The notes beneath the pieces were generated by a model, which did no database searches, was not told where the DNA came from, and saw only the letters and a program-made list of their open reading frames with translations. This document shows positions 1-64,000 of a stretch of 64,000 nucleotides of DNA, piece after piece. Where the stretch lies: positions 1 to 64,000 of the forward strand of contig NW_020311998.1 in assembly GCF_003144115.1 (NCBI RefSeq), given 5' to 3'. The position numbers were made by a program, and so were the translations under genes. Position 1 is the first letter of the stretch, and every line of letters starts with the position of its first letter. The stretch comes from Tilletiopsis washingtonensis (Eukaryota; Basidiomycota; Exobasidiomycetes; Entylomatales).

Positions 1-95
1 AACCCTAACCCTAACCCTAACCCTAACCCTAACCCTAACCCTAACCCTAACCCTAACCCTAACCCTAACCCTAACCCTAACCCTAACCCTAACCC
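1..95. repeat. telomere repeat tract
   Basis: Fifteen perfect AACCCT hexamers are followed by a partial unit (AACCC), after which the sequence becomes unique. This is the C-rich strand of a TTAGGG telomere in the orientation expected at the left end of a chromosome. The tract is short, which is usual for the end of an assembled contig and need not be its length in the cell. Confidence 0.97.
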
Positions 96-553
96 AAAGC
101 TGAATGTTGCCAATGAGATTGTTGTGCTGCCATCTGCATGAAGATGTGTGGCATGTGCTGTGGTCAGTGCTGCAGGCTGGGCGCAGCGGCGGCAGCAATG
201 GCAAGTATGGGCGCATTGGGCGCAGCGCCGTTCACTACAGCGTTGATGGCCAGCAACGGGCGCCGCAACGTTCTTGTTGTCTCAGCTGTCCTCAATGATG
301 ATTGGCAAGTTGTGAGCGTCGTCCTCGATGACAATTGGCGCGCCGTTGGCCAAGGCAGCGCCGCTACGACGCCGCAGTGCCGCTGCCATGAGAGCTTTTC
401 GCCGCCGCAGCTCACGCTTCCCCGCACTTCACGCTGCTGGCTTCGAGGATGAGAAGTGACATTCATTGCGCCTCACATCATGCCCTGCGCCTGCTGCTCT
501 GCGCCTCCCATTAAGCCCTGCACCTCGTATGCCCTGCACATCTTGCCCGCGCC
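96..553. other. telomere-adjacent spacer, no gene seen
   Basis: This stretch is unique GC-rich sequence between the telomere and the end of the first gene. Near 471-571 it holds a few degenerate copies of a unit like GCGCCTCACATCTTGCCCGC, and the last copy overlaps the stop codon of the neighbouring gene. I see no telomere-linked helicase, no long subtelomeric satellite and no convincing coding potential; open frames here exist on both strands and look like GC artefacts. Confidence 0.6.
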
Positions 554-1858
554 TCACATCTTGCCCGCACGGCCCACGCCCACCTCCTCCTCGAGCCACG
601 CGCGGATCTGCTGCACGACCCAGTTGGGCTGCTCCAGATGCGGCCAGTGCCCGCAGCCTTGCGCCACGGCCGTGCGCAGCGTGCCGGCCGGCGCGTGCTT
701 CGGCATCGCGGCGCCCATCTGCGCGGGCAGCGCGGCGTCGTGCGTCGACATGAGCAGCAGGTACGGCATCTGCGGCAGCTTGAGCGACGCGAGAGCTGCG
801 AGAGCGTGTCAGTGGCAATGCAGTGGCCGAGGCGCCTACACGCACTGCGCTCCTCTTCCCACGCGATCCGCCGGCAGCGGTACCAGTTCAGCGGCGCATC
901 TGCGCGCGCGTCAGCGAGGGCACAACGCAGCAGATCCGCACTCACCGATGCTGCCGCCGCGCTTCGGGTCGAAGCAGTCAAGCACGCGCTCCCAGTCCTC
1001 GCCGCGCAGCAGCGCCGCCTGCTTAAAGTCGGCGAGCGTCTCGGGCGCGAGCGGCTGCTGGAGCATGCGCTCGAGCGTGCCCGCCGCGTTCCACTCGTAG
1101 GTGCGCGCGGCCTCGGTCCGCATGGCGCGCGGCGCGGCGAAGATCATGCTGAGGAAGTCGTCGATCTGCCAAGACATCAGCAGTCACGCGGCTCGAACGA
1201 CAGGCGGCGTACGCACGCGAGGCTCAATGAGCGCCGAGCTGCGCGGCTCGGCAAAGAAGGCCTGGTAGCCAAACGAGGGCACGACCTGCAGCAGCCGCTC
1301 AAACGGCAGGAACTGCGTCTGCGACGGCTGCGGCACGTACGGCACCGAGATGCTGCGGGCAGTGAGTCAGCCATCGCGTCACCTGTGCAGCTGCTCCACT
1401 GCCCGCTCCACTCTCCGCTTTCACTGCACTTACCCGGCGATGCCGAGCACACGCTGCGGCGCATGCAGCGCAAAGCGCCACGCGAGAAACGAGCCCCAGT
1501 CGTGCCCGACGACGACAAAGCGCTGCTGGCCCACGAGACTCTCCATCAGCGCGAGCAGATCGTTGACCATGGCGTGCGGGCCGTACTCGGCGATGCGCGT
1601 CTGCGGCGGCTTGCTGGTGCGCCCGTAGCCGAGCATGTCGGGCAGCACGGCGGTGAAGCCGGCAAAGGCGAGCGCCGAGGCGACGCCGCGCAGCGAGCCG
1701 GCGTCGGGAAAGCCGTGCAGCAGCAGCACATGGGGCGCGCCCGGCAGCGCCGACGCCGGCGCGAAGAGGTCGTAGCGGTAGCGCCGCGACGTTGGCGCTG
1801 CGCCGGGCGCCGACGGCGGCGTCGAGTACGGCGTGACAAAGTAGCGCGAGGCCCGCAT
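554..1858 (-). CDS. epoxide hydrolase (alpha/beta-hydrolase fold)
   Basis: Five exons (1858-1434, 1352-1217, 1165-946, 899-846, 795-554) join in frame to a protein of 358 aa, the usual size of soluble epoxide hydrolases. Motifs in order are the HGFP oxyanion loop, the nucleophile elbow VVGHDWGS with Asp as nucleophile (as in epoxide hydrolases, not Ser), APLNWYR at the cap/core boundary, and a C-terminal GCGHWPHLEQP carrying the catalytic His. Enzymes of this family open epoxides to diols and often serve in detoxification or lipid metabolism. The start chosen is the Met in front of RASRYFVTPYS; the frame is open further upstream, but that part is Arg/Ala/Ser-rich and looks non-coding. It is the first gene from the telomere and points towards it. 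The exact substrate cannot be told. Confidence 0.9.
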
Positions 1859-2298
1859 GGCAAGTGACAGCGTGGCGATGCGATGCAGCGAGGCTGAGTG
1901 ACAAGACTGGCGAGAGCGAGATGTGTGCTTGGCCGGGGACGAGGTGGATGTGGAGAGGAGCAGCGCGGCGCCGCCCGAGGCGAATGCGGGGACGCCGCCG
2001 GCGCGGCACGAAACGCGGCCCGGAGCCGGCGCCGGCGCACGTGCCACCTCTCGCCCTCGGGGGTCCAGCGCGGCCGCTCTGCTCCGCACTTGTGCTCTGG
2101 AGCGCATGTGCAGCGCCCTGAAACTGCTCAAGCTCGAGTCACTTGGTTGGCCAGAGAGACGGGAGCGCCAGCCACGAGCGCCGCACGGGAGCGCCAGGCA
2201 CGGAAACGCGCCGAGTCACGCCTCCGCCCGCTGCTCGAGCGGGCACGGCAGACAGCGGCGCCCCGCTCCCTCCCACTACCACCACAAGCCGATAGACA
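1859..2298. promoter_or_regulatory. divergent intergenic region
   Basis: About 440 nt separate the start codons of the epoxide hydrolase (-) and the acetyltransferase (+), so it must hold both promoters. No clear TATA box or other site was recognised. Confidence 0.5.
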
Positions 2299-2918
2299 AT
2301 GCCCGACTCGGCGCCGCAAGTCACAATCCGCGCCATCGAGTCGCGCGACGAGGCGGCGTGGCGCGGGCTCTGGCAGCTGTACAATGAGTTCTAGTCCGTG
2401 CTCTGCGGTGTGGGCACTGCTGCAGCGCTGACGGCCCGTCCACAGCGAGCGCACCGTTGCCGAGGAGGTGACGGCCGCGGCGTTCAGCCGCTTCCTTGAT
2501 CCCACCAGCACGTTCAGCTGCGCCGTGGCCGAGCAGTCCGACGGCGCGCTGCTCGGCTTCGTCACCTGGATGCCGCACCCGACGACGAGCAGCATCGAGC
2601 CGGCCCTCTACCTCAACGACCTGCTCGTGCACCCAGACTCGCGCTGTGGCGGCCTCGGCCGGCGCCTCATCGAGCATGTGTATGCCGACGCCGATGCCAA
2701 GGGCGCGCCCAACGTGTACTGGCACACGCAGCACTTTGTGCGTTGCCTCGCTCGAGCCCAGAGTCAATGCTGACGCTCTTTTGTGCAGAACCACCGTGCA
2801 CAGGTACGCGTCGAGCTGCTCTCCGTGGAGAGCCCTCCTTTGACTGACACGCCGCACACAGCTCCTCTACATCAAGGTCGGGCGCCTCACCGACCGCCGC
2901 AAGTACACGCGCCACTAG
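2299..2918 (+). CDS. GNAT-family N-acetyltransferase
   Basis: Four exons (2299-2393, 2446-2737, 2789-2803, 2862-2918) give 152 aa. The order FSRFLDP, acetyl-CoA-binding RCGGLGRRLIEH (the R/Q-x-x-G-x-G/A loop) and the C-terminal WHTQHFNHRAQ followed by LLYIKVG is typical of small GNAT enzymes of the HPA/PA4534 kind, which acetylate amines or small molecules with acetyl-CoA. The third exon is only 15 nt. The first donor (TA|GTCCGT) is weak, but it restores the family pattern NEFYERTV; read-through would hit a stop. The substrate is unknown. Confidence 0.88.
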
Positions 2919-2990
2919 CGGTGCACGGGTGACTAATGCAATGACGCGCTAAGGTGACACAGGAGAGGTGACAGTTGAGGATGGGCGGCC

Positions 2991-4955
2991 TCACAGAGGC
3001 ACGCGCTTCTGCTCGGGCGACGACACCGCGACGAGACCACCGCGGCCGGCGCGCTTCATCTTCGTCGTGGCCAGCGGCGCCGCCTCGCCGGTGGAGCCGT
3101 CGGCGCGGCGCGCAGAGGTGGCGCCGAGGATGAAGCGCGCGACGCCGGTGCCCTTCTTGCGGCGCAGCGCTCCGTCGACCGAGGCGGCGCCCGTCGCGCT
3201 GCCGGCGCGGCCCGGCGCCAGCTGGTTGATCGAGTACGGCGTGGGGTTGTAGTGGAACGCACTCTCGGCGCCCGAGTGCTCGCCGATGCTCATGCTCGAC
3301 GAGGCGAGGCGCACCGTCTTGCTGCGGCTCTCGACCTTGCGCTTGGGAGCAGCGACAGCCTCGCGCTCCGTCGCGCGGCCGTCGACCGAGTGGTGGCGCT
3401 GCTCGAGGCGACCGGCAGGCGTGAACACGCTCGCACGCGGCGTTTCGACGTCGCGCTCGTCGCTAAACGAGTGGTGTACCATCGATGCGGCAGTGCGCGA
3501 GCGCTCGCCAACCGGCGACATGGCAGAGTGGCGGAAGAGCGCCTCGAGCTGCTCGATCTTCTGCGCCAGGTCCTGGATGCGCATGGCATCCTCGCGCTGG
3601 GCCCGGCGGCTCGAGTCCTTCGCGGGCTGCACGGCATCGCGGACCGGGCGCGGCGAACGAGCAGCGTGTCGCGCCGACGGCGGCTCGCGGTAAGCCGAGG
3701 AGGACGGCACGGCCTGAGCTCGCAGCTGCGAGTCGCGCTTGCGGCGACGCTCCTCCGGCACGGGCGAGACGGCCGCACGCAGCACCTCGGGCGAGAGCTG
3801 GCCGCGCTGCGTGAGGCACATCTGCAGCTGCTCGACCTGGCGCCGCAGCGCCGCCACCTCAAAGGCCTCGGCCGTCTCTGCGTGCTGGCGGCTGGGCGCG
3901 CGACGCTGGCCGCCGCGCGGCTTCTCGTTGAGGTAGCGCGAGATGGCGGCCGCCGCCGGCGACGAGCCGTCGCTGTCCGAGTCGGTGAGCAGCTCGGCAT
4001 CGCGGGGCATTGGCAGTGACGGCTTGCGCTCCGCCGTGACGCGGTCGTCGTCCTCCAGCCCACTCGAGTCGTCGGCCGGCTCCATGAAGCGGCCGCTAGC
4101 GTCGGTCAGCATCGAGAGCTGCGGCGGGCGTGGCTGCTGCGTGCGCCGCGGCACGGGGTCGTCGAGCGTGTAGGCGTCGCTATCGTCGTCGTCGTCGGAG
4201 AGGTCGTCGCGGGCTTGCGGAGCGAGGCGTGACGAGCGCGAGGGCTGCACAATGCCCGAGTGCACCTGTCGCGGGCTGACGGCCGAGCCGCCGCTGTTGC
4301 GCTGCGCAGTCTCCTTGCTCTCCTGCCACGGGTGCGTGAACTTGACGGCGTCGCCGCGCCGCTCGCGCCGCGGCTCGGGCGCCATGTGCATGTCGACGCT
4401 CGTCTCGGGCGAGAGGTCGTCGAACGGCGGCCCGCGAAAGTGGCGGAACGAGGGCACGTCGTTGTACACGCTGCCGCCAAACGGCGCCGCCGACTCGGCG
4501 TCGCTCAGGGGAATGGAGGGGCGCTGCGCCTTGCGGTGGTGCCGCTTGGCCGCTGCCGGCTGCTCGGGCGCGGCCTCGCGCCGCTGGCCGTCTCCGAGCG
4601 GCGACGGCGAGCGCGAGAGGCCGCGCTTGGGCGCCAGGCGCGGCGCATCCGGCGCGAGGCCCACCGGCGCACTCCACGACGCCGGCAGGCTGCTCGACGA
4701 GCGGCGCTCGGGGCGCGCCGACGCGGCGCGGCGAGGCGAGAGCAGGCTGCGGTGCTGCGGCGCGGCGGCATGCTTGCCCTTGCCGGGCTCCTCGTCGATG
4801 CGCCGGCTGCGCAGGCTGGCGGCGGTGGTGAAGGACGAGGCGTCGTCGCGCAGGTGCGCGCCGGCGGGCGTGTCGAAGATGCTCTGCGTCGGCGTGCCGA
4901 TCGACGAGCCGATGGCGGGCGACGACGGCGCGGGCGAGTGGACGGCGTGCGACAT
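2991..4955 (-). CDS. hypothetical Ser/Arg-rich protein with two short coiled coils
   Basis: One uninterrupted exon encodes 654 aa from the Met that begins MSHAVHSPAPSSP. The open frame reaches further upstream to 5234, but that part has no conserved look. The protein is mostly disordered (Ser, Pro, Arg and acidic clusters, for example DLSDDDDDSDAY). Two heptad-like segments lie near residues 360-380 (VAALRRQVEQLQM) and 455-475 (MRIQDLAQKIEQLEALF). Near residue 568 a more ordered stretch, FHYNPTPYSINQLAPG, precedes a basic tail. This layout resembles cytoskeletal or spindle-pole scaffold proteins, but I do not recognise the family and assign no function. Confidence 0.72.
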   Translation of the reverse strand: MSHAVHSPAPSSPAIGSSIGTPTQSIFDTPAGAHLRDDASSFTTAASLRSRRIDEEPGKGKHAAAPQHRSLLSPRRAASARPERRSSSSLPASWSAPVGLAPDAPRLAPKRGLSRSPSPLGDGQRREAAPEQPAAAKRHHRKAQRPSIPLSDAESAAPFGGSVYNDVPSFRHFRGPPFDDLSPETSVDMHMAPEPRRERRGDAVKFTHPWQESKETAQRNSGGSAVSPRQVHSGIVQPSRSSRLAPQARDDLSDDDDDSDAYTLDDPVPRRTQQPRPPQLSMLTDASGRFMEPADDSSGLEDDDRVTAERKPSLPMPRDAELLTDSDSDGSSPAAAAISRYLNEKPRGGQRRAPSRQHAETAEAFEVAALRRQVEQLQMCLTQRGQLSPEVLRAAVSPVPEERRRKRDSQLRAQAVPSSSAYREPPSARHAARSPRPVRDAVQPAKDSSRRAQREDAMRIQDLAQKIEQLEALFRHSAMSPVGERSRTAASMVHHSFSDERDVETPRASVFTPAGRLEQRHHSVDGRATEREAVAAPKRKVESRSKTVRLASSSMSIGEHSGAESAFHYNPTPYSINQLAPGRAGSATGAASVDGALRRKKGTGVARFILGATSARRADGSTGEAAPLATTKMKRAGRGGLVAVSSPEQKRVPL

Positions 4956-6447
4956 GGTGGAGTGCTGGGGTCTGCGGCGGCGGACAGCATCCTGGCCGGC
5001 CTTATGAGGGCCCGAGGAGCACGCGGTGCTGCGGATCGTCCCCTGCAACGCGGCGCAGCGGGTCGCCTGGCACCGCGGCGCAGCGCCACGCTCCGCCCAG
5101 CAAGCAGCTTGACGCAGCTCGAGTGGCTTGCACGACGCCGCCGTGCCATGCGCTGTGCTGCTGCTGTGCCTGGCGGCTGCGATGCTGGGTGCGGCTGTCA
5201 CGCTGCTCGCAGCGGCGCAAGCAATGGGCGGCACAGAGATAGGAAGCCGCGCGTGCGGCGGCTGCGGTGCCGTGACGCGTGCTCCGCTGCGGTGGGTCGC
5301 GCACTCGTCGCGCCGCCTATCGCCTTGCCCGCTGCCGGCTGCCCTTGGCTGCTGCGCCGCTGTGCCTCACGCTCGGCCCCGGCAGCGTTGCGCCGGCCCA
5401 TGAGATCGCCGCAGCGGTCCGCTACATCTCCTCTCACGCTTCGTGCTCCAGCGCAGAGGCTCGCGCCGCTGCAGCGCAGGGTGCTGCGTGCTGCGAGGGG
5501 TGCTTGCCGATCTGTCATGCGCTTCGTTCGCGCCCGCGTGCTGTCGCTCTCGAGACAGCTTGTACCTTGTGCATCTGCATCACACCGCCGCTCGCAGCTC
5601 AGAGTCGAGCACGCTCATGCTCGTCCGGAGCGCTCCCCCGACGGGCTCAAACCGCGCCGTGCTGCCTCCGAAGAGCGGCGCCGAGCCCCACACGCCCCTC
5701 TCGCTGCTGACTCTCGTTCCCGACGACCGCAGAGACAGCATGCCGTCTCACCGACGCCACAAGCATCCGTCCCGCGTCCTTCTGTTGCCTCGTACCGGCT
5801 TGTGGTGCACGCACTTCTGAGACTTGCTCGCCTCGGCGTCGCCCGCAGCGGGCCTCAGCTGCTGCTGCGCCGGCTTCTGTCCCTCCCGCTCCCCGCACGT
5901 CCACCTCGAGCTCGCCACAGCAGCAGCGCCACGCATCACAGCCGCCAGCTGCAGTTGTGAGTCTGCATTCTGAGTGTCGCAGGGCTGCCCTCGTCGCCCT
6001 CGCCAGGCAGGCCAAGCTTTGGCGCTGCGAGCTCCGCCAGCGCCTCCGCCCTCCGCGAGGCGCTCCCAGGCTAGTCGCGATAAGCGATAAGGCGCCCGGC
6101 ACGTGCCGCGTGGGAGCACGACGGGCGGCGCGATCACGTGTGTGCATCTCGCAGGAAGAAGCGCTCCAGGAGCGCGCGGCGACGCACCCGCCGAGATGCT
6201 CACTCCACCACCCCTCCCTCCTGTGAGTAGCCCGGCCAGCCACCCGCGTCGACGATGATCCAATCACATCGCTGTGTTCTTTCGTACCATGCACGCGCCC
6301 CATCGCCGTCCGGCCTGGGGCGCACGCGCTGCCGATCCTACTCACTGCCTGAGACGCACCGCTCTGCCTGCCACGCGCCAGGGAACCGCACGCTCACGCT
6401 GCCTCTCCTCTAGGTCCGTCGACTGCGCTTCAATTGCATGCATGCCG
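4956..6447. other. intergenic, no gene seen
   Basis: These 1.5 kb lie upstream of the coiled-coil protein and downstream of the peptidase gene. All frames are unusually open because of high GC, but the translations are Arg/Ala/Cys/Ser-rich, show no known motif and overlap one another. It presumably holds the promoter of the hypothetical protein. Confidence 0.55.
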
Positions 6448-9400
6448 CTACGCCTTGCCGGCCAGCTTGAACACGTCGATGTACCACTGCAGCTCGCCCT
6501 CGAGCGCAGCCTTTTGGTGGGCAGCCTGCCGGAAGCCTGCAGGGGTGCGTCAGCATCGCTGCAGCGCACGCACACGCGCGCCCACACACCGTGGCCCTCG
6601 CCCTCGAAGAGCGTATACGAGACGCGCCCGCCCTGCTTGCGGATCGCCTGCACGATCTCCTCGCTCTGCGCCGGCGGCACCACCTTGTCCTCGGCGCCCT
6701 GGAAGAAAATGACGGGCGCGCGGATGCGGTCGGCCATGTAGAGCGGCGAGCGGTCGTGGTAGACCTGCGGCACCTCCTCGGGCGTGCCGCCGAGCAGTGC
6801 TGTGGGGTAGCGCGACTCGAACTTGTGCGAGAGGCGGTCTGGCGGAAGAGACACGTGAGCGTATGGCAGGGAACAGCGGTCGCGCGACTCACAGAGCGCG
6901 GTCAGCTCGCTGATGCCGTACGACGAGCGTCCGGCATTGAAGCTGTCGGGATAGAGGCACAGCGCAGCGAGCACCGTGTAGCCTGCAGCGTGTGTGAGCG
7001 CGGCAGGAGAAGCACTGCGCCCGGTTGCACTCACCGCCCGAGCTGCCGCCAGCGATGGCAATCTTGCTGGGGTCGACGCGTGGCACGTTGGCCGGCGCGA
7101 CCACAGGCGTGTCCGCCTGCTTCGTGACGGCGATCTTCTGCATCCTGACAGGGTCCCAGCCGGTGGCCTCCTTTGGCGGCGGGCGGTCAAAGAGACGCTC
7201 AAACACATGCTCGACGACCGGCAGGCGCGGCAGCAGGTGCTGCACCACGTGTCAGCACAGGGCGTAGTCAACTCTCAACACTACTCACAGGGAACATGAC
7301 TTCGAGCTTGCCGCCGCGTCCCGCACCCTCGTAGCCCTCGGCGGCGCGCGTCGAGATGGCCAGATAGTCCATGACGCCCCAGCGGCGGAACGCCTCGATG
7401 GTCACGACGTCGAGGATCGAGTCGCGCGGAATGAGGCGCGTGCGCAGCGATGTCGCCTGGAAGTGCGCCGCCACCGTCGTCGGCACACGCGAGCCGGGCA
7501 GCGTCGTCTTGGGCGCCGCGCGCAGGCGCGCGCGGCGCGCGTGCACCCACGGAATCGCGAAGCCCTTGACGGTCGTCAGCTGGATGCCGATGTCCGGGAT
7601 GCTCGTGACGGTCTCTGCGCCGAGGGAGGATGAGTGAAGGCGCACCTAGCCATCACGCCGCACCGCACCTTGCTGCACTTGGTTCAGGTGGCGCCAGAGC
7701 CAGAGCACGCCGGCGATGGCGATGCCGAGGAGCGGCATAAAGTCGACGGCGCCCTGTGGAGCGATTCAGCGAAGGGACACGGACCACAGTCTCAGCAGCA
7801 CTCACATATCTGTACTGCTGCACGCCGGCAATGAGGCCGCTGAAGAGCACAGCTGTGGCACAGTCAACGGCGCCGAGCGACCAGCCGGCGTGCTCGTTGA
7901 GCAGCGTCAGCTCGATGGTGCCGTCAGGCTGGCGGCGCTCGCTCAGGAGTGACAGCTGCGCCCTGCCGGCCTCGCTCGACGAGCGCGAGGCACGCGCAGC
8001 ACTGGAAGCGACACTGGCTGAGGGCCCGCCGGCGCCAGCGTCAGACGCGAGCCAGTCGGCACAGGCGGCGCAGTCGCGCACGTCTACGACGCCCCAGTTC
8101 TTGTTGAGACGCTCCCTGTCGGATCAGATGCGTCAGCTGCGAGAGCGTGCCTGCGTGGCCGCAATCCTCACATGTACTTGCGGCCGTCTGTGGAGGGAAC
8201 CGTCAGCAGGCATGGCTGATCGTGCCGCAATTGTACTCACATCCGGTGCTGCCGCCGTAGTTGACATTGCAGACTGACAGCGCATTGTGAGCTGGTGCTG
8301 CCGCGTTGCATGCCACGACACGCACCTAGGAAGCCGCGCGTCGTCCAGAACTGCACGCCGAGATTGAGGCCCGCGTCGGCGGCCGACGTCGGACCGCCAT
8401 GCGCCAGGATGATGGCCGGCGGCGCCGCCCCCGTGGGCGCGGCGTAGCACGGGTTGAGCGGCGGATACACGATGGCGTGGGCGGTGCTCTTGCTGCCGTC
8501 GGGCAGCGTCGTGGGGAACTCGACGGTCTGCGCCTGGCTGAGATAGTCGCGCGGCACGGTGCCGTTCTGCACGACGTCGCTGCTGCGCTTGAGCACCTGC
8601 CACTTGGGCGCCGCGCCCTTCTTGGCGCCCGACACGTCCATCAGCACGAGCGCCGACGGCTCGTCGAAGCGCGTGCCAACAAAGACGACACGGTGCTCGT
8701 CAACGGCGCGCAGCTGCGAGATGACGCGGAACGGCGTCTCCATCGGCCGCAGCGTGCGTGTCGGCAGGTGCACGAGGGCGAGCGAGTGGATGCCGCGCGT
8801 GATCATCGAGCATGCCAGCCACTCGGCGTTGAGCGGCACAAAGAAGGAGCTAGCACAAAGTCAGCGAGGTCACAGACCGGCAGTGCCAAGAGCACTCACC
8901 CGTTGAGCTGCCAGGCGGGCTGCTGAAAGTCGCTCTGCGGCGGCGCCTTGAGCAGCGCGAGCTTGTCGCTGACGCGCAGGTTGTCCTCGTCCTCGGCGCG
9001 CACGCGCACCTCGTACAGGTTCGCGAAGCCCGTCTCGTCGTCGGTAAAGTACAGCGCCGCGTCCTCGTCGGGCTTCGTTGGCGCCCACACGGGCATCTGC
9101 GCCACCTCGCGCGCCGAGCCGGCGACGCAGCGCGCCTCGGACACCACCGGCGGGCGGCCGGCCTGGTGCAGGAAGCGCGCGACCCACAGCTGCGTGCCCC
9201 ACCACGGCATGCTCGGGTGGTCCCACGAGACCCACGCCACGAAGCGCCCGCACGGCGAGAAGCGCGGCGACACGCTAAAGTCGGGGCCCTTCACCAGCGT
9301 GTAGAGCGTGCCGTCGCGCGTGTCGAGGCAGGCAATGGTGTTGACGACGCCGGCGGGCGTGTCGACGGTGTGGTCCTCGTGCACGCACAGCACGAGCGGC

Positions 9401-9905
9401 AGCGACGGGTGCGCCGAGAAGTCCGCCAGGCGCGACGTCTTGCTGTCTGCAACGAGTATGTGCATCAGCGGTGACCTCGCTCTGGGCAGCAGCAGAGCTG
9501 ACCTTCGCGCAGGCGGCGCGGCTCGGCGCCCGGACGCGCCTCGAAGATGCCACACGTCTTGGCCTGCGTGAAGACGAAGTTCTCGCCGCCGGGCGCTGCG
9601 GCCACGGCACCGCCGCCGTACTCGTGTACGCCGCTCTGCGCCGAGTGCGCGCGTGTGAGGAGATCCGTGCCCTCGGGCGCCTTCTCACTCGCAGCGCCGG
9701 GGACAGGGAGGGAGACGAGGGCCGAGCGGCCCTGCTCGAACGGGCGGTTCTCGACGTAGGCGATGCGTGCCGGCGCCTTGCCGCGCGCCGGCAGCACAGT
9801 CACGTCGCCAAAGGAGATGGCGGCCTGGGTGAGCAGGTCGGCCGAGATGGGCGACGCCCAGAGGCCGTACGGCGCGACGGTGCGCGACGCCGCTGCCTGG
9901 GACAT
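6448..9905 (-). CDS. S9 prolyl-oligopeptidase-like serine peptidase with an inserted PIG-H domain
   Basis: Twelve exons (9905-9503, 9446-8900, 8849-8326, 8273-8241, 8187-8172, 8115-7806, 7753-7669, 7614-7289, 7239-7035, 6982-6893, 6838-6590, 6536-6448) join without a stop to 958 aa. Residues 1-480 form the propeller-like N-terminal part of S9 peptidases. The hydrolase domain follows with ILAHGGPTSA, NVNYGGSTGYGRKY, NKNWGVVDVRDC (W515), then the nucleophile elbow IAGGSSGGY (S814), GAEDKVVPP (D897) and EGEGHGF (H929); the triad looks complete. Between W515 and S814, where the family normally has roughly 35 residues, lie about 260 extra residues (536-798) matching PIG-H. The family cleaves short peptides, often N-terminal dipeptides or acyl-amino acids. 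An upstream in-frame Met at 10058 would add 51 aa with a presequence-like character (RPLLQRLARPSLHAPLPLAR); I preferred the nearer Met. A model with a separate PIG-H gene finds no start codon or stop in the right place. Confidence 0.87.
7090..8033 (-). other. PIG-H / GPI15 domain inside the S9 peptidase gene
   Basis: Residues 536-798 of the peptidase. Two hydrophobic segments (about 588-606, AVLFSGLIAGV; about 616-631, MPLLGIAIAGVLWLW) are followed by QETVTSIPDIGIQLTT, LIPRDSILDVV, a segment ending DYLAI, and LEVMFPHLLPRLPVVEHVF. From memory of human PIG-H, these align one by one with its two-helix hairpin and QETLLIIDSLGIQMTS, KVKDIVINEA, YYLCILLK and PVFQSAKPRLDCLIEIYR. PIG-H is a small subunit of the GPI-GlcNAc transferase that makes GlcNAc-PI on the cytosolic side of the ER. 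In PIG-H both ends face the cytosol, so a hairpin inserted in a cytosolic hydrolase domain is topologically possible. The first Met inside the segment (residue 617) lies after the first membrane helix. Confidence 0.88.
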
Positions 9906-10353
9906 GGCGCGGGCGAGCGGTAGAGGAGCGTGCAGGGAAGGGCGCGCCAGCCGCTGCAGGAGCGGGCGCACGAGAGACGACAGTGCGAGCAGGTGCGCAG
10001 GCAGCGAGAGTGGGGACTGCGGTGAAGGCGAGCTGGAAGTGTGGAGGAGCGGAGCCACGAGTGGAGAGTGCAGTGCAGGGACGTGCAGGGGCCGCCAGAG
10101 AGCCGCGGAACAGCCTCGGGCGCGTGCAGCGCATCGCGGGTGGCCTGCCTTCCAACCACCACCTCAACGCGCACACCGCACAATGCACACGCAGGCCACG
10201 CACACGGAGCACGAGAGAGACGAGCTGTGATTAGACGGAGAAGCGAGGAACGGCGGCGAGGGTGGGCACTCGCAGCGCCGGGTATGTGTCAGTCTGGGAC
10301 AGGGCGACTGGCGGTGGGAGAGTGTGCAGATGCAGCGGCTCGGCCAGGTGAGC
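9906..10353. promoter_or_regulatory. intergenic, promoter of the S9/PIG-H gene
   Basis: This stretch separates the peptidase start from the aquaporin stop on the same strand. The part up to 10058 is open in frame with the peptidase and could encode a longer N terminus. No TATA box recognised. Confidence 0.45.
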
Positions 10354-11601
10354 CTAGCCGCTCAGGCCGGCCTTGGTCGACGCCGGCAGCGGCAGGCCGC
10401 CGGGCGCCGTGCCCGGTGCGCAGATGCCGCCGACGTCCTGCCGCTGCGCCGCCATCGACGGCCCGCCGCACGCGCCGTCGTCGTGGTGCGCCTCGCCCGG
10501 CTCGCCGAGGTCGATGATGACGGCCTCGCCCGCCTGCACGGCGCCCGCCTGCGCCTGGTCGAGCGGGTCGAAGAGCTGCACCTGCGGCGTCGCGCGTGCC
10601 ACGGCGCGGTCCAGCGCCGACATGCTCGCAAGGCGCTCCTCGGTGTCGACGGCGTACACGATGACCTGCCCGCCGCCGGCGCGGCGCCGGAAGATGCCCT
10701 GGTGCAGCGGGCGCGGCGCCGAGGCCGGGTCCGCGTGCGTCGCGTCCTGGCCGGGCACGACGCGCGTGTAGTCGAGCGTCTTGAGCAGCAGGTAGAACGC
10801 CGAGGCGCCGACGGAGCCCAGCAGTGGGCCTGCCCAGTAGATCCAGTGGTAGCCCTCAAAGTGGCCCGCGACGACGGATGGGCCGAAGGAGCGCGCGGGG
10901 TTGAGGCCGGAGCTGCAGCAGGAGTCAGCATGCGTCGACCAGACAGACGGCATAACGCACCCAGTGTACGGCACAGCGAGCAGGTGGCACGCAAAGACGG
11001 TCAGGCCGACGCCGACGGGCGCGAGCATTGTCGACGAGTGCTTCTCGGCGGCGAGCATGAGGCTGGTGCGGTTGTCAGCAGCAACTTACATGTCTCGTCG
11101 TGAGACTCACACGACAAAGACGAGCACGGCGGTGCACAGCGCCTCGATGAAGAGGCCCTGCACGATGGACACGCCGTCGCCGAGCGTCGTGGCGACGGAG
11201 ACGTGCGTCGGGCTGCTCAGCAGGCCCTCGACGAGCGCCGCACCGGCAATGCCGCCGGCAATCTGCGCCACCGTCAGCATCGCCGCACGCAGCGGCGACA
11301 CGCAGCCGCAGAGCAGCAGCGAGAGCGTGACGGCGGGCGAGAAGAGGCCGCCGGTGATGCGGTAGAACGACCAGATGGTGACGAGGATGCTGAGGCCGAA
11401 GGAGCACGCCACGAACATGACCGTCGAGTTGGTGTCGTCGCTGGCGTGCACCAGCGCCGTCTTGGCGCCGCCGAGGGCGAGGAAGAGAAAGGCCGTCGTG
11501 CCGACAAACTCGCCCACGCACGCCACGAGGTCCTGCGGCAGGTGCGAGCGCAGCGCGGCGGCGCGCTGCGGGCGCTTGAGGCTGTTGCTGATCGACGACA
11601 T
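10354..11601 (-). CDS. aquaporin (MIP family water channel)
   Basis: Three exons (11601-11111, 11062-10961, 10912-10354) give 383 aa. The MIP fold is clear: VGTTAFLFLALGG in helix 1, the first half-helix loop GGLFSPAVTLSLL, and the second loop SGLNPARSFGPSVV followed by YHWIYWAGPLLG. The second NPA is canonical and carries R after NPA with S rather than D behind it, as in orthodox water channels and unlike aquaglyceroporins. The first motif is SPA instead of NPA. A hydrophilic C-terminal tail of about 130 residues follows the last helix. It acts in the plasma or an internal membrane; which one cannot be told. Confidence 0.92.
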
Positions 11602-12616
11602 GGCCGTGTGTGAGAGGAGGAGCGAGAACCGCAGGTAGAAGGCAAAGGCCGAGGTGAGAAAGTGGAGCAGAAGCAGAAAAGAGAGCGTGGTGCCGTGTGG
11701 GCGTCGGGTGAGGCGGACGAGTGGGGACGAAGAGGCGTGAGGAGCGGCCCGAGGATGGCAATACATGCTGCTTATGACCCCGCGTGAGCTTCACTAGGGA
11801 CCACCTCGGGTAGATGCTGATCTCTGAGCGGGGCAGCCACGGCAGCGGCCGGTGCGGCTGCGGCGGGTGCGTATCCAACGGCGCGCGCGTTCGTTCAACG
11901 GCGACGCGTCGGCGAGGCGGACCCGTGGCGCCTTGGCAGCGCGCATGCGCTGGGAGCGCCCAGCCTTTGGCCGTTGGCGCTGTGCTCGCTGGTGAGGGGC
12001 TGGTACAGGCGGGAGGGCAAGTTGCGCTCGCATCGCGCCGCTGCTGGTGCAGGCATTAAGCGGACCCTCGGTGCATTGTTGCTGCGGGTCGTGTCGATGC
12101 CCGAGCGGCTCCGGCCTGCCGAGCCTGCTGGATGTGCATGTACTCAAGATCCTCTCGGTGCTGCAGCGGCCCCACAGACGTTGACAACCGCTCACGGCGC
12201 GAAGGCTTGCCGCACTCGCCCATCGCGGCCATGTCACGACGTGCGGTGCGGGGTGCAGCGCTGACAGACCCGACCGGCCCTCAGAGGTGCAGACTGCAGC
12301 GGCCAGACCGGTCATCGCGCTCGGTCAAGAGACTAAGCGCAAAGCGAAGCCAGAGGACGAAGCTGACAGGCCGGAGACCTGCAACAAGGCACGAGACAGC
12401 GAGGGCACAGGCACGAGGCGCCGCAGCACAGACTGTTGGCCCGTGCGCTCGTCTTCGGTCTCGTGCAGCAACGATCAGAGGGCCCAGACGCACTGCTGAT
12501 GAGACAGACGACACTCGGTGCGAAGTTCATGAGGTGTTGATTGAGAGTGTGTTCACGAGCTGAGAAGCTGAGAAGCTGACGAGCGGTCGAGCGGAAGGAT
12601 GTGCCGTGCTGCTCGA
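11602..12616. other. intergenic, no gene seen
   Basis: One kilobase between the aquaporin start and the end of the small-protein gene, both on the minus strand. It should contain the aquaporin promoter. No conserved coding sequence, RNA gene or repeat was recognised. Confidence 0.5.
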
Positions 12617-13245
12617 TTACTGCTCCTGGGCGCCCATGCCGTCCTTGATGCTGCGGATCAGAGAGGCTGTCAGCTCTTAGAGTCGACGCGAGCCGCGAAC
12701 TGTACTCACGGGAAGTCGCTTCTGTAAGCGGACAGGACAAGGACAGAGGTTCAGCCGATGCGCCGCAAGCGCGGTGCCGCAGCGCTGGTCCGTGCGTCTG
12801 CGTCGACGGCGAGCAGCGCACTCACCCCGCGAACTTCTTGTAGTTCGAGCTGCAGGGATCAGAGCGTCAGCACGGCGAGGCGCACAGGCGAGAGGTCCCG
12901 CGCTCACCGGATCTGGTCCGCGATGAAGTTGTCCTTCTGCTGCTCGACGGCCGTCTCGTTGCTCTGGTCGCCCTGGCCGGCGAACTGCTGGCCAGCATCC
13001 AGTACCTGCGCGGGGGTCAGCGATCAAGTGTCGCAGAGTCGATCGGATAGGACGTGCCTTGTCGAGGTAGTCTTCAGCGGCACGCGTCAGCAGGAGCCAT
13101 GCTGCGGCCTCTGCCCGTGCGCGGCGCACTCACCCTCCTTGCGCTCGCCCGCCTCGCCGCCGCCGCCGGCGTTGTTGATGGCGTCGCCGAGGCCGCTCTT
13201 GTCGTTCTTCAGGAACGAATTCGCCTGGTTGATCATCCCCTCCAT
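12617..13245 (-). CDS. small hydrophilic protein with EDYLDK motif
   Basis: Six short exons make only 97 aa, starting MEGMINQANSFLKND and ending KDGMGAQEQ. The gene begins with a helix-prone segment, then a Gly-rich linker, then EDYLDKVLDAGQQFAG and a charged helix. The EDYLDK block and overall layout recall a widespread family of small fungal proteins of unknown, possibly stress-linked, role; that link is a weak resemblance. Internal exons are tiny (14, 24 and 12 nt). The second intron begins with GC (AAG|GCACGT) and ends in CAG, so it looks like a GC-AG intron; the others are GT-AG. All joins keep the frame. Confidence 0.72.
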
Positions 13246-14103
13246 GACAGGCGTGTGTGCGTGGGGTGGGAAGGTGTGGTGGTGTCGGTGGTGTGGTGGT
13301 GTGGTGGTGAGGAAGAGGGCCGGCGCGCACGGGCCGGGTGCTCTTGTACCTGCGGCGCGCCAGCGGGCCGCCGGCTAAATTGGGCGCGCCTCGCTCTCGC
13401 AGCCTCGCCGCCAGCACAGCCGCTCTTCAATTGCGATGCACCTGCTCGATGCAGCACTCAGAGCCTGAGAGCCTGCCGCCTGTCTCCGCTTGCAGCCTGT
13501 GCTGCCAGCGCGCTCTGAGCTAGTCTCTCCCGCCGCTCCCCGCGTGGCTGTGCGGAAGCGTCGGCTGCAGAGGCGTGGCGCTGCCTGCTGCTGTGCGCGC
13601 CGTGCGCCGTGTTGCTCTCTGGCCCGCAGCCGCAGCCTGAGCCGCTCGCTGCTCAGAGCCTTCGCTCGACGTGCTGCTGCTGCTGCTGCTGCCTCTGATG
13701 GCGCGAGCGTCGCGCAGTCTCGGCGCTGCGGCTGCACCTCCTGCTGGTGATGCTGCTGCGTGCCGCTGCCCTTGCTCGCCGGCGCTTCGCTTGGCGCGCG
13801 CGGGACGCCCACACGTCATCTGGAAGCGCTAAAAGAGGCGCGAGGCGCAAGCGAGCGAGGCTGCCATGCCGAGCATGAGCCCCGGCTCGCTGCTTTGAGG
13901 CGCCGGCACGCAGCTCTAGTCTGCTCAGCATCAAGCAAAGGACAGGCTCACAGCCATGGCAGACGAGACGCAGCACGGTCTGGCACAGGCGGTGACAGAT
14001 CAAGGTCTCGTGAGGTTGCGTCGGGTAAAGAGCGGACACGCAGGGTCACAGGCGGGCGACGGATACAGGCGACGTGAAGGAGAGAGTACACGGGGAGAGA
14101 GCC
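13246..14103. other. intergenic with simple repeats
   Basis: Upstream region of the small-protein gene. Just before its start (13260-13312) there is a GTGGTG/GTGTG-rich run, read as a CACC/ACCACC-rich leader on the gene strand, and at 13675-13691 a run of CTG triplets. No other gene recognised. Confidence 0.5.
13260..13312. repeat. GT/GGT-rich low-complexity run
   Basis: Imperfect repeats of GTGGTG and GGTGT lie directly upstream of the small-protein start codon. On the transcribed strand this is a C/A-rich 5' leader, a style seen before several genes in this window (GAPDH, THI4). Confidence 0.6.
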
Positions 14104-16311
14104 TCAGATGCGCAGGCGGTAGCGAGGGTGGCGGTGCGCCAGCGTCTCCTCTTCCTCGGGCGTGAGCCCGTCGAGGCGGTGGTCGCGCTTGCCCTGCGCG
14201 CGCTTCTTGTTCTCTCGCGTAAGCAGGAAGGCGAGCAGCATGCCAATAAGGGCAATGGTTGCGCCATTGGCCGTATTGAGGCCGTTGCCGGGGCGCTGAT
14301 CGGGCGCATACGCAGGCAGGTACGTCCACGTCGCGATGAGGCCGCCGACGTTGCCCATCATGATGACGGTTGAGATGGCGCCGGCGCGCTGGCTGTCGTT
14401 GACTGCATTCGTGCTCGCCCAACCAGGCAAGATGGCGCCCAAAGGGAAAGCTGAAAGGGCCCCGAGAAACGTTGCCGCATAGCGTACGCTACGGTTGCGA
14501 GAGCCGAGGACCATGGCGTACGACACTGCCATGATCGTGCCGCAAAGGACGACCGAGATCCAGCGCGGGCGCTTCTGGAAGTAGAAGGGGATCGCGAGGA
14601 CGCTGATCGCGCCGACGATATACGGCGGCACGGTGAGGAGCTGAGAGACGTGATCAGCAAGGAGCGGGTGAGCGTCCGCTGCGAGCAGACCCACCTGGAT
14701 GATGACCGTGCTCCTTCCGGGGAAGATCGCGCGCACGATGGTCGGCGTGAAGAAGGCTGCGAGAGGGTGTCAGCGCGCAACCTCAGGTGTCGCAGCCGCT
14801 GTTGCTGCTCACCGATCCTGCGGGCGGAGGCTTGTCAGCAAGAGGAGAGCTCTCCGTCAGACGCATGCGAGACTCACCCTTGGACCTGGTCGCGCCGCAG
14901 CCAGGGAGAAGAGGAGAATCGGTTAGCTGTCGAGGACGGCGATGCGGACACGCTGACTCACAGCAATGTTGTCGAGAAGGAATGCTAGTCCGGCCAGCAT
15001 GGAGGTGGTATTGAACACACCTCTCAGGATCATCTTGCCACGCACTTGGTCCAGCACGGCGTTTGCGCGCGGATTCTCGCTCGCAATCCTGGCCTCAGCG
15101 AGCTCGCGCTCTTCCTCGCTCAGCCAGCGCGCGGTTCCGATCCGGTCTGTTACTGTGAAGTAGGCGATGACGCCGACAGCGATGGTCACGAGTCCCTCGA
15201 TGAAGAAGCTGTTGCGCGCGGTCAGCCTCTCGCAGCTGCATGTCAGACGCTTCGCCTCACATGAGCTCCCACTGGCGGATGATACCGATGTTGTCGATGG
15301 TCAGGATCGCCGATGCGAGCAGGCCGCCGACCGCGCCAGCCAGCGGTGCGCACACGATGTAGCAGGCCAGGCGGAAGACGAGTTCGTCCTTTCTGTACCA
15401 GCGCCTGTTCAAGGTGGTTGGCTTTCAGCATGCAAGTACAAGACGAAATTGGCACATACGACATATAGTAGGCGATGCCCGGGAGCACCGGCGCCTCCGC
15501 AGCGCCCAGCAGGAAGCGCACGGCGAGCGCTGCGCCGAAGGGGTCGTTGGCGCTGCCAACGAAGGCGAAGCAGAGCGACAGCAGCCCGAAGACCATAGTG
15601 GCGAGGGGAAGGAAGCGACCAGGGCCCATGCGCTTGCAGAGCACCGTGCCGGGGATCTCTGTGGATGACAAGCGTGAGCCGCCCGCTACCACGACGCAGC
15701 GCCCTTGACCACCGCGCAGAGCCCTTCATCCCCCGCCGAGCCTTCGCAACTGACCAAACAGGATATAGCTGACGTAGAAGATCGACAGGAGAGTGCTTTG
15801 GGTCGCCGGAGTCAGCGTGAGGGCCGGCGCCGCGCTTGCAGCTGCCTCACTTGTAGTCGTAGCCACGCAGCTGCAAGTCGCGCTCGAGGCCGGCGAGTCG
15901 CGCATTGCCAATGTCTGCCGGCGCTCGTCAGCAACCGCCACGCTCTCCAACGCTCTGGCGACGCACTGGCACGGTCGATGAAGCACCAAATGTAGATGAG
16001 TGCCACCTGAGAAGCATGAGCCATGGCAACCCAGCAGGACGCTCGCACGGCGCACTCACCGGCGGGAGAATGTGCAGGTCGATCTTGCGGCGCAGACGCG
16101 CCTCGGCCGCCTCGTCGAAGCGCACGGCCGCACGACCAAAGTCGTCGACGGCACCCTTCTCGGTGGCCTCGCGCAGGTCGGCGAGCGGGTTGTGCGAGAT
16201 GGAGCCCTTCTCCTCGACGCTGCTGTCGCGGTCCATGGTGGCCGTCGCGGGCGCTGTGGCGTCGGCGGCGTGCTTCTCGTCGGCGAGCGTGGCTGGCTGG
16301 GTGTGTGACAT
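14104..16311 (-). CDS. MFS transporter of the anion:cation symporter (Dal5-like) family
   Basis: The gene starts MSHTQPATLADEKH and has a 90-residue cytosolic N terminus, then about twelve membrane segments split over many short exons. Diagnostic blocks are the first helix VALIYIWCFIDRA, then IGNARLAGLERDL, YVSYILF, EIPGTVLCKRMGPGRFLP, FLLGAAEAPVLPGIAYYMS, and LLTVPPYIVGAISVLAIPF in the second half. These match fungal allantoate/nicotinate/pantothenate-type permeases, which take up small organic anions with protons at the plasma membrane. The C terminus is charged (RLDGLTPEEEETLAHRHPRY). The substrate cannot be told, and no pathway genes lie next to it. Confidence 0.88.
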
Positions 16312-17914
16312 TGCGGTGGTGACCTCCACGGTGCGGTGCTGCGGGTTTGTGGGAGAGGGCGCCGAGGCTGGACGGATGCGCCTTATGAGCAACGCGAAGA
16401 GCACACGCGATGCCGCGTCATGCTTCCTCTCCTTCCGCACCGCCCGCTTGCGCCGCTGCTGTGCTGACTCGCGCCCCGCCGCGTCGCCTCTCTGCTCCGC
16501 GGCTGTACCTGCACGCGCACTCTGACTCCAGCATCCGTCATGCAGGGACCGAGGCGGCCAGCAGCGGGAATCGCGGCCAACTCGCGCCCGGCCTTGACTG
16601 GGGCTGCTGCGCCGGTGCCTGACGGTGCTTTGCATCTGGCTGTGCTCTGGCATGCTGCTGATGCTGGGCTGGCTCTGCCACTGCTGCGCTGATGCTCCTG
16701 CGGCTGCACTCCCCGCACGTCGGCCGTCTACCCCGCACAGCAGATCGTGCGCCGCCGAGGGGCAGGCCGGGCGTGACAGGAGTGCAGAGTGGCTGCCTAC
16801 GGCCGGTTCCTCGGCGCTGGCAAAGTGCCGCATCGGCTCCTGCTGCACGCCTGCGCTCTGCTGCTGCATCTGGTGCTGGATGCTGCGTCGGCCGCTGCAA
16901 GGCCATCACTTTCCGCAGCAGCGCGACAGCTCGGCCGCCCGCGGCTCCGCTGCCCAAGCCTCCGGCGCTGCGTCTTGGCGGCGGAATGGCACTGGCCGGA
17001 CGCCGGACGGCGGGCACTCGCTGCGGCACGCTCGAGGCTCGAGCCGCCGGCGCATCGCTGCACTGCGCACTGTGTGCCTGACGCTGTGCAGCTCTTCCTC
17101 TGGCGAGGTGCGCCGCTCCCCACACGACGGCCGCGGCAGCACGTCGGGCCGGCGCTGCCCTGCGTTCATGCGTTGACCGACGAGCGAGGCGTCAGCCGCG
17201 TGTTCCGGCCAGGCCGGCGCTGCGCCGCAGCCGGCCGACAGACGGCCCTCGCGACCCCTCATTGCCAGCAGGCGGCCCGGTTGTGCCTCTGTGGCAGCTG
17301 CACCGCCCTGCTCTGCCGCCTGCTCGCGACGCTTCTACTCCGAGATGCGCGGCGCGATCGAAAGTGGTGTGTGTCCTGTGCCCCTGACGCTGTATGTATG
17401 AGGGCAGGACAAGGGGTGCAAGGGGCGATGCTTCGAAAGAAACATCCACCGCCAGCAAACTCGCTCCCACAGGGAGAGCGCTGGAGGCGGTGCATCTTGG
17501 TGAGCGCCGCATTGACCAGCCTCCGGCAAGCGGCAGGGCGCTCCCGTCTTCTCCACGCTGTCAGCTTGATGCAGCCCCGATTGCGCTGTCGTCTGTTCGG
17601 GGCTCCGAAAGAAGGCAGGGAGAGGCTCACGCGGGGCAAGCATGAGAGCAAGCAGACCGGAAGTCGCGGCCTGTGCCGCGTCCCACTGGCTCGGGTGCGC
17701 AGAGGAGCGTCTCTTCCGCCCCAGGCGCCACGCCGGATGGGCAGGCACGGATCCGCAGATCGTGCCTGACACGATCACGCCGCTGAGCTGATAGCGCATG
17801 GGATGGATTGACACGGGTGACAGAGAAGGCAGCAGGCGGGTAAGTAGAGGTGCGGCTCCGGGACGCGTGGGCGCGCAGGGGGTTAGATGGAGGTGGCGTG
17901 GCATTCGTGCGGCA
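16312..17914. other. intergenic, no gene seen
   Basis: 1.6 kb upstream of the transporter and downstream of the Ras-GEF gene. Open frames occur in all six frames at once, with Arg/Ala/Cys-rich translations. No motif, RNA gene or repeat was recognised. It presumably holds the transporter promoter. Confidence 0.5.
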
Positions 17915-20900
17915 TTACGACTCGGCAATGTGCGAGATCCTGCGCAGAGCTGTCAGCGGGGTGCGCCGCCTGCGCAGAGCACGCAACTCACTGGGTCATC
18001 TGGTTGCCGTCGAGGCAGCGGATCTTGAGCGTCTTGACGTAGACGTTGGCGTCGGCGGTGTACGTGTACAGGCCGGCGCGCTGCTGGAACGCCAGCACCG
18101 TCTTGACGATGAGCGCGGTCGTGCGCGCCTTGTACACGTTGACGAGCGGCCGGATCGGCACGCCCGCGGGCAGCGGCGGCAGGTGGTCGAAGGCGTGCGG
18201 CTCGGCAGGCGTAAAGGCAAAGCTGTTGTCGCGGCTGAGCGCCTTGTGCGCGGGCACGGGCGCCGAGGGGCACGACGGGTCGACAAAGGAGTGCAGCAGG
18301 TCATTGACGGCGAGGTCGGAGATGAAGAGACCTGGGTCGAGCCGTCAGCAGCCGCACCTCCGCTCTTACACACACGACTCACCAAAGAACGGAACGCAGC
18401 CCTCACTGACCGTGCCCTTGGCCGTGTTGCCCGATGCGCCGTAGCTCGAGGCCGGCGCACCGCGCGTGCCGGCAAACGTGATGGGGTCGTCGATGCCCGC
18501 CTCAGGGATCATGTCGCGCATGGCGTTGCGCATGAGGCGGAAGTTGCGCAGCGGGCTCGTAAACGACTTGAGGTCGCGCAGCACGCGCATCTCCCACATG
18601 CCGACCTTGGCCCACGTGCGCCGCAGGCGCTCGACCCACGGCGACTGCAGGCCGAACACGATCTGCGCGAGCGACGCAAAGTTGGACTGCTGGTAGCATT
18701 TCTGCGCGCAGGGGTGTCAGCTTCTACCGATGATGCGCCGCACCTGGCACGACTCACAAAGGCCACGCGGATGAACTTGGCCACGACGGCCGCACGCTCG
18801 TCGACGTTCTGCGTGAGCACGATCTCGCTGGCGACCCAGTTGCACGCCAGGTTGAAGCGCGCGACGATGGCCTCGACGGCGCCCTCGCCGACGCGCTGGC
18901 CGCGCTGGCGCGCCTCGGTCTTGCGCCGCACGCGCGCCTGGTAGAAGCTCTCCCAGTCGAGCACCTCGCCGACGTTGGCCTTCCAGTCGTTCGACACGAG
19001 CTCCTCCCACGAGACGGCCTTGAAGAGCTCCGCCTCGATGAGGCACAGCTGGCGCGCGACCGTCTCGGACGTCGCGCCCAGCAGGAACGAGTGGTGCACG
19101 GGCGGCAGCTGGAACACGCCGCGCGGCACACCGAGTGTCGGCGTTTGCTGTGCTCGGGCCGTCGAGCGCCGCCCGCTTTGCGACACAACGCGCGTCGGCG
19201 AGCCGAGCGGCAGAGGAGCGCTGTCCTTGACAGCAGGCAGCTGTGACCGCTGGGCTGCAAGCGTGTCGCGCGTGCTCGATGCCGCGACGGCGTCGAGCAG
19301 GGCGTCGAGCTCCGTCTTCGAGTCGGACGATGCCGCGGCATTGAGCGAGTCCGGCGCCAGCGCTCGCACGGACGCGACAGAGTCGACCTCCGCATCGGAC
19401 ACGTCTGCATCCGCCGGGTGCTCGGCAGGCGGCGCGTCGCCGTCCTCGCGCGCCTTGCGTGCGCAGCTTTCCAGCCACAGCTTCTCGACGCGCAGCGCCT
19501 TCTGCCGCTGCTTGTCCTCGTCGATGACGCCCTCGAGGCGCCGCAGCGTCGCCTCAATGTCGCCAGCCTCCTCCTCGTCGCTGTCAAAGTCGTCGAGCTT
19601 GAAGCCCTTGACGAGCTCGTAGCCCACGAGCGCCTCGTCGGGATCAAACAGGTCGGTCGTCACCGTGCCGATCACCTGCGGGTGCAGGGCAGCGTCGGCG
19701 GCACGCTGCTGCTGCATGGCGATAATCGACGGCGCATAGCTGCCGTGCCCGAGCGAGCTGGCGTGACCGTGTGAGCTGAACGAGGCGACAGACCGTGCGT
19801 CGATCGGCCGGCCGTAGCCGCTGGCCAGCGTGTCGAAGCTCGAGCGCGCGGGCTCAGGCTCGAGATCGTGGACATGCTTGGCCATACGCAGGTCGCGCGC
19901 GCCAGGCAGGCGTCGCAAGGCTCTGCGCACAGCGCCGTCGTCCTCGTCGCTGGACAGATCTGTGATGTCGTCGATCTGCACGATGTTCGGCCGCGCGGAC
20001 ATCGACGAGGCTGAGCTCATCATGCTGAGGCGTCCGTCGTCAAAGGCGCGCGACATAATCGTCGGCTGCCGCTCCTCGGCCGAAAGCGGCCCCCGCTCCG
20101 GTGGGCCGGCAGTCGACTGGGAGCGCAGCGTCTGCGCGCTCGTCGTGTGGTGCAGCAGCTCGTTCTTGCTCGACAGCTCAAGCTGCTTGTGCTCTAGCTC
20201 GAGCGAGTGCAAGTTTGCGGCGTCAAGAGGTGCCTGGCTCGTGGCGCCCAACAGGCTCTCGTCTGCGATGTCGAGACCCTCGATGCCCAGCCCGGCCTCG
20301 TGCGCGGGAGATAGCTTGTCAGCCTCACCCTGAGAGAGATCCAGCGACGATGCCGGGGTGCTGCGCGCCGGCGCACTCGTCTCGGACTCGTGCAAGCCGG
20401 CGCTGTCGCTGCTCGTGTGGCCAGGCCGCGAGCCGTCCTCCGACGAGAGCAGCTCGCCAGAGTCGTCATCGTCGTCGGAGCGCAGGCCAAAAAAGTTGAT
20501 AAAGTTCTCGAGCCCGCCGCGGATGAAGAGCAGGTCGCCGCTGTCGTTGGCCTCAAACTCGAGACCCTCAAAGCCGACGGTATCGCGCACAGCCGGAAAG
20601 GCGCCCGAGTGCGCTCCCCGCGCGCCGAGCACGCGCTTGAAGCGCGATATCCGCCCGACAGTGTTGACAAAGACGCGCGAGATGGCACCTTGCGACGACG
20701 GCAGCGTTGGAGGCTGCTGCGGCGCGGGCGCAGGGCCCTGCGGCATCATCGGAGCCAGCGTGTGCCGGTGCGCGCTGTTGCCCGCCACAGTCGGCGAGAT
20801 CGGCGAGCCCAGCGCCGTCGCGGCTGCCATGTTCAGCTGCACGTTGCCGCGCTGGCCGGCGCCGCTGGGGCGTCCCGAGGCGGGCGACTGCCGCACGTCG

Positions 20901-23125
20901 TCGCTGCTGGCGTCGCTAAAGTCCAGATCGACGTGCTCCTGCGTGCCGGCAGAGCTGACACTGGTGTTCGCCGGACTGCCGGCGTCGTGGACGCTGCCGC
21001 TGCTGCTGCTCGCGGTGCGGTGGTGCTGCACGCTGTGAGACGACGGCCTCCGCCCGGCGTCGTGCATCAACAGCGCACTCATGCCCATGCTCTGGTACTG
21101 CGCCTTGAGCGAGCGCACCGTGTTCTTGAGGCTGCGCACGATGCTGGCGTCTGCTGGCCGCGCAGCCAGGCGCGGGTCCGCGCCGAGCGCATTGAGCCAG
21201 TCGGTGAGCTGCTGGCGCAGCTGGCGGTCGGGCAGGAAGTCGACCTCAAAGAAGTGCAGCAGCCAGTGCTTCAGCACCACGTAGGTGCGCACGCGCACGA
21301 TGCGCCGCCGGGCCTCCTCGCGCGGCTCGACGCGCTCGGTCATCGCCCAGCGGAAGCGCAGCGTGAGCAGCTGCAGCAGCGCCGACGGCGTGATGAAGGT
21401 GCGGTAGGTGTAGAAGAAGTCGGCGAGCAGGCGATTGTCGATCTCAGACGTGAGCTCAGCGACCATGAGCGTCGGCGTCGCCGCGATCAGGAACGCTCGG
21501 TCGGGCGGCGGAAAGACCGTCGACGGCGGAGGCGGCACCTTGCTCGTCCGGCTGGCGCTCCGCGGACGGGCGGTGTTCCTGTTCGGCGCGTCGGCGACGC
21601 GTGTGCTGCGTCGCTTGCCGTCGGGCTGGGGCGTGGAGCTAGGCCCTGTTGTAGGCACCTCTGCCGGCGCCGTGCGGCCACTGCGAGCGCACAGCACGAG
21701 CCCGCCCTCGCTGTTCTCGGGGTCACGGACGGCCCAGAGCGCGAACCGCGGGTCGTCGCCGCACGTGGCCGACGTCGTCGCATCCTGTGCCGACCGCTCG
21801 CTCGTGCTTTCCGTGGAGGGGCCCGAGGAGCCCGAACCGACGGACGGCGTCAGGCTCGAGCGGTTAGAGCTGCTCGCGGAGCCTTGTGCGTCGTTGCTGA
21901 GCGCGTAGTGCTGCAGCACATCGAAGATGAGCGTCTCGGGGTCGGAGGAGCGCGCAAAGGCGTGCTCGTCGTCGTCAAGCGGGCCCCAGGCACGAGATTT
22001 TCCGCCTGACGACAGTGCGCCGGGGCGCACATGCTCGTCGCTTGCCCGCGCTGTGGCGGCCGAGTCGGTGCTCTCGAAGCTCTGCGCCTCGCGCAGCACG
22101 CGCTCGCGGATGCTCGAGCTGAACGAGTCGCCTTCCTGCTGGCGTCGTCGCCGCGGCGAGCTGCCCTGGCTGTGCTGCGGCGACCGGCTCGACGGCGAGA
22201 AGGCCGGCATGTCGTCGAACAGCGGCTCGCCGAGCTCGAGCATGCGCGGGATGGGCGACCTGACAAACTCGTTGGGCGTCGCAGGCGCGCCATTGATGCC
22301 GAGGTGCTGCCCAAAGGGCGTGGCTGCCAGACGCGTCGACGGCATCGACGCGGCGCCCGAGTCCGAGCTGGCTCGCGAATGCGACGTGCCGCTGCGCGGA
22401 CTGCGCGCGTCCACGATGCCCTCGCGCAGACCGAGGATCGCACCCAGCACGTCGCCGCCCTGCAGCCGGCCGTCGCGGCGCGGCGGAGCGCGCAGCTCGA
22501 TGGGCGAGTCGCTGATGCCGCGCGAGACGGGCAGCAGCGGCGTGCGGCCGGGAGCGCGTGGCGCCTCTCGCCGGGCGTCGGCGTTGCCGCTCTCTGCAGC
22601 ATCCGGCGCAGACGCCTGCGAGCCAGCCTCGCGCTCCTCCTCCTCCACGCGCGTGCTGCGCATGTCTGGCGTGCGCGACGCGCCCGCGCCGGCAGCCAGC
22701 AGGTGCAGTGCGCGCAGCGTCGGGATGCTGCGGCTGCCCTTGAGGTTCTTGCGCGGCTTGGCGTCGGCCGCGTCGGCGCCCTCGGGCCCGCGCTGCGCCA
22801 GGCTGGCGAGACCGGCCGTCTCGGAGTGCGACTTGGGCATGGCCGCGGCGGGCGCGGGCGCGGCCGCCGGCGCGTCGCCGCGGTACTTGAAGCGGTAGAT
22901 GATGCGGCCGCCCTCGAGGCGCTTGGCGGTGATGCGGAACGGCGTGCCGGCGCCGAGGTCCTGCTCCTCGGCGGCATCATGAGCAGTCACGGCGCCATCA
23001 TGTGCCTCTGTGCTGCTCGCCGGCTCCTCGTAGGGCCGCAGGTGGATGCCGTGCTTGGCGGCGAGCAGCTTGACGGCGTTCCAGTTGGTCGTCTCGACGT
23101 CGGGCGCGGCAGACGGCGCCGACAT
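17915..23125 (-). CDS. Ras-type guanine nucleotide exchange factor, LTE1-like
   Basis: One giant exon of about 4.4 kb (23125 down to about 18760) is followed by three small ones, giving about 1,700 aa. The RasGEF_N domain lies near residues 540-670 (FLIAATPTLMVAELTSEID, FFYTYRTFITPSALLQLL). The catalytic RasGEF domain starts near residue 1335 (FLLGATSETVARQLCLIE, FKAVSWEELVSNDW, FNLACNWVASEIV) and continues over the later exons (WEMRVLRDLKSF, IRPLVNVYKARTTALIV) to the C terminus. Roughly 660 disordered, Ser/Asp-rich residues separate the two halves, and 530 precede them. This long-linker layout is that of LTE1, which acts in mitotic exit and polarity control, rather than of CDC25 or BUD5. GEF activity towards a particular Ras-like GTPase is not shown by the sequence. 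Confidence 0.87.
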
Positions 23126-23820
23126 GGCGGCGGCGGCGCGGGCGGGCGGCAGCGGGCTGGGCGTGGCTCAGACTGCGGTGCGCGGGCAGCACATGGTGGG
23201 CGTGGCGCGGCAGAGGGCGCGGGCGCGCGGAGGTCGCCAGCGGGCGGATGCAGGGCGAGGCGCAGCGGGTTCGTGAGGTATCGCAGGGCAGAGGCGGGAA
23301 TAGCAGAGCGGCGGGACGGACGGGAAGACGGACGGCGGATACGATGCGGGCGGCAGCGGTGCCGAGCTGGGAATGGGCCTACGAGACAGGAAGAGCGGGA
23401 TGAGTGACGATGGGAGTGGGAGCGAGAGCGGCGGAGCGCGATATGGCTCTTGGCCTCGGGGGCCGCACCGCGAACACGGCACGGCGCGCGTCAGGAGCAG
23501 CACCGCGTGGGCAGCACGCAGCAGCGCGGCGGGCCGTTGCCGCACACCGCACGCCGCACCCGCCGCCGCACAGCAGCGCCATGCCATGCGTCCCTCAGCA
23601 GCCCCCTTACTCACATCGCGCAGCATCCAGCATGGCCCTCGCAGCTGCGGATGGGCCAGATGTGGCCCGGCCCGGCATTGGGCTGGGCGCTGCACGTGCA
23701 GCGGGACGGCGTGGGAATCTCGAGGGCGCGCGCGTCTCGCGCGAGAGTTTTTGCCGCTGCCGAGCCGAGCCGCTCGCGCCTTGCTCCTCGCCTTCCCACA
23801 CCCACATCCCACGCTCCGCC
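23126..23820. promoter_or_regulatory. divergent intergenic region
   Basis: About 700 nt between the start codons of the Ras-GEF (-) and the zinc-binding protein (+). It must hold both promoters. No clear core element recognised. Confidence 0.45.
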
Positions 23821-24142
23821 ATGGCACCCAGCAAGACCGACCTCAAGCGCCGCGCGCAGAAGAAGGCAGACCTCGAGGGCACTCGCGTCCCCACCACCAA
23901 GGGCGGGTGAGTCGGGCGGGACGATGTGGGGCGCAGCGCGGTGCACACGACACCCGCTGCTGGCGACCTGCTACTGACGCTCCTTTCGCAGCGTGCCGCT
24001 CAAGGCGCCCAAGGAGCAGATCCAGTGCACGTCGTGCAAGGCCATGCTCGAGAAGCGCCAGGTGCACCAGCTCAAGCTGCACCACGAGGCCAAGCACGAC
24101 AAGCTGCCCTTTGCCCAGTGCTTCCCCGGCGTCGAGGCCTAG
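23821..24142 (+). CDS. zf-met2 / ZNF706-like small zinc-binding protein
   Basis: Two exons with the intron after GGC GG encode about 78 aa. A basic N terminus (APSKTDLKRRAQKKADLEG) precedes one zinc site, CTSCKAML...KLHHEAKH (CxxC and HxxxxH), then CFPGVEA at the end. The size, the basic start and the single C2H2 site near the C terminus match ZNF706 and the At2g23090-like family of eukaryotes, whose role is poorly known. It diverges from the Ras-GEF gene and converges with the metallo-beta-lactamase gene. Confidence 0.88.
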
Positions 24143-24729
24143 CGTGGGGCGCCGTGTATTTGTCGTGGTGAGTGGGCGGTGGCCGGGCTGGGTGGAACGG
24201 ATGCTACGGCCGGTGCACTCTCTCTTCGTCCTGTCACTGGGCTGACCCGCCGCTGCTCAGTGACTCGCATTGGATATCTTAGACCAGCACGAGTGCGCCC
24301 GTCTGCAGAGCCACGCGAGCAGCTCGGATCAGCAGTCGAAGCTTGGTGGTGCGATGTTGCGCAGCTGGTCCACAGGGCCAGCGCAACGCGGCGACGCTTG
24401 GCAGTGCGCTGGAGAGTGGCTGCGACAGGGCGTCGCCGACGAGCACGAGGTGGCTCAGGGCCGCGCAGAGCCAGCCCGAGAGCAGTGTGAGTGGCAGGAC
24501 ATGAGGCAATGGCAGCAGCGGCAGCGACGACGTGAGTGCGTGGCAGCGCGGTAATCTTGCGCAGACTGTCTGGAGCAGCCTTGCTCGAGGCCATCGACTT
24601 CGATGCCCCTTGAGCCTGCGCAGCACGATGTAGCTCAGCCACGAGGTCACTCCTTGCGCCCTCTTCACACTCAAAGCGCGTCCATCAGTCTATACAATAA
24701 CGCAGAAGCAAGTCCGCAGCCCCGGAGAC
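24143..24729. other. convergent intergenic region, no gene seen
   Basis: Nearly 600 nt between two stop codons (zinc-binding protein on +, metallo-beta-lactamase protein on -). It should contain both 3' ends. No RNA gene or repeat recognised. Confidence 0.5.
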
Positions 24730-26176
24730 TCATTCGCCGTCGAACGGCACCACCAGCCCGTCCCATGCGACGCGTATGTCTGGCACGCCGCGCTGCTGCG
24801 CCATCAGGCCGGCCATGGCGCCGTTGAGCTCGGCGTCCTGCTGCGCCACGAGTGTGGCCGCCGCCGGCTCGAGACACGGCAGGCCGTCCTTGCGGCCCTC
24901 GCTGGCGCGCTCGTCCCAGGCGCCCGCCCACCAGCGCGGCTCGCCGCCCTCGCCGCGCGAGTGGCGCTTGCCGTTCTTGCGCGGCGGCGACTTCTGTGCC
25001 TCGTCCTCTGTTGGGCCACGCGCTATCCGCCATGCTCGCAGGTCGCGCGTGAAGCGCTGCAGTCCGGCATCCGTGTGCTGGTGGTTAAGGCGGTGCGTGA
25101 GGTCCGTGAGCAGGGCCAACCGCGGCTGCTCTTCTGGCGCGCCCGGCAGCGAAAGCGCCATGGAGCAGGCCTGCGAGAGGGAGAAGTGCGAGGGATGCCG
25201 GTAGGGCGAGAGTGCGTCGAGGACGAGCAGCTGCGAGCCGCGCATAAGCGCCGCTGTGCTCGCCGGCGCGTGGTGCAGGTCGGAGAGGTAGCTGAGCGAG
25301 CCTATCCGGAAGCCGAGCGCCGGGAAGGGCTGCGCGCCGTCGAAGCCGTGCTGCACGGGCAGCGGCGTGACGAGCAGCTCCTTGCCGTCGCCGTCGCGCA
25401 GCGTGCCGCCGTCGAGCGCCTCGATGGCGAATGGCCGCTCGTCGATGATGTGGAAGCGCAGCGCCCCGACGCTGCCGCTGCCCGTGGCCTTGCCGCGGTC
25501 GACGAGGTAGGGGAACATGGCGGCGACGCCAGCGTAGCACGCCTGCGTGCAGTACACGTCGACCTGCTGCTGGATGGCGCCGCCCATCGTCCACGCGCGC
25601 AGCGAGTCGAGGCCGAGGATGGCGTCGGCGTGCGCATGCGTCAGCAGCAGCGCCGTGATGCGCCGCAGTCCGTTGGCGGCAAAGGCGGCGAGCGTGGCGG
25701 TGCCGTAGAACGTCGGGCCGCAGTCGATGAGGATGAGGCTGCGGCAAGGAAGGTTAGTGAGCCGCTTGTCAGCACAGCGTCTGCGGCAGCCGATCCACCC
25801 GCCCATTGCTGCTGCCAGCTGATCGGCTGCCGTGGCCAGCGCAAGCCACATCGCGCCCACCCTCTGCCACTCGTCCCGTGCTCTGCACGCACCTCTCCTC
25901 TGCCTCGCCCTTGCCCCTGCCCACGACCGCCACGCTGCAGCACCCTCTGCGGTTCTTGCTACCAGGCTGCATGGCGTCGCTGCACGTGGCACACGCCGGC
26001 GCCGGGCGTGCGCCACTGCCGGGCGCGGGCGGCAGCGTGCAGAGCGCCGTGGGCACCTGGCCCGACGTGCCCGTGCCGAGAAAGAGCAGGCGGCGCAGCC
26101 AGCGCGCCGGGTCGGAGAGCTCGGGCAAGGGCAAGGGCACCTCGGCATGTGCTGCGGCGGCAGAGGAGGCGGCCAT
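24730..26176 (-). CDS. metallo-beta-lactamase-fold hydrolase
   Basis: Two exons (26176-25944 and 25738-24730) give 413 aa. The N terminus has LLFLGTGTSGQVPT, then CATC and GSKNRRG, then LILIDCGPTFYGTA and the metal site LLTHAHADAILGLDSLR, VTPLPVQHG with a metal His, YLSDLHHAP and VLDAL. The order (GTGTS, Cys-x-x-Cys, KNRR, H-x-H-A-D) is that of PhnP-like MBL proteins, which hydrolyse phosphodiesters or related small molecules with Zn or Mn. The intron of 205 nt is long for this genome and falls exactly where homologues have about ten more residues, so a small extra exon may have been missed. The tail beyond 330 is charged and poorly conserved. Confidence 0.85.
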
Positions 26177-26726
26177 CGTGCGCGTTGGCCTGGCAGGGAG
26201 CAGGGAGTGAGGAGGCAAGAAGCAAGAAGGGCGCCGAGCAGCGCGGCGTGTGGAGGCGCGCAGCGGCAGCAGCACAGCTGACACCGCCGCACCTCGGCAG
26301 TCGGGACACAGCCGGCAGCGACGCCGGCCCACCTGGCCGCCCATCGTCCGCAGGAGTCGCACCCTGACCCGAGCAAGCCTTGAGCAAGCCTGATCGAGCG
26401 GCTGTGCTGTGCTGCGTTTCAGCTCTGACGCCTGTCAGAGGGCGAAGGAGCCCAGCGAGTAGCGCGCTTGTGCGGCGCGCGGTGAGGCAGCGCGCGTGTC
26501 GCGAGCGCCGGCGCCGCTAGCCTCCGACGCTGCCGTGCCCCGCTCAAGGGGCGCCGATGCGCTGCGACTTGCATCTCACAGCACCTCTATTGACCCCGGC
26601 TAGCGCCTCCGGAATCTCAGCCAGGGTCCTCACGCTGGATGTTGCCGTGGAAACGACTCCGCGCTCATATACCCTCGTGCTGCGTCGGAGGCTCGTGTGT
26701 GCGCCCCACCACGCCCCTCTCTCGCC
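26177..26726. promoter_or_regulatory. divergent promoter region with a TATA-like site
   Basis: 550 nt between the start codons of the metallo-beta-lactamase gene (-) and the secreted GH43 gene (+). A TATA-like CATATACC lies at 26666-26673, about 55 nt before the GH43 start. Confidence 0.5.
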
Positions 26727-28385
26727 ATGCGCTCCTGCCTGCTCCTGCTGTTCATCGCGCAGGTCGCCTTTGCGCGGCATCGTATCCCATCGCCGCATCG
26801 TCGCACCTTCGAGTCGCGCGATCGCAGCCTTGACACGACGCCGCCCTTTGCCGAGCGCGCACTGGCCGACAACATCGCGGCGCTGCTGGGCGCACCGATG
26901 AACTCGCTCATCGCCGGCATCTCCCAGGCCGCCACAGCACTCGAGTCGCTCGGCTTCGGACCGCCCGACATGGCTGGCATCGAGAATGGCCTTGGGCCAG
27001 GACAGGACCCGGACGCCGTGTCGCGCCTCGAGCCGGATGCGAGCGGCCGGCGTGCCGAGGGGAACCTGACGTACTACTTTGTGACCAACGACTTTGCCCG
27101 CGGCATCTACATGCTCAAGAGCCAGGACCTCAACTCCATCTTTGCCGATCCATCAAGCGAGAAGCAGATTGTGGGTGAAGAGGAGCTGACAATGGCCATG
27201 CCGTTGGCTCACACCACGCGCAGTTCGAGTACGACAAGGCCGTCGGCACCGAGGCGCCGTCGCTGTTCGAGTGGAGCGAGGGCCGCTGGCTCATCTACGT
27301 CTCGTCCGTCGGTGCCGAGGGCAACGGCTCGATGCGCGTGCTGCAGGCAAAGAGCGACGACCTGTGGGGCGACTGGGAGGATCTGGGCGAGATGCGCCAT
27401 GCCAACGGCGACCGGCTAACAAACTACGACGGGCATGCCTTCCGGCATCCGAACGGCAAGCGCTACTTGTGAGCGCGACAGTGCGCCAGTGTCACTGCCG
27501 AGCAGAGCTGACTTCGTCTGGACAGCACCTATAGCGCATTGCGCTCAGTCGAGTGAGTCGCTGCGTGGACTGGCCATGTAGATGCTGCTGACCGGACGCC
27601 AGGATTGCCGAGCTCACCTCGCCCACGACGGTCGGGCGGGCGACGGTGTGGGCGTCGGGCGATGGCGAACGCACGATCGAGGCACCGGGTAGCTTCGTCT
27701 CGGGCCAGAAGCTCAACATTATGTGCGTGGCACCGAGGGGCATGTGCAGCAAATAGCTGATGTATATCCAGCTGGAGCGAGAACGTCTTTGCACAACCTG
27801 ACTACAACACTGTGAGCATCATTGGGCGGCTCGATCTTCCGGACACTTACAGTTGCGCCTCGCAGATCAACCGCGCCATCTCCGTCGACGATGATCCGCT
27901 TGACCCCGCCTCTTGGTACGTGGCTGCTGAGGCACGCAGGTCCGAGACCCCACGTCCTGACGCTCCTGCCAGGCGCAACTCGGCAAACGTCACCTTTCTG
28001 CGCTCGGGCAACGGTGTCTACGGCCCCGGCTCGGCATGCGTGTACAACGGGCCCGACGAGCGGCCATGGATCGCGTACTCAGCCTTCTACATGCCGCAAG
28101 GCTTCGTAAGTGCGGCGTGCCAAGTCGCCGAAAGACCACTGACACCCAAGGCGACCTCTCAGCCACTGACAGAGAACGTGCGTGCCGTGTCTCCTCTTGC
28201 GAGACACCGGGACTTCAGCTGACCGTTCCGCCCTCTTCAGCCGCGACGTGTGCAGTGAGCAGGGTTGAGCAAGCCTGACCACGCTGATGCTCACGCGTAG
28301 CCATTGCAGGACGCAGCCACTGATCGTGTACGACGACGAGATCCAGCCGATGGCGCCGGATCGTCCCACGCGCTTTCTAGACTAA
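26727..28385 (+). CDS. secreted glycoside hydrolase family 43 protein
   Basis: Eight exons (26727-27170, 27224-27468, a 27-nt exon near 27529, 27603-27722, 27772-27915, 27973-28105, 28241-28254, 28310-28385) give 400 aa. A signal peptide (MRSCLLLLFIAQVAFA) is followed by a pro-like segment. The propeller part shows YYFVTNDFARGIYML, LFEWSEGRWLIYVSS, NYDGHAFRHPNGKRY, AELTSPTTVG, DPLDPASW and GNGVYGPGSACVY. These match GH43 enzymes that cut arabinan or xylan side chains. The seventh exon is only 14 nt. A possible 41-nt intron at 27811-27851 would break the frame, so it is read through. The enzyme probably acts outside the cell on plant polysaccharide; the exact linkage is unknown. Confidence 0.85.
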
Positions 28386-28602
28386 GTCCGAGATATTGAT
28401 GTCGATACCCGCCTGCTTTGTGTGCCCATGGCGGAGTGAAGCAGAGCGAGGCAGGGCGGAGAGGCCGGAGTGGAGGCGACGGCCGGCGTCGCCGTCACGT
28501 GCGCGCGTGGTGCGGAAAGTGCGGTAAGGCCGAGGCTCGAGGCGCGCTTCGCTTCCTCCTCCTCCTCCCTCCCCACCCCCGCACTTTCTCGCTGGCCCGC
28601 AC

Positions 28603-30164
28603 ATGTCCGGCCGCCTGCTCTCCCGCGCGCTCCCGGCGGCACCGCTGCGCTGCGCCGGGCCCTCGAGCGCCGCGCCGCGCAGCCTCTCGTCGCTGGCGCT
28701 GCGCCGCCCCGCTGCGTCGCGCCTGCACGCGCCCGCCCGCCCGGCGCTGGCGGCCGCGCTGCTCGCCAGCCGCCCGGCTGGCTCAGCACGCCACATCTCG
28801 TTCTGGGGCAGCAGTGCGCCAGCCGCTGCGCCGCCGCAGCAGCAGGTCGAGCCCGCCGCCGCAGATGACGTTGCCGCCGCCGCCGCGGCGCCGCTGGATA
28901 CCGTCAATGCCTCGGCTGCCGGCACGCCGCTCGCCTCGGCGCCGCCAGCCAGCGAGAGCGCCTCGCCGCTCGTCGATGCCGTGTCGGCCGTGTCGCCCGA
29001 CTCGGCGCAGCAGCTCTCCGACGCGCTCGCCGCGACGTCCGTCGACCTGGCGTCGCTGCAGGCGAACCACTGGTGGCTCGTGTCGACGGCGCAGGGCCTG
29101 CTCGACACGGTGCACCACTACTCCGGCCTGCCGTGGTGGGCCACGATCGCAGTGGCGACCGTGGGCATGCGCCTTGCGCTGCTGCCGATCACGATCAAGG
29201 GCCAGCGCAACGGCATCCGCCTCGCCAACATCAACCCCGAGGTGAAGCTGTGCATGGAGGACATCAAGGCGGCAAAGTCGACCAACGACATGCAGCTCAT
29301 GGCCGCCTCGTCGCAGCGCGTGCAGCAGCTCTTCCGCGACCACGACTGCCACCCGCTCAAGGGCTTCATCGCGCCCTTCGTGCAGATGCCGCTCTTCATC
29401 ACCTTCTTCTTTGCGCTCAAGGGCCTCGGCGAGGGCAAGCTCACCGAGATGACGACCGGCGGCCTCTGGTGGTTCACCGACCTCACCGCCGCGGACCCGT
29501 ACTGGGCGCTGCCGGTGGTCAGCGCCGCCGCGACGCTGCTCGTCGTGCAGACGGGCGCCGAGCAGGGCGGCGCCGCGGGCGGCGGCGACCAGACGGCACA
29601 CACCGTCAAGGTTGTGATGCGCGTGGCGACGATCGGCATGATCCCCTTCATCTCGTATCTGCCAGCGGTGAGTGGTGTGCAGTGTGCCCGGCCGCACGCG
29701 TGTTCTCGATGCAGCGCTGACGTGCCCGCCCGCAGGCCTGCTTCGTGTACTGGACGACGAACAACGTCCTCTCGCTGCTGCAGCTGCAGCTCCTCCGCTC
29801 GCAGTTCTTCCGCAACCGGTTCGACATTCCCGACCGCGTCGACCACAACGCCGGCAAGCCGCCAGTCAAGGTCGTGGGCGTGTTCCAGTCGTTCCGCGAC
29901 AACCTCGCCAAGGCGCAGGCCGAGGCGGCGCGCAAGACGGCCACGGCGCCCGGCTCGCTGCGGCGTGCGCCGATGCAGACGGAGGAGGCGCGCAGTGCGG
30001 CGCTCGAGCGGCTCGTCGCCGGGCAGCGCGCGTTCGAGGACACATCGGCTGCGCGGCCAGGCGAGAGCGCCGACGACCGGGCGGACCGGCGCATCATGGA
30101 GCGCGAGGAGAAGGTGCGTGCGGCGCGCCTGCGGAGGCAGAGCAGCCGCGCCAAGCGGTCATGA
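28603..30164 (+). CDS. OXA1: OXA1/YidC-type mitochondrial inner-membrane insertase
   Basis: Two exons with the intron at 29668-29735 give 497 aa. The Arg/Ala/Ser-rich, acid-poor N terminus (SGRLLSRALPAAPLRCAG) looks like a mitochondrial presequence, and the first 145 residues are disordered. The conserved core then runs WWATIAVATVGMRLALLPI, IKGQRNGIRLANINPE, DCHPLKGFIAPFVQMPLFI, FFALKGLG, IGMIPFISYLPAACFVYW, NNVLSLLQ, a five-helix insertase layout. The C-terminal tail is basic with helical charge clusters, as expected for binding the mitoribosome. It inserts mitochondrially made proteins into the inner membrane. Confidence 0.95.
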
Positions 30165-30378
30165 GGGGCTATGCGGGCCTTGCGTTGCTGGATTGCGATC
30201 GATAGAGCGCGCAGCGCCAAAAGTAGCACGCCTGGCGCCACGTTGCCGGCTGTCTCACCACCACTCATGATCTCCTGGTAATCCACCGCATTCACCGTGA
30301 GAGCTGGATTGCGGAGCATGAAGTGTTGTACAGATGACGAGAAGAGTGATGTGCAGGGGCTCGAGCGAGGCAGCGGGC

Positions 30379-31218
30379 TCATCGCCGCGCTCCGCCCGGG
30401 CCTGGGCCGCCCTTGCGCGGCCCGTCGATGCTGGTATTGCCTGCGCAGTGCGTACTCAGCGGCGCCTCCTACACGCGAGCTCGCGCAACTCACCCATGTC
30501 GCCACGCTTGCGCTTTGGCTGCCAACGAGCGCGCCGGTCAGCTCATGGCCCACCCTCTGCGCACTCCTCGGCCTCACCTTCTTCCGGCGCCGGTTGCCCG
30601 CGTCCTCGGCATCGGCCTCGAGCAGCGAGGCGTCGATCTCGGGCACGTCGCCGGCGCGCACGGCAAAGGCGGCGCGCAGCGCCTCGTCGTCGAAAGGCAC
30701 GATGCGCTGCAGCGTCGTCTCGGGCCGGAAGACGATGTCGCGCATCGTCGTGCCCGTCGGCGGCGCGCGCTGCGTGCGCTTCGACTTTGGCGGGCGCACC
30801 TTGCCTGCGACCGAGGCGTCAGCGCTGGGCGTGCAGCAGCACCTGCCGGGCACACAACCTCTCCAGGCCGCACGCTGCACGCACCGGGCAGGTCCTCGAC
30901 GTAGTGCGCGTACGTCTTGGGCAGCAGACGCACCGGCGGCTCGCCGTCGGCGCGCCGCTCGTCGCCGTCGAGCGGCAGTGTCTCGTCGCCGGCCGCGTCA
31001 TCGGCGTGCGCCTGCTGCGCACTGGCCCCGTCGGCGCCCGGCGGCGCACGGCGGCGCGGCAGATACGGGCGCACGGCGCGCTCGTAGAGAGGCAGCAGGC
31101 CGAAGCGCGGCAGCAGGTCGGCGGCGCCGTTGAGCGCTACAGACGGCAGCACCTCGGCGGGCGGCAGCGGCGCGGGCACGTACAGCGCCGACGACGACGA
31201 TGCGGTGGAGCCGTCCAT
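30379..31218 (-). CDS. MED19: Mediator complex subunit 19 (Rox3-like)
   Basis: Four exons (31218-30885, 30804-30578, 30518-30494, 30440-30379) give 215 aa. Hallmarks of fungal Med19 are DLLPRFGLLPLYERAVRPY, then LPKTYAHYVEDLPGK, a basic KSKRTQ, VPFDDEALRAAF, VPEIDASLLE, and a Lys/Arg-rich end RRRKKPKRKRGDMG. It belongs to the head/middle hook of Mediator, which links activators to RNA polymerase II. The start Met precedes DGSTASSSS. It diverges from the histidine kinase across 314 nt. Confidence 0.82.
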
Positions 31219-31532
31219 GGCGGATGGCGGAGCGGGTGCGGCGGTGGTCGAGGCGGGAGGCACGGCGGCCGCGGCGAGTGGAGCAGCGGGGGGACATCGG
31301 TGCGGCGGCCTGCTTAGTCAGCCGCGCGCGCTGCGCCGCTCTCACACCGGCAATCCGCACCATGTACTCGTTCTTGCTCTCCTCCGCTCCACATCCACGC
31401 CGCCGCCGCCTCTCCTGCCACCTTGCTGCCCACAAGTGCATGTCGTGCACCGCGCTGCTCTGCTAGCCTTACCCGCCGGTCTGCGCGCTCGCCCTCGTCC
31501 TTCTCGCTCCGCACCGCGTGCCAGCGTCCAGC
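31219..31532. promoter_or_regulatory. divergent promoter of MED19 and the histidine kinase
   Basis: A compact 314-nt shared promoter region. No clear TATA box. A pyrimidine-rich stretch lies around 31375-31440. Confidence 0.45.
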
Positions 31533-34115
31533 ATGTCGCACGCGCCGGCCCCGCGCGGCATGTCCACGCCCTCGTCGCCGCAGTCCAGCGGCCTGCTCGC
31601 GCCCTCGCCGCCGCTGGCGCACCCGGGCGCGCGGCGCTCCGGCTCGTCGGCCTGTGCGAGCGTCAGTGCCGGCACGCCGCGCCCCGCCGTCGACTCGGCG
31701 CTCGTGGAGCTGGTGGGCAGCGTGCAGCACGAGCTGCGCACGCCGCTGCATGGTGAGTGGAAGCGAGCGGGCAGTGTGGAGTGGCTGGTGGAGGCGAACT
31801 CGCCGAGAATGGCACGAGGCGGGAGCGAGCGTGGGTGGAGGTGCACGAAGCGAGCTCTTGCTGACGTCCGGGTCCCTCGTTCCTCCGCCTGACAGGCATG
31901 GTAAGTCTCCTTGACCTCTTCTTCTCTCTTGCCTGCACGCTCAACCTCCGCTCAGCTGCTGCTGGCCGACTCGCTCCGTTCCGATCTGCGCGCAGCCGCG
32001 ATTGCAGACATGCAGCAGAAGCAGGCGCTGGTGGAGCAAGCGAGCAGCATCAAGTCGCTCGGCGATGGCCTGAACGACCTGCTTGAGGACTTTGCCGACT
32101 TTGTGGGTGCAAGTAGACGATGCAGAAGCGGCTCGTTGCTGACGAGAGGCATCAGGCATCGATCACAACAGCCGCTCGCGAGGAAGAGACGCGGCACGAA
32201 ATCGTGCGGGCCGAGTCTGTGGATCTCGGAGCACTGCTGGACGACGTTGCGTCGGAGCTGTGGAATGAGCAAGTGCAGCGCATCCGCACGCAGGAGGGCG
32301 CGGATGCCAGAATACCGCCGCCGCCCGAGTTGATCTTGCGTGAGTGGAATGCACGTGAGGGCGCCCAGGGATGACTGCTGAAGCTGACGGACGGCGATAG
32401 AGATCGACACGAGCCTCAGAGGGACGACGTCCATGATCGCAGTCGAGACGTTCCGCAAGTGTGCTCGGAAGCTCATCTCCGTATGTCGGCTGTCCCCTCT
32501 CTCACCTCCCGGCCCCTCACACTCGCTTTACAGAACGCCCTGCGCTTCACTCAAGGCGAAGGCTACGTCGAGATCTCGCTTGCTCCGCACACTGAGGAGG
32601 GGCGGTCATCGCTGCAGTTGACAGTGGAGGACACCGGCGAAGGCATGACGGACGAGTTTGTGGCAGAGGCGCTGTTCAAGCCTTTCATGAAGGCGGACAA
32701 GTTCAAGTCGGGCGCGGGACTGGGCATGGCCCTTTGCGCTTCGCTTTGCAAGCGCATGGTGAGTGCCGCGCAGGGCAGCTTGTATCCTGCCGACTCTGAC
32801 AAGCATTGCAGGGCGGATCTATGCAAGTCTCCAGCGATGTGGGGCGAGGCACGATCGTCACGCTCTTGATTCCTGTCGCCGAGCTGCCGCGCGTGCCGCA
32901 GCAGAGCGTCTCGAGTCGTCCCGCGCAGCTCACCTACATGTATGGCTTTGAGGGCATCGGGCTGAAGCGCCTTGCCGGCGCTATCAGTGCTCAACTCGCC
33001 AGTGAGTATCGCCGGACGTTCGAGGCTCTGCATACCGCTGACTTGGGGCCGCAGCGTTTGGCGACATGTACGCCACGACGAATCTGGGAGAGGCAGACTA
33101 TCTGCTCATTCCGGAGGAAGCTTGCTGGGAAGCTACAGGTGGGATCGAGGGCATCCTCTCGTGAGTCTTTCGTCACCTCTTCCACCGCCCGTCGCACGCC
33201 TGACTCGTCGTGCACAGGCATGCCAAGGACGGCGTAAAGATTGGCGTCCTTCAGGCACATGCTGACTCGGGCGTCGAGCTCGCGGCATTCAAGAATGGTT
33301 CTCGGCAGCCTGCCTTCGTCACACGCAAGCCCTTCGGTCCCAAGAGCTTTCACGGCCTCCTCCAGCTGGCACGGAAACCCGAGACGGACGCGCAAGCCAC
33401 CAAGCTACGCCGCACCGATTCGGGACGGGACAGCTTCGAGCAGACGCACCGCATGTCCAGCGAGTCGAACGAGCCCAAGATCGCAGAGTCGCCGCCATCT
33501 GAGGCGGATGGGGATGCAGACTCGGTCGACAAGGTGCCGAGCGCCGCCGAGGAGCAGGCGAAAGACACACGCGACCTTGTCTTCGCCCCCGAATCGATCG
33601 ACGAGGTGCTGCGTGCACCAGTTGACAGCGTGCCTATGCTAGCGCCACTAGCCGGCAAAATGCGTCAAGAAGCCCCCAGCAGTCCCTCGGTCAAGCCCAT
33701 CACGGTGTCCAAGTTCGGCGCGCTCGTAGTCGAGGACAATCCGCTCAACGCTCGCATCCTCACGCGCTTGATGAAGAAGCAAGGCATCGAGTTCTGCGTC
33801 GCCACAAACGGGCAAGAGGCAGTGGAGCAGTTTGCAAAGCACTCGCCGTACGTGACGCTGCTCGACATTATGATGCCCGTCATGTCGGGCTTCGAGGCGT
33901 GTCAGGCCATGCGAGCGCTCCCGCTTCAAGGACCGAGAAGACCAAAGATCATTGCGGTCACGGCGCTCAGCGACGAGCTGTCAAGAACAAAGGGCCTGGA
34001 GGAGTGCGGCATGGACGAGTGGCTGACGAAGCCGCTCGCGATGAACCGGCTGCTCGAGGATCTCAAACGATGGAGAGCGGACTTTGACGCCGAGGGCCAG
34101 ACGAGCGAGAGCTAG
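31533..34115 (+). CDS. soluble hybrid histidine kinase (no sensor domain)
   Basis: HisKA, HATPase and receiver domains are present. The first exon (31533-31752) ends in the H-box QHELRTPLH. A 5-nt exon (31896-31900) follows, then LLLADSLRSDL. The kinase domain shows the N-box KLISNALRFT, the G1 box VEDTGEGM and the G2 box GAGLGMALC. After a linker rich in Ser/Glu comes a receiver domain at the C terminus: VVEDNPLNARIL, phospho-acceptor Asp in LLDIMMPVMSG, conserved Thr/Ala in AVTALS and Lys in WLTKPLAM. Only about 60 disordered residues precede the H-box, with no PAS, GAF, HAMP or membrane segment. It should autophosphorylate and pass phosphate to the receiver and on to a Ypd1-type protein. 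The input signal is unknown, and it may need a partner protein. Confidence 0.88.
31896..31900 (+). other. 5-nt microexon in the histidine kinase
   Basis: The bases GCATG lie between CTGACAG| and |GTAAGT. Joining exon 1 (ending CAT G) straight to the next acceptor breaks the frame. Including these five bases gives the expected HisKA continuation HGMLLL. Confidence 0.75.
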
Positions 34116-34440
34116 TCCAGATCGGCCCGTCGCGAGAGAAATGCCAACTGGTCCGTCCGCACCGTTCCCTCCCTTTCTTCCGCCTCTCCCTCGATACCCA
34201 GCCCATCCGTGTACTTATAGAGACCCGTTGTGCTCAAATGCTCTGCTAATGGCTTATTTCGTCGGCCCCGCCCCTTCATCTGGCTGATGGGATGCGCGAA
34301 CTGCTCGTGCCTTTGCGCACAAGTGAGAGCCTGTTGCCTGCGCAGGTCTCGCCCAGTCTAGTGTCCTCGCCCCTTCGCTCTCGCTGCCTCACGCAAGAAT
34401 CGTGCGGCGCTAGAAATACATTGCATCTGAGGCTTCGCTC
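34116..34440. other. convergent intergenic region, no gene seen
   Basis: Space between the stop codons of the histidine kinase (+) and the mitochondrial ribosomal protein (-). It is somewhat more AT-rich than its surroundings and pyrimidine-rich near 34165-34190. It presumably holds the 3' untranslated regions. Confidence 0.5.
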
Positions 34441-34971
34441 TTACTCCTCGCTCTCCCTTCGCAGCTTCACCTCAGCGTCCCTCTCGGGCGACACAAGGTT
34501 TCCCGTCACGCGGTACCCCCTCGGCGCCTTGCGCGCAGCCGCACCCCACGAGACGACCTCTCCCTTCTCATCGACCCAGACCGCGTCCAGGTCCAGCACG
34601 GCATTCGGGCTTGCGCCCATCTCGATGAGCGCGTAGTGCTCCTGCGTCGGCGCATCCAGTCGCCGCACGGTGTCGACGTGCACCAGCTCCTTGACCGCCA
34701 GGATCGCGCCCGCCATGTCGGCGCGCTGAGGTCGGATCACGCTCTGCAGACGACGGGTGAGGCCGAGAGACTCGAGGACGCGGCCAGTCTTGGCAGGCAG
34801 ACCGATGGCGGAGCGGCGGAGCGTGATGCGGTAGTGCGTCGTCGCGCCGGGTCCCGGACCGTACTGCTGCGCTGCTGACGTCGACGCCGAGGCGGCAGAG
34901 GCGGAGGTCGAGGCTGAGGTCGAGGCAAGGCGTGCGCCGCGCAGGCCGAGGCGCATCATGCTGCTAGCCAT
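34441..34971 (-). CDS. MRPL33: mitochondrial large-subunit ribosomal protein uL30m (MRPL33)
   Basis: A single exon of 176 aa. After a presequence rich in Ser, Ala and Arg (ASSMMRLGLRGARLASTSAS) comes the L30 domain: HYRITLRRSAIGLPAKTGR, LESLGLTRRLQSVIRP, MAGAILAVKELVHVDTV. This is the uL30 pattern (I-T-L-x-R-S-x-I-G, then LGL) found in bacterial L30 and yeast Mrpl33. It is a part of the mitoribosome large subunit. The C-terminal extension to EVKLRRESEE is usual for fungal members. Confidence 0.93.
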   Translation of the reverse strand: MASSMMRLGLRGARLASTSASTSASAASASTSAAQQYGPGPGATTHYRITLRRSAIGLPAKTGRVLESLGLTRRLQSVIRPQRADMAGAILAVKELVHVDTVRRLDAPTQEHYALIEMGASPNAVLDLDAVWVDEKGEVVSWGAAARKAPRGYRVTGNLVSPERDAEVKLRRESEE

Positions 34972-38758
<3,787 letters not shown>

Positions 38759-39375
38759 GCAGCTCCCTTGCATCTTCGCCATGGTGCGTACTGCGGAGCT
38801 CGCCCGCCAGTGCGCGCCGTCGGACCGCGTCTGACCCGCCGCTCCTTCTGTCCGCAGCGGAAGCTCGCGCCTGTAGCCTCGCCCACCTGTGATTTGATAT
38901 AAACTTGCCCCGTCCTGTGTCTCGTGAAGCCAGTTGTGATGTGAGAAGCAAGCGAGTGCGAGCTGGCGCGAAGACGAGACACCGGCTGCCCTGTGTTGGC
39001 AGGAGCGGGTGTGAGGCAGGGGCTTGCCGCACGTGACGTGGCACGGCGCGGCCCATGCATGATGCCTCCACGTAGCTCCACGATCGGGCAGGCGCTGCTC
39101 TGCACCACCACCACGGGCACCCTCCTCTCTTCCTCCTCTTCTTCGCTTGCACGAGTCCAACCGCTTGTTCTCAAACAGCGGCCGAGCTTGGCCATCTATC
39201 GTCAGCCCGTTCGGGGCGTTCGAGCCAGTCGAGCCAGTCGAGCCAGTCGAGCCAGTCGAGCGACTCGAACGACTCGAACGACTCGAGCAACTCGAGCGAC
39301 TCGAAGCAGTCGAGCCACCCGGCTCGGTCGAGCCCACCGCACAGGGCCTCCTCGCGCTTCCGTCTGCTGACCGCC
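38759..39375. promoter_or_regulatory. intergenic region between GAPDH and UBC6
   Basis: 617 nt with the GAPDH 3' end and the UBC6 promoter. The 9-bp tandem array at 39221-39319 is its main feature. An AT-richer patch at 38892-38906 (TTTGATATAAACTTG) may belong to the GAPDH 3' end. Confidence 0.5.
39221..39319. repeat. 9-bp tandem repeat, about 11 copies
   Basis: Units of 9 bp: four copies of CGAGCCAGT, then CGAGCGACT, CGAACGACT twice, CGAGCAACT, CGAGCGACT, CGAAGCAGT and a last degenerate CGAGCCACC. The array ends 56 nt before the UBC6 start codon, so it lies in its promoter or 5' leader. Confidence 0.92.
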
Positions 39376-40923
39376 ATGGCGTCAGCCAGCAGTACCTCGT
39401 AGTGCGTGAATCTGTCTTCGCCACGTGCCAACACTGCTGATGCTTCTCTCGGGCAGCAACAAGAAGTCGAGCGCCGTCAAGCGCATCCTCAGCGAGGCGC
39501 GGGAGCTGGAAGCCGATGGCTCGCGCGAGTACTGCGCTGCTCCTCTCGAGGTGTGTGCTCCTCATTGCTTGCCGGTGCCTTGGTCCTGACAGCGCATCGC
39601 GGCGCAGGACAACATCTTCGAGTGGCACTTCACGCTGCGCGGCGCGCCGGGCAGCGAGTTTGAGGCGGGCATCTATCATGGCAGGATCCTGCTGCCGCCG
39701 GAGTATCCATTCAGACCGCCGAGTCTGATGCTACTGACGCCGAATGGCAGATGGGAATGCGGCAAGAAGGTGAGTGCGGGGACGTGTGACGCGGGTTTGA
39801 TGGGATGGAAGTGCTCGGCAGCGTGGAGATGGATGCTGTCGGCACTAGCAGAGCACTGAGGAGGCGGAGCGGGGTGCCATCCGGCTCGCTTCGTGCCGCG
39901 CTCGACATGACCTCTGGCTGCGCGACTGACGCAGGGCCCGACACAGATCTGCCTGACCTTCACCGGCTTCCACGAAGGTGTGTGCTGTGCTGTCTCTCGT
40001 GCGATGCGCGGCGCTGACAATCTTTTGCAGAGCAATGGCAGCCAGCCTGGGGCATCCGCACAGCCTTGCTTGGCGTGCAAGCCTTCATGACCGCGCGACG
40101 GGAAGCCGCGCAGGGAGTGGGCGCACTGGACGTCTCTCAGACCGAGCGCGAGCGCATGGCTCGCAGCAGTGTCGGCTGGACGTGTGCGGCATGTGCACGC
40201 CGCAACGACGAGATCCTGCCGCCTGCGCCGCTCGGCGAACGTCGCGGCGCAGAGCAGCTGCCGCACGGCCTCGAGGTGGCAGACGCAAGTACACCTGCAG
40301 AGGGTCCGACACCGGTGTCTCAAGCAACGGACAAGGCCCTCGCTCAGGCTGCGGCTCCGGAAGCCGCACTTCTCGCTACGCCACAGCCGACGGTTGAAGA
40401 GCCGCCCGCAGCGAACCTTGCTGCACTGGCAGCGTCTGGCGCATCGGCTGCGTCTGCCGAGGCCAAAGCTCCACCCACGGAGCAGGTCCCGCCGCGCGTA
40501 CCAGTCGCGCCAGCGCCGTCTGCGTCGACAGAGGCGGCCACTTCAGCACCACTTGGCGTCGCCGATGCCGCCACCTCACGCGCATCGGGATCGAGCGCAC
40601 CTCGAGAGCGCAGCACGCCCTCGTGGCTGCCTGCGCATGCCCCACCGCCGCCACCGCCGTCGTCCGCCGCTTCTAGAGCACCAGCAGCTCAACCTGCGAT
40701 TCGTCTGCCGCACGCTGCAGCGACCCTGCGGCCTCAGCGCCCAGCGCTCGGTCCACGCGTCTCGACGGGCACGTTGCGTCCCGCCGCTGCTGCTGCCGCC
40801 ACGCATGCTGCACAAGCCGCCGCTCGTCCTGCCGCCGAGCAGCGAGTGGCTCAGCTCGACCGCGCCATCGCTACCGTCGTGCTTCTGCTGGCTTGCATGC
40901 TTGTGCGGCGCTGGCTGCAGTAG
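39376..40923 (+). CDS. UBC6: tail-anchored ubiquitin-conjugating enzyme UBC6
   Basis: Five exons (39376-39401, 39457-39550, 39608-39769 and two more). The UBC core shows YNKKSSAVKRILSEARELE, FEWHFTLRGAPGSEFEAG, YHGRILLPPEYPFRPPS, LLTPNGRWECGKK, then the active-site Cys in ICLTFTGFHE and EQWQPAWGIRTALL. These are the marks of the UBC6/UBE2J class. A long Pro/Ala/Ser linker of about 270 residues leads to a C-terminal membrane anchor (AIATVVLLLACMLV) with RRWLQ behind it. It acts on the cytosolic face of the ER in ER-associated degradation. The donor TA|GTGCGT is preferred to an earlier GT because it restores the family start SYNKKS. Confidence 0.95.
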
Positions 40924-41340
40924 ACTCCTCCTTCGCCTCGCCTCAGACCATCTCAAGCCCTTCGACTCGCTCTGTATACCTGAGAGACGCCTCGCTCAGC
41001 CTCACCCTGCTCTCTGCTTCACTCTGCCACTGCGCTCCGCTAATGACATCAGCCGTCTGCTCACGCTCGTTCTGCACGCACGGCAGTCGCATTAGAGCTG
41101 TATGGGTTGTGGACGCGGCGCACACGGGCGAAACATGGAGTGAGGTGAAGGGGCTTGGATGCTGTACGGGAATCGATGGACAGACGGGGAGTGGATGGTG
41201 AGGAGAGTGAAGGGGATGGGTATTGTGCAGGCCGCGCGCTCGGGCTGCACGTGGAATGGACGACTGCGCAAGGGGTCGCAAGACCTTGAAGGCCCCTGCG
41301 CCAAGTCGCTGCAGGCGTACGTTGAGAGCGCCTCGTCGAC
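40924..41340. other. convergent intergenic region, no gene seen
   Basis: 417 nt between the stop codons of UBC6 (+) and RNA1 (-). Holds both 3' ends; nothing else recognised. Confidence 0.5.
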
Positions 41341-44300
41341 TCAGCGCAGCAGCTCGCGCACGGCGCCCCATGCCGCGCGGAAGGGGTTCCTGGCGCGCGG
41401 CGCAGCACTGTCCGCCGGCGTGTCCGACGAAGAAGCCGGCGCCCGCGAGAAGAGCTCGCCACTGAGGTCCTGCGACTCCTGCCTAAGAGTCGTGGTAGGG
41501 ATGTCAGTCGCGCTCTGGTGACTGACGCGCGCTTTCGCAACTCACCGGCCGTGGTTAGGAGCGGGAGCGAGGTTGGTCTGAGCCATCTGCTGCGTGAGCT
41601 GCTCGACGTCGGGAGCAGCGGCAGCAGCAGGCTCAGGCGTCTGCGGCGCGGGCGACGAGTCTTGCGTGGTGGCGACGTCGCTGGTGCTCGAGCCGGCGCC
41701 CGGTGCGCCGGGGTTCAGCTGCGAGTAGACGGCGTTGGCGCCGCCAATGCCGATGCCGAAAGCGCCGGACGTGGCACTGACGGGCATTGGGAGCGCAGCC
41801 TGCTGCCCCGCAACAGGGGCAGTCGACGCAGGCGCCAGCTCCGCCGCACTGGCAGGCGCGATGGGCTGCGCAGACGGCTCGGCGTCGGTGCTGCGTGTCG
41901 TCTCGCCGGCAGTCGGCTCGGCGAGCTGCGTCGAGTGCGGCTCGACGGCGATGGGCTGCGCCGCCGAGTCGCTCGCAGCAAGCGCGTCCTGCTGCGTGTC
42001 CTCGGCGTGCAGCTCCTGCGCCGTCTCGGCAACGTCGGCCGCCGTCTGCGCCTGCGCATCCTCCATCGGCACGTCGGCGGCGCTCTGTGCCACCTCGTCG
42101 GCGACGGCAGCCGCCTCGTGCTCTTCTGGCACCTCCCGTGCGCTGTCGGCGACCTCCTCAGCGACGTCAGCAGCTTCGCTCTCCTCGGGCACCTCGCGCG
42201 CGCTCTCAGCCACCTCCGACGCCGTCGTTGCCGCCTCCTGGTCCGCCGCCGCCGCCGGGGGCAGGTAGACTGCCGGGTCCGTCTCTTGCGGCGCTGCGAC
42301 CGGCTCGCTGTCGGTGGCCGCAGCGGGTGCCTCGGGCTGCGCCGTACCGATAGGCGCAGGCGCCTCTGCCTCTGCTGCGTCGGACTGCGTCGTCTCGATA
42401 GGCGCAGGCGTCGACTCTGCCTCTGCAGCAGGCGCTGTAGGCTCGTCCTCCTCCACCTCGGTCGGCGGCGCCTCACCAGCCTCGCCCTTGGCCGCAGCGT
42501 CGAGCGCCACCTGGGGTCCGGCAGCCTCCGCCGCCTCCTCGATCGTCTCAGCGCCCTGCTGCTCCGCCGGCTCAGGCACGGCGACGAGCGCAGGCACGCT
42601 CGGCTCCGCGCTGCTCTCGGTAGCAGATGCCGGGGCGGCGCTCTCGGCCTCGGTGGCCTCTTCGGCGACGGGCGGCGCAGCGTGCGAGGCGTCGGTGATG
42701 GGCTCGAAAGGCGTGCTGTCGGCAGCGGACTCGGGTGCTGCTGCAGCGTCTGGTGCGCTGACCTCCTCCGACTGCGTGGCCGCGATCGGCTCCTCCGGCG
42801 CCGAGGCGTCCTGTGCGGTAGCAACGGGCTCCTCGACAGCCGCAGGCACGCGCACGTCGCCGTCGCCCTCCTCCAGCGCCGCCACCTCGGCAGTGTCGTC
42901 GCCGCGCGCTGCAGGCGCCGCTTCGTCCTCGACGTCCGCCGGGTGGCGCGCGTTGTCGACCGCCCGCGTGATGCCCTCGCTGGCGACAGCTGCTGTTGCG
43001 GCTGGCGCAGCAACGACGGCGGCAGCCGTGCCAGCGACATCGCTGTGCTGCTCGCTGGACTCGGGCTGCAGGCGCGCGTCAGCAGCTAAGCAGATGCGGC
43101 TCGCCTGCCAGTCTCACCTCTTGCGTGTCCGCGACAGAGAGCTGCTCCGTCGCAGCGGTCGTCTCCGCCAGCTCGTCCTCGTCATCCTCTGCCTCGGTCT
43201 CGTCTGCGACTGCGGCATCCTCGCCCTCGGCGTCAGACAGCTCGCCTTCCGGGTCGCTGTGCGGACAGGGTTAGCCAAGCCCTCCGCTTTGCTCACGATG
43301 CCACTCACAGGTCGTCGAGCTCCTCCAGGCCCTCCTCGTGGCCCCACTTCTCCAACGCCTTCTTGATGCTCTCGATACTCTCATCATCCTCTTCCGCCCA
43401 GTTGCCGTTCACATCGAGGCTCTCGAGCTGCTCGAGATGCGCCGAGATGGCCTTTGCCAGCGCCGAGAGCGCCGCGGGGTCGAGCTCACAGTAGCCGAGC
43501 TGCAGCTTGCGCAGTGCCTTGTTGTTGCCCTTGCCGAGCGCCTGCGCCACGAGGGCGCCGCCGCGCGGACGCAGCAGGCAGTCGTTGAGGTTGAGCGTGT
43601 GCAGCGCCGGCCACGAGGGCAGGCAGGCAGCAATGGCGCGCGAGCCGCGCAGCGTGGCCGTGTTGTCCATGAGGTCGAGCACCTCGAGCGTCGGGCACTT
43701 GGTCAGCGCCGAGGTGATGGCCTCGATGCCCTCCATGCGGATGCCGTTCTGGTACATGCGCACCTCGCGCAGGCGGCCGTGCGCCGCAAACGCCTCGGCC
43801 CACGCCGGCGCCGAGCCGTTCTCCAGGCGGTTGCGCCCGCAGATGACGGTGCGCAGGTTCGACTCGCGGCCCTGGCTCTGCAGCTCCTTGGCCGCGGCAG
43901 TGAGGGCGTTGGCGACGATGGTGCCGCCGGTGATGCCGAGGCCGTTGTTGGCGAGCTTGAGCACCTGCAGCGCGTGGTTGTGCGTGAGGAGCTGCACCAT
44001 CGGCTCAGCACTGCGGCCGCCAAAGGCATTGTCGGAGAGGTCAAGCTCGACGAGCGACTCGGTCTCGAGCAGCGCGTCACAGAGCGCCCGCAGCGCATCT
44101 GGGATCTCGTCGATGAGGCGGCCCGTGAAGATATCGGCAAAGTCGGCGATCTGTGGGGGGTGTGAGCCGCGGCACGCCACTGTGAGGCCTCACGCGACAC
44201 ACCTTGAGCTGCTTCTTGCGCTGCAGCACCTCGGCGAGGGCGCGGCAGGCCTCGACGCCGAGCGAGTTGCCGCCGAGGTGCACCTCCTCGAGGTCCTCGA

Positions 44301-44397
44301 TGGCGTCGAGCTTCTCGAGGTACGGCGCGATGTCGTCGCGCGACGAGAGCTTGAGCTGCGCGTCGCCGCGCAGCGTGAAGGAACGTGGGTTCGCCAT
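41341..44397 (-). CDS. RNA1: Ran GTPase-activating protein RNA1 with a very long C-terminal extension
   Basis: Five exons (44397-44203, 44150-43309, 43256-43118, 43065-41546, 41482-41341) join in frame to 945 aa. Residues 1-345 are the RanGAP leucine-rich-repeat domain: HLGGNSLGVEACRALAE, FADIFTGRLIDEIPDALR with the catalytic Arg at about residue 76, DLSDNAFGG, CGRNRLENGS, YQNGIRMEGIEAI, LNDCLLRPRGG. An acidic stretch follows (346-392), where fungal RNA1 proteins normally end at about 390-420 aa. Here another 550 residues of Ala/Glu/Pro-rich sequence follow, containing degenerate repeats around VAESAREVPEE, and a basic end ARNPFRAAWGAVRELLR. RNA1 stimulates GTP hydrolysis on Ran in the cytosol and so drives nuclear transport. 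Confidence 0.92.
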
Positions 44398-44637
44398 GGC
44401 CGAAGTCAGGCGGTGGGGAGGGCAGAGGTGGTGGAGGCGAGGACGGTCGTGTGATCGGCGCTCAGGCCGCCGCTTTTGAGCCAAGTGTTGCTCTCACGTG
44501 ACGCCGCGCGTGCGACTGGGCGGATGCGGCGCGGCGGCGCGCAAGTGTTGTTCGCGCGTCGCGCCGCGCCAAGCAACATCCACGCTCCACATGCGCGTGG
44601 CTGCGCCTCACCACCACCATCCCATCCCACACCAGCC

Positions 44638-45683
44638 ATGGCCGAGGAGTACGACGCCATCGACATCTTGTGCGTCGCAGCGCTCACTGCACTGCTGCTG
44701 CAGCACTGACACGCGCCCGCCGCAGCGATGTGTTCAACCTGCTCAAGGAGAGCCTCACCACCGACGACGAGCTCGAGCAGTTCGCCGCCATCGAGCAGCA
44801 GCTCGACGCCGCCTCGCACCGCAGGCAGGTCGCACTGCAGGAGGAGACACAGCGCATCGGCGGTAAGTCGCGCAGCAATGAGGGCCAGCAGGGCAGCAGG
44901 CAGCGTTACAGATAGGAATAAGGGGGCGGGGCGAGAGCGAGTACCGAGCACCGGGATATGCAGAGCAGATGGTGCGCGCAGGGCCAGGTAGTGATGTGAC
45001 GCAGGACGGTGGCGTCACACTCCTGCTCGACGAGGTGATACGCGAGTGCACGGGTGAGGGTCGGCAGTGCCATCGACGCAGTGCGCTGCTCTGGGCGTGG
45101 TGGCCCCGCTGTTCCGAGCTGGTAGATGCCTCAGAAATGCTCCGCAATGTCCTTGGCTGACACTGGCGCCCCCAGAGCTCGACCATGTGCTAGCGCAGCT
45201 GCGCAGCACAACTACGCGGGGCGCCACCGACTGGCGCTCGACGGCGGCGCACGGGCGTGAGATGGACCGGCTAGAGACGAAGCGCTTCGAGTGTGCCAAG
45301 CGCATCAACGAGCAGGAGCAGCGCCTGCACGGCGTCGAGGTGGAGCTGCGCGCCGCGTGCGATGCGCAGGAGGAAATTGTGCGCGCCGAGCCGGTGGTGG
45401 TGGAGGATCTGGACCAGCAGGCGTGAGTGTACTGCAGGAATGCGGGGGAGACCAGCGCTGACGAGCAACTGACTCTCTCCACAGACTGAAGCTGCAGATG
45501 ATGCGCAACTTTGGCTTTATGCCCGCCAAGTCGACGCCCGACCGGCCCGTCTTCGACCTGCTCGACGTCGTCTCGGCCTCGTCGAAGCAGGTCAACACGA
45601 TCAAGGTCGACGCCGAGCACCTGCAGCGCTACCGCATCACGCCGCACTGGGTCGCCAGCCAGCTCTGGGCCGGCGTGCAATGA
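44638..45683 (+). CDS. SPC24: kinetochore protein SPC24 (NDC80 complex)
   Basis: Four exons (44638-44669, 44726-44862, 45176-45422, 45485-45683) give 204 aa. The N-terminal two thirds are coiled coil (DVFNLLKESLTTDDELEQF, then RLETKRFECAKRINEQEQRL). The C-terminal globular part LKLQMMRNFGFMP, VFDLLDVVSASSKQVNTIK and RYRITPHWVASQLW matches Spc24, which pairs with Spc25 and joins NDC80 to the inner kinetochore. The 313-nt second intron is long for this genome and could hide a further small coiled-coil exon; no candidate fits both phases well. Confidence 0.82.
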
Positions 45684-45933
45684 GCGCGCCGCAGATCAGA
45701 TGCAGCCTTCTTCTCTCGCCTCCAACTGTACGATACCCTTCTCGCGACTCTTCGAGTGTACTTTATCTGTTGTCTATTGCAGCAGGACATGCGGTGGGTA
45801 TTGAGCGCGCGATCGATGGGGCGCGGCGACAGGGAGATCGAGATAGATGCAGGATACAGGAGGCGGGATGCATGAGCGAGTCTGGATGGGGTGCAGTGTG
45901 ACGGGACCAGGGGCAAGCCAGACGGCGAGACGG

Positions 45934-47256
45934 CTACATCGTCATGGCCGGCAGCGAGGCGGCGGGCAGGAAGAGGGCCCGCATGCCCGCCGTGCTCTCG
46001 AACACCTCCTCGGCCGAGTGGCCGGCGCCGTGGATGCCGACGAGCTTGTGGCCGACCTTTGTGCTCCGGAACGGGCGCAGCTGGCTGCTGCTCGACGTCG
46101 GGTACATCGAGTTGGCCGGCTCGCGCGAGTCGAGCGCCGGGAACGTGCCCGGCAGGCCGTCGTACGTCGAGGCGCGGGCGCCGCCGAGGATGTTGAGGTA
46201 CTTGAAGTACGCCAGCGAGCGCACGTAGCGGTATGCGCCGCCAGCGGCGCGGCCGCCGCACAGCTGGTCTCCGTTGGTGGTGCTGACATCGTCGAGGCCG
46301 ACAACGTAGCGCACATCGCGTGCGGCATAGCGCTTGTAGAGCGCGCTGGCGGAGCCGAGCAGCGGGTAGGGCGCACGGTAGTTGCTGAAGCCGTAGCGGA
46401 AGTCGTTGAACCACGAGCACTCGGTCGTGTCGACGGGCACGGGACGATCACGTCTGCGAGCGAGAGGGTCAGCGGCTGTGGCGGGCGGACGGCTCGTGCA
46501 GCCTCACGTGAAGTAGAGCATGGACGAGGGGTCGGCGACGACGTAGCGCACGCTGATGCGCTTCTTGGCCGGATTCTCGCGGCCCAGCACGGCGTAGCGC
46601 TGCACGACCTGGGCGCCGCCGCCGTGGCCGAGGAAGGTGATGGTCTTCATCTTGGGATACATCAGGCGGTTGCTGTACTTGAGCAGCAGCGCGTCGTACG
46701 CCGAGAACAGCGACACGTTGCTGCCCAGCGGGTGCGTGCTGCCGTCGCCGCCCGTCCATGCGTTGGGGTCATCCCAGCCCAGCGTCGTGGCGTTCAGCGC
46801 AGGAGCATCGCGGTCCGTCGAGAAGAAGAGCGGCGAGAGGCGGATCGAATTGTCGACGGCCGAGCCGAGCTTGCGCTTGTTGGCCGCCGAGAAGATGCTG
46901 TTGAGGATGCGGAAGTATGTGCCTGCGTTGCGCTCGACGCCGTGCAGAATGATGAAGACGCTCTCGGCGTCGGCCTCGTTGTTCGGCGTCTTACTCTGCC
47001 ATGCAAACAGCTCAAACGGCCCCACGGGAATCGTCGTGGCAAAGGCGTACGGCGGCGTCGAGCCGACGCTGGTGAGCATCGGCCCGTCGCCGTCGGTGCC
47101 GTCGCCGCGCATGTCGGTGAAGATGTCGCGCGAGGCCAGCAGCAGCGGCTCACGCAAGGCGCTGCTGTTGCGTGGTGCGGCCGCGTCGAGGGATGTGGGC
47201 AGCGCATGGCTGAGCGTCAGGGCAGCGAGACCGCAGAGCACAGTGGAGAAGCGCAT
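45934..47256 (-). CDS. secreted alpha/beta-hydrolase-like protein, nucleophile Ser replaced by Gly
   Basis: Two exons (47256-46508, 46453-45934) give 422 aa. A signal peptide (MRFSTVLCGLAALTLSHA) is followed by PFELFAWQSKTPNNE, FIILHGVERNAGTYFR, KTITFLGHGGGAQVVQRYA, ECSWFNDFRYGFSNYR and, near the C terminus, VGIHGAGHSAEEVF with the likely catalytic His. The nucleophile elbow, normally G-x-S-x-G, reads G-H-G-G-G here (residue 212), so the usual Ser is missing although fold and His are kept. Ser and Asp residues nearby could act instead, but an inactive or binding role is the simpler reading. Exact family not recognised; fungi have several secreted lines of this kind. Confidence 0.82.
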
Positions 47257-50200
47257 CGCGGAGGCGTGGTCGAGAAGCGAAGGCCAGGACAGAGACGAAG
47301 TAAGAAGATGCGGACGGCAGCGGCGGGGCTGCGCTCTTATAGCTGGCAAATGAGCGTGGAGTGTAAGAGTAGCACGACGGGAGCAGAGCAGAGGGCGGGA
47401 AGGAGAGGACTATGGGGCGAGAGGGGTCCGGAGGGCGTCTGCGGGGCGGCACTTACCGCGCCCTCGGCTTCTTATTGCACCCTTGGGCGTCGACGGCGTG
47501 GCGGGCACTTGCGCCCGAGTCTTGGGTCCAGCAGCGCCCCGGAAGACAGCGCAGGCGGCTGGCTGCGGCGGGCGAGCGTCTCGGGTCGGGCGAGCGCAGC
47601 GCAGCCTCGGCGGCTGGCTGCGGCGGCGTGTGCGGCTGCGCCCGGCGCGTGCGGTGCCGAGACATGGCCCTGCCTGATGGCGCACGGCGTCCCACAACGG
47701 CTCGGCCTGCCATCGCTTTGGCGCCGCCGCCGCCCAGAAGTCTCGCCAACGGCCGCGGCTCGGCACCACGAGCGTGCAGCAGAGCAGCCCACGGCACCAC
47801 AGCAGGCGCACACAAAGGCCCGTCTGCGCTGTATTGGAGCGCTCCGGGCCGCGATGGCGGCGACGAGGGCCGCGCGCGTCTGCCAAGCCGGCGTCAGGGC
47901 CTCGCTCGCGCCGCTGCTGCGGGCTCATGCACGGCGGAGCCGGAGCGCGGCATCGCAAATGCAAAAAGCTCGGCACGGAGAGGCGCTCGGCGTCAAATGG
48001 CAGCCGGCTGCGGGTCTCGTGGTGCGGCTCCGGCTGCGGCGGCAGCGCCGAGGGCTCACGCTGCGTGCCGCGGGCGCATGGCATGCGGCGGCACGAGGGG
48101 CCCTGATCGGCGTCGGCGCTTGGATCTGCGGCGCAGGAGTGCTTATGCGCCTGATAGAGGTGCGTGCTTGCTGCTGAGGGTGCTGCTCCCACGGCGGGCA
48201 GGGCAGCAGCAGAGCAGCACTCGGCTGCTGCGGGCGGTGCCGGCTGCGCGTCGTCGTCGTTGGCGCGCCCGCCACACCGCCAGGGGTGGAATGCGCCGCG
48301 CCTCGTCCTTGGCTCTCCTCCTCCGTCAGCGCCGTCCGCCGTCCGCACTTGGCAGGTTGCATCGGCCACGCTTGCCAACGGCTCAGCAAGCACAAGGTAC
48401 CCGCGGCACATCGGCGCGCGCCGTTGCGGCCTCGTCGGCGGCCCTCACTCTCGGGCAGGCTGCACACGCGCTCGGAGCGTTCCTCTGCGCGCACCCGCCG
48501 GCCGCTGCGAGTCACCGGCGCCAGAGACACAGCAACGGCCTCGCACATCGATATACCCGGCCATGTGAGGCGCTCTGTGCGCGGCGGCGGCACCAGCGAG
48601 GGCCGCTGGCCTGGGAGCACTTCTTTGGAAGCTGCCCCAGAGGCCGGCAGCGCTTCGGACGCTCATGTCGGCGCCTGCGCCGCTGCGCATCTGCCCTGCC
48701 TCAATGAGCCGACTGCGAGGCGAGAGCATGATGGAGCTGCGGGACTGCCAAGCGCATCAGGTGCCCTTGGGCTCCTCGCAGACCGCTTTCCCTTGCCGCC
48801 GCCGCTCCGTCAAGGGCACCGCACGCAGCCCCGGGCGCAAGGTATGCTTGTGTGTCTTGGCAGGGTGATGCCTCTCTCGCGAAGGTCTCGCTGTGTTTCT
48901 CGGCACTGCACCCGATGACTGAGCGGCCACGCCCACGCGACGCGCGATGGCCGCACGCATGACGCGTGCCAGACGGGCACCCCTGGCAGCGGAGCCGTTG
49001 GGCACGCAGGGCCTCGCCAAGCCGTACCTGGCCCAGCTGTCAAAGACGCCGTGCCGCAGCAGCAACCATGCGATGACAGGTGCAGGCAACGAAGCTTGCT
49101 CATTCACGCCTGCTCCGCGGACGGAGCGAGGGTCCAGCCCCGATTGCGATTTCACAGGCGCAGCAGCCATGCGCATGAATGGAGTGCGCGTGCCGAGCAT
49201 GATGCCGAGCCGTCAAAAAGCGCGAGCTGCCTCGGCTTGCGGCGCTCGGCGGTCTCTGTCCGACCCTTGGAGCTGCCGATGAGCTAAGGCCACTGCCGAG
49301 GAGGGCAGAAGCAGCCTCCAGCGAACGTGGACCCGCCTCGAGGGACGCATGATGCCCAGACGGCGCTCAGCCGACCACGCGGGTCGCCCCCCATGCTTAA
49401 GGCGCGCGGCGCGCAGCGCGCTCGGTGACCGATGCCGCTCGGTCATCTCGAAATTTGGCTCGTCACCGATGTGGCCGTCCCCTGCACCTGTGTGATGCTG
49501 CAAATCCAGAGTCCGAGAGCGCTTCGAGAAGCCCGACCATGCGGCTGTGCTTCTGAGCGGCTGTGCGCACAGCGCAGCGCAGCATGCTGCGTCAGAAGGT
49601 GGCTGCGGTACAAGCCGCCGCTCTCGACGCTGCGCTGTCGCCTGGAAATAGTGGCACGCAGGTGCAGCAGCACACATCGAAGGCAGTTGGCCGCATACCG
49701 CCACTTTGCACAGGCCACACTGATTGGCCGCCTCCCTCGTCGAGTCACATTATAGTGCCGCCGCTGAGTGGCTGCAAGATCATTTGCCAGGTGCGGACCT
49801 CGAGGGCATCCGCAGGCTTACCACGTGCAGCCCCAGTCCTGACGCTGCTCTCACACGCATACTGCGCTGGCGCCGCAGGAGACCTGTCGGCTTGCTAGCG
49901 TCCTTGCTCATCGGGATATTCCGTGCGGCGGGGTCGGTCGTGAGAAGAAGCACAGCACCGGAGAGGCGTACGGCAAGTGTGTGTCGCCGCTCACCGACCG
50001 CCAGGGCCTCGCAGGGTGCGCATGGTCGCTTGAGCCTGTCTGCGAAGGCGTGCTGTGCAGCGTGCACGGCCTAACAGCAGCGCAGATCGATTCTCAGTGT
50101 CCCGGTTCTGGCGAAAGCGGAGCGTGCTTGCCGTGCGGCGAAGGTGCTGCAGCGCGGCAGCATCGCCGTCGCACCGGCACTACTGGCGAGGGGGATTGCC

Positions 50201-51001
50201 GGTGATGCTTGCGTGGGCTGGCGCCTGCTGCAGGTGCAGGCATCGCTGCTGGACTCCTGGGCAGAGGGTTCGTCAGAGGCCGCCGCAGAGCAGATGTGCC
50301 TTGACGAGGAAGCTGGCTCAGAGGAGAGAAGCTCTCCGCACGTCGGGCACCGAGGTGAGGAAGCGCGGCGGAGAGGAAGTGTTGCCAGACAATCATCGAC
50401 GGCGGGTTGGCTCTCGCTTTAGCGAGAGCGGACCTCTGGTGGCGTGCGTCCTCGGTGCTCGCTCACCGACCTTGCAAGTGCCAGCGAAGTAGAGTGCCTC
50501 CTGTGCGCTAGATCAGCACGGCCGTACCCACGCACGGACGCGCATCCTGCACCAGCCGGCTCGTGGCTCCGCCGTCCAATGCCTTCGCTCGCGCCCCTAT
50601 TGGCCTCGCCGCCTGGTGCCTGACCTGAGCATCTCCGTGCTGGGACGGCCGAGCACAAGGCGTGTTGAGGCACTTGCAGCCTGTCCTGCTCGTAGTCATC
50701 GCCCCGCGCAGCAGGAGAGCACACTTCTCGCATCGACCACGCCCGCGTCCTCTTCGGGCCCTCGCCGTGCCTAGGCTCTGGCGCCAGTCGGCAGACAGTG
50801 GCTGTGAGGATCGGTCCTCGTGCTGCGTTGATCTTGCCAGCGAGGCGGCCGCATCCCAGCCCCTCGTCTACTGCTCAGCACTGCAAGCCAATCAGCGGTC
50901 AGAACACCGTGCCGCCCGCAACGTATAAGAGTTGCCCTTCAGGCTTTCGTCTTCTGCAGCCCAGCTCCACCCCACCGCACATCATCTACTCATCACTCAC
51001 C
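47257..51001. other. largest gene-free stretch (3.7 kb)
   Basis: Lies between two divergent start codons: the secreted hydrolase (-) and THI4 (+). Long open frames occur on both strands (for example 47412-48707 +), but translations are Arg/Ala/Cys-rich, overlap one another and show no domain or signal peptide. No repeat, tRNA or element was recognised. The last 120 nt form the THI4 core promoter. Confidence 0.5.
50888..50930 (+). promoter_or_regulatory. CCAAT and TATA-like elements before THI4
   Basis: A CCAAT box (50888-50892) and a TATA-like GTATAAG (50923-50929) sit 114 and about 75 nt before the THI4 start. THI4 genes of fungi are usually strongly repressed by thiamine; no TPP riboswitch was found in the leader or introns. 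Confidence 0.5.
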
Positions 51002-52502
<1,501 letters not shown>

Positions 52503-52759
52503 GAAGCTGCCATCTGTGTGGAAGTGAAGTGAATGTGATGCGATGCTTGTGCAGACCGCGATTGCGAAGGAGGTGTGCTGGTGCTGAGGGAAGAGGCGGC
52601 ACCGCTGGTGGATCAGGCCTTGGCGCGTGTGGAGCAACACGGCGTGGGAACAGCGCCGCGTCGGGCCGGGCAGCGGTGTGCTTTGCGCCGCGCGCCGCTG
52701 TGTGGCCTTCCTTCCTTCTCTCCGCACCGCATCCTCTCCTCTTCCGAAGCGCACTCGCC

Positions 52760-54889
52760 ATGTCCGCCGCAGTCAAGGCGGCCATCGCGGCGCGGCGCAA
52801 GGCGCTTGCACAGCAGCAGCAGAGCATCGGCAGTGCCTCGCCCGCCGGCTCGCCGCCCGCGTCCGGCACGGCCTCGCCCGAGCTGTCTCTGAGTGCCTCG
52901 AACTCCGCGCCGGACCTCGACGAGCTGGCCCTGGCGCAGGCGCCTCTTTCGGCACTGCTCAACAAGGCCGCTGTGACGGGCCGCGCCAACCTGGCTGCAC
53001 GGCATCCGGCGCTGGCGCAGCTGCCGCCGCAGCTGTGGGACCTGCTCAGCGCCGACCCACCGGCATGGCGCAGCAGCAGCACGCGGCCGTGGTTCGAGCG
53101 CCCCGAGCTCAGCGTGCTCAATGCCTCGAACAATGAGCTGCGACAGTGCAGCGAGCGCATCGATGAGTTTGCGGCGCTGGCACGGCTTGATGTGAGTGGG
53201 CCGCCGCTGGAGGGGCAGGAGGCTTAGGACAGCGCGGTAATGCGCCGCACACTGGGGGNNNNNNNNNNNNNNNNNNNNNNNNNNNNNNNNNNNNNNNNCG
53301 CTGCCGGCATCGGCATGACGCTGCCAAAGCTGACGCTGATCGCTTTCTCGCAGCTGCACAACAACCGTCTGCCAGTGGTCCCGCGACAGCTGTCGCACCT
53401 CGCGTGCCTAACGTCGCTCCACCTGGCCGGCAACTTGCTCACCGAGTTCCCGCTGCCGCTGCTTGCGCTCGACACTCTCGTCGAGCTGGACCTCTCCTCG
53501 AACCGCATCGAGTACCTCTGGCAGGCCGAGGACGTCGCCGAATCGCGTGCAGAGCTCACGGCATGGAGGAAGGAGCAGGGCCCCAACGAGCTGGGCGGCG
53601 TATGGGCCGGCCTGGACGCGCCGGCCAGCCCGACGAAGCGCGACCGGCGACGCACGCCCATCGATCTGACGCGCCCGATGGCGGGCCTGAAGGTGCTGCG
53701 ACTCGGCAACAATCGCCTTGCCAACGACGCTCTTGGGCTTGACAGCGACGCACATCTACCGCTGCCCCTTGGCCTCACTGAGCTCGACCTGTCGGACAAT
53801 TTCATCCGGGGACCGCTGCCGCTGCACTTCTTTGCCCGACTCGACAGCTTGCAAGTCCTGGACATCGGCGGCAATGGCATCTCGTCGCAGGTGTTTGAGC
53901 TGCAGAGCACAGGCGGCTCAGACGTGGCAGCACCAGAATCGGTCTTTCCAAGCCTCAAAACGCTCGACGTGCACCGGTGCGACATCGACGATCTGCAGCC
54001 GCTCGAGGCCGTCTTCGGCTCTCCGCGCACCATCGCGCATGGCGAGAAGCCGCACCTGGCGGGCGCCGACGTCTCTTCACCGCTGGCCGGCGTACGTGCG
54101 CGCCAGCTGATCAGCGCAGCTCGTCGACGGCCGGAGGAGACGAGCAATGGCTCGCTCTACGTCGTGCTCGAGGGCAATCCGCTGCGGGAGGAGGGCTTCC
54201 GGCGCAAGCGCGGCGGAGGCGCCGCTCGCTCCGTCTCGGCTGGAGTCATGGCTGCTGTCGAGAAGGGCGATCCTGCACCGAATAAGCGCGCCGACATCGA
54301 CGCTAACGGGCAGACGAGCGGCGCCGCTCAGAGTCCGGCTCCTCCGCGCCGAGCGCCAGCGCAACAGGCGCCCGTCAATGAGTGGGCTCCGTTGGGCAGC
54401 AGCTCTGCCCCTCCGCCGCGCAAGACGCCTCAAGCACGGATAGCTCCGCCACGAGCCGGCCCTTCCATCTCTCAGCGTCCAGCTGTCACCGCGACGGCAA
54501 GCAACGACGATGCATTCGGGCCGCTCGGTGGCGCCAAGCCAAATGCAGCTGCGCCGGTGAATGGCGCCGCGCACGATGCACCCAAGTTTGCACCGTCGCC
54601 GACCAAGGCAGCGAGAGCAACCCCGCCTGCAGCGCCAGAGTGGGAGGCCCCGATGAGCGAAGGCCAGAAGCGGCGATTGCGGGCAGAGCAGGCGCGCGCC
54701 GCCGAGGCCGCGTCGTCAGGCAGCACACCCGATGCGCAGGAGCACCCCCAGCCCGCTGCAGATGCGGAGCCAGCGACAGTATCGGCGCCGCCGCAGCCGC
54801 CGGTGAAGGTAGCAGCTGCTGCAGCTGCTGCACAGTCACCACGCAAGCGAGGCGCAGCGGCGTGGGAGTCGAGCGGCGCGCTGTGGTAG
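52760..54889 (+). CDS. leucine-rich-repeat protein with disordered C terminus
   Basis: Two exons (52760-53191, 53354-54889) give 655 aa. After a Ser/Ala-rich start come LRRs: [106 protein letters not shown]. The last 230 residues are Pro/Ala-rich with [16 protein letters not shown] near the end. The layout recalls LRRC40-like proteins of fungi; the function is unknown. The intron holds the assembly gap, and the LRR consensus LDLHNNRL is rebuilt perfectly across it, so no exon seems lost. Confidence 0.85.
53259..53298. other. assembly gap (40 N)
   Basis: Run of 40 undetermined bases inside the intron of the LRR gene. The true length is unknown. Confidence 0.99.
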
Positions 54890-54932
54890 CGATCCGTCAC
54901 GCAGAGGAAGAAGGGTAAATGTCACCGCTCTG

Positions 54933-56909
54933 TCATTTCCGGGCGCCCTTCTTGCCGGCTCCTTTCGCAGCGACGCCGTGCTCCGGGTTCAGTGGTCCGT
55001 CGACGACGCTTGCGAGCTCGAGCGCATCGCGAGCCGCGCGGTTGATCAGCTTGAAGCGGTCTGCTCCGAGGTGAATGCCGCCGTACTGTCGAGAGTGACA
55101 CGTGAGCGACGTGTCGAGCACGCGACGGGGAAGAGACTCACCCAACGGGTCACGACGACCAGCACATTCTCCACGCCCTGCAAAAGAGATGCAATCAGCG
55201 CTGAGCCGTGAAGGAGTAGGTAGCTCACGCACCAGGACGTCAAGCAGGTGCGCCAGGCGTCCGCCCGCAGCGCTCTCGCCGTCATCGTCGCAGTCACGAT
55301 GCAGCGCTGCGGCGCCCTCAGGCCGGCACACCCATGCGTGAATGGCTGGATGTGTGGCACGCGCCACCTTGCGGTCTGCGAGCAGGCTGGCGAGCACTCG
55401 TGGCACCTGTGGGAGAGACTGCTGAGTGAATTCGTGAGAGGGCTGGCCAGTAGCCTCCAGTGACGCACCTCGTCCGGCGAGGTGATACGAGCGGCGTGGC
55501 CGACAAAGACACTCTTGCGCTCGGTCAATGCCGGCGCACTGAAGATCTTCGGCAGCGGCTGTCTGGAGCTAGCATCGTCGTCGAACGTCGTCGTTCCCGG
55601 CTGCGACGGCTGAGCGTCCTGCGCAATGCTCGTCGACGCCTGCGAGAGCTCTTGCCGTGCCGGAGCAGGAGCGCTGGCTCGGCCATTCGCTGTCCGCTCT
55701 GCCACTCGTGCAGCGTACCAGGCTGCGATCCGCTCACGCACCCACTCCGTGCCCTCGAAGAGTGCCACCTCGCCGCGCGTGAAAGCCACGCCGTCGGCTG
55801 GCGATGAGTGCAAGTACGCCTTGAGCACCTGTCCGAAGAGCGTGTGGTCCACACTCTCGTCGCCGACATAGCGACTGAGCAGCTGCAGCTGCGGCGGCGA
55901 GGCAGAGGCTGGGTAGTGTGCCGGCAGGGTGGCGCTCAGCCGGATCGGAATGCTCTCGTCCTCGACTCCGGCTCGTGCTGGAGGCTCGACTGTGGTGGAG
56001 ATGGCGAAGCGCAGCCGCTGACCGGGCCTCCAGGGCCCCGCACTTGTCGATGCAGCGCTGCTCGGCCCGGCAGACGAGGCAAAGGAGAGCAGGTGCAGCG
56101 AGTCGTCGCCGTAGATGGACTGCAGCGCGGCCACCTCGTCGGCCAGCTGCTGCGCCGCTTCGCGCTGCTCCTCAGCAGGAGGTTCATCACCAGCGTCGCT
56201 CGCAGCTGCATCCGAGGAGGCGAATTTCTCGAGCTGCGCGATGAGGCTGGACACGTCGCCTGCTTCATCTGCAGGCGTGGTTGGACGCGAAGAAAGGGAG
56301 AGTGATGCCATTGCTGGCTCATCAGACGCCTTCTCTTTGTTGCCCTCTTCCTTCTTGCTCTCGTCCTTCTTGCTCTCGTCCTTCTTGCCCTCGCCCTCCT
56401 TGCGCGCGTCCGCTGTGTCCTCGTCCTTCTTGCCATTGGCCAGCGGCTTCAGGTCCTCTCCACTGCGACCGAGTCAGCAGACTCCCGAAGCTGAGTCTTC
56501 ATCTGCACTCACAACCCATGCGCCTTGAGGTCCCGCCATGTCTCGTCTGGCTCCGCAGTTGTCTGCAGGTGGTACATCTCCACGAAGCCCTTGAACTGCG
56601 GGTGCTGGGGTCAGGGCGGCGAGCGCCTCACGCCACCGGCCGGCTCACTGTCAGGCGGCCCTCGTCGTCGCAGTCGAGGAACTCTGTGATCTCCTCCTTC
56701 TGGTCCTCGGGCAGCGGCTGTCCGTTCGTGGCGGTGGCCCAGCGGTCGAGCGCCTCGCTGTCCAGCGCGCCGTCGGCCGGCGGCTGGTCGCCGAGGCGCA
56801 GCGGCTGTGCGGGCGCCGGTGCGCAGAAGCGCGAGAAGATGACGGCGAGCACATCGACGAGCGACTGTGCCAAGTCCTCGCTGTCGTCGAGCAGCTCAGC
56901 GCGGGTCAT
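54933..56909 (-). CDS. EF-hand-like / RWD / IMPACT (YIH1) fusion protein
   Basis: Six exons or so; the first two are 56909-56649 and 56595-56513. Residues 1-115 resemble EF-hand-containing regulators: FLDCDDEGRLTFKGFVEMYH, then LQTTAEPDETWRDLKAHG. A charged linker follows (KKDESKKDESKKEEG). From about residue 225 an RWD domain begins (ADEVAALQSIYGDD, LPAHYPASASPPQLQLLSRY), and the C-terminal IMPACT/UPF0029 domain shows DDDGESAAGGRLAHLLDVL, NVLVVVTRW and YGGIHLGADRFKLINRAARD. RWD plus IMPACT is the make-up of YIH1, which binds GCN1 and holds back the GCN2 kinase. The first part is extra. A Met at 56311 (MASLSLSSRP) could start a normal YIH1, but no stop or promoter separates the two parts. Confidence 0.82.
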
Positions 56910-57097
56910 GCTGGATCAGGGAATTGGGTGGTGGAGAAGGAAGGTGAGCTCCACTTGGCCTCGCTGGAGGTTTATCCAGGCGCAGCGCGGCTCTCGTGCG
57001 GGACTGAATTTTTGGCTGGGCGCGGCCAAGCTTGCTTCGAAGGAGGTGCGTCTGCCCCTCTGCTCTGCTCCACCACACTCCTAGCTCCTACCGCGCC

Positions 57098-59948
57098 ATG
57101 GCACCCCGCACGAAGAAGGCCGAGCCGGCCACGCTCGCATGGAAGGGCGTCAGCCTGCCGTCCGAGGCGACGGCCGGCGCCGGCACCACCGACGCCGACT
57201 TCTGGCTCGGCCTCGACGCCGACGACGAGGGCTTCATGGGCCTGCAGGAGATCGACGACGTGCGCGTCGTGCGCGACGGGCCCGTCGTGCAGCTGCTGCC
57301 CGAGGCATCGTCGTCGAAGGCTGTGGCTCAGGCGCTGGCAGAGGCCGAAGAAGACGATGAGGAGGAGGAGTGGCAGCCGATTGGCTCGGGCGATGAGCAG
57401 GACGCAGCGTCGGACGCGGCAGCAGACGAGCCCGAGCTGCCCGCCGCAGCTGCTGCGCCCGCCGCGGACAAGCCGCAGAACAAGCGCGAGCGCGCCAAGG
57501 CAAAGGCAAAGGAGCGCCTGCAGAAGCTGAAGGCCGAGCGCAAGGCTGCAGCGGCACTGGCCAGCGCTGAGGCGCCAGAAGATGAAGAGGAGGAGGGCAA
57601 GGACGCGGAGGTCAGGGCAGATTTCAGCGTGTTGGCAGAGAGTGCAGGGAACGACGAGTTCGATGGTGAGTGCTCGTGCTCCGAACAGCTTCGATGGCCT
57701 TGTGAACGATGCGGCAGCGGCAGCACACGAGACTGCTCGGCTTGCATAGGACGCCTGCTGATGCAGGGACTCACAGACTCGACCCTTCCCAAATGGCGCT
57801 CCTTTGGGCTGCATGCGCCGCTGAGGCGCGCGCTGCACTCGATGGGCTTCAAGCAGCCGACATCTATCCAGTCTAGCACGCTGCCCCTCTCGCTGCCCGG
57901 CGAGCGCGACGTCGTGGGCATCGCACAGACGGGCTCAGGCAAGACGCTTGCCTACGGCCTGCCGATCTTGCAGTACGTGCTGGCCACGCTGGCCGACCCC
58001 ACGCCTGCCGCGGCTGGCGCCTCGTCGGATGCCGAGCGTGAGGACGCGCGGCCACTGGCTGGCCTCATTCTGTGCCCGACACGCGAGCTGGCGTTGCAGG
58101 TGTCGAAGCACCTCAACGCGCTCGTCGAGGCCGCGACGCCGCCCGGCAAGAAGATGCGCTTCGCCGGCATCGCCACGCTGACGGGCGGCATGAGCGAGGA
58201 GAAGCAGCGGCGCCTGCTGCACCGCGGAACCGGCGCCGACATCGTCGTGGCGACGCCTGGCCGGCTGTGGGACATGTGCGAGAGCGACGACACGCTCACG
58301 GCGCGCATCAAGCGCACACGCTTCCTGGTCGTCGACGAGGCGGACCGCATGATTGAGACGGGCCACTTCGCGGAGATGGAGCAGATTCTGGCGCTTGTGC
58401 GGCGGGCGCCGAGCAAGGGCAAGAATGCGTGAGTAGCAGCGAGGCGTCAGACAGCCACTGGCTGACTCTCTGTGCAGCGCGGTTGATGTCGTGCCCACGT
58501 CGAGCATCACCTCGGGCGGCAGCTCGATGCAGACGCTCATCTTCTCGGCCACGCTGTCGAAAGACCTGCAGCGGAATCTCAAGCGCCGCAACCGGAATCG
58601 CAAGAGCCGCGGCGGCAGCACGCTTGAGGACCTCTTTGACAAGATCGACTTCCGCGACGACGACCCGGCCGTGATCGACCTGACGCCTGAGCGGCGCATG
58701 GCTGCCGAGCTCAAAGAGACCAAGGTCGAGTGCCTGAGCAAGGAGAAGGACCTATACCTCTACTACTTCCTGCTGCGCTACCCGGGCCGCACGATTGTGT
58801 TCATCAACTCGATCGACGGCATCCGGCGACTGCTGCCGCTGCTCGTGAACCTGGGCATCAATGCCTTCCCGCTGCACTCGCAACTGCAGCAGAAGCAGCG
58901 ACTCAAGTACCTCGACCGCTTCCGCTCGGCGGCCATCGACGCGAGCGCGGCAGTGCAGGGGCGCAGCACGGGCACGGCCTCGGTGCTCCTCGCGACAGAC
59001 GTGGCGGCGCGTGGTCTCGACGTGCCGGGCGTCGACCACGTCGTGCACTACCAGCTGCCGCGCAGTGCCGACGCCTTCGTCCACCGCTCCGGCCGCACAG
59101 CTCGTGCAGGACGCAGCGGTCTGAGCCTGGCGATGATCGACCCTGGAGAGAAGCGCGTGTGGCGCGAGCTGTGCCGCAGCTTGCAACGGCGTGAGTCGAC
59201 CTGGCGACAGCTGACAGAGTCAAAGCTGACCTTCTTGTAGCCGACGACACGGCGGCGCTGCCGATCGAGTACTCCTTCCTGCCGGCGCTGCGCGAGCGCA
59301 TCGAGCTGTCGCGCTCGATCGACAATGCCGTGCACAACCAGGCCAAGGCGGCACACGACGAGTCATGGCTGAAGCAGCTGGCCGACGAGGCCGACATCGA
59401 CATTGCCAGCGACCTCGACGGCGGCGACTCGGATGTCGACGGAGGCGGCCGCAGCGGCAACGCCGGCGGCAAGAGCAAGGCGGCCCGCAAGGCAAAGGCA
59501 AAGGTCGAGGGCCTCAAGGCCGAGCTGGCCGAGATGCTGCGCCGCCCGCTGAGCGCGCGCGGCGTCAGCCACAAGTACATTACCAGCGGCTCGCGAGCTG
59601 GCTTCGTCGAGGGTCTGCTGGCCGACGAGCGTGAGTGGTAGAGAGGAGCAGAGGGGTGGCACACTGGCTGACAGGAGTCCTACCCCCGCAGAGCACGAGT
59701 CAATGATCGGCGTCATGCGCTCCACGGCCGAGGACGACCTGGCCGAGGCCGGGCGCCAGGGCAAGGGCCGCAAGAAGGCTGCCGCGGCACCAGCTGCGGC
59801 CCCAGCAGCGGGCAGCGACGCCTCGGACGCAGAGAGCGCTGGCGACTCGGAGCCCGAGCCCGAGCCGCGGGCGCAGCAGGGCAAGAAGCGCAAGGGTGCG
59901 CCTGCGGGGCGGGGGCGCGCCAAGAAGGCGCGTGGCGGCCGGCCCTGA
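57098..59948 (+). CDS. MAK5: DEAD-box ATP-dependent RNA helicase MAK5 (DDX24-like)
   Basis: The N terminus [12 protein letters not shown] and [10 protein letters not shown] is typical of MAK5, followed by an acidic and Lys/Glu-rich region. Helicase motifs: Q motif [16 protein letters not shown] (I), PTRELALQ (Ia), [11 protein letters not shown] (Ib), VDEADRM (II, a DEAD box), FSATL (III, SAT), [12 protein letters not shown] (IV), [19 protein letters not shown] (V) and HRSGRTAR (VI). The C-terminal tail has KHESM-like [10 protein letters not shown] and a basic end. MAK5 works in assembly of the 60S ribosomal subunit in the nucleolus. The first intron starts after GAT G in NDEFD and ends at ACTCACAG before [11 protein letters not shown]. 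Confidence 0.94.
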
Positions 59949-60691
59949 GGGGCAGCGCCTGCGCTGAGGGGCACACGGGTTGCGCTCATTATGCCATGCT
60001 AGTGTCACTGAAGCTTTGCGTGTGCTTCATCGCCCTCCGCGGTGCTGGTGCGGAGGTTGAGAAGCAGGGTAAGGAGCGTTGTCCTCCGTTCTGCACCGCC
60101 GCGTCCTACAACGCGTCGAGCTCAAAGCGAGCCGGGGGCCCGCAGCCACCTCCACGCCCGCCATCGCGGCGCTTCGCTGCCCAACATGCCACGATGCATG
60201 ATGTGTCGAGCCTTCGCCATCTGTGAGCGCAGCCGATGCGGCAGTGACGGCGACCCGGAGTGCGGAGCATCGACGAGGTTGCTGCGGCGGGCGATAAGGC
60301 GCCGAGGCGCGATAAGATGGCGGAGCGGGCGCAGGAGACAGGCGCCGTGCCGATGTGGAGGCGTCCGCCATGCATGTCCGCATCCTCGATGCTCCTCCGC
60401 TTGGCGCTCCCGTCGTGCCCAAGCCACCGGCTCTGCTGCACGCTCTTTGCTGCTGCTGGGCCTCTCTTCTGCCTGGTTCGGCTTCTCGAGACCCCGCAGG
60501 CGAAGAGCAACGCACGGACTTCGGCGACCCGCGGCCTGTCGCGGTGCTGCGACTCCACACCCGCTCCGGCGTGCCTGGCTCGTGCGCTCGGCGCGGCGAC
60601 CAGCATGAAGCTGCCGTCCTTCGCACTCCTTCCCTACCGACCACATCCACCGCATCAGCAGCATACCTCTTCGCACCACAAGCCACCAGCC
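59949..60691. promoter_or_regulatory. intergenic region upstream of cyanase
   Basis: 743 nt between the MAK5 stop and the cyanase start, both on +. No gene recognised. The last 60 nt are CACC/CCAC-rich, as before other genes here. Confidence 0.45.
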
Positions 60692-61532
60692 ATGTCCGCC
60701 TCGGCCTTCCACACTCCTGCGCCCGTGCGCGAGCTGCCGCCCATCTTTGCTGCGCTGCACGAGGCCAAGAACAAGTCGGGCAAGAGCTTCGAGACGATCG
60801 CAAAGGACATTGGCCGCAGCGAGTGGTGGACCGCGGGCCTGTGAGTGGTGCATGCATGGGCTGTAGGGTGGGAGAGGCAACCAGAAGGCAGCAGCTGCGC
60901 TCGTCCTGCCCCGGGCGCCGCATGTATGCGCCGCTTCCGCGACTGACGCCTGCGCCATGCCAGCATGTACGGCCAGGCCAAGCCTGAGCTGAGGGACATC
61001 GAGGCGCTCTCCAAGTCGCTGAACATCGTGCGTGCGCTTGCTAAGTACACGCCCCGGCCCTAGGCTTACACATGCTTCGCAGCGCATGGAGTACCTCAAC
61101 GAGGCGCTCGGCGAGTCGTTCATCCCGCACCGCGGCGTCGGCGAGTGGCCGCCCAAGGACCCCGTCGTGTACCGCCTGTACGAGGCGCTGCTCGTGTACG
61201 GCCACCCGCTCAAGCACATCATCCATGAGAAGGTGGGTGCGCCTCCTGCGCGGCTGTGAGGGCAGCAGCTGACTTGCCTGACCCGCCAGTTCGGAGATGG
61301 CATGTGCGTTGCTAGCCCTACACCCCCAGCTCCTCCCGCTCGAGCTCCTCGGCTGACTCTGAGTCTCCAGCATGTCCGCCATCGACTTCAAGGGCGACGT
61401 GCAGCGCGTCGAGGACCCTGCCGGCGACCGCGTCGTCATCACGTTCAACGGCAAGGTGAGCAGGACCTGGCCCACGTCTACGGCGCATGCTGACGCGCGT
61501 GTGCCCAGTTCCTCCCGTACAAGCGTTGGTGA
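60692..61532 (+). CDS. CYN1: cyanate hydratase (cyanase)
   Basis: Six exons, one only 14 nt (61290-61303, TTCGGAGATGGCAT). The N-terminal helical domain holds LHEAKNKSGKSFETIAKDIG and EWWTAGLMYGQAKPE. The catalytic domain holds VYRLYEALLVYGHPLKHIIHEK, FGDGIMSAIDF, DPAGDRVVITFNGK and the end FLPYKRW. The conserved Arg and Glu (YRLYE) and Ser (IMSAIDF) of the active site are present. It converts cyanate and bicarbonate to ammonia and carbon dioxide as a decamer in the cytosol. It converges with the aspartic protease gene at only 164 nt. Confidence 0.97.
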
Positions 61533-61696
61533 GCGCAGCAATGCAATCATTCAAGCAACGCAGACGATGCCGTGGCGTGAGGCGAAGGTGTACAGCGTCA
61601 TAAGAGCAGGCAGGGCTAATAAGCGGGAGGCGGCGCCGGGCCTGGCGCCTCTGCGACCGGGAGGAAGGAGCATAGAGGAAGCAGCTGGCGTGCTGC

Positions 61697-63280
61697 TCAG
61701 AGCTTGCGCGGCGCAAAGCCGACGCGCGTGTTGCCGCCCTGCAGGCCCTCGAAGGCGGCGTAGACGTTCTGCAGGAAGGTGCTGTGCGGAGAGGAGAGTC
61801 AGCTGAGCAGCAAGGTGGCTTCGCAGCACGCTGCACGCACTCTCCCACAATCCACGCGTTCGCAAGACCGATGTCGGCGCCGATGATGCCGGCAATCTGT
61901 AGAGGTGAGGAGATCAGCGCACGGTCGCAGGCCGCACAGCCAGGCCACTCACGGTGAGGCCGTCCTGCTCAGCAAAGGCCTCGCTCTCCGCCGAGAGCGT
62001 GTAGGAGGCGCCGCCGAACGTGAAAACGAACTGCTCAAAGGGTTCAGCTGTGGCACCAGATGCAGAGTCGCGCTGCCGTGTGTCACTCACCTTTGGGCGG
62101 TAGAGGGGCGTGTAGCCGCACAGCACCTGCACCGACGTGCCCGAGGGCGTGACGATGGGCGTGCCGCCGGCAGCGAGGCAGATTTGGAGCACATCCGCCG
62201 GCTGTCGAGGAAGACAAGGGATGAGCACAGGGATGCAGCCAAGGGCCTGCAGGCACACGCACCGGGCCGACGACAACAGTGGTGCCGGTGTCGATGATCT
62301 GGAGCAGGAGGCGAATCAGCGGCAAGTCTGGCTCTACACCACCGCCGCTGCTCACCGCGTTGATGGCCTTGCCGTTGAGCGTGCCAGGCGTCTGCCAGAA
62401 GCCGCTGGACGAGTCGACCTTGCTGTACACGAGGCTACCCGAGTAGCTGGCCTTATCCACGCCGCCGAGGTCCAATCGTGCCTTGGTGCGCGAGAGACCA
62501 AAGGCAAATTGGGCTTTGGATCCTAGCTTGCCCTGCTTGTAGAGCGTGACCCACACGGGGTCGGCCTTGAACTGCGCAATGCTCGGGAAGCCGAAGCCGC
62601 TGATGCCGTTCGAGCTCGTGTCGTCGAGCGTGCTCTGGTCGGCGGCGCCGACGGCCTGGTTCTTCACCTTGAGCCCGCCGATGGTCACCGTCTCGCGGTA
62701 CACGGTGCCGGTGGCCATCGTGCCATCGCCGTACGCGACGCGGAACTTCTGTCCGTTGGTCGTCGACGAGGTTGAGGCGGCCGGCTTGTAGAGACCCGGT
62801 TGCTGGCGAGCGGAGGGGTCAGCCACAGGGCAGCGAGTGGTTTGCAGCCATACACACCACAAACGTGTCCGAGCTGCCCGTGTCGAAGTCGAGCTGGAAT
62901 GTCTGCGCCGGCGTGCCGTAGCTGAGCGGGCCGACCCAGAGCAGCTCGTTCTGCACGTCCGTCAGCGGCACGGTGCCGGAGGGCGCCCGGCGCTGGGCCG
63001 GCGCGTTGGCCACGATGCGCGCCACGACGTCGCCGATGCTCGAGGCGTTGAGCAGCGGGTTGGCACGGCCCTCGTTGAGCTGGAAGTTGGCGAAGCTCGT
63101 GGCGTACTTGTTCTGCAGCCGGCGCAGCTGCGACGAGATGCGCTCCGGCGTGGCGGCACGGATCTCGAGCTCCGAGGTGCGCCGGTCGTACTCGACGCTG
63201 GCGACGGGCGCCGAGCTGTCGGCGGGCAGGGCGTGCACCGAGGCGGCGAGGGCGAGCACGGAGAGGAGAGTGAGCTGCAT
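61697..63280 (-). CDS. secreted aspartic protease (family A1)
   Basis: Multi-exon gene. A signal peptide (MQLTLLSVLALAASVHA) and a pro-segment of about 90 aa are followed by the mature enzyme: VQNELLWVGPLSYGTPAQTF, first active site DFDTGSSDTFV, flap FRVAYGDGTMATGTVY, GISGFGFPSIAQFK, FGLSRTKARLDLGGVD, second active site IIDTGTTVVVGP, LCGYTPLYRPK and the end WIVGDTFLQNVYAAF. Both DTG triads are intact. An intron is placed before IIDTG, since read-through adds a non-family stretch. It is a pepsin-like secreted protease of the kind used for nutrition or host contact by fungi. Confidence 0.92.
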
Positions 63281-64000
63281 GGCGGGCGACGACGGAGGGT
63301 GCGGGTGCTGGATCTGGTCGCCTCAGAGCATGCTATTTGAAGCGGTGGCTCACGGTGCCACGGCGGCGAAGCCGGAGGCTGTCGCTGTGCCCGCGGCGAG
63401 GCGCCTCGGACGGTCTGGCGCCGACGAGGAGCAAGCCGGCGGCTGCGATCTGTCTCGCACCTGCAGCTCGGCTGCGGATGCGCCGCAGAGGGCGAGAGAG
63501 GTGCGAGATGCGAGCAAGAGCGATGTCATCAGCGCCGGCCCGGCGGCAGAGTGAGAGTGAGTGCAGCGCACGCACGCAACGAGGATGCGCCCGCTCGTCG
63601 TCGACGGCGGCGAGGGGCGCGTGCGGGGAAGGAAGCTCGCTTGCAGCGGCACCATTTCCACGCGACACGGCCTCGCCGCCGTGCGAGATTGGCGTCGGAC
63701 CTGCGCGCTGCCGACGCACACGGTGCACCCCGACTGCTGCGCGATGGCGAAGTGGTGCGGCTTTGGCGCAGCCGCTGGTGCGGCGAGCAAGCACAAGCGC
63801 TGCCCGGCCGGCGGGAGGGAAGCGGCGCCGGCGGCTGCGGCGATGCGGCCGCCTCGTGCCGCGGCTGCTGCCACGCTACGGACGCGTTAGCGCCAGAGGC
63901 GGAGTCGGCCTACAAGCAGCCCGCGCCGACCTCGGGACGGGCGCGTCGCCGGAGGACGGCTCATGCGGCCCAGCCCACCTGCCTGCAGGGCAAGTCCCGC
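63281..64000. promoter_or_regulatory. upstream region of the aspartic protease, to the window edge
   Basis: 720 nt after the protease start codon on the opposite side. No further gene start was recognised before the window ends. Open frames here are overlapping and Ala/Arg-rich. Confidence 0.45.

Follow-up and report, generated by a model that had tools for sequence, protein, structure and literature searches.

In yeast and in man PIG-H (GPI15; Pfam family PF10181), a subunit of the GPI-GlcNAc transferase (GPI-GnT), is a small protein on its own, and we know of no organism outside the fungi discussed here in which it is anything other than a protein of its own. In an AlphaFold3 model of the human GPI-GnT, PIGH lies partly in the membrane and partly in the cytoplasm, closing a ring with PIGQ and touching PIGA (PMC12182360). 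Deletion of GPI15 is lethal in yeast according to a further study (PMC6559964). Two kinds of S9 peptidase serve for comparison on the other side, namely the puromycin hydrolases, S9 aminopeptidases of solved structure (PDB 3azo, 3azp and 7c72), and the unfused S9 peptidases of Agaricomycotina (Trametes, Daedalea, Rhodofomes, Termitomyces), which have a total length of 652-684 aa.

Here we describe a gene of Tilletiopsis washingtonensis in which a single protein appears to combine two unrelated enzymes. The encoded PIG-H shares with PIG-H/GPI15 the Pfam core and, in the models of two relatives, the predicted hairpin and the strands before and after it, but it is an insert inside another enzyme and is tied at both ends. 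The peptidase part of the fused proteins has kept the catalytic triad of the puromycin hydrolases, whereas an extra 184-275 residues of PIG-H and linkers lie between a helix and the nucleophile strand, where the Agaricomycotina peptidases carry 7 residues. We recognised no description of such a fusion in full-text searches of open-access literature.

An S9 peptidase gene with a PIG-H insert

The window is a stretch of 64,000 nucleotides from T. washingtonensis (contig NW_020311998.1, positions 1 to 64,000), in which a sequence-only reading had proposed an S9 peptidase with a PIG-H subunit inserted in its catalytic domain. We adopted the exon model of that reading (9905..6448), which is based on predicted splicing. 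Eleven GT-AG introns of 49-56 bases each splice out to give a continuous frame of 958 aa that ends in a stop at 6450-6448. The proposed fusion holds in that the twelve exons join in frame and both Pfam families score above their cut-offs in the product. The parts of the gene are as follows.

6448..9905, minus strand: complete fusion gene of 12 exons, encoding 958 aa; includes the stop codon
8043..9905, minus strand: host S9 peptidase, N-terminal part (aa 1-532), exons 1-6; propeller and first half of the hydrolase domain
8096-8094, minus strand: codon of W515, in the N-terminal host part
7959..8042, minus strand: first linker (aa 533-560), with little conservation; boundaries judged visually from the alignment
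7159..7958, minus strand: PIG-H module (aa 561-775), exons 6-9; boundaries likewise judged visually from the alignment
7682..7865, minus strand: PIG-H hairpin of two hydrophobic helices (about aa 592-635), positioned through alignment to the model of the Ceraceosorus relative
7289..7609, minus strand: Pfam core of PIG-H, PF10181 (aa 642-748)
7081..7158, minus strand: second linker (aa 776-801)
6448..7080, minus strand: C-terminal part of the host S9 peptidase (aa 802-958), with the stop codon
7044-7042, minus strand: codon of S814, the nucleophile
6689-6687, minus strand: codon of D897, placed by alignment
6593-6591, minus strand: codon of H929, placed by alignment

Peptidase_S9 was matched in two stretches, the best at aa 802-953 (6e-39, above the curated cut-off), and PIG-H at aa 642-748 (1.1e-10, 41.6 bits against a curated cut-off of 25). 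The PIG-H module extends from a strand pair ahead of the hairpin to a helix behind the core, and the intron at 7754-7805 splits the coding sequence of the hairpin. GC3 amounts to 0.92-0.93 in the host parts and to 0.88 in the PIG-H part as well as in the second linker. The 28 codons of the first linker are off this pattern, with a GC2 of 0.89 and a GC3 of 0.75, and composition is silent there. The insert is a complete-looking PIG-H/GPI15.

The insert in other Ustilaginomycotina

A search with residues 550-800 against 5560 candidates in the size class of the fusion returned two proteins, from Ceraceosorus guamensis (984 aa) and Exobasidium rhododendri (930 aa), with a full-length identity to the window protein of 66% and 48%, respectively. 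A follow-up search with the alignment of these three proteins gave 1818 matches, and the counts below are taken from the best 120. Both Pfam domains are marked in a precomputed column for 30 of the 120 matches listed. Two further proteins, P0013 and P0035, bear the insert without this mark; the PIG-H match of P0013 reaches only 21.7 of the 25 bits required, and the sequence of P0035 ends within the PIG-H core. Among the matches listed, the insert is found at the same place in at least 32 other proteins, 30 of which have peptidase on both sides of it, while P0030 (759 aa) and P0035 (727 aa) are without the C-terminal peptidase part. Neither of these last two entered the tree, the count of Trp-Ser spacings or the identity averages, and the fragment P0003 was excluded from all counts. 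Nine of the 32 insert-bearing proteins come solely from the source 'lgn', taken to consist of assembled archive contigs, and P0030 comes from 'ena'. Chance can be excluded as the origin of this join, which 32 other proteins among the matches listed share.

We scanned 37 proteins against Pfam (32 with the insert and five unfused fungal ones), and 31 matched PIG-H at E ≤0.01. P0035 is the one miss among the insert-bearing proteins, which, together with the precomputed domain column, means that none of the five unfused proteins matches PIG-H.

The search for the same architecture in related species, called for by the sequence-only reading, found it in three of the five named classes of Ustilaginomycotina and in some twenty named species among the matches listed. 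The classes are Malasseziomycetes (Malassezia sympodialis, M. vespertilionis), Exobasidiomycetes (Ceraceosorus) and Ustilaginomycetes (Violaceomyces); the remaining insert-bearing genera belong to these classes by their accepted taxonomy. Trametes, Daedalea, Rhodofomes, Termitomyces and the chytrid Polychytrium are the named fungal sources of insert-free proteins within the 120, and no insert-free peptidase from a named member of Ustilaginomycotina was present among these 120 matches. Neither Tilletia nor a protein named Ustilago maydis occurs among the 120 matches listed of 1818. An entry marked as the window's own protein is likewise missing among the 120. Loss, another gene model or the limits of the search could account for these absences. 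Ustilago trichophora is represented by two differing fused proteins, P0017 and P0018 (964 and 957 aa), either a second copy or two strains.

Insertion site, conservation and origin

In the aligned insert-bearing proteins the insert begins behind the helix that follows the WG motif and ends just ahead of the strand leading to the nucleophile, a site at which five unfused fungal proteins have 5-7 residues. The sequence-only reading had placed the two S9 halves on either side of the insert on the strength of the wide gap between W515 and S814. This gap measures 299 residues, and the corresponding Trp-Ser spacing is 211-302 residues in all 31 fused proteins (window included) against 32-34 in the seven unfused proteins measured of 88 listed, which bears out the placement. 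The nucleophile Ser is kept in 31 of 31 fused proteins, again counting the window, and the Asp and His in all 30 full relatives as well as in the window, where D897 and H929 were assigned by alignment. Loss of the peptidase frame in relatives, an outcome that the same reading, in combination with a second intact PIG-H gene, had regarded as refuting its interpretation, was looked for, and all three catalytic residues are present in 30 of 30.

Averaged over all pairs of the 30 full relatives, identity amounts to 0.49 and 0.57 in the two host parts and to 0.34 in the insert, whose core reaches 0.50. A plain hydropathy scan detected at least one segment in all 30 relatives and at least two in 22, not all of them within the hairpin.

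We calculated a FastTree phylogeny from 626 columns of the host part alone, using 64 sequences (31 fused and 33 others); the outsiders were hand-picked from the 88 unfused proteins listed, and the root was one bacterial sequence. The 31 fused proteins form one clade with a support of 0.999, in which Malassezia is the earliest branch. Its sister group consists of four unfused Agaricomycotina proteins and one unnamed protein (0.976). A single fused clade that is sister to unfused Agaricomycotina peptidases makes a single old insertion the simplest account. Judged by these sequence comparisons, the architecture is old and common to three fungal classes, a result new to this analysis.

Predicted structures

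Structure predictions were made for two relatives, P0001 (Ceraceosorus, the nearest named relative) and P0031 (M. sympodialis, far more distant), in place of the window protein itself. The AlphaFold model of P0001, built on 63 aligned sequences, has a mean pLDDT of 86.6 and a pTM of 0.78, with the hydrolase around the insert mostly above 90 and values below 50 at 560-578, 690-711, 789-817 and both ends. The model of P0031 has a mean pLDDT of 90.3 and a pTM of 0.83, and its linkers are shorter and mostly above 50. The two-helix hairpin claimed for PIG-H from the DNA is predicted in both models, as helices 614-635 (with a break at 629) and 639-656 in P0001 and as helices 547-572 and 576-596 in P0031.

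In a Foldseek search with the P0001 model the top ranks went to the puromycin hydrolases 7c72 and 3azo/3azp, and puromycin hydrolases also led the sequence searches with the Ceraceosorus relative. For 7c72 and 3azo the TM-score over the target is 0.86-0.90 at an identity of 22-24%, with an rmsd of about 8 Å over 970-985 columns, gaps included. The flanks of the insert map to residues 533/534 of 7c72 and 496/500 of 3azo. Among solved structures, the PIG-H part alone as the query gave one unrelated weak match (E 0.14), and a profile of 11 inserts gave no match. The two models fit an intact S9 fold that closes around the insert, with PIG-H and its predicted hairpin carried on linkers. The sequence-only reading had pictured the two halves folding together around the hairpin; the models instead suggest that PIG-H may be a separate module on linkers.

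PIG-H, GPI-GnT subunits and S9 genes in the genome

We searched the assembly (18.7 Mb, 32 contigs) exon by exon with profiles. A second PIG-H gene, whose existence would have weakened the case for a functional fusion in the sequence-only reading, was not detected genome-wide: PF10181 gave one match at E up to 10, the fusion itself, in a search of exons that an intron-cut copy could escape. A genome search with the insert of P0001 found two stretches only, both in the fusion gene. A protein database search with the PIG-H part as a small protein returned only P0003, itself a piece of a fusion. PIG-A and PIG-Q/Gpi1 are clearly present in the genome, and PIG-P lies just over its cut-off (39.8 against 39.3 bits). 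PIG-C/GPI2 (PF06432) gave no match in a search that was equally silent in every control genome, and the gene may be cut by introns. Other S9 genes exist elsewhere in the genome, for example one on contig C4 that is 33% identical over 80 residues; none close to the peptidase of the fusion turned up in the genome searches made.

Proposed arrangement of the fused protein

The explanation we favour, with a probability of roughly 0.8, is a single fused polypeptide that goes back to one old insertion, with PIG-H serving the GPI-GnT and the peptidase on the cytosolic face of the ER. One polypeptide would carry a complete PIG-H/GPI15 on two linkers within a puromycin-hydrolase-type S9 peptidase, in the loop between the helix and the strand leading to the nucleophile serine, and the one insertion event would predate the split of Malasseziomycetes, Exobasidiomycetes and Ustilaginomycetes. 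The PIG-H hairpin would lie in the ER membrane with both PIG-H ends in the cytosol; since the insert is joined to the peptidase at both of these ends, the peptidase would sit on the cytosolic side of the ER membrane. It is probably held there, because PIG-H and its linkers lie between the helix and the nucleophile strand. In the hydrolase fold the start of the nucleophile strand is at the edge of the sheet away from the active site and the propeller, and an enzyme with an insertion at this point can therefore stay active. The PIG-H part would do its normal work in the GPI-GnT, and an active aminopeptidase-like enzyme would thereby be held where the first step of GPI synthesis occurs. Both PIG-H ends must be on the side of the peptidase, which makes the fusion a natural clamp on PIG-H topology.

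If the fused gene is the sole PIG-H gene, it must supply PIG-H, given that deletion of GPI15 is lethal in yeast. Both halves are likely to be functional. The conserved triad and the lack of insert-free peptidases from named Ustilaginomycotina among the matches listed speak for use of both halves and not for a link between them. An influence of the peptidase on GPI synthesis, or the reverse, is a tentative proposal. Equally speculative is a GPI-GnT of Ustilaginomycotina with a permanent peptidase arm, in which an active aminopeptidase would be present in stoichiometric amounts beside PIG-Q and PIG-A and the two would regulate each other, for instance by peptide supply or ER protein turnover being reported to GPI synthesis. 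A subunit that is essential in yeast has apparently resided within an unrelated enzyme from a time before three fungal classes diverged, and neither part has been lost; this makes it directly testable whether the GPI-GnT can bear a peptidase or be influenced by one.

Alternative explanations

Fusion of two neighbouring genes by a faulty gene model or assembly has next to no probability; the window's model is based solely on predicted splicing, but PIG-H sits within the peptidase and not adjacent to it, and the same order is found in some twenty named species of three classes among the matches listed. It is improbable, to a lesser degree, that the one gene yields a separate peptidase and a separate PIG-H through alternative splicing, a nested promoter or a post-translational cut. 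Splice pairs that skip PIG-H in frame do exist on paper, with acceptor-like sites scoring up to 4.7, where the real acceptors span -3.2 to 9.9. However, the best of the donor-like sites in exon 6 able to remove PIG-H scores 3.8, close to the lowest value among the real donors (3.4, with 5.8-13.5 for the remainder, each left out in turn), and the resulting introns would far exceed the 49-56 bases of the real ones. Joint skipping of exons 7 and 8 (85 + 326 = 411 bases) keeps the frame with real splice sites and would yield a peptidase without the hairpin half and the core. As for a start inside the gene, 25 of 30 relatives carry one Met or more in the stretch from the Trp motif to the hairpin end, in some of them ahead of the hairpin. 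Against this, the sole Met of the window between W515 and the hairpin end is M617, inside the hairpin, and five of the 30 relatives have none, so that the stretch offers no suitable Met as the start of a complete PIG-H in the window or in these five. A nested PIG-H gene with its own start was set aside on this Met and splice-site evidence. P0003, a frame of 274 aa, also argues against two products: it runs from the PIG-H core through to the end of the peptidase in one frame and starts, by eye, within a few residues of the position of the window's intron ahead of the PIG-H core.

The main rival is a neutral fusion that became locked in: in a single event PIG-H would have entered a tolerant loop on the surface of a cytosolic peptidase, its free-standing gene would have disappeared, and the two halves would work next to each other, linked only by joint synthesis. 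We give this an even chance; it is a narrower form of the favoured explanation, so the odds of the two overlap, and at present it is as good as control of one half by the other. Such a fusion would be hard to undo because PIG-H is essential, as the yeast deletion indicates. The linkers differ in length and sequence among relatives, parts of them fall below a pLDDT of 50 in the Ceraceosorus model (only 703-705 in the Malassezia model), and the insert evolves faster than its host, all of which fits a passive join; retention of the triad in all 31 fused proteins and the absence of named Ustilaginomycotina peptidases without the insert among the 120 matches listed weigh against it.

Annotation and neighbouring frames

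The domain pair is visible in databases, as an entry from Kalmanozyma carries the PIG-H domain in its name. Many fused proteins are annotated as dipeptidyl-peptidase V, alpha/beta-hydrolase or hypothetical protein, and a search based on names could for this reason take PIG-H as missing in these fungi.

Three further frames of the window, all on the minus strand, gave domain matches. The open frame adjoining the fusion (10357-11085) encodes a partial major intrinsic protein of the aquaporin family (PF00230, 6.8e-15), and a frame of 1552 aa at 18512-23167 contains RasGEF_N and RasGEF domains. The third, of 562 aa at 24730-26418, has a metallo-beta-lactamase superfamily domain (PF12706), and we take its product to be perhaps an enzyme of the N-acyl-PE phospholipase D type.
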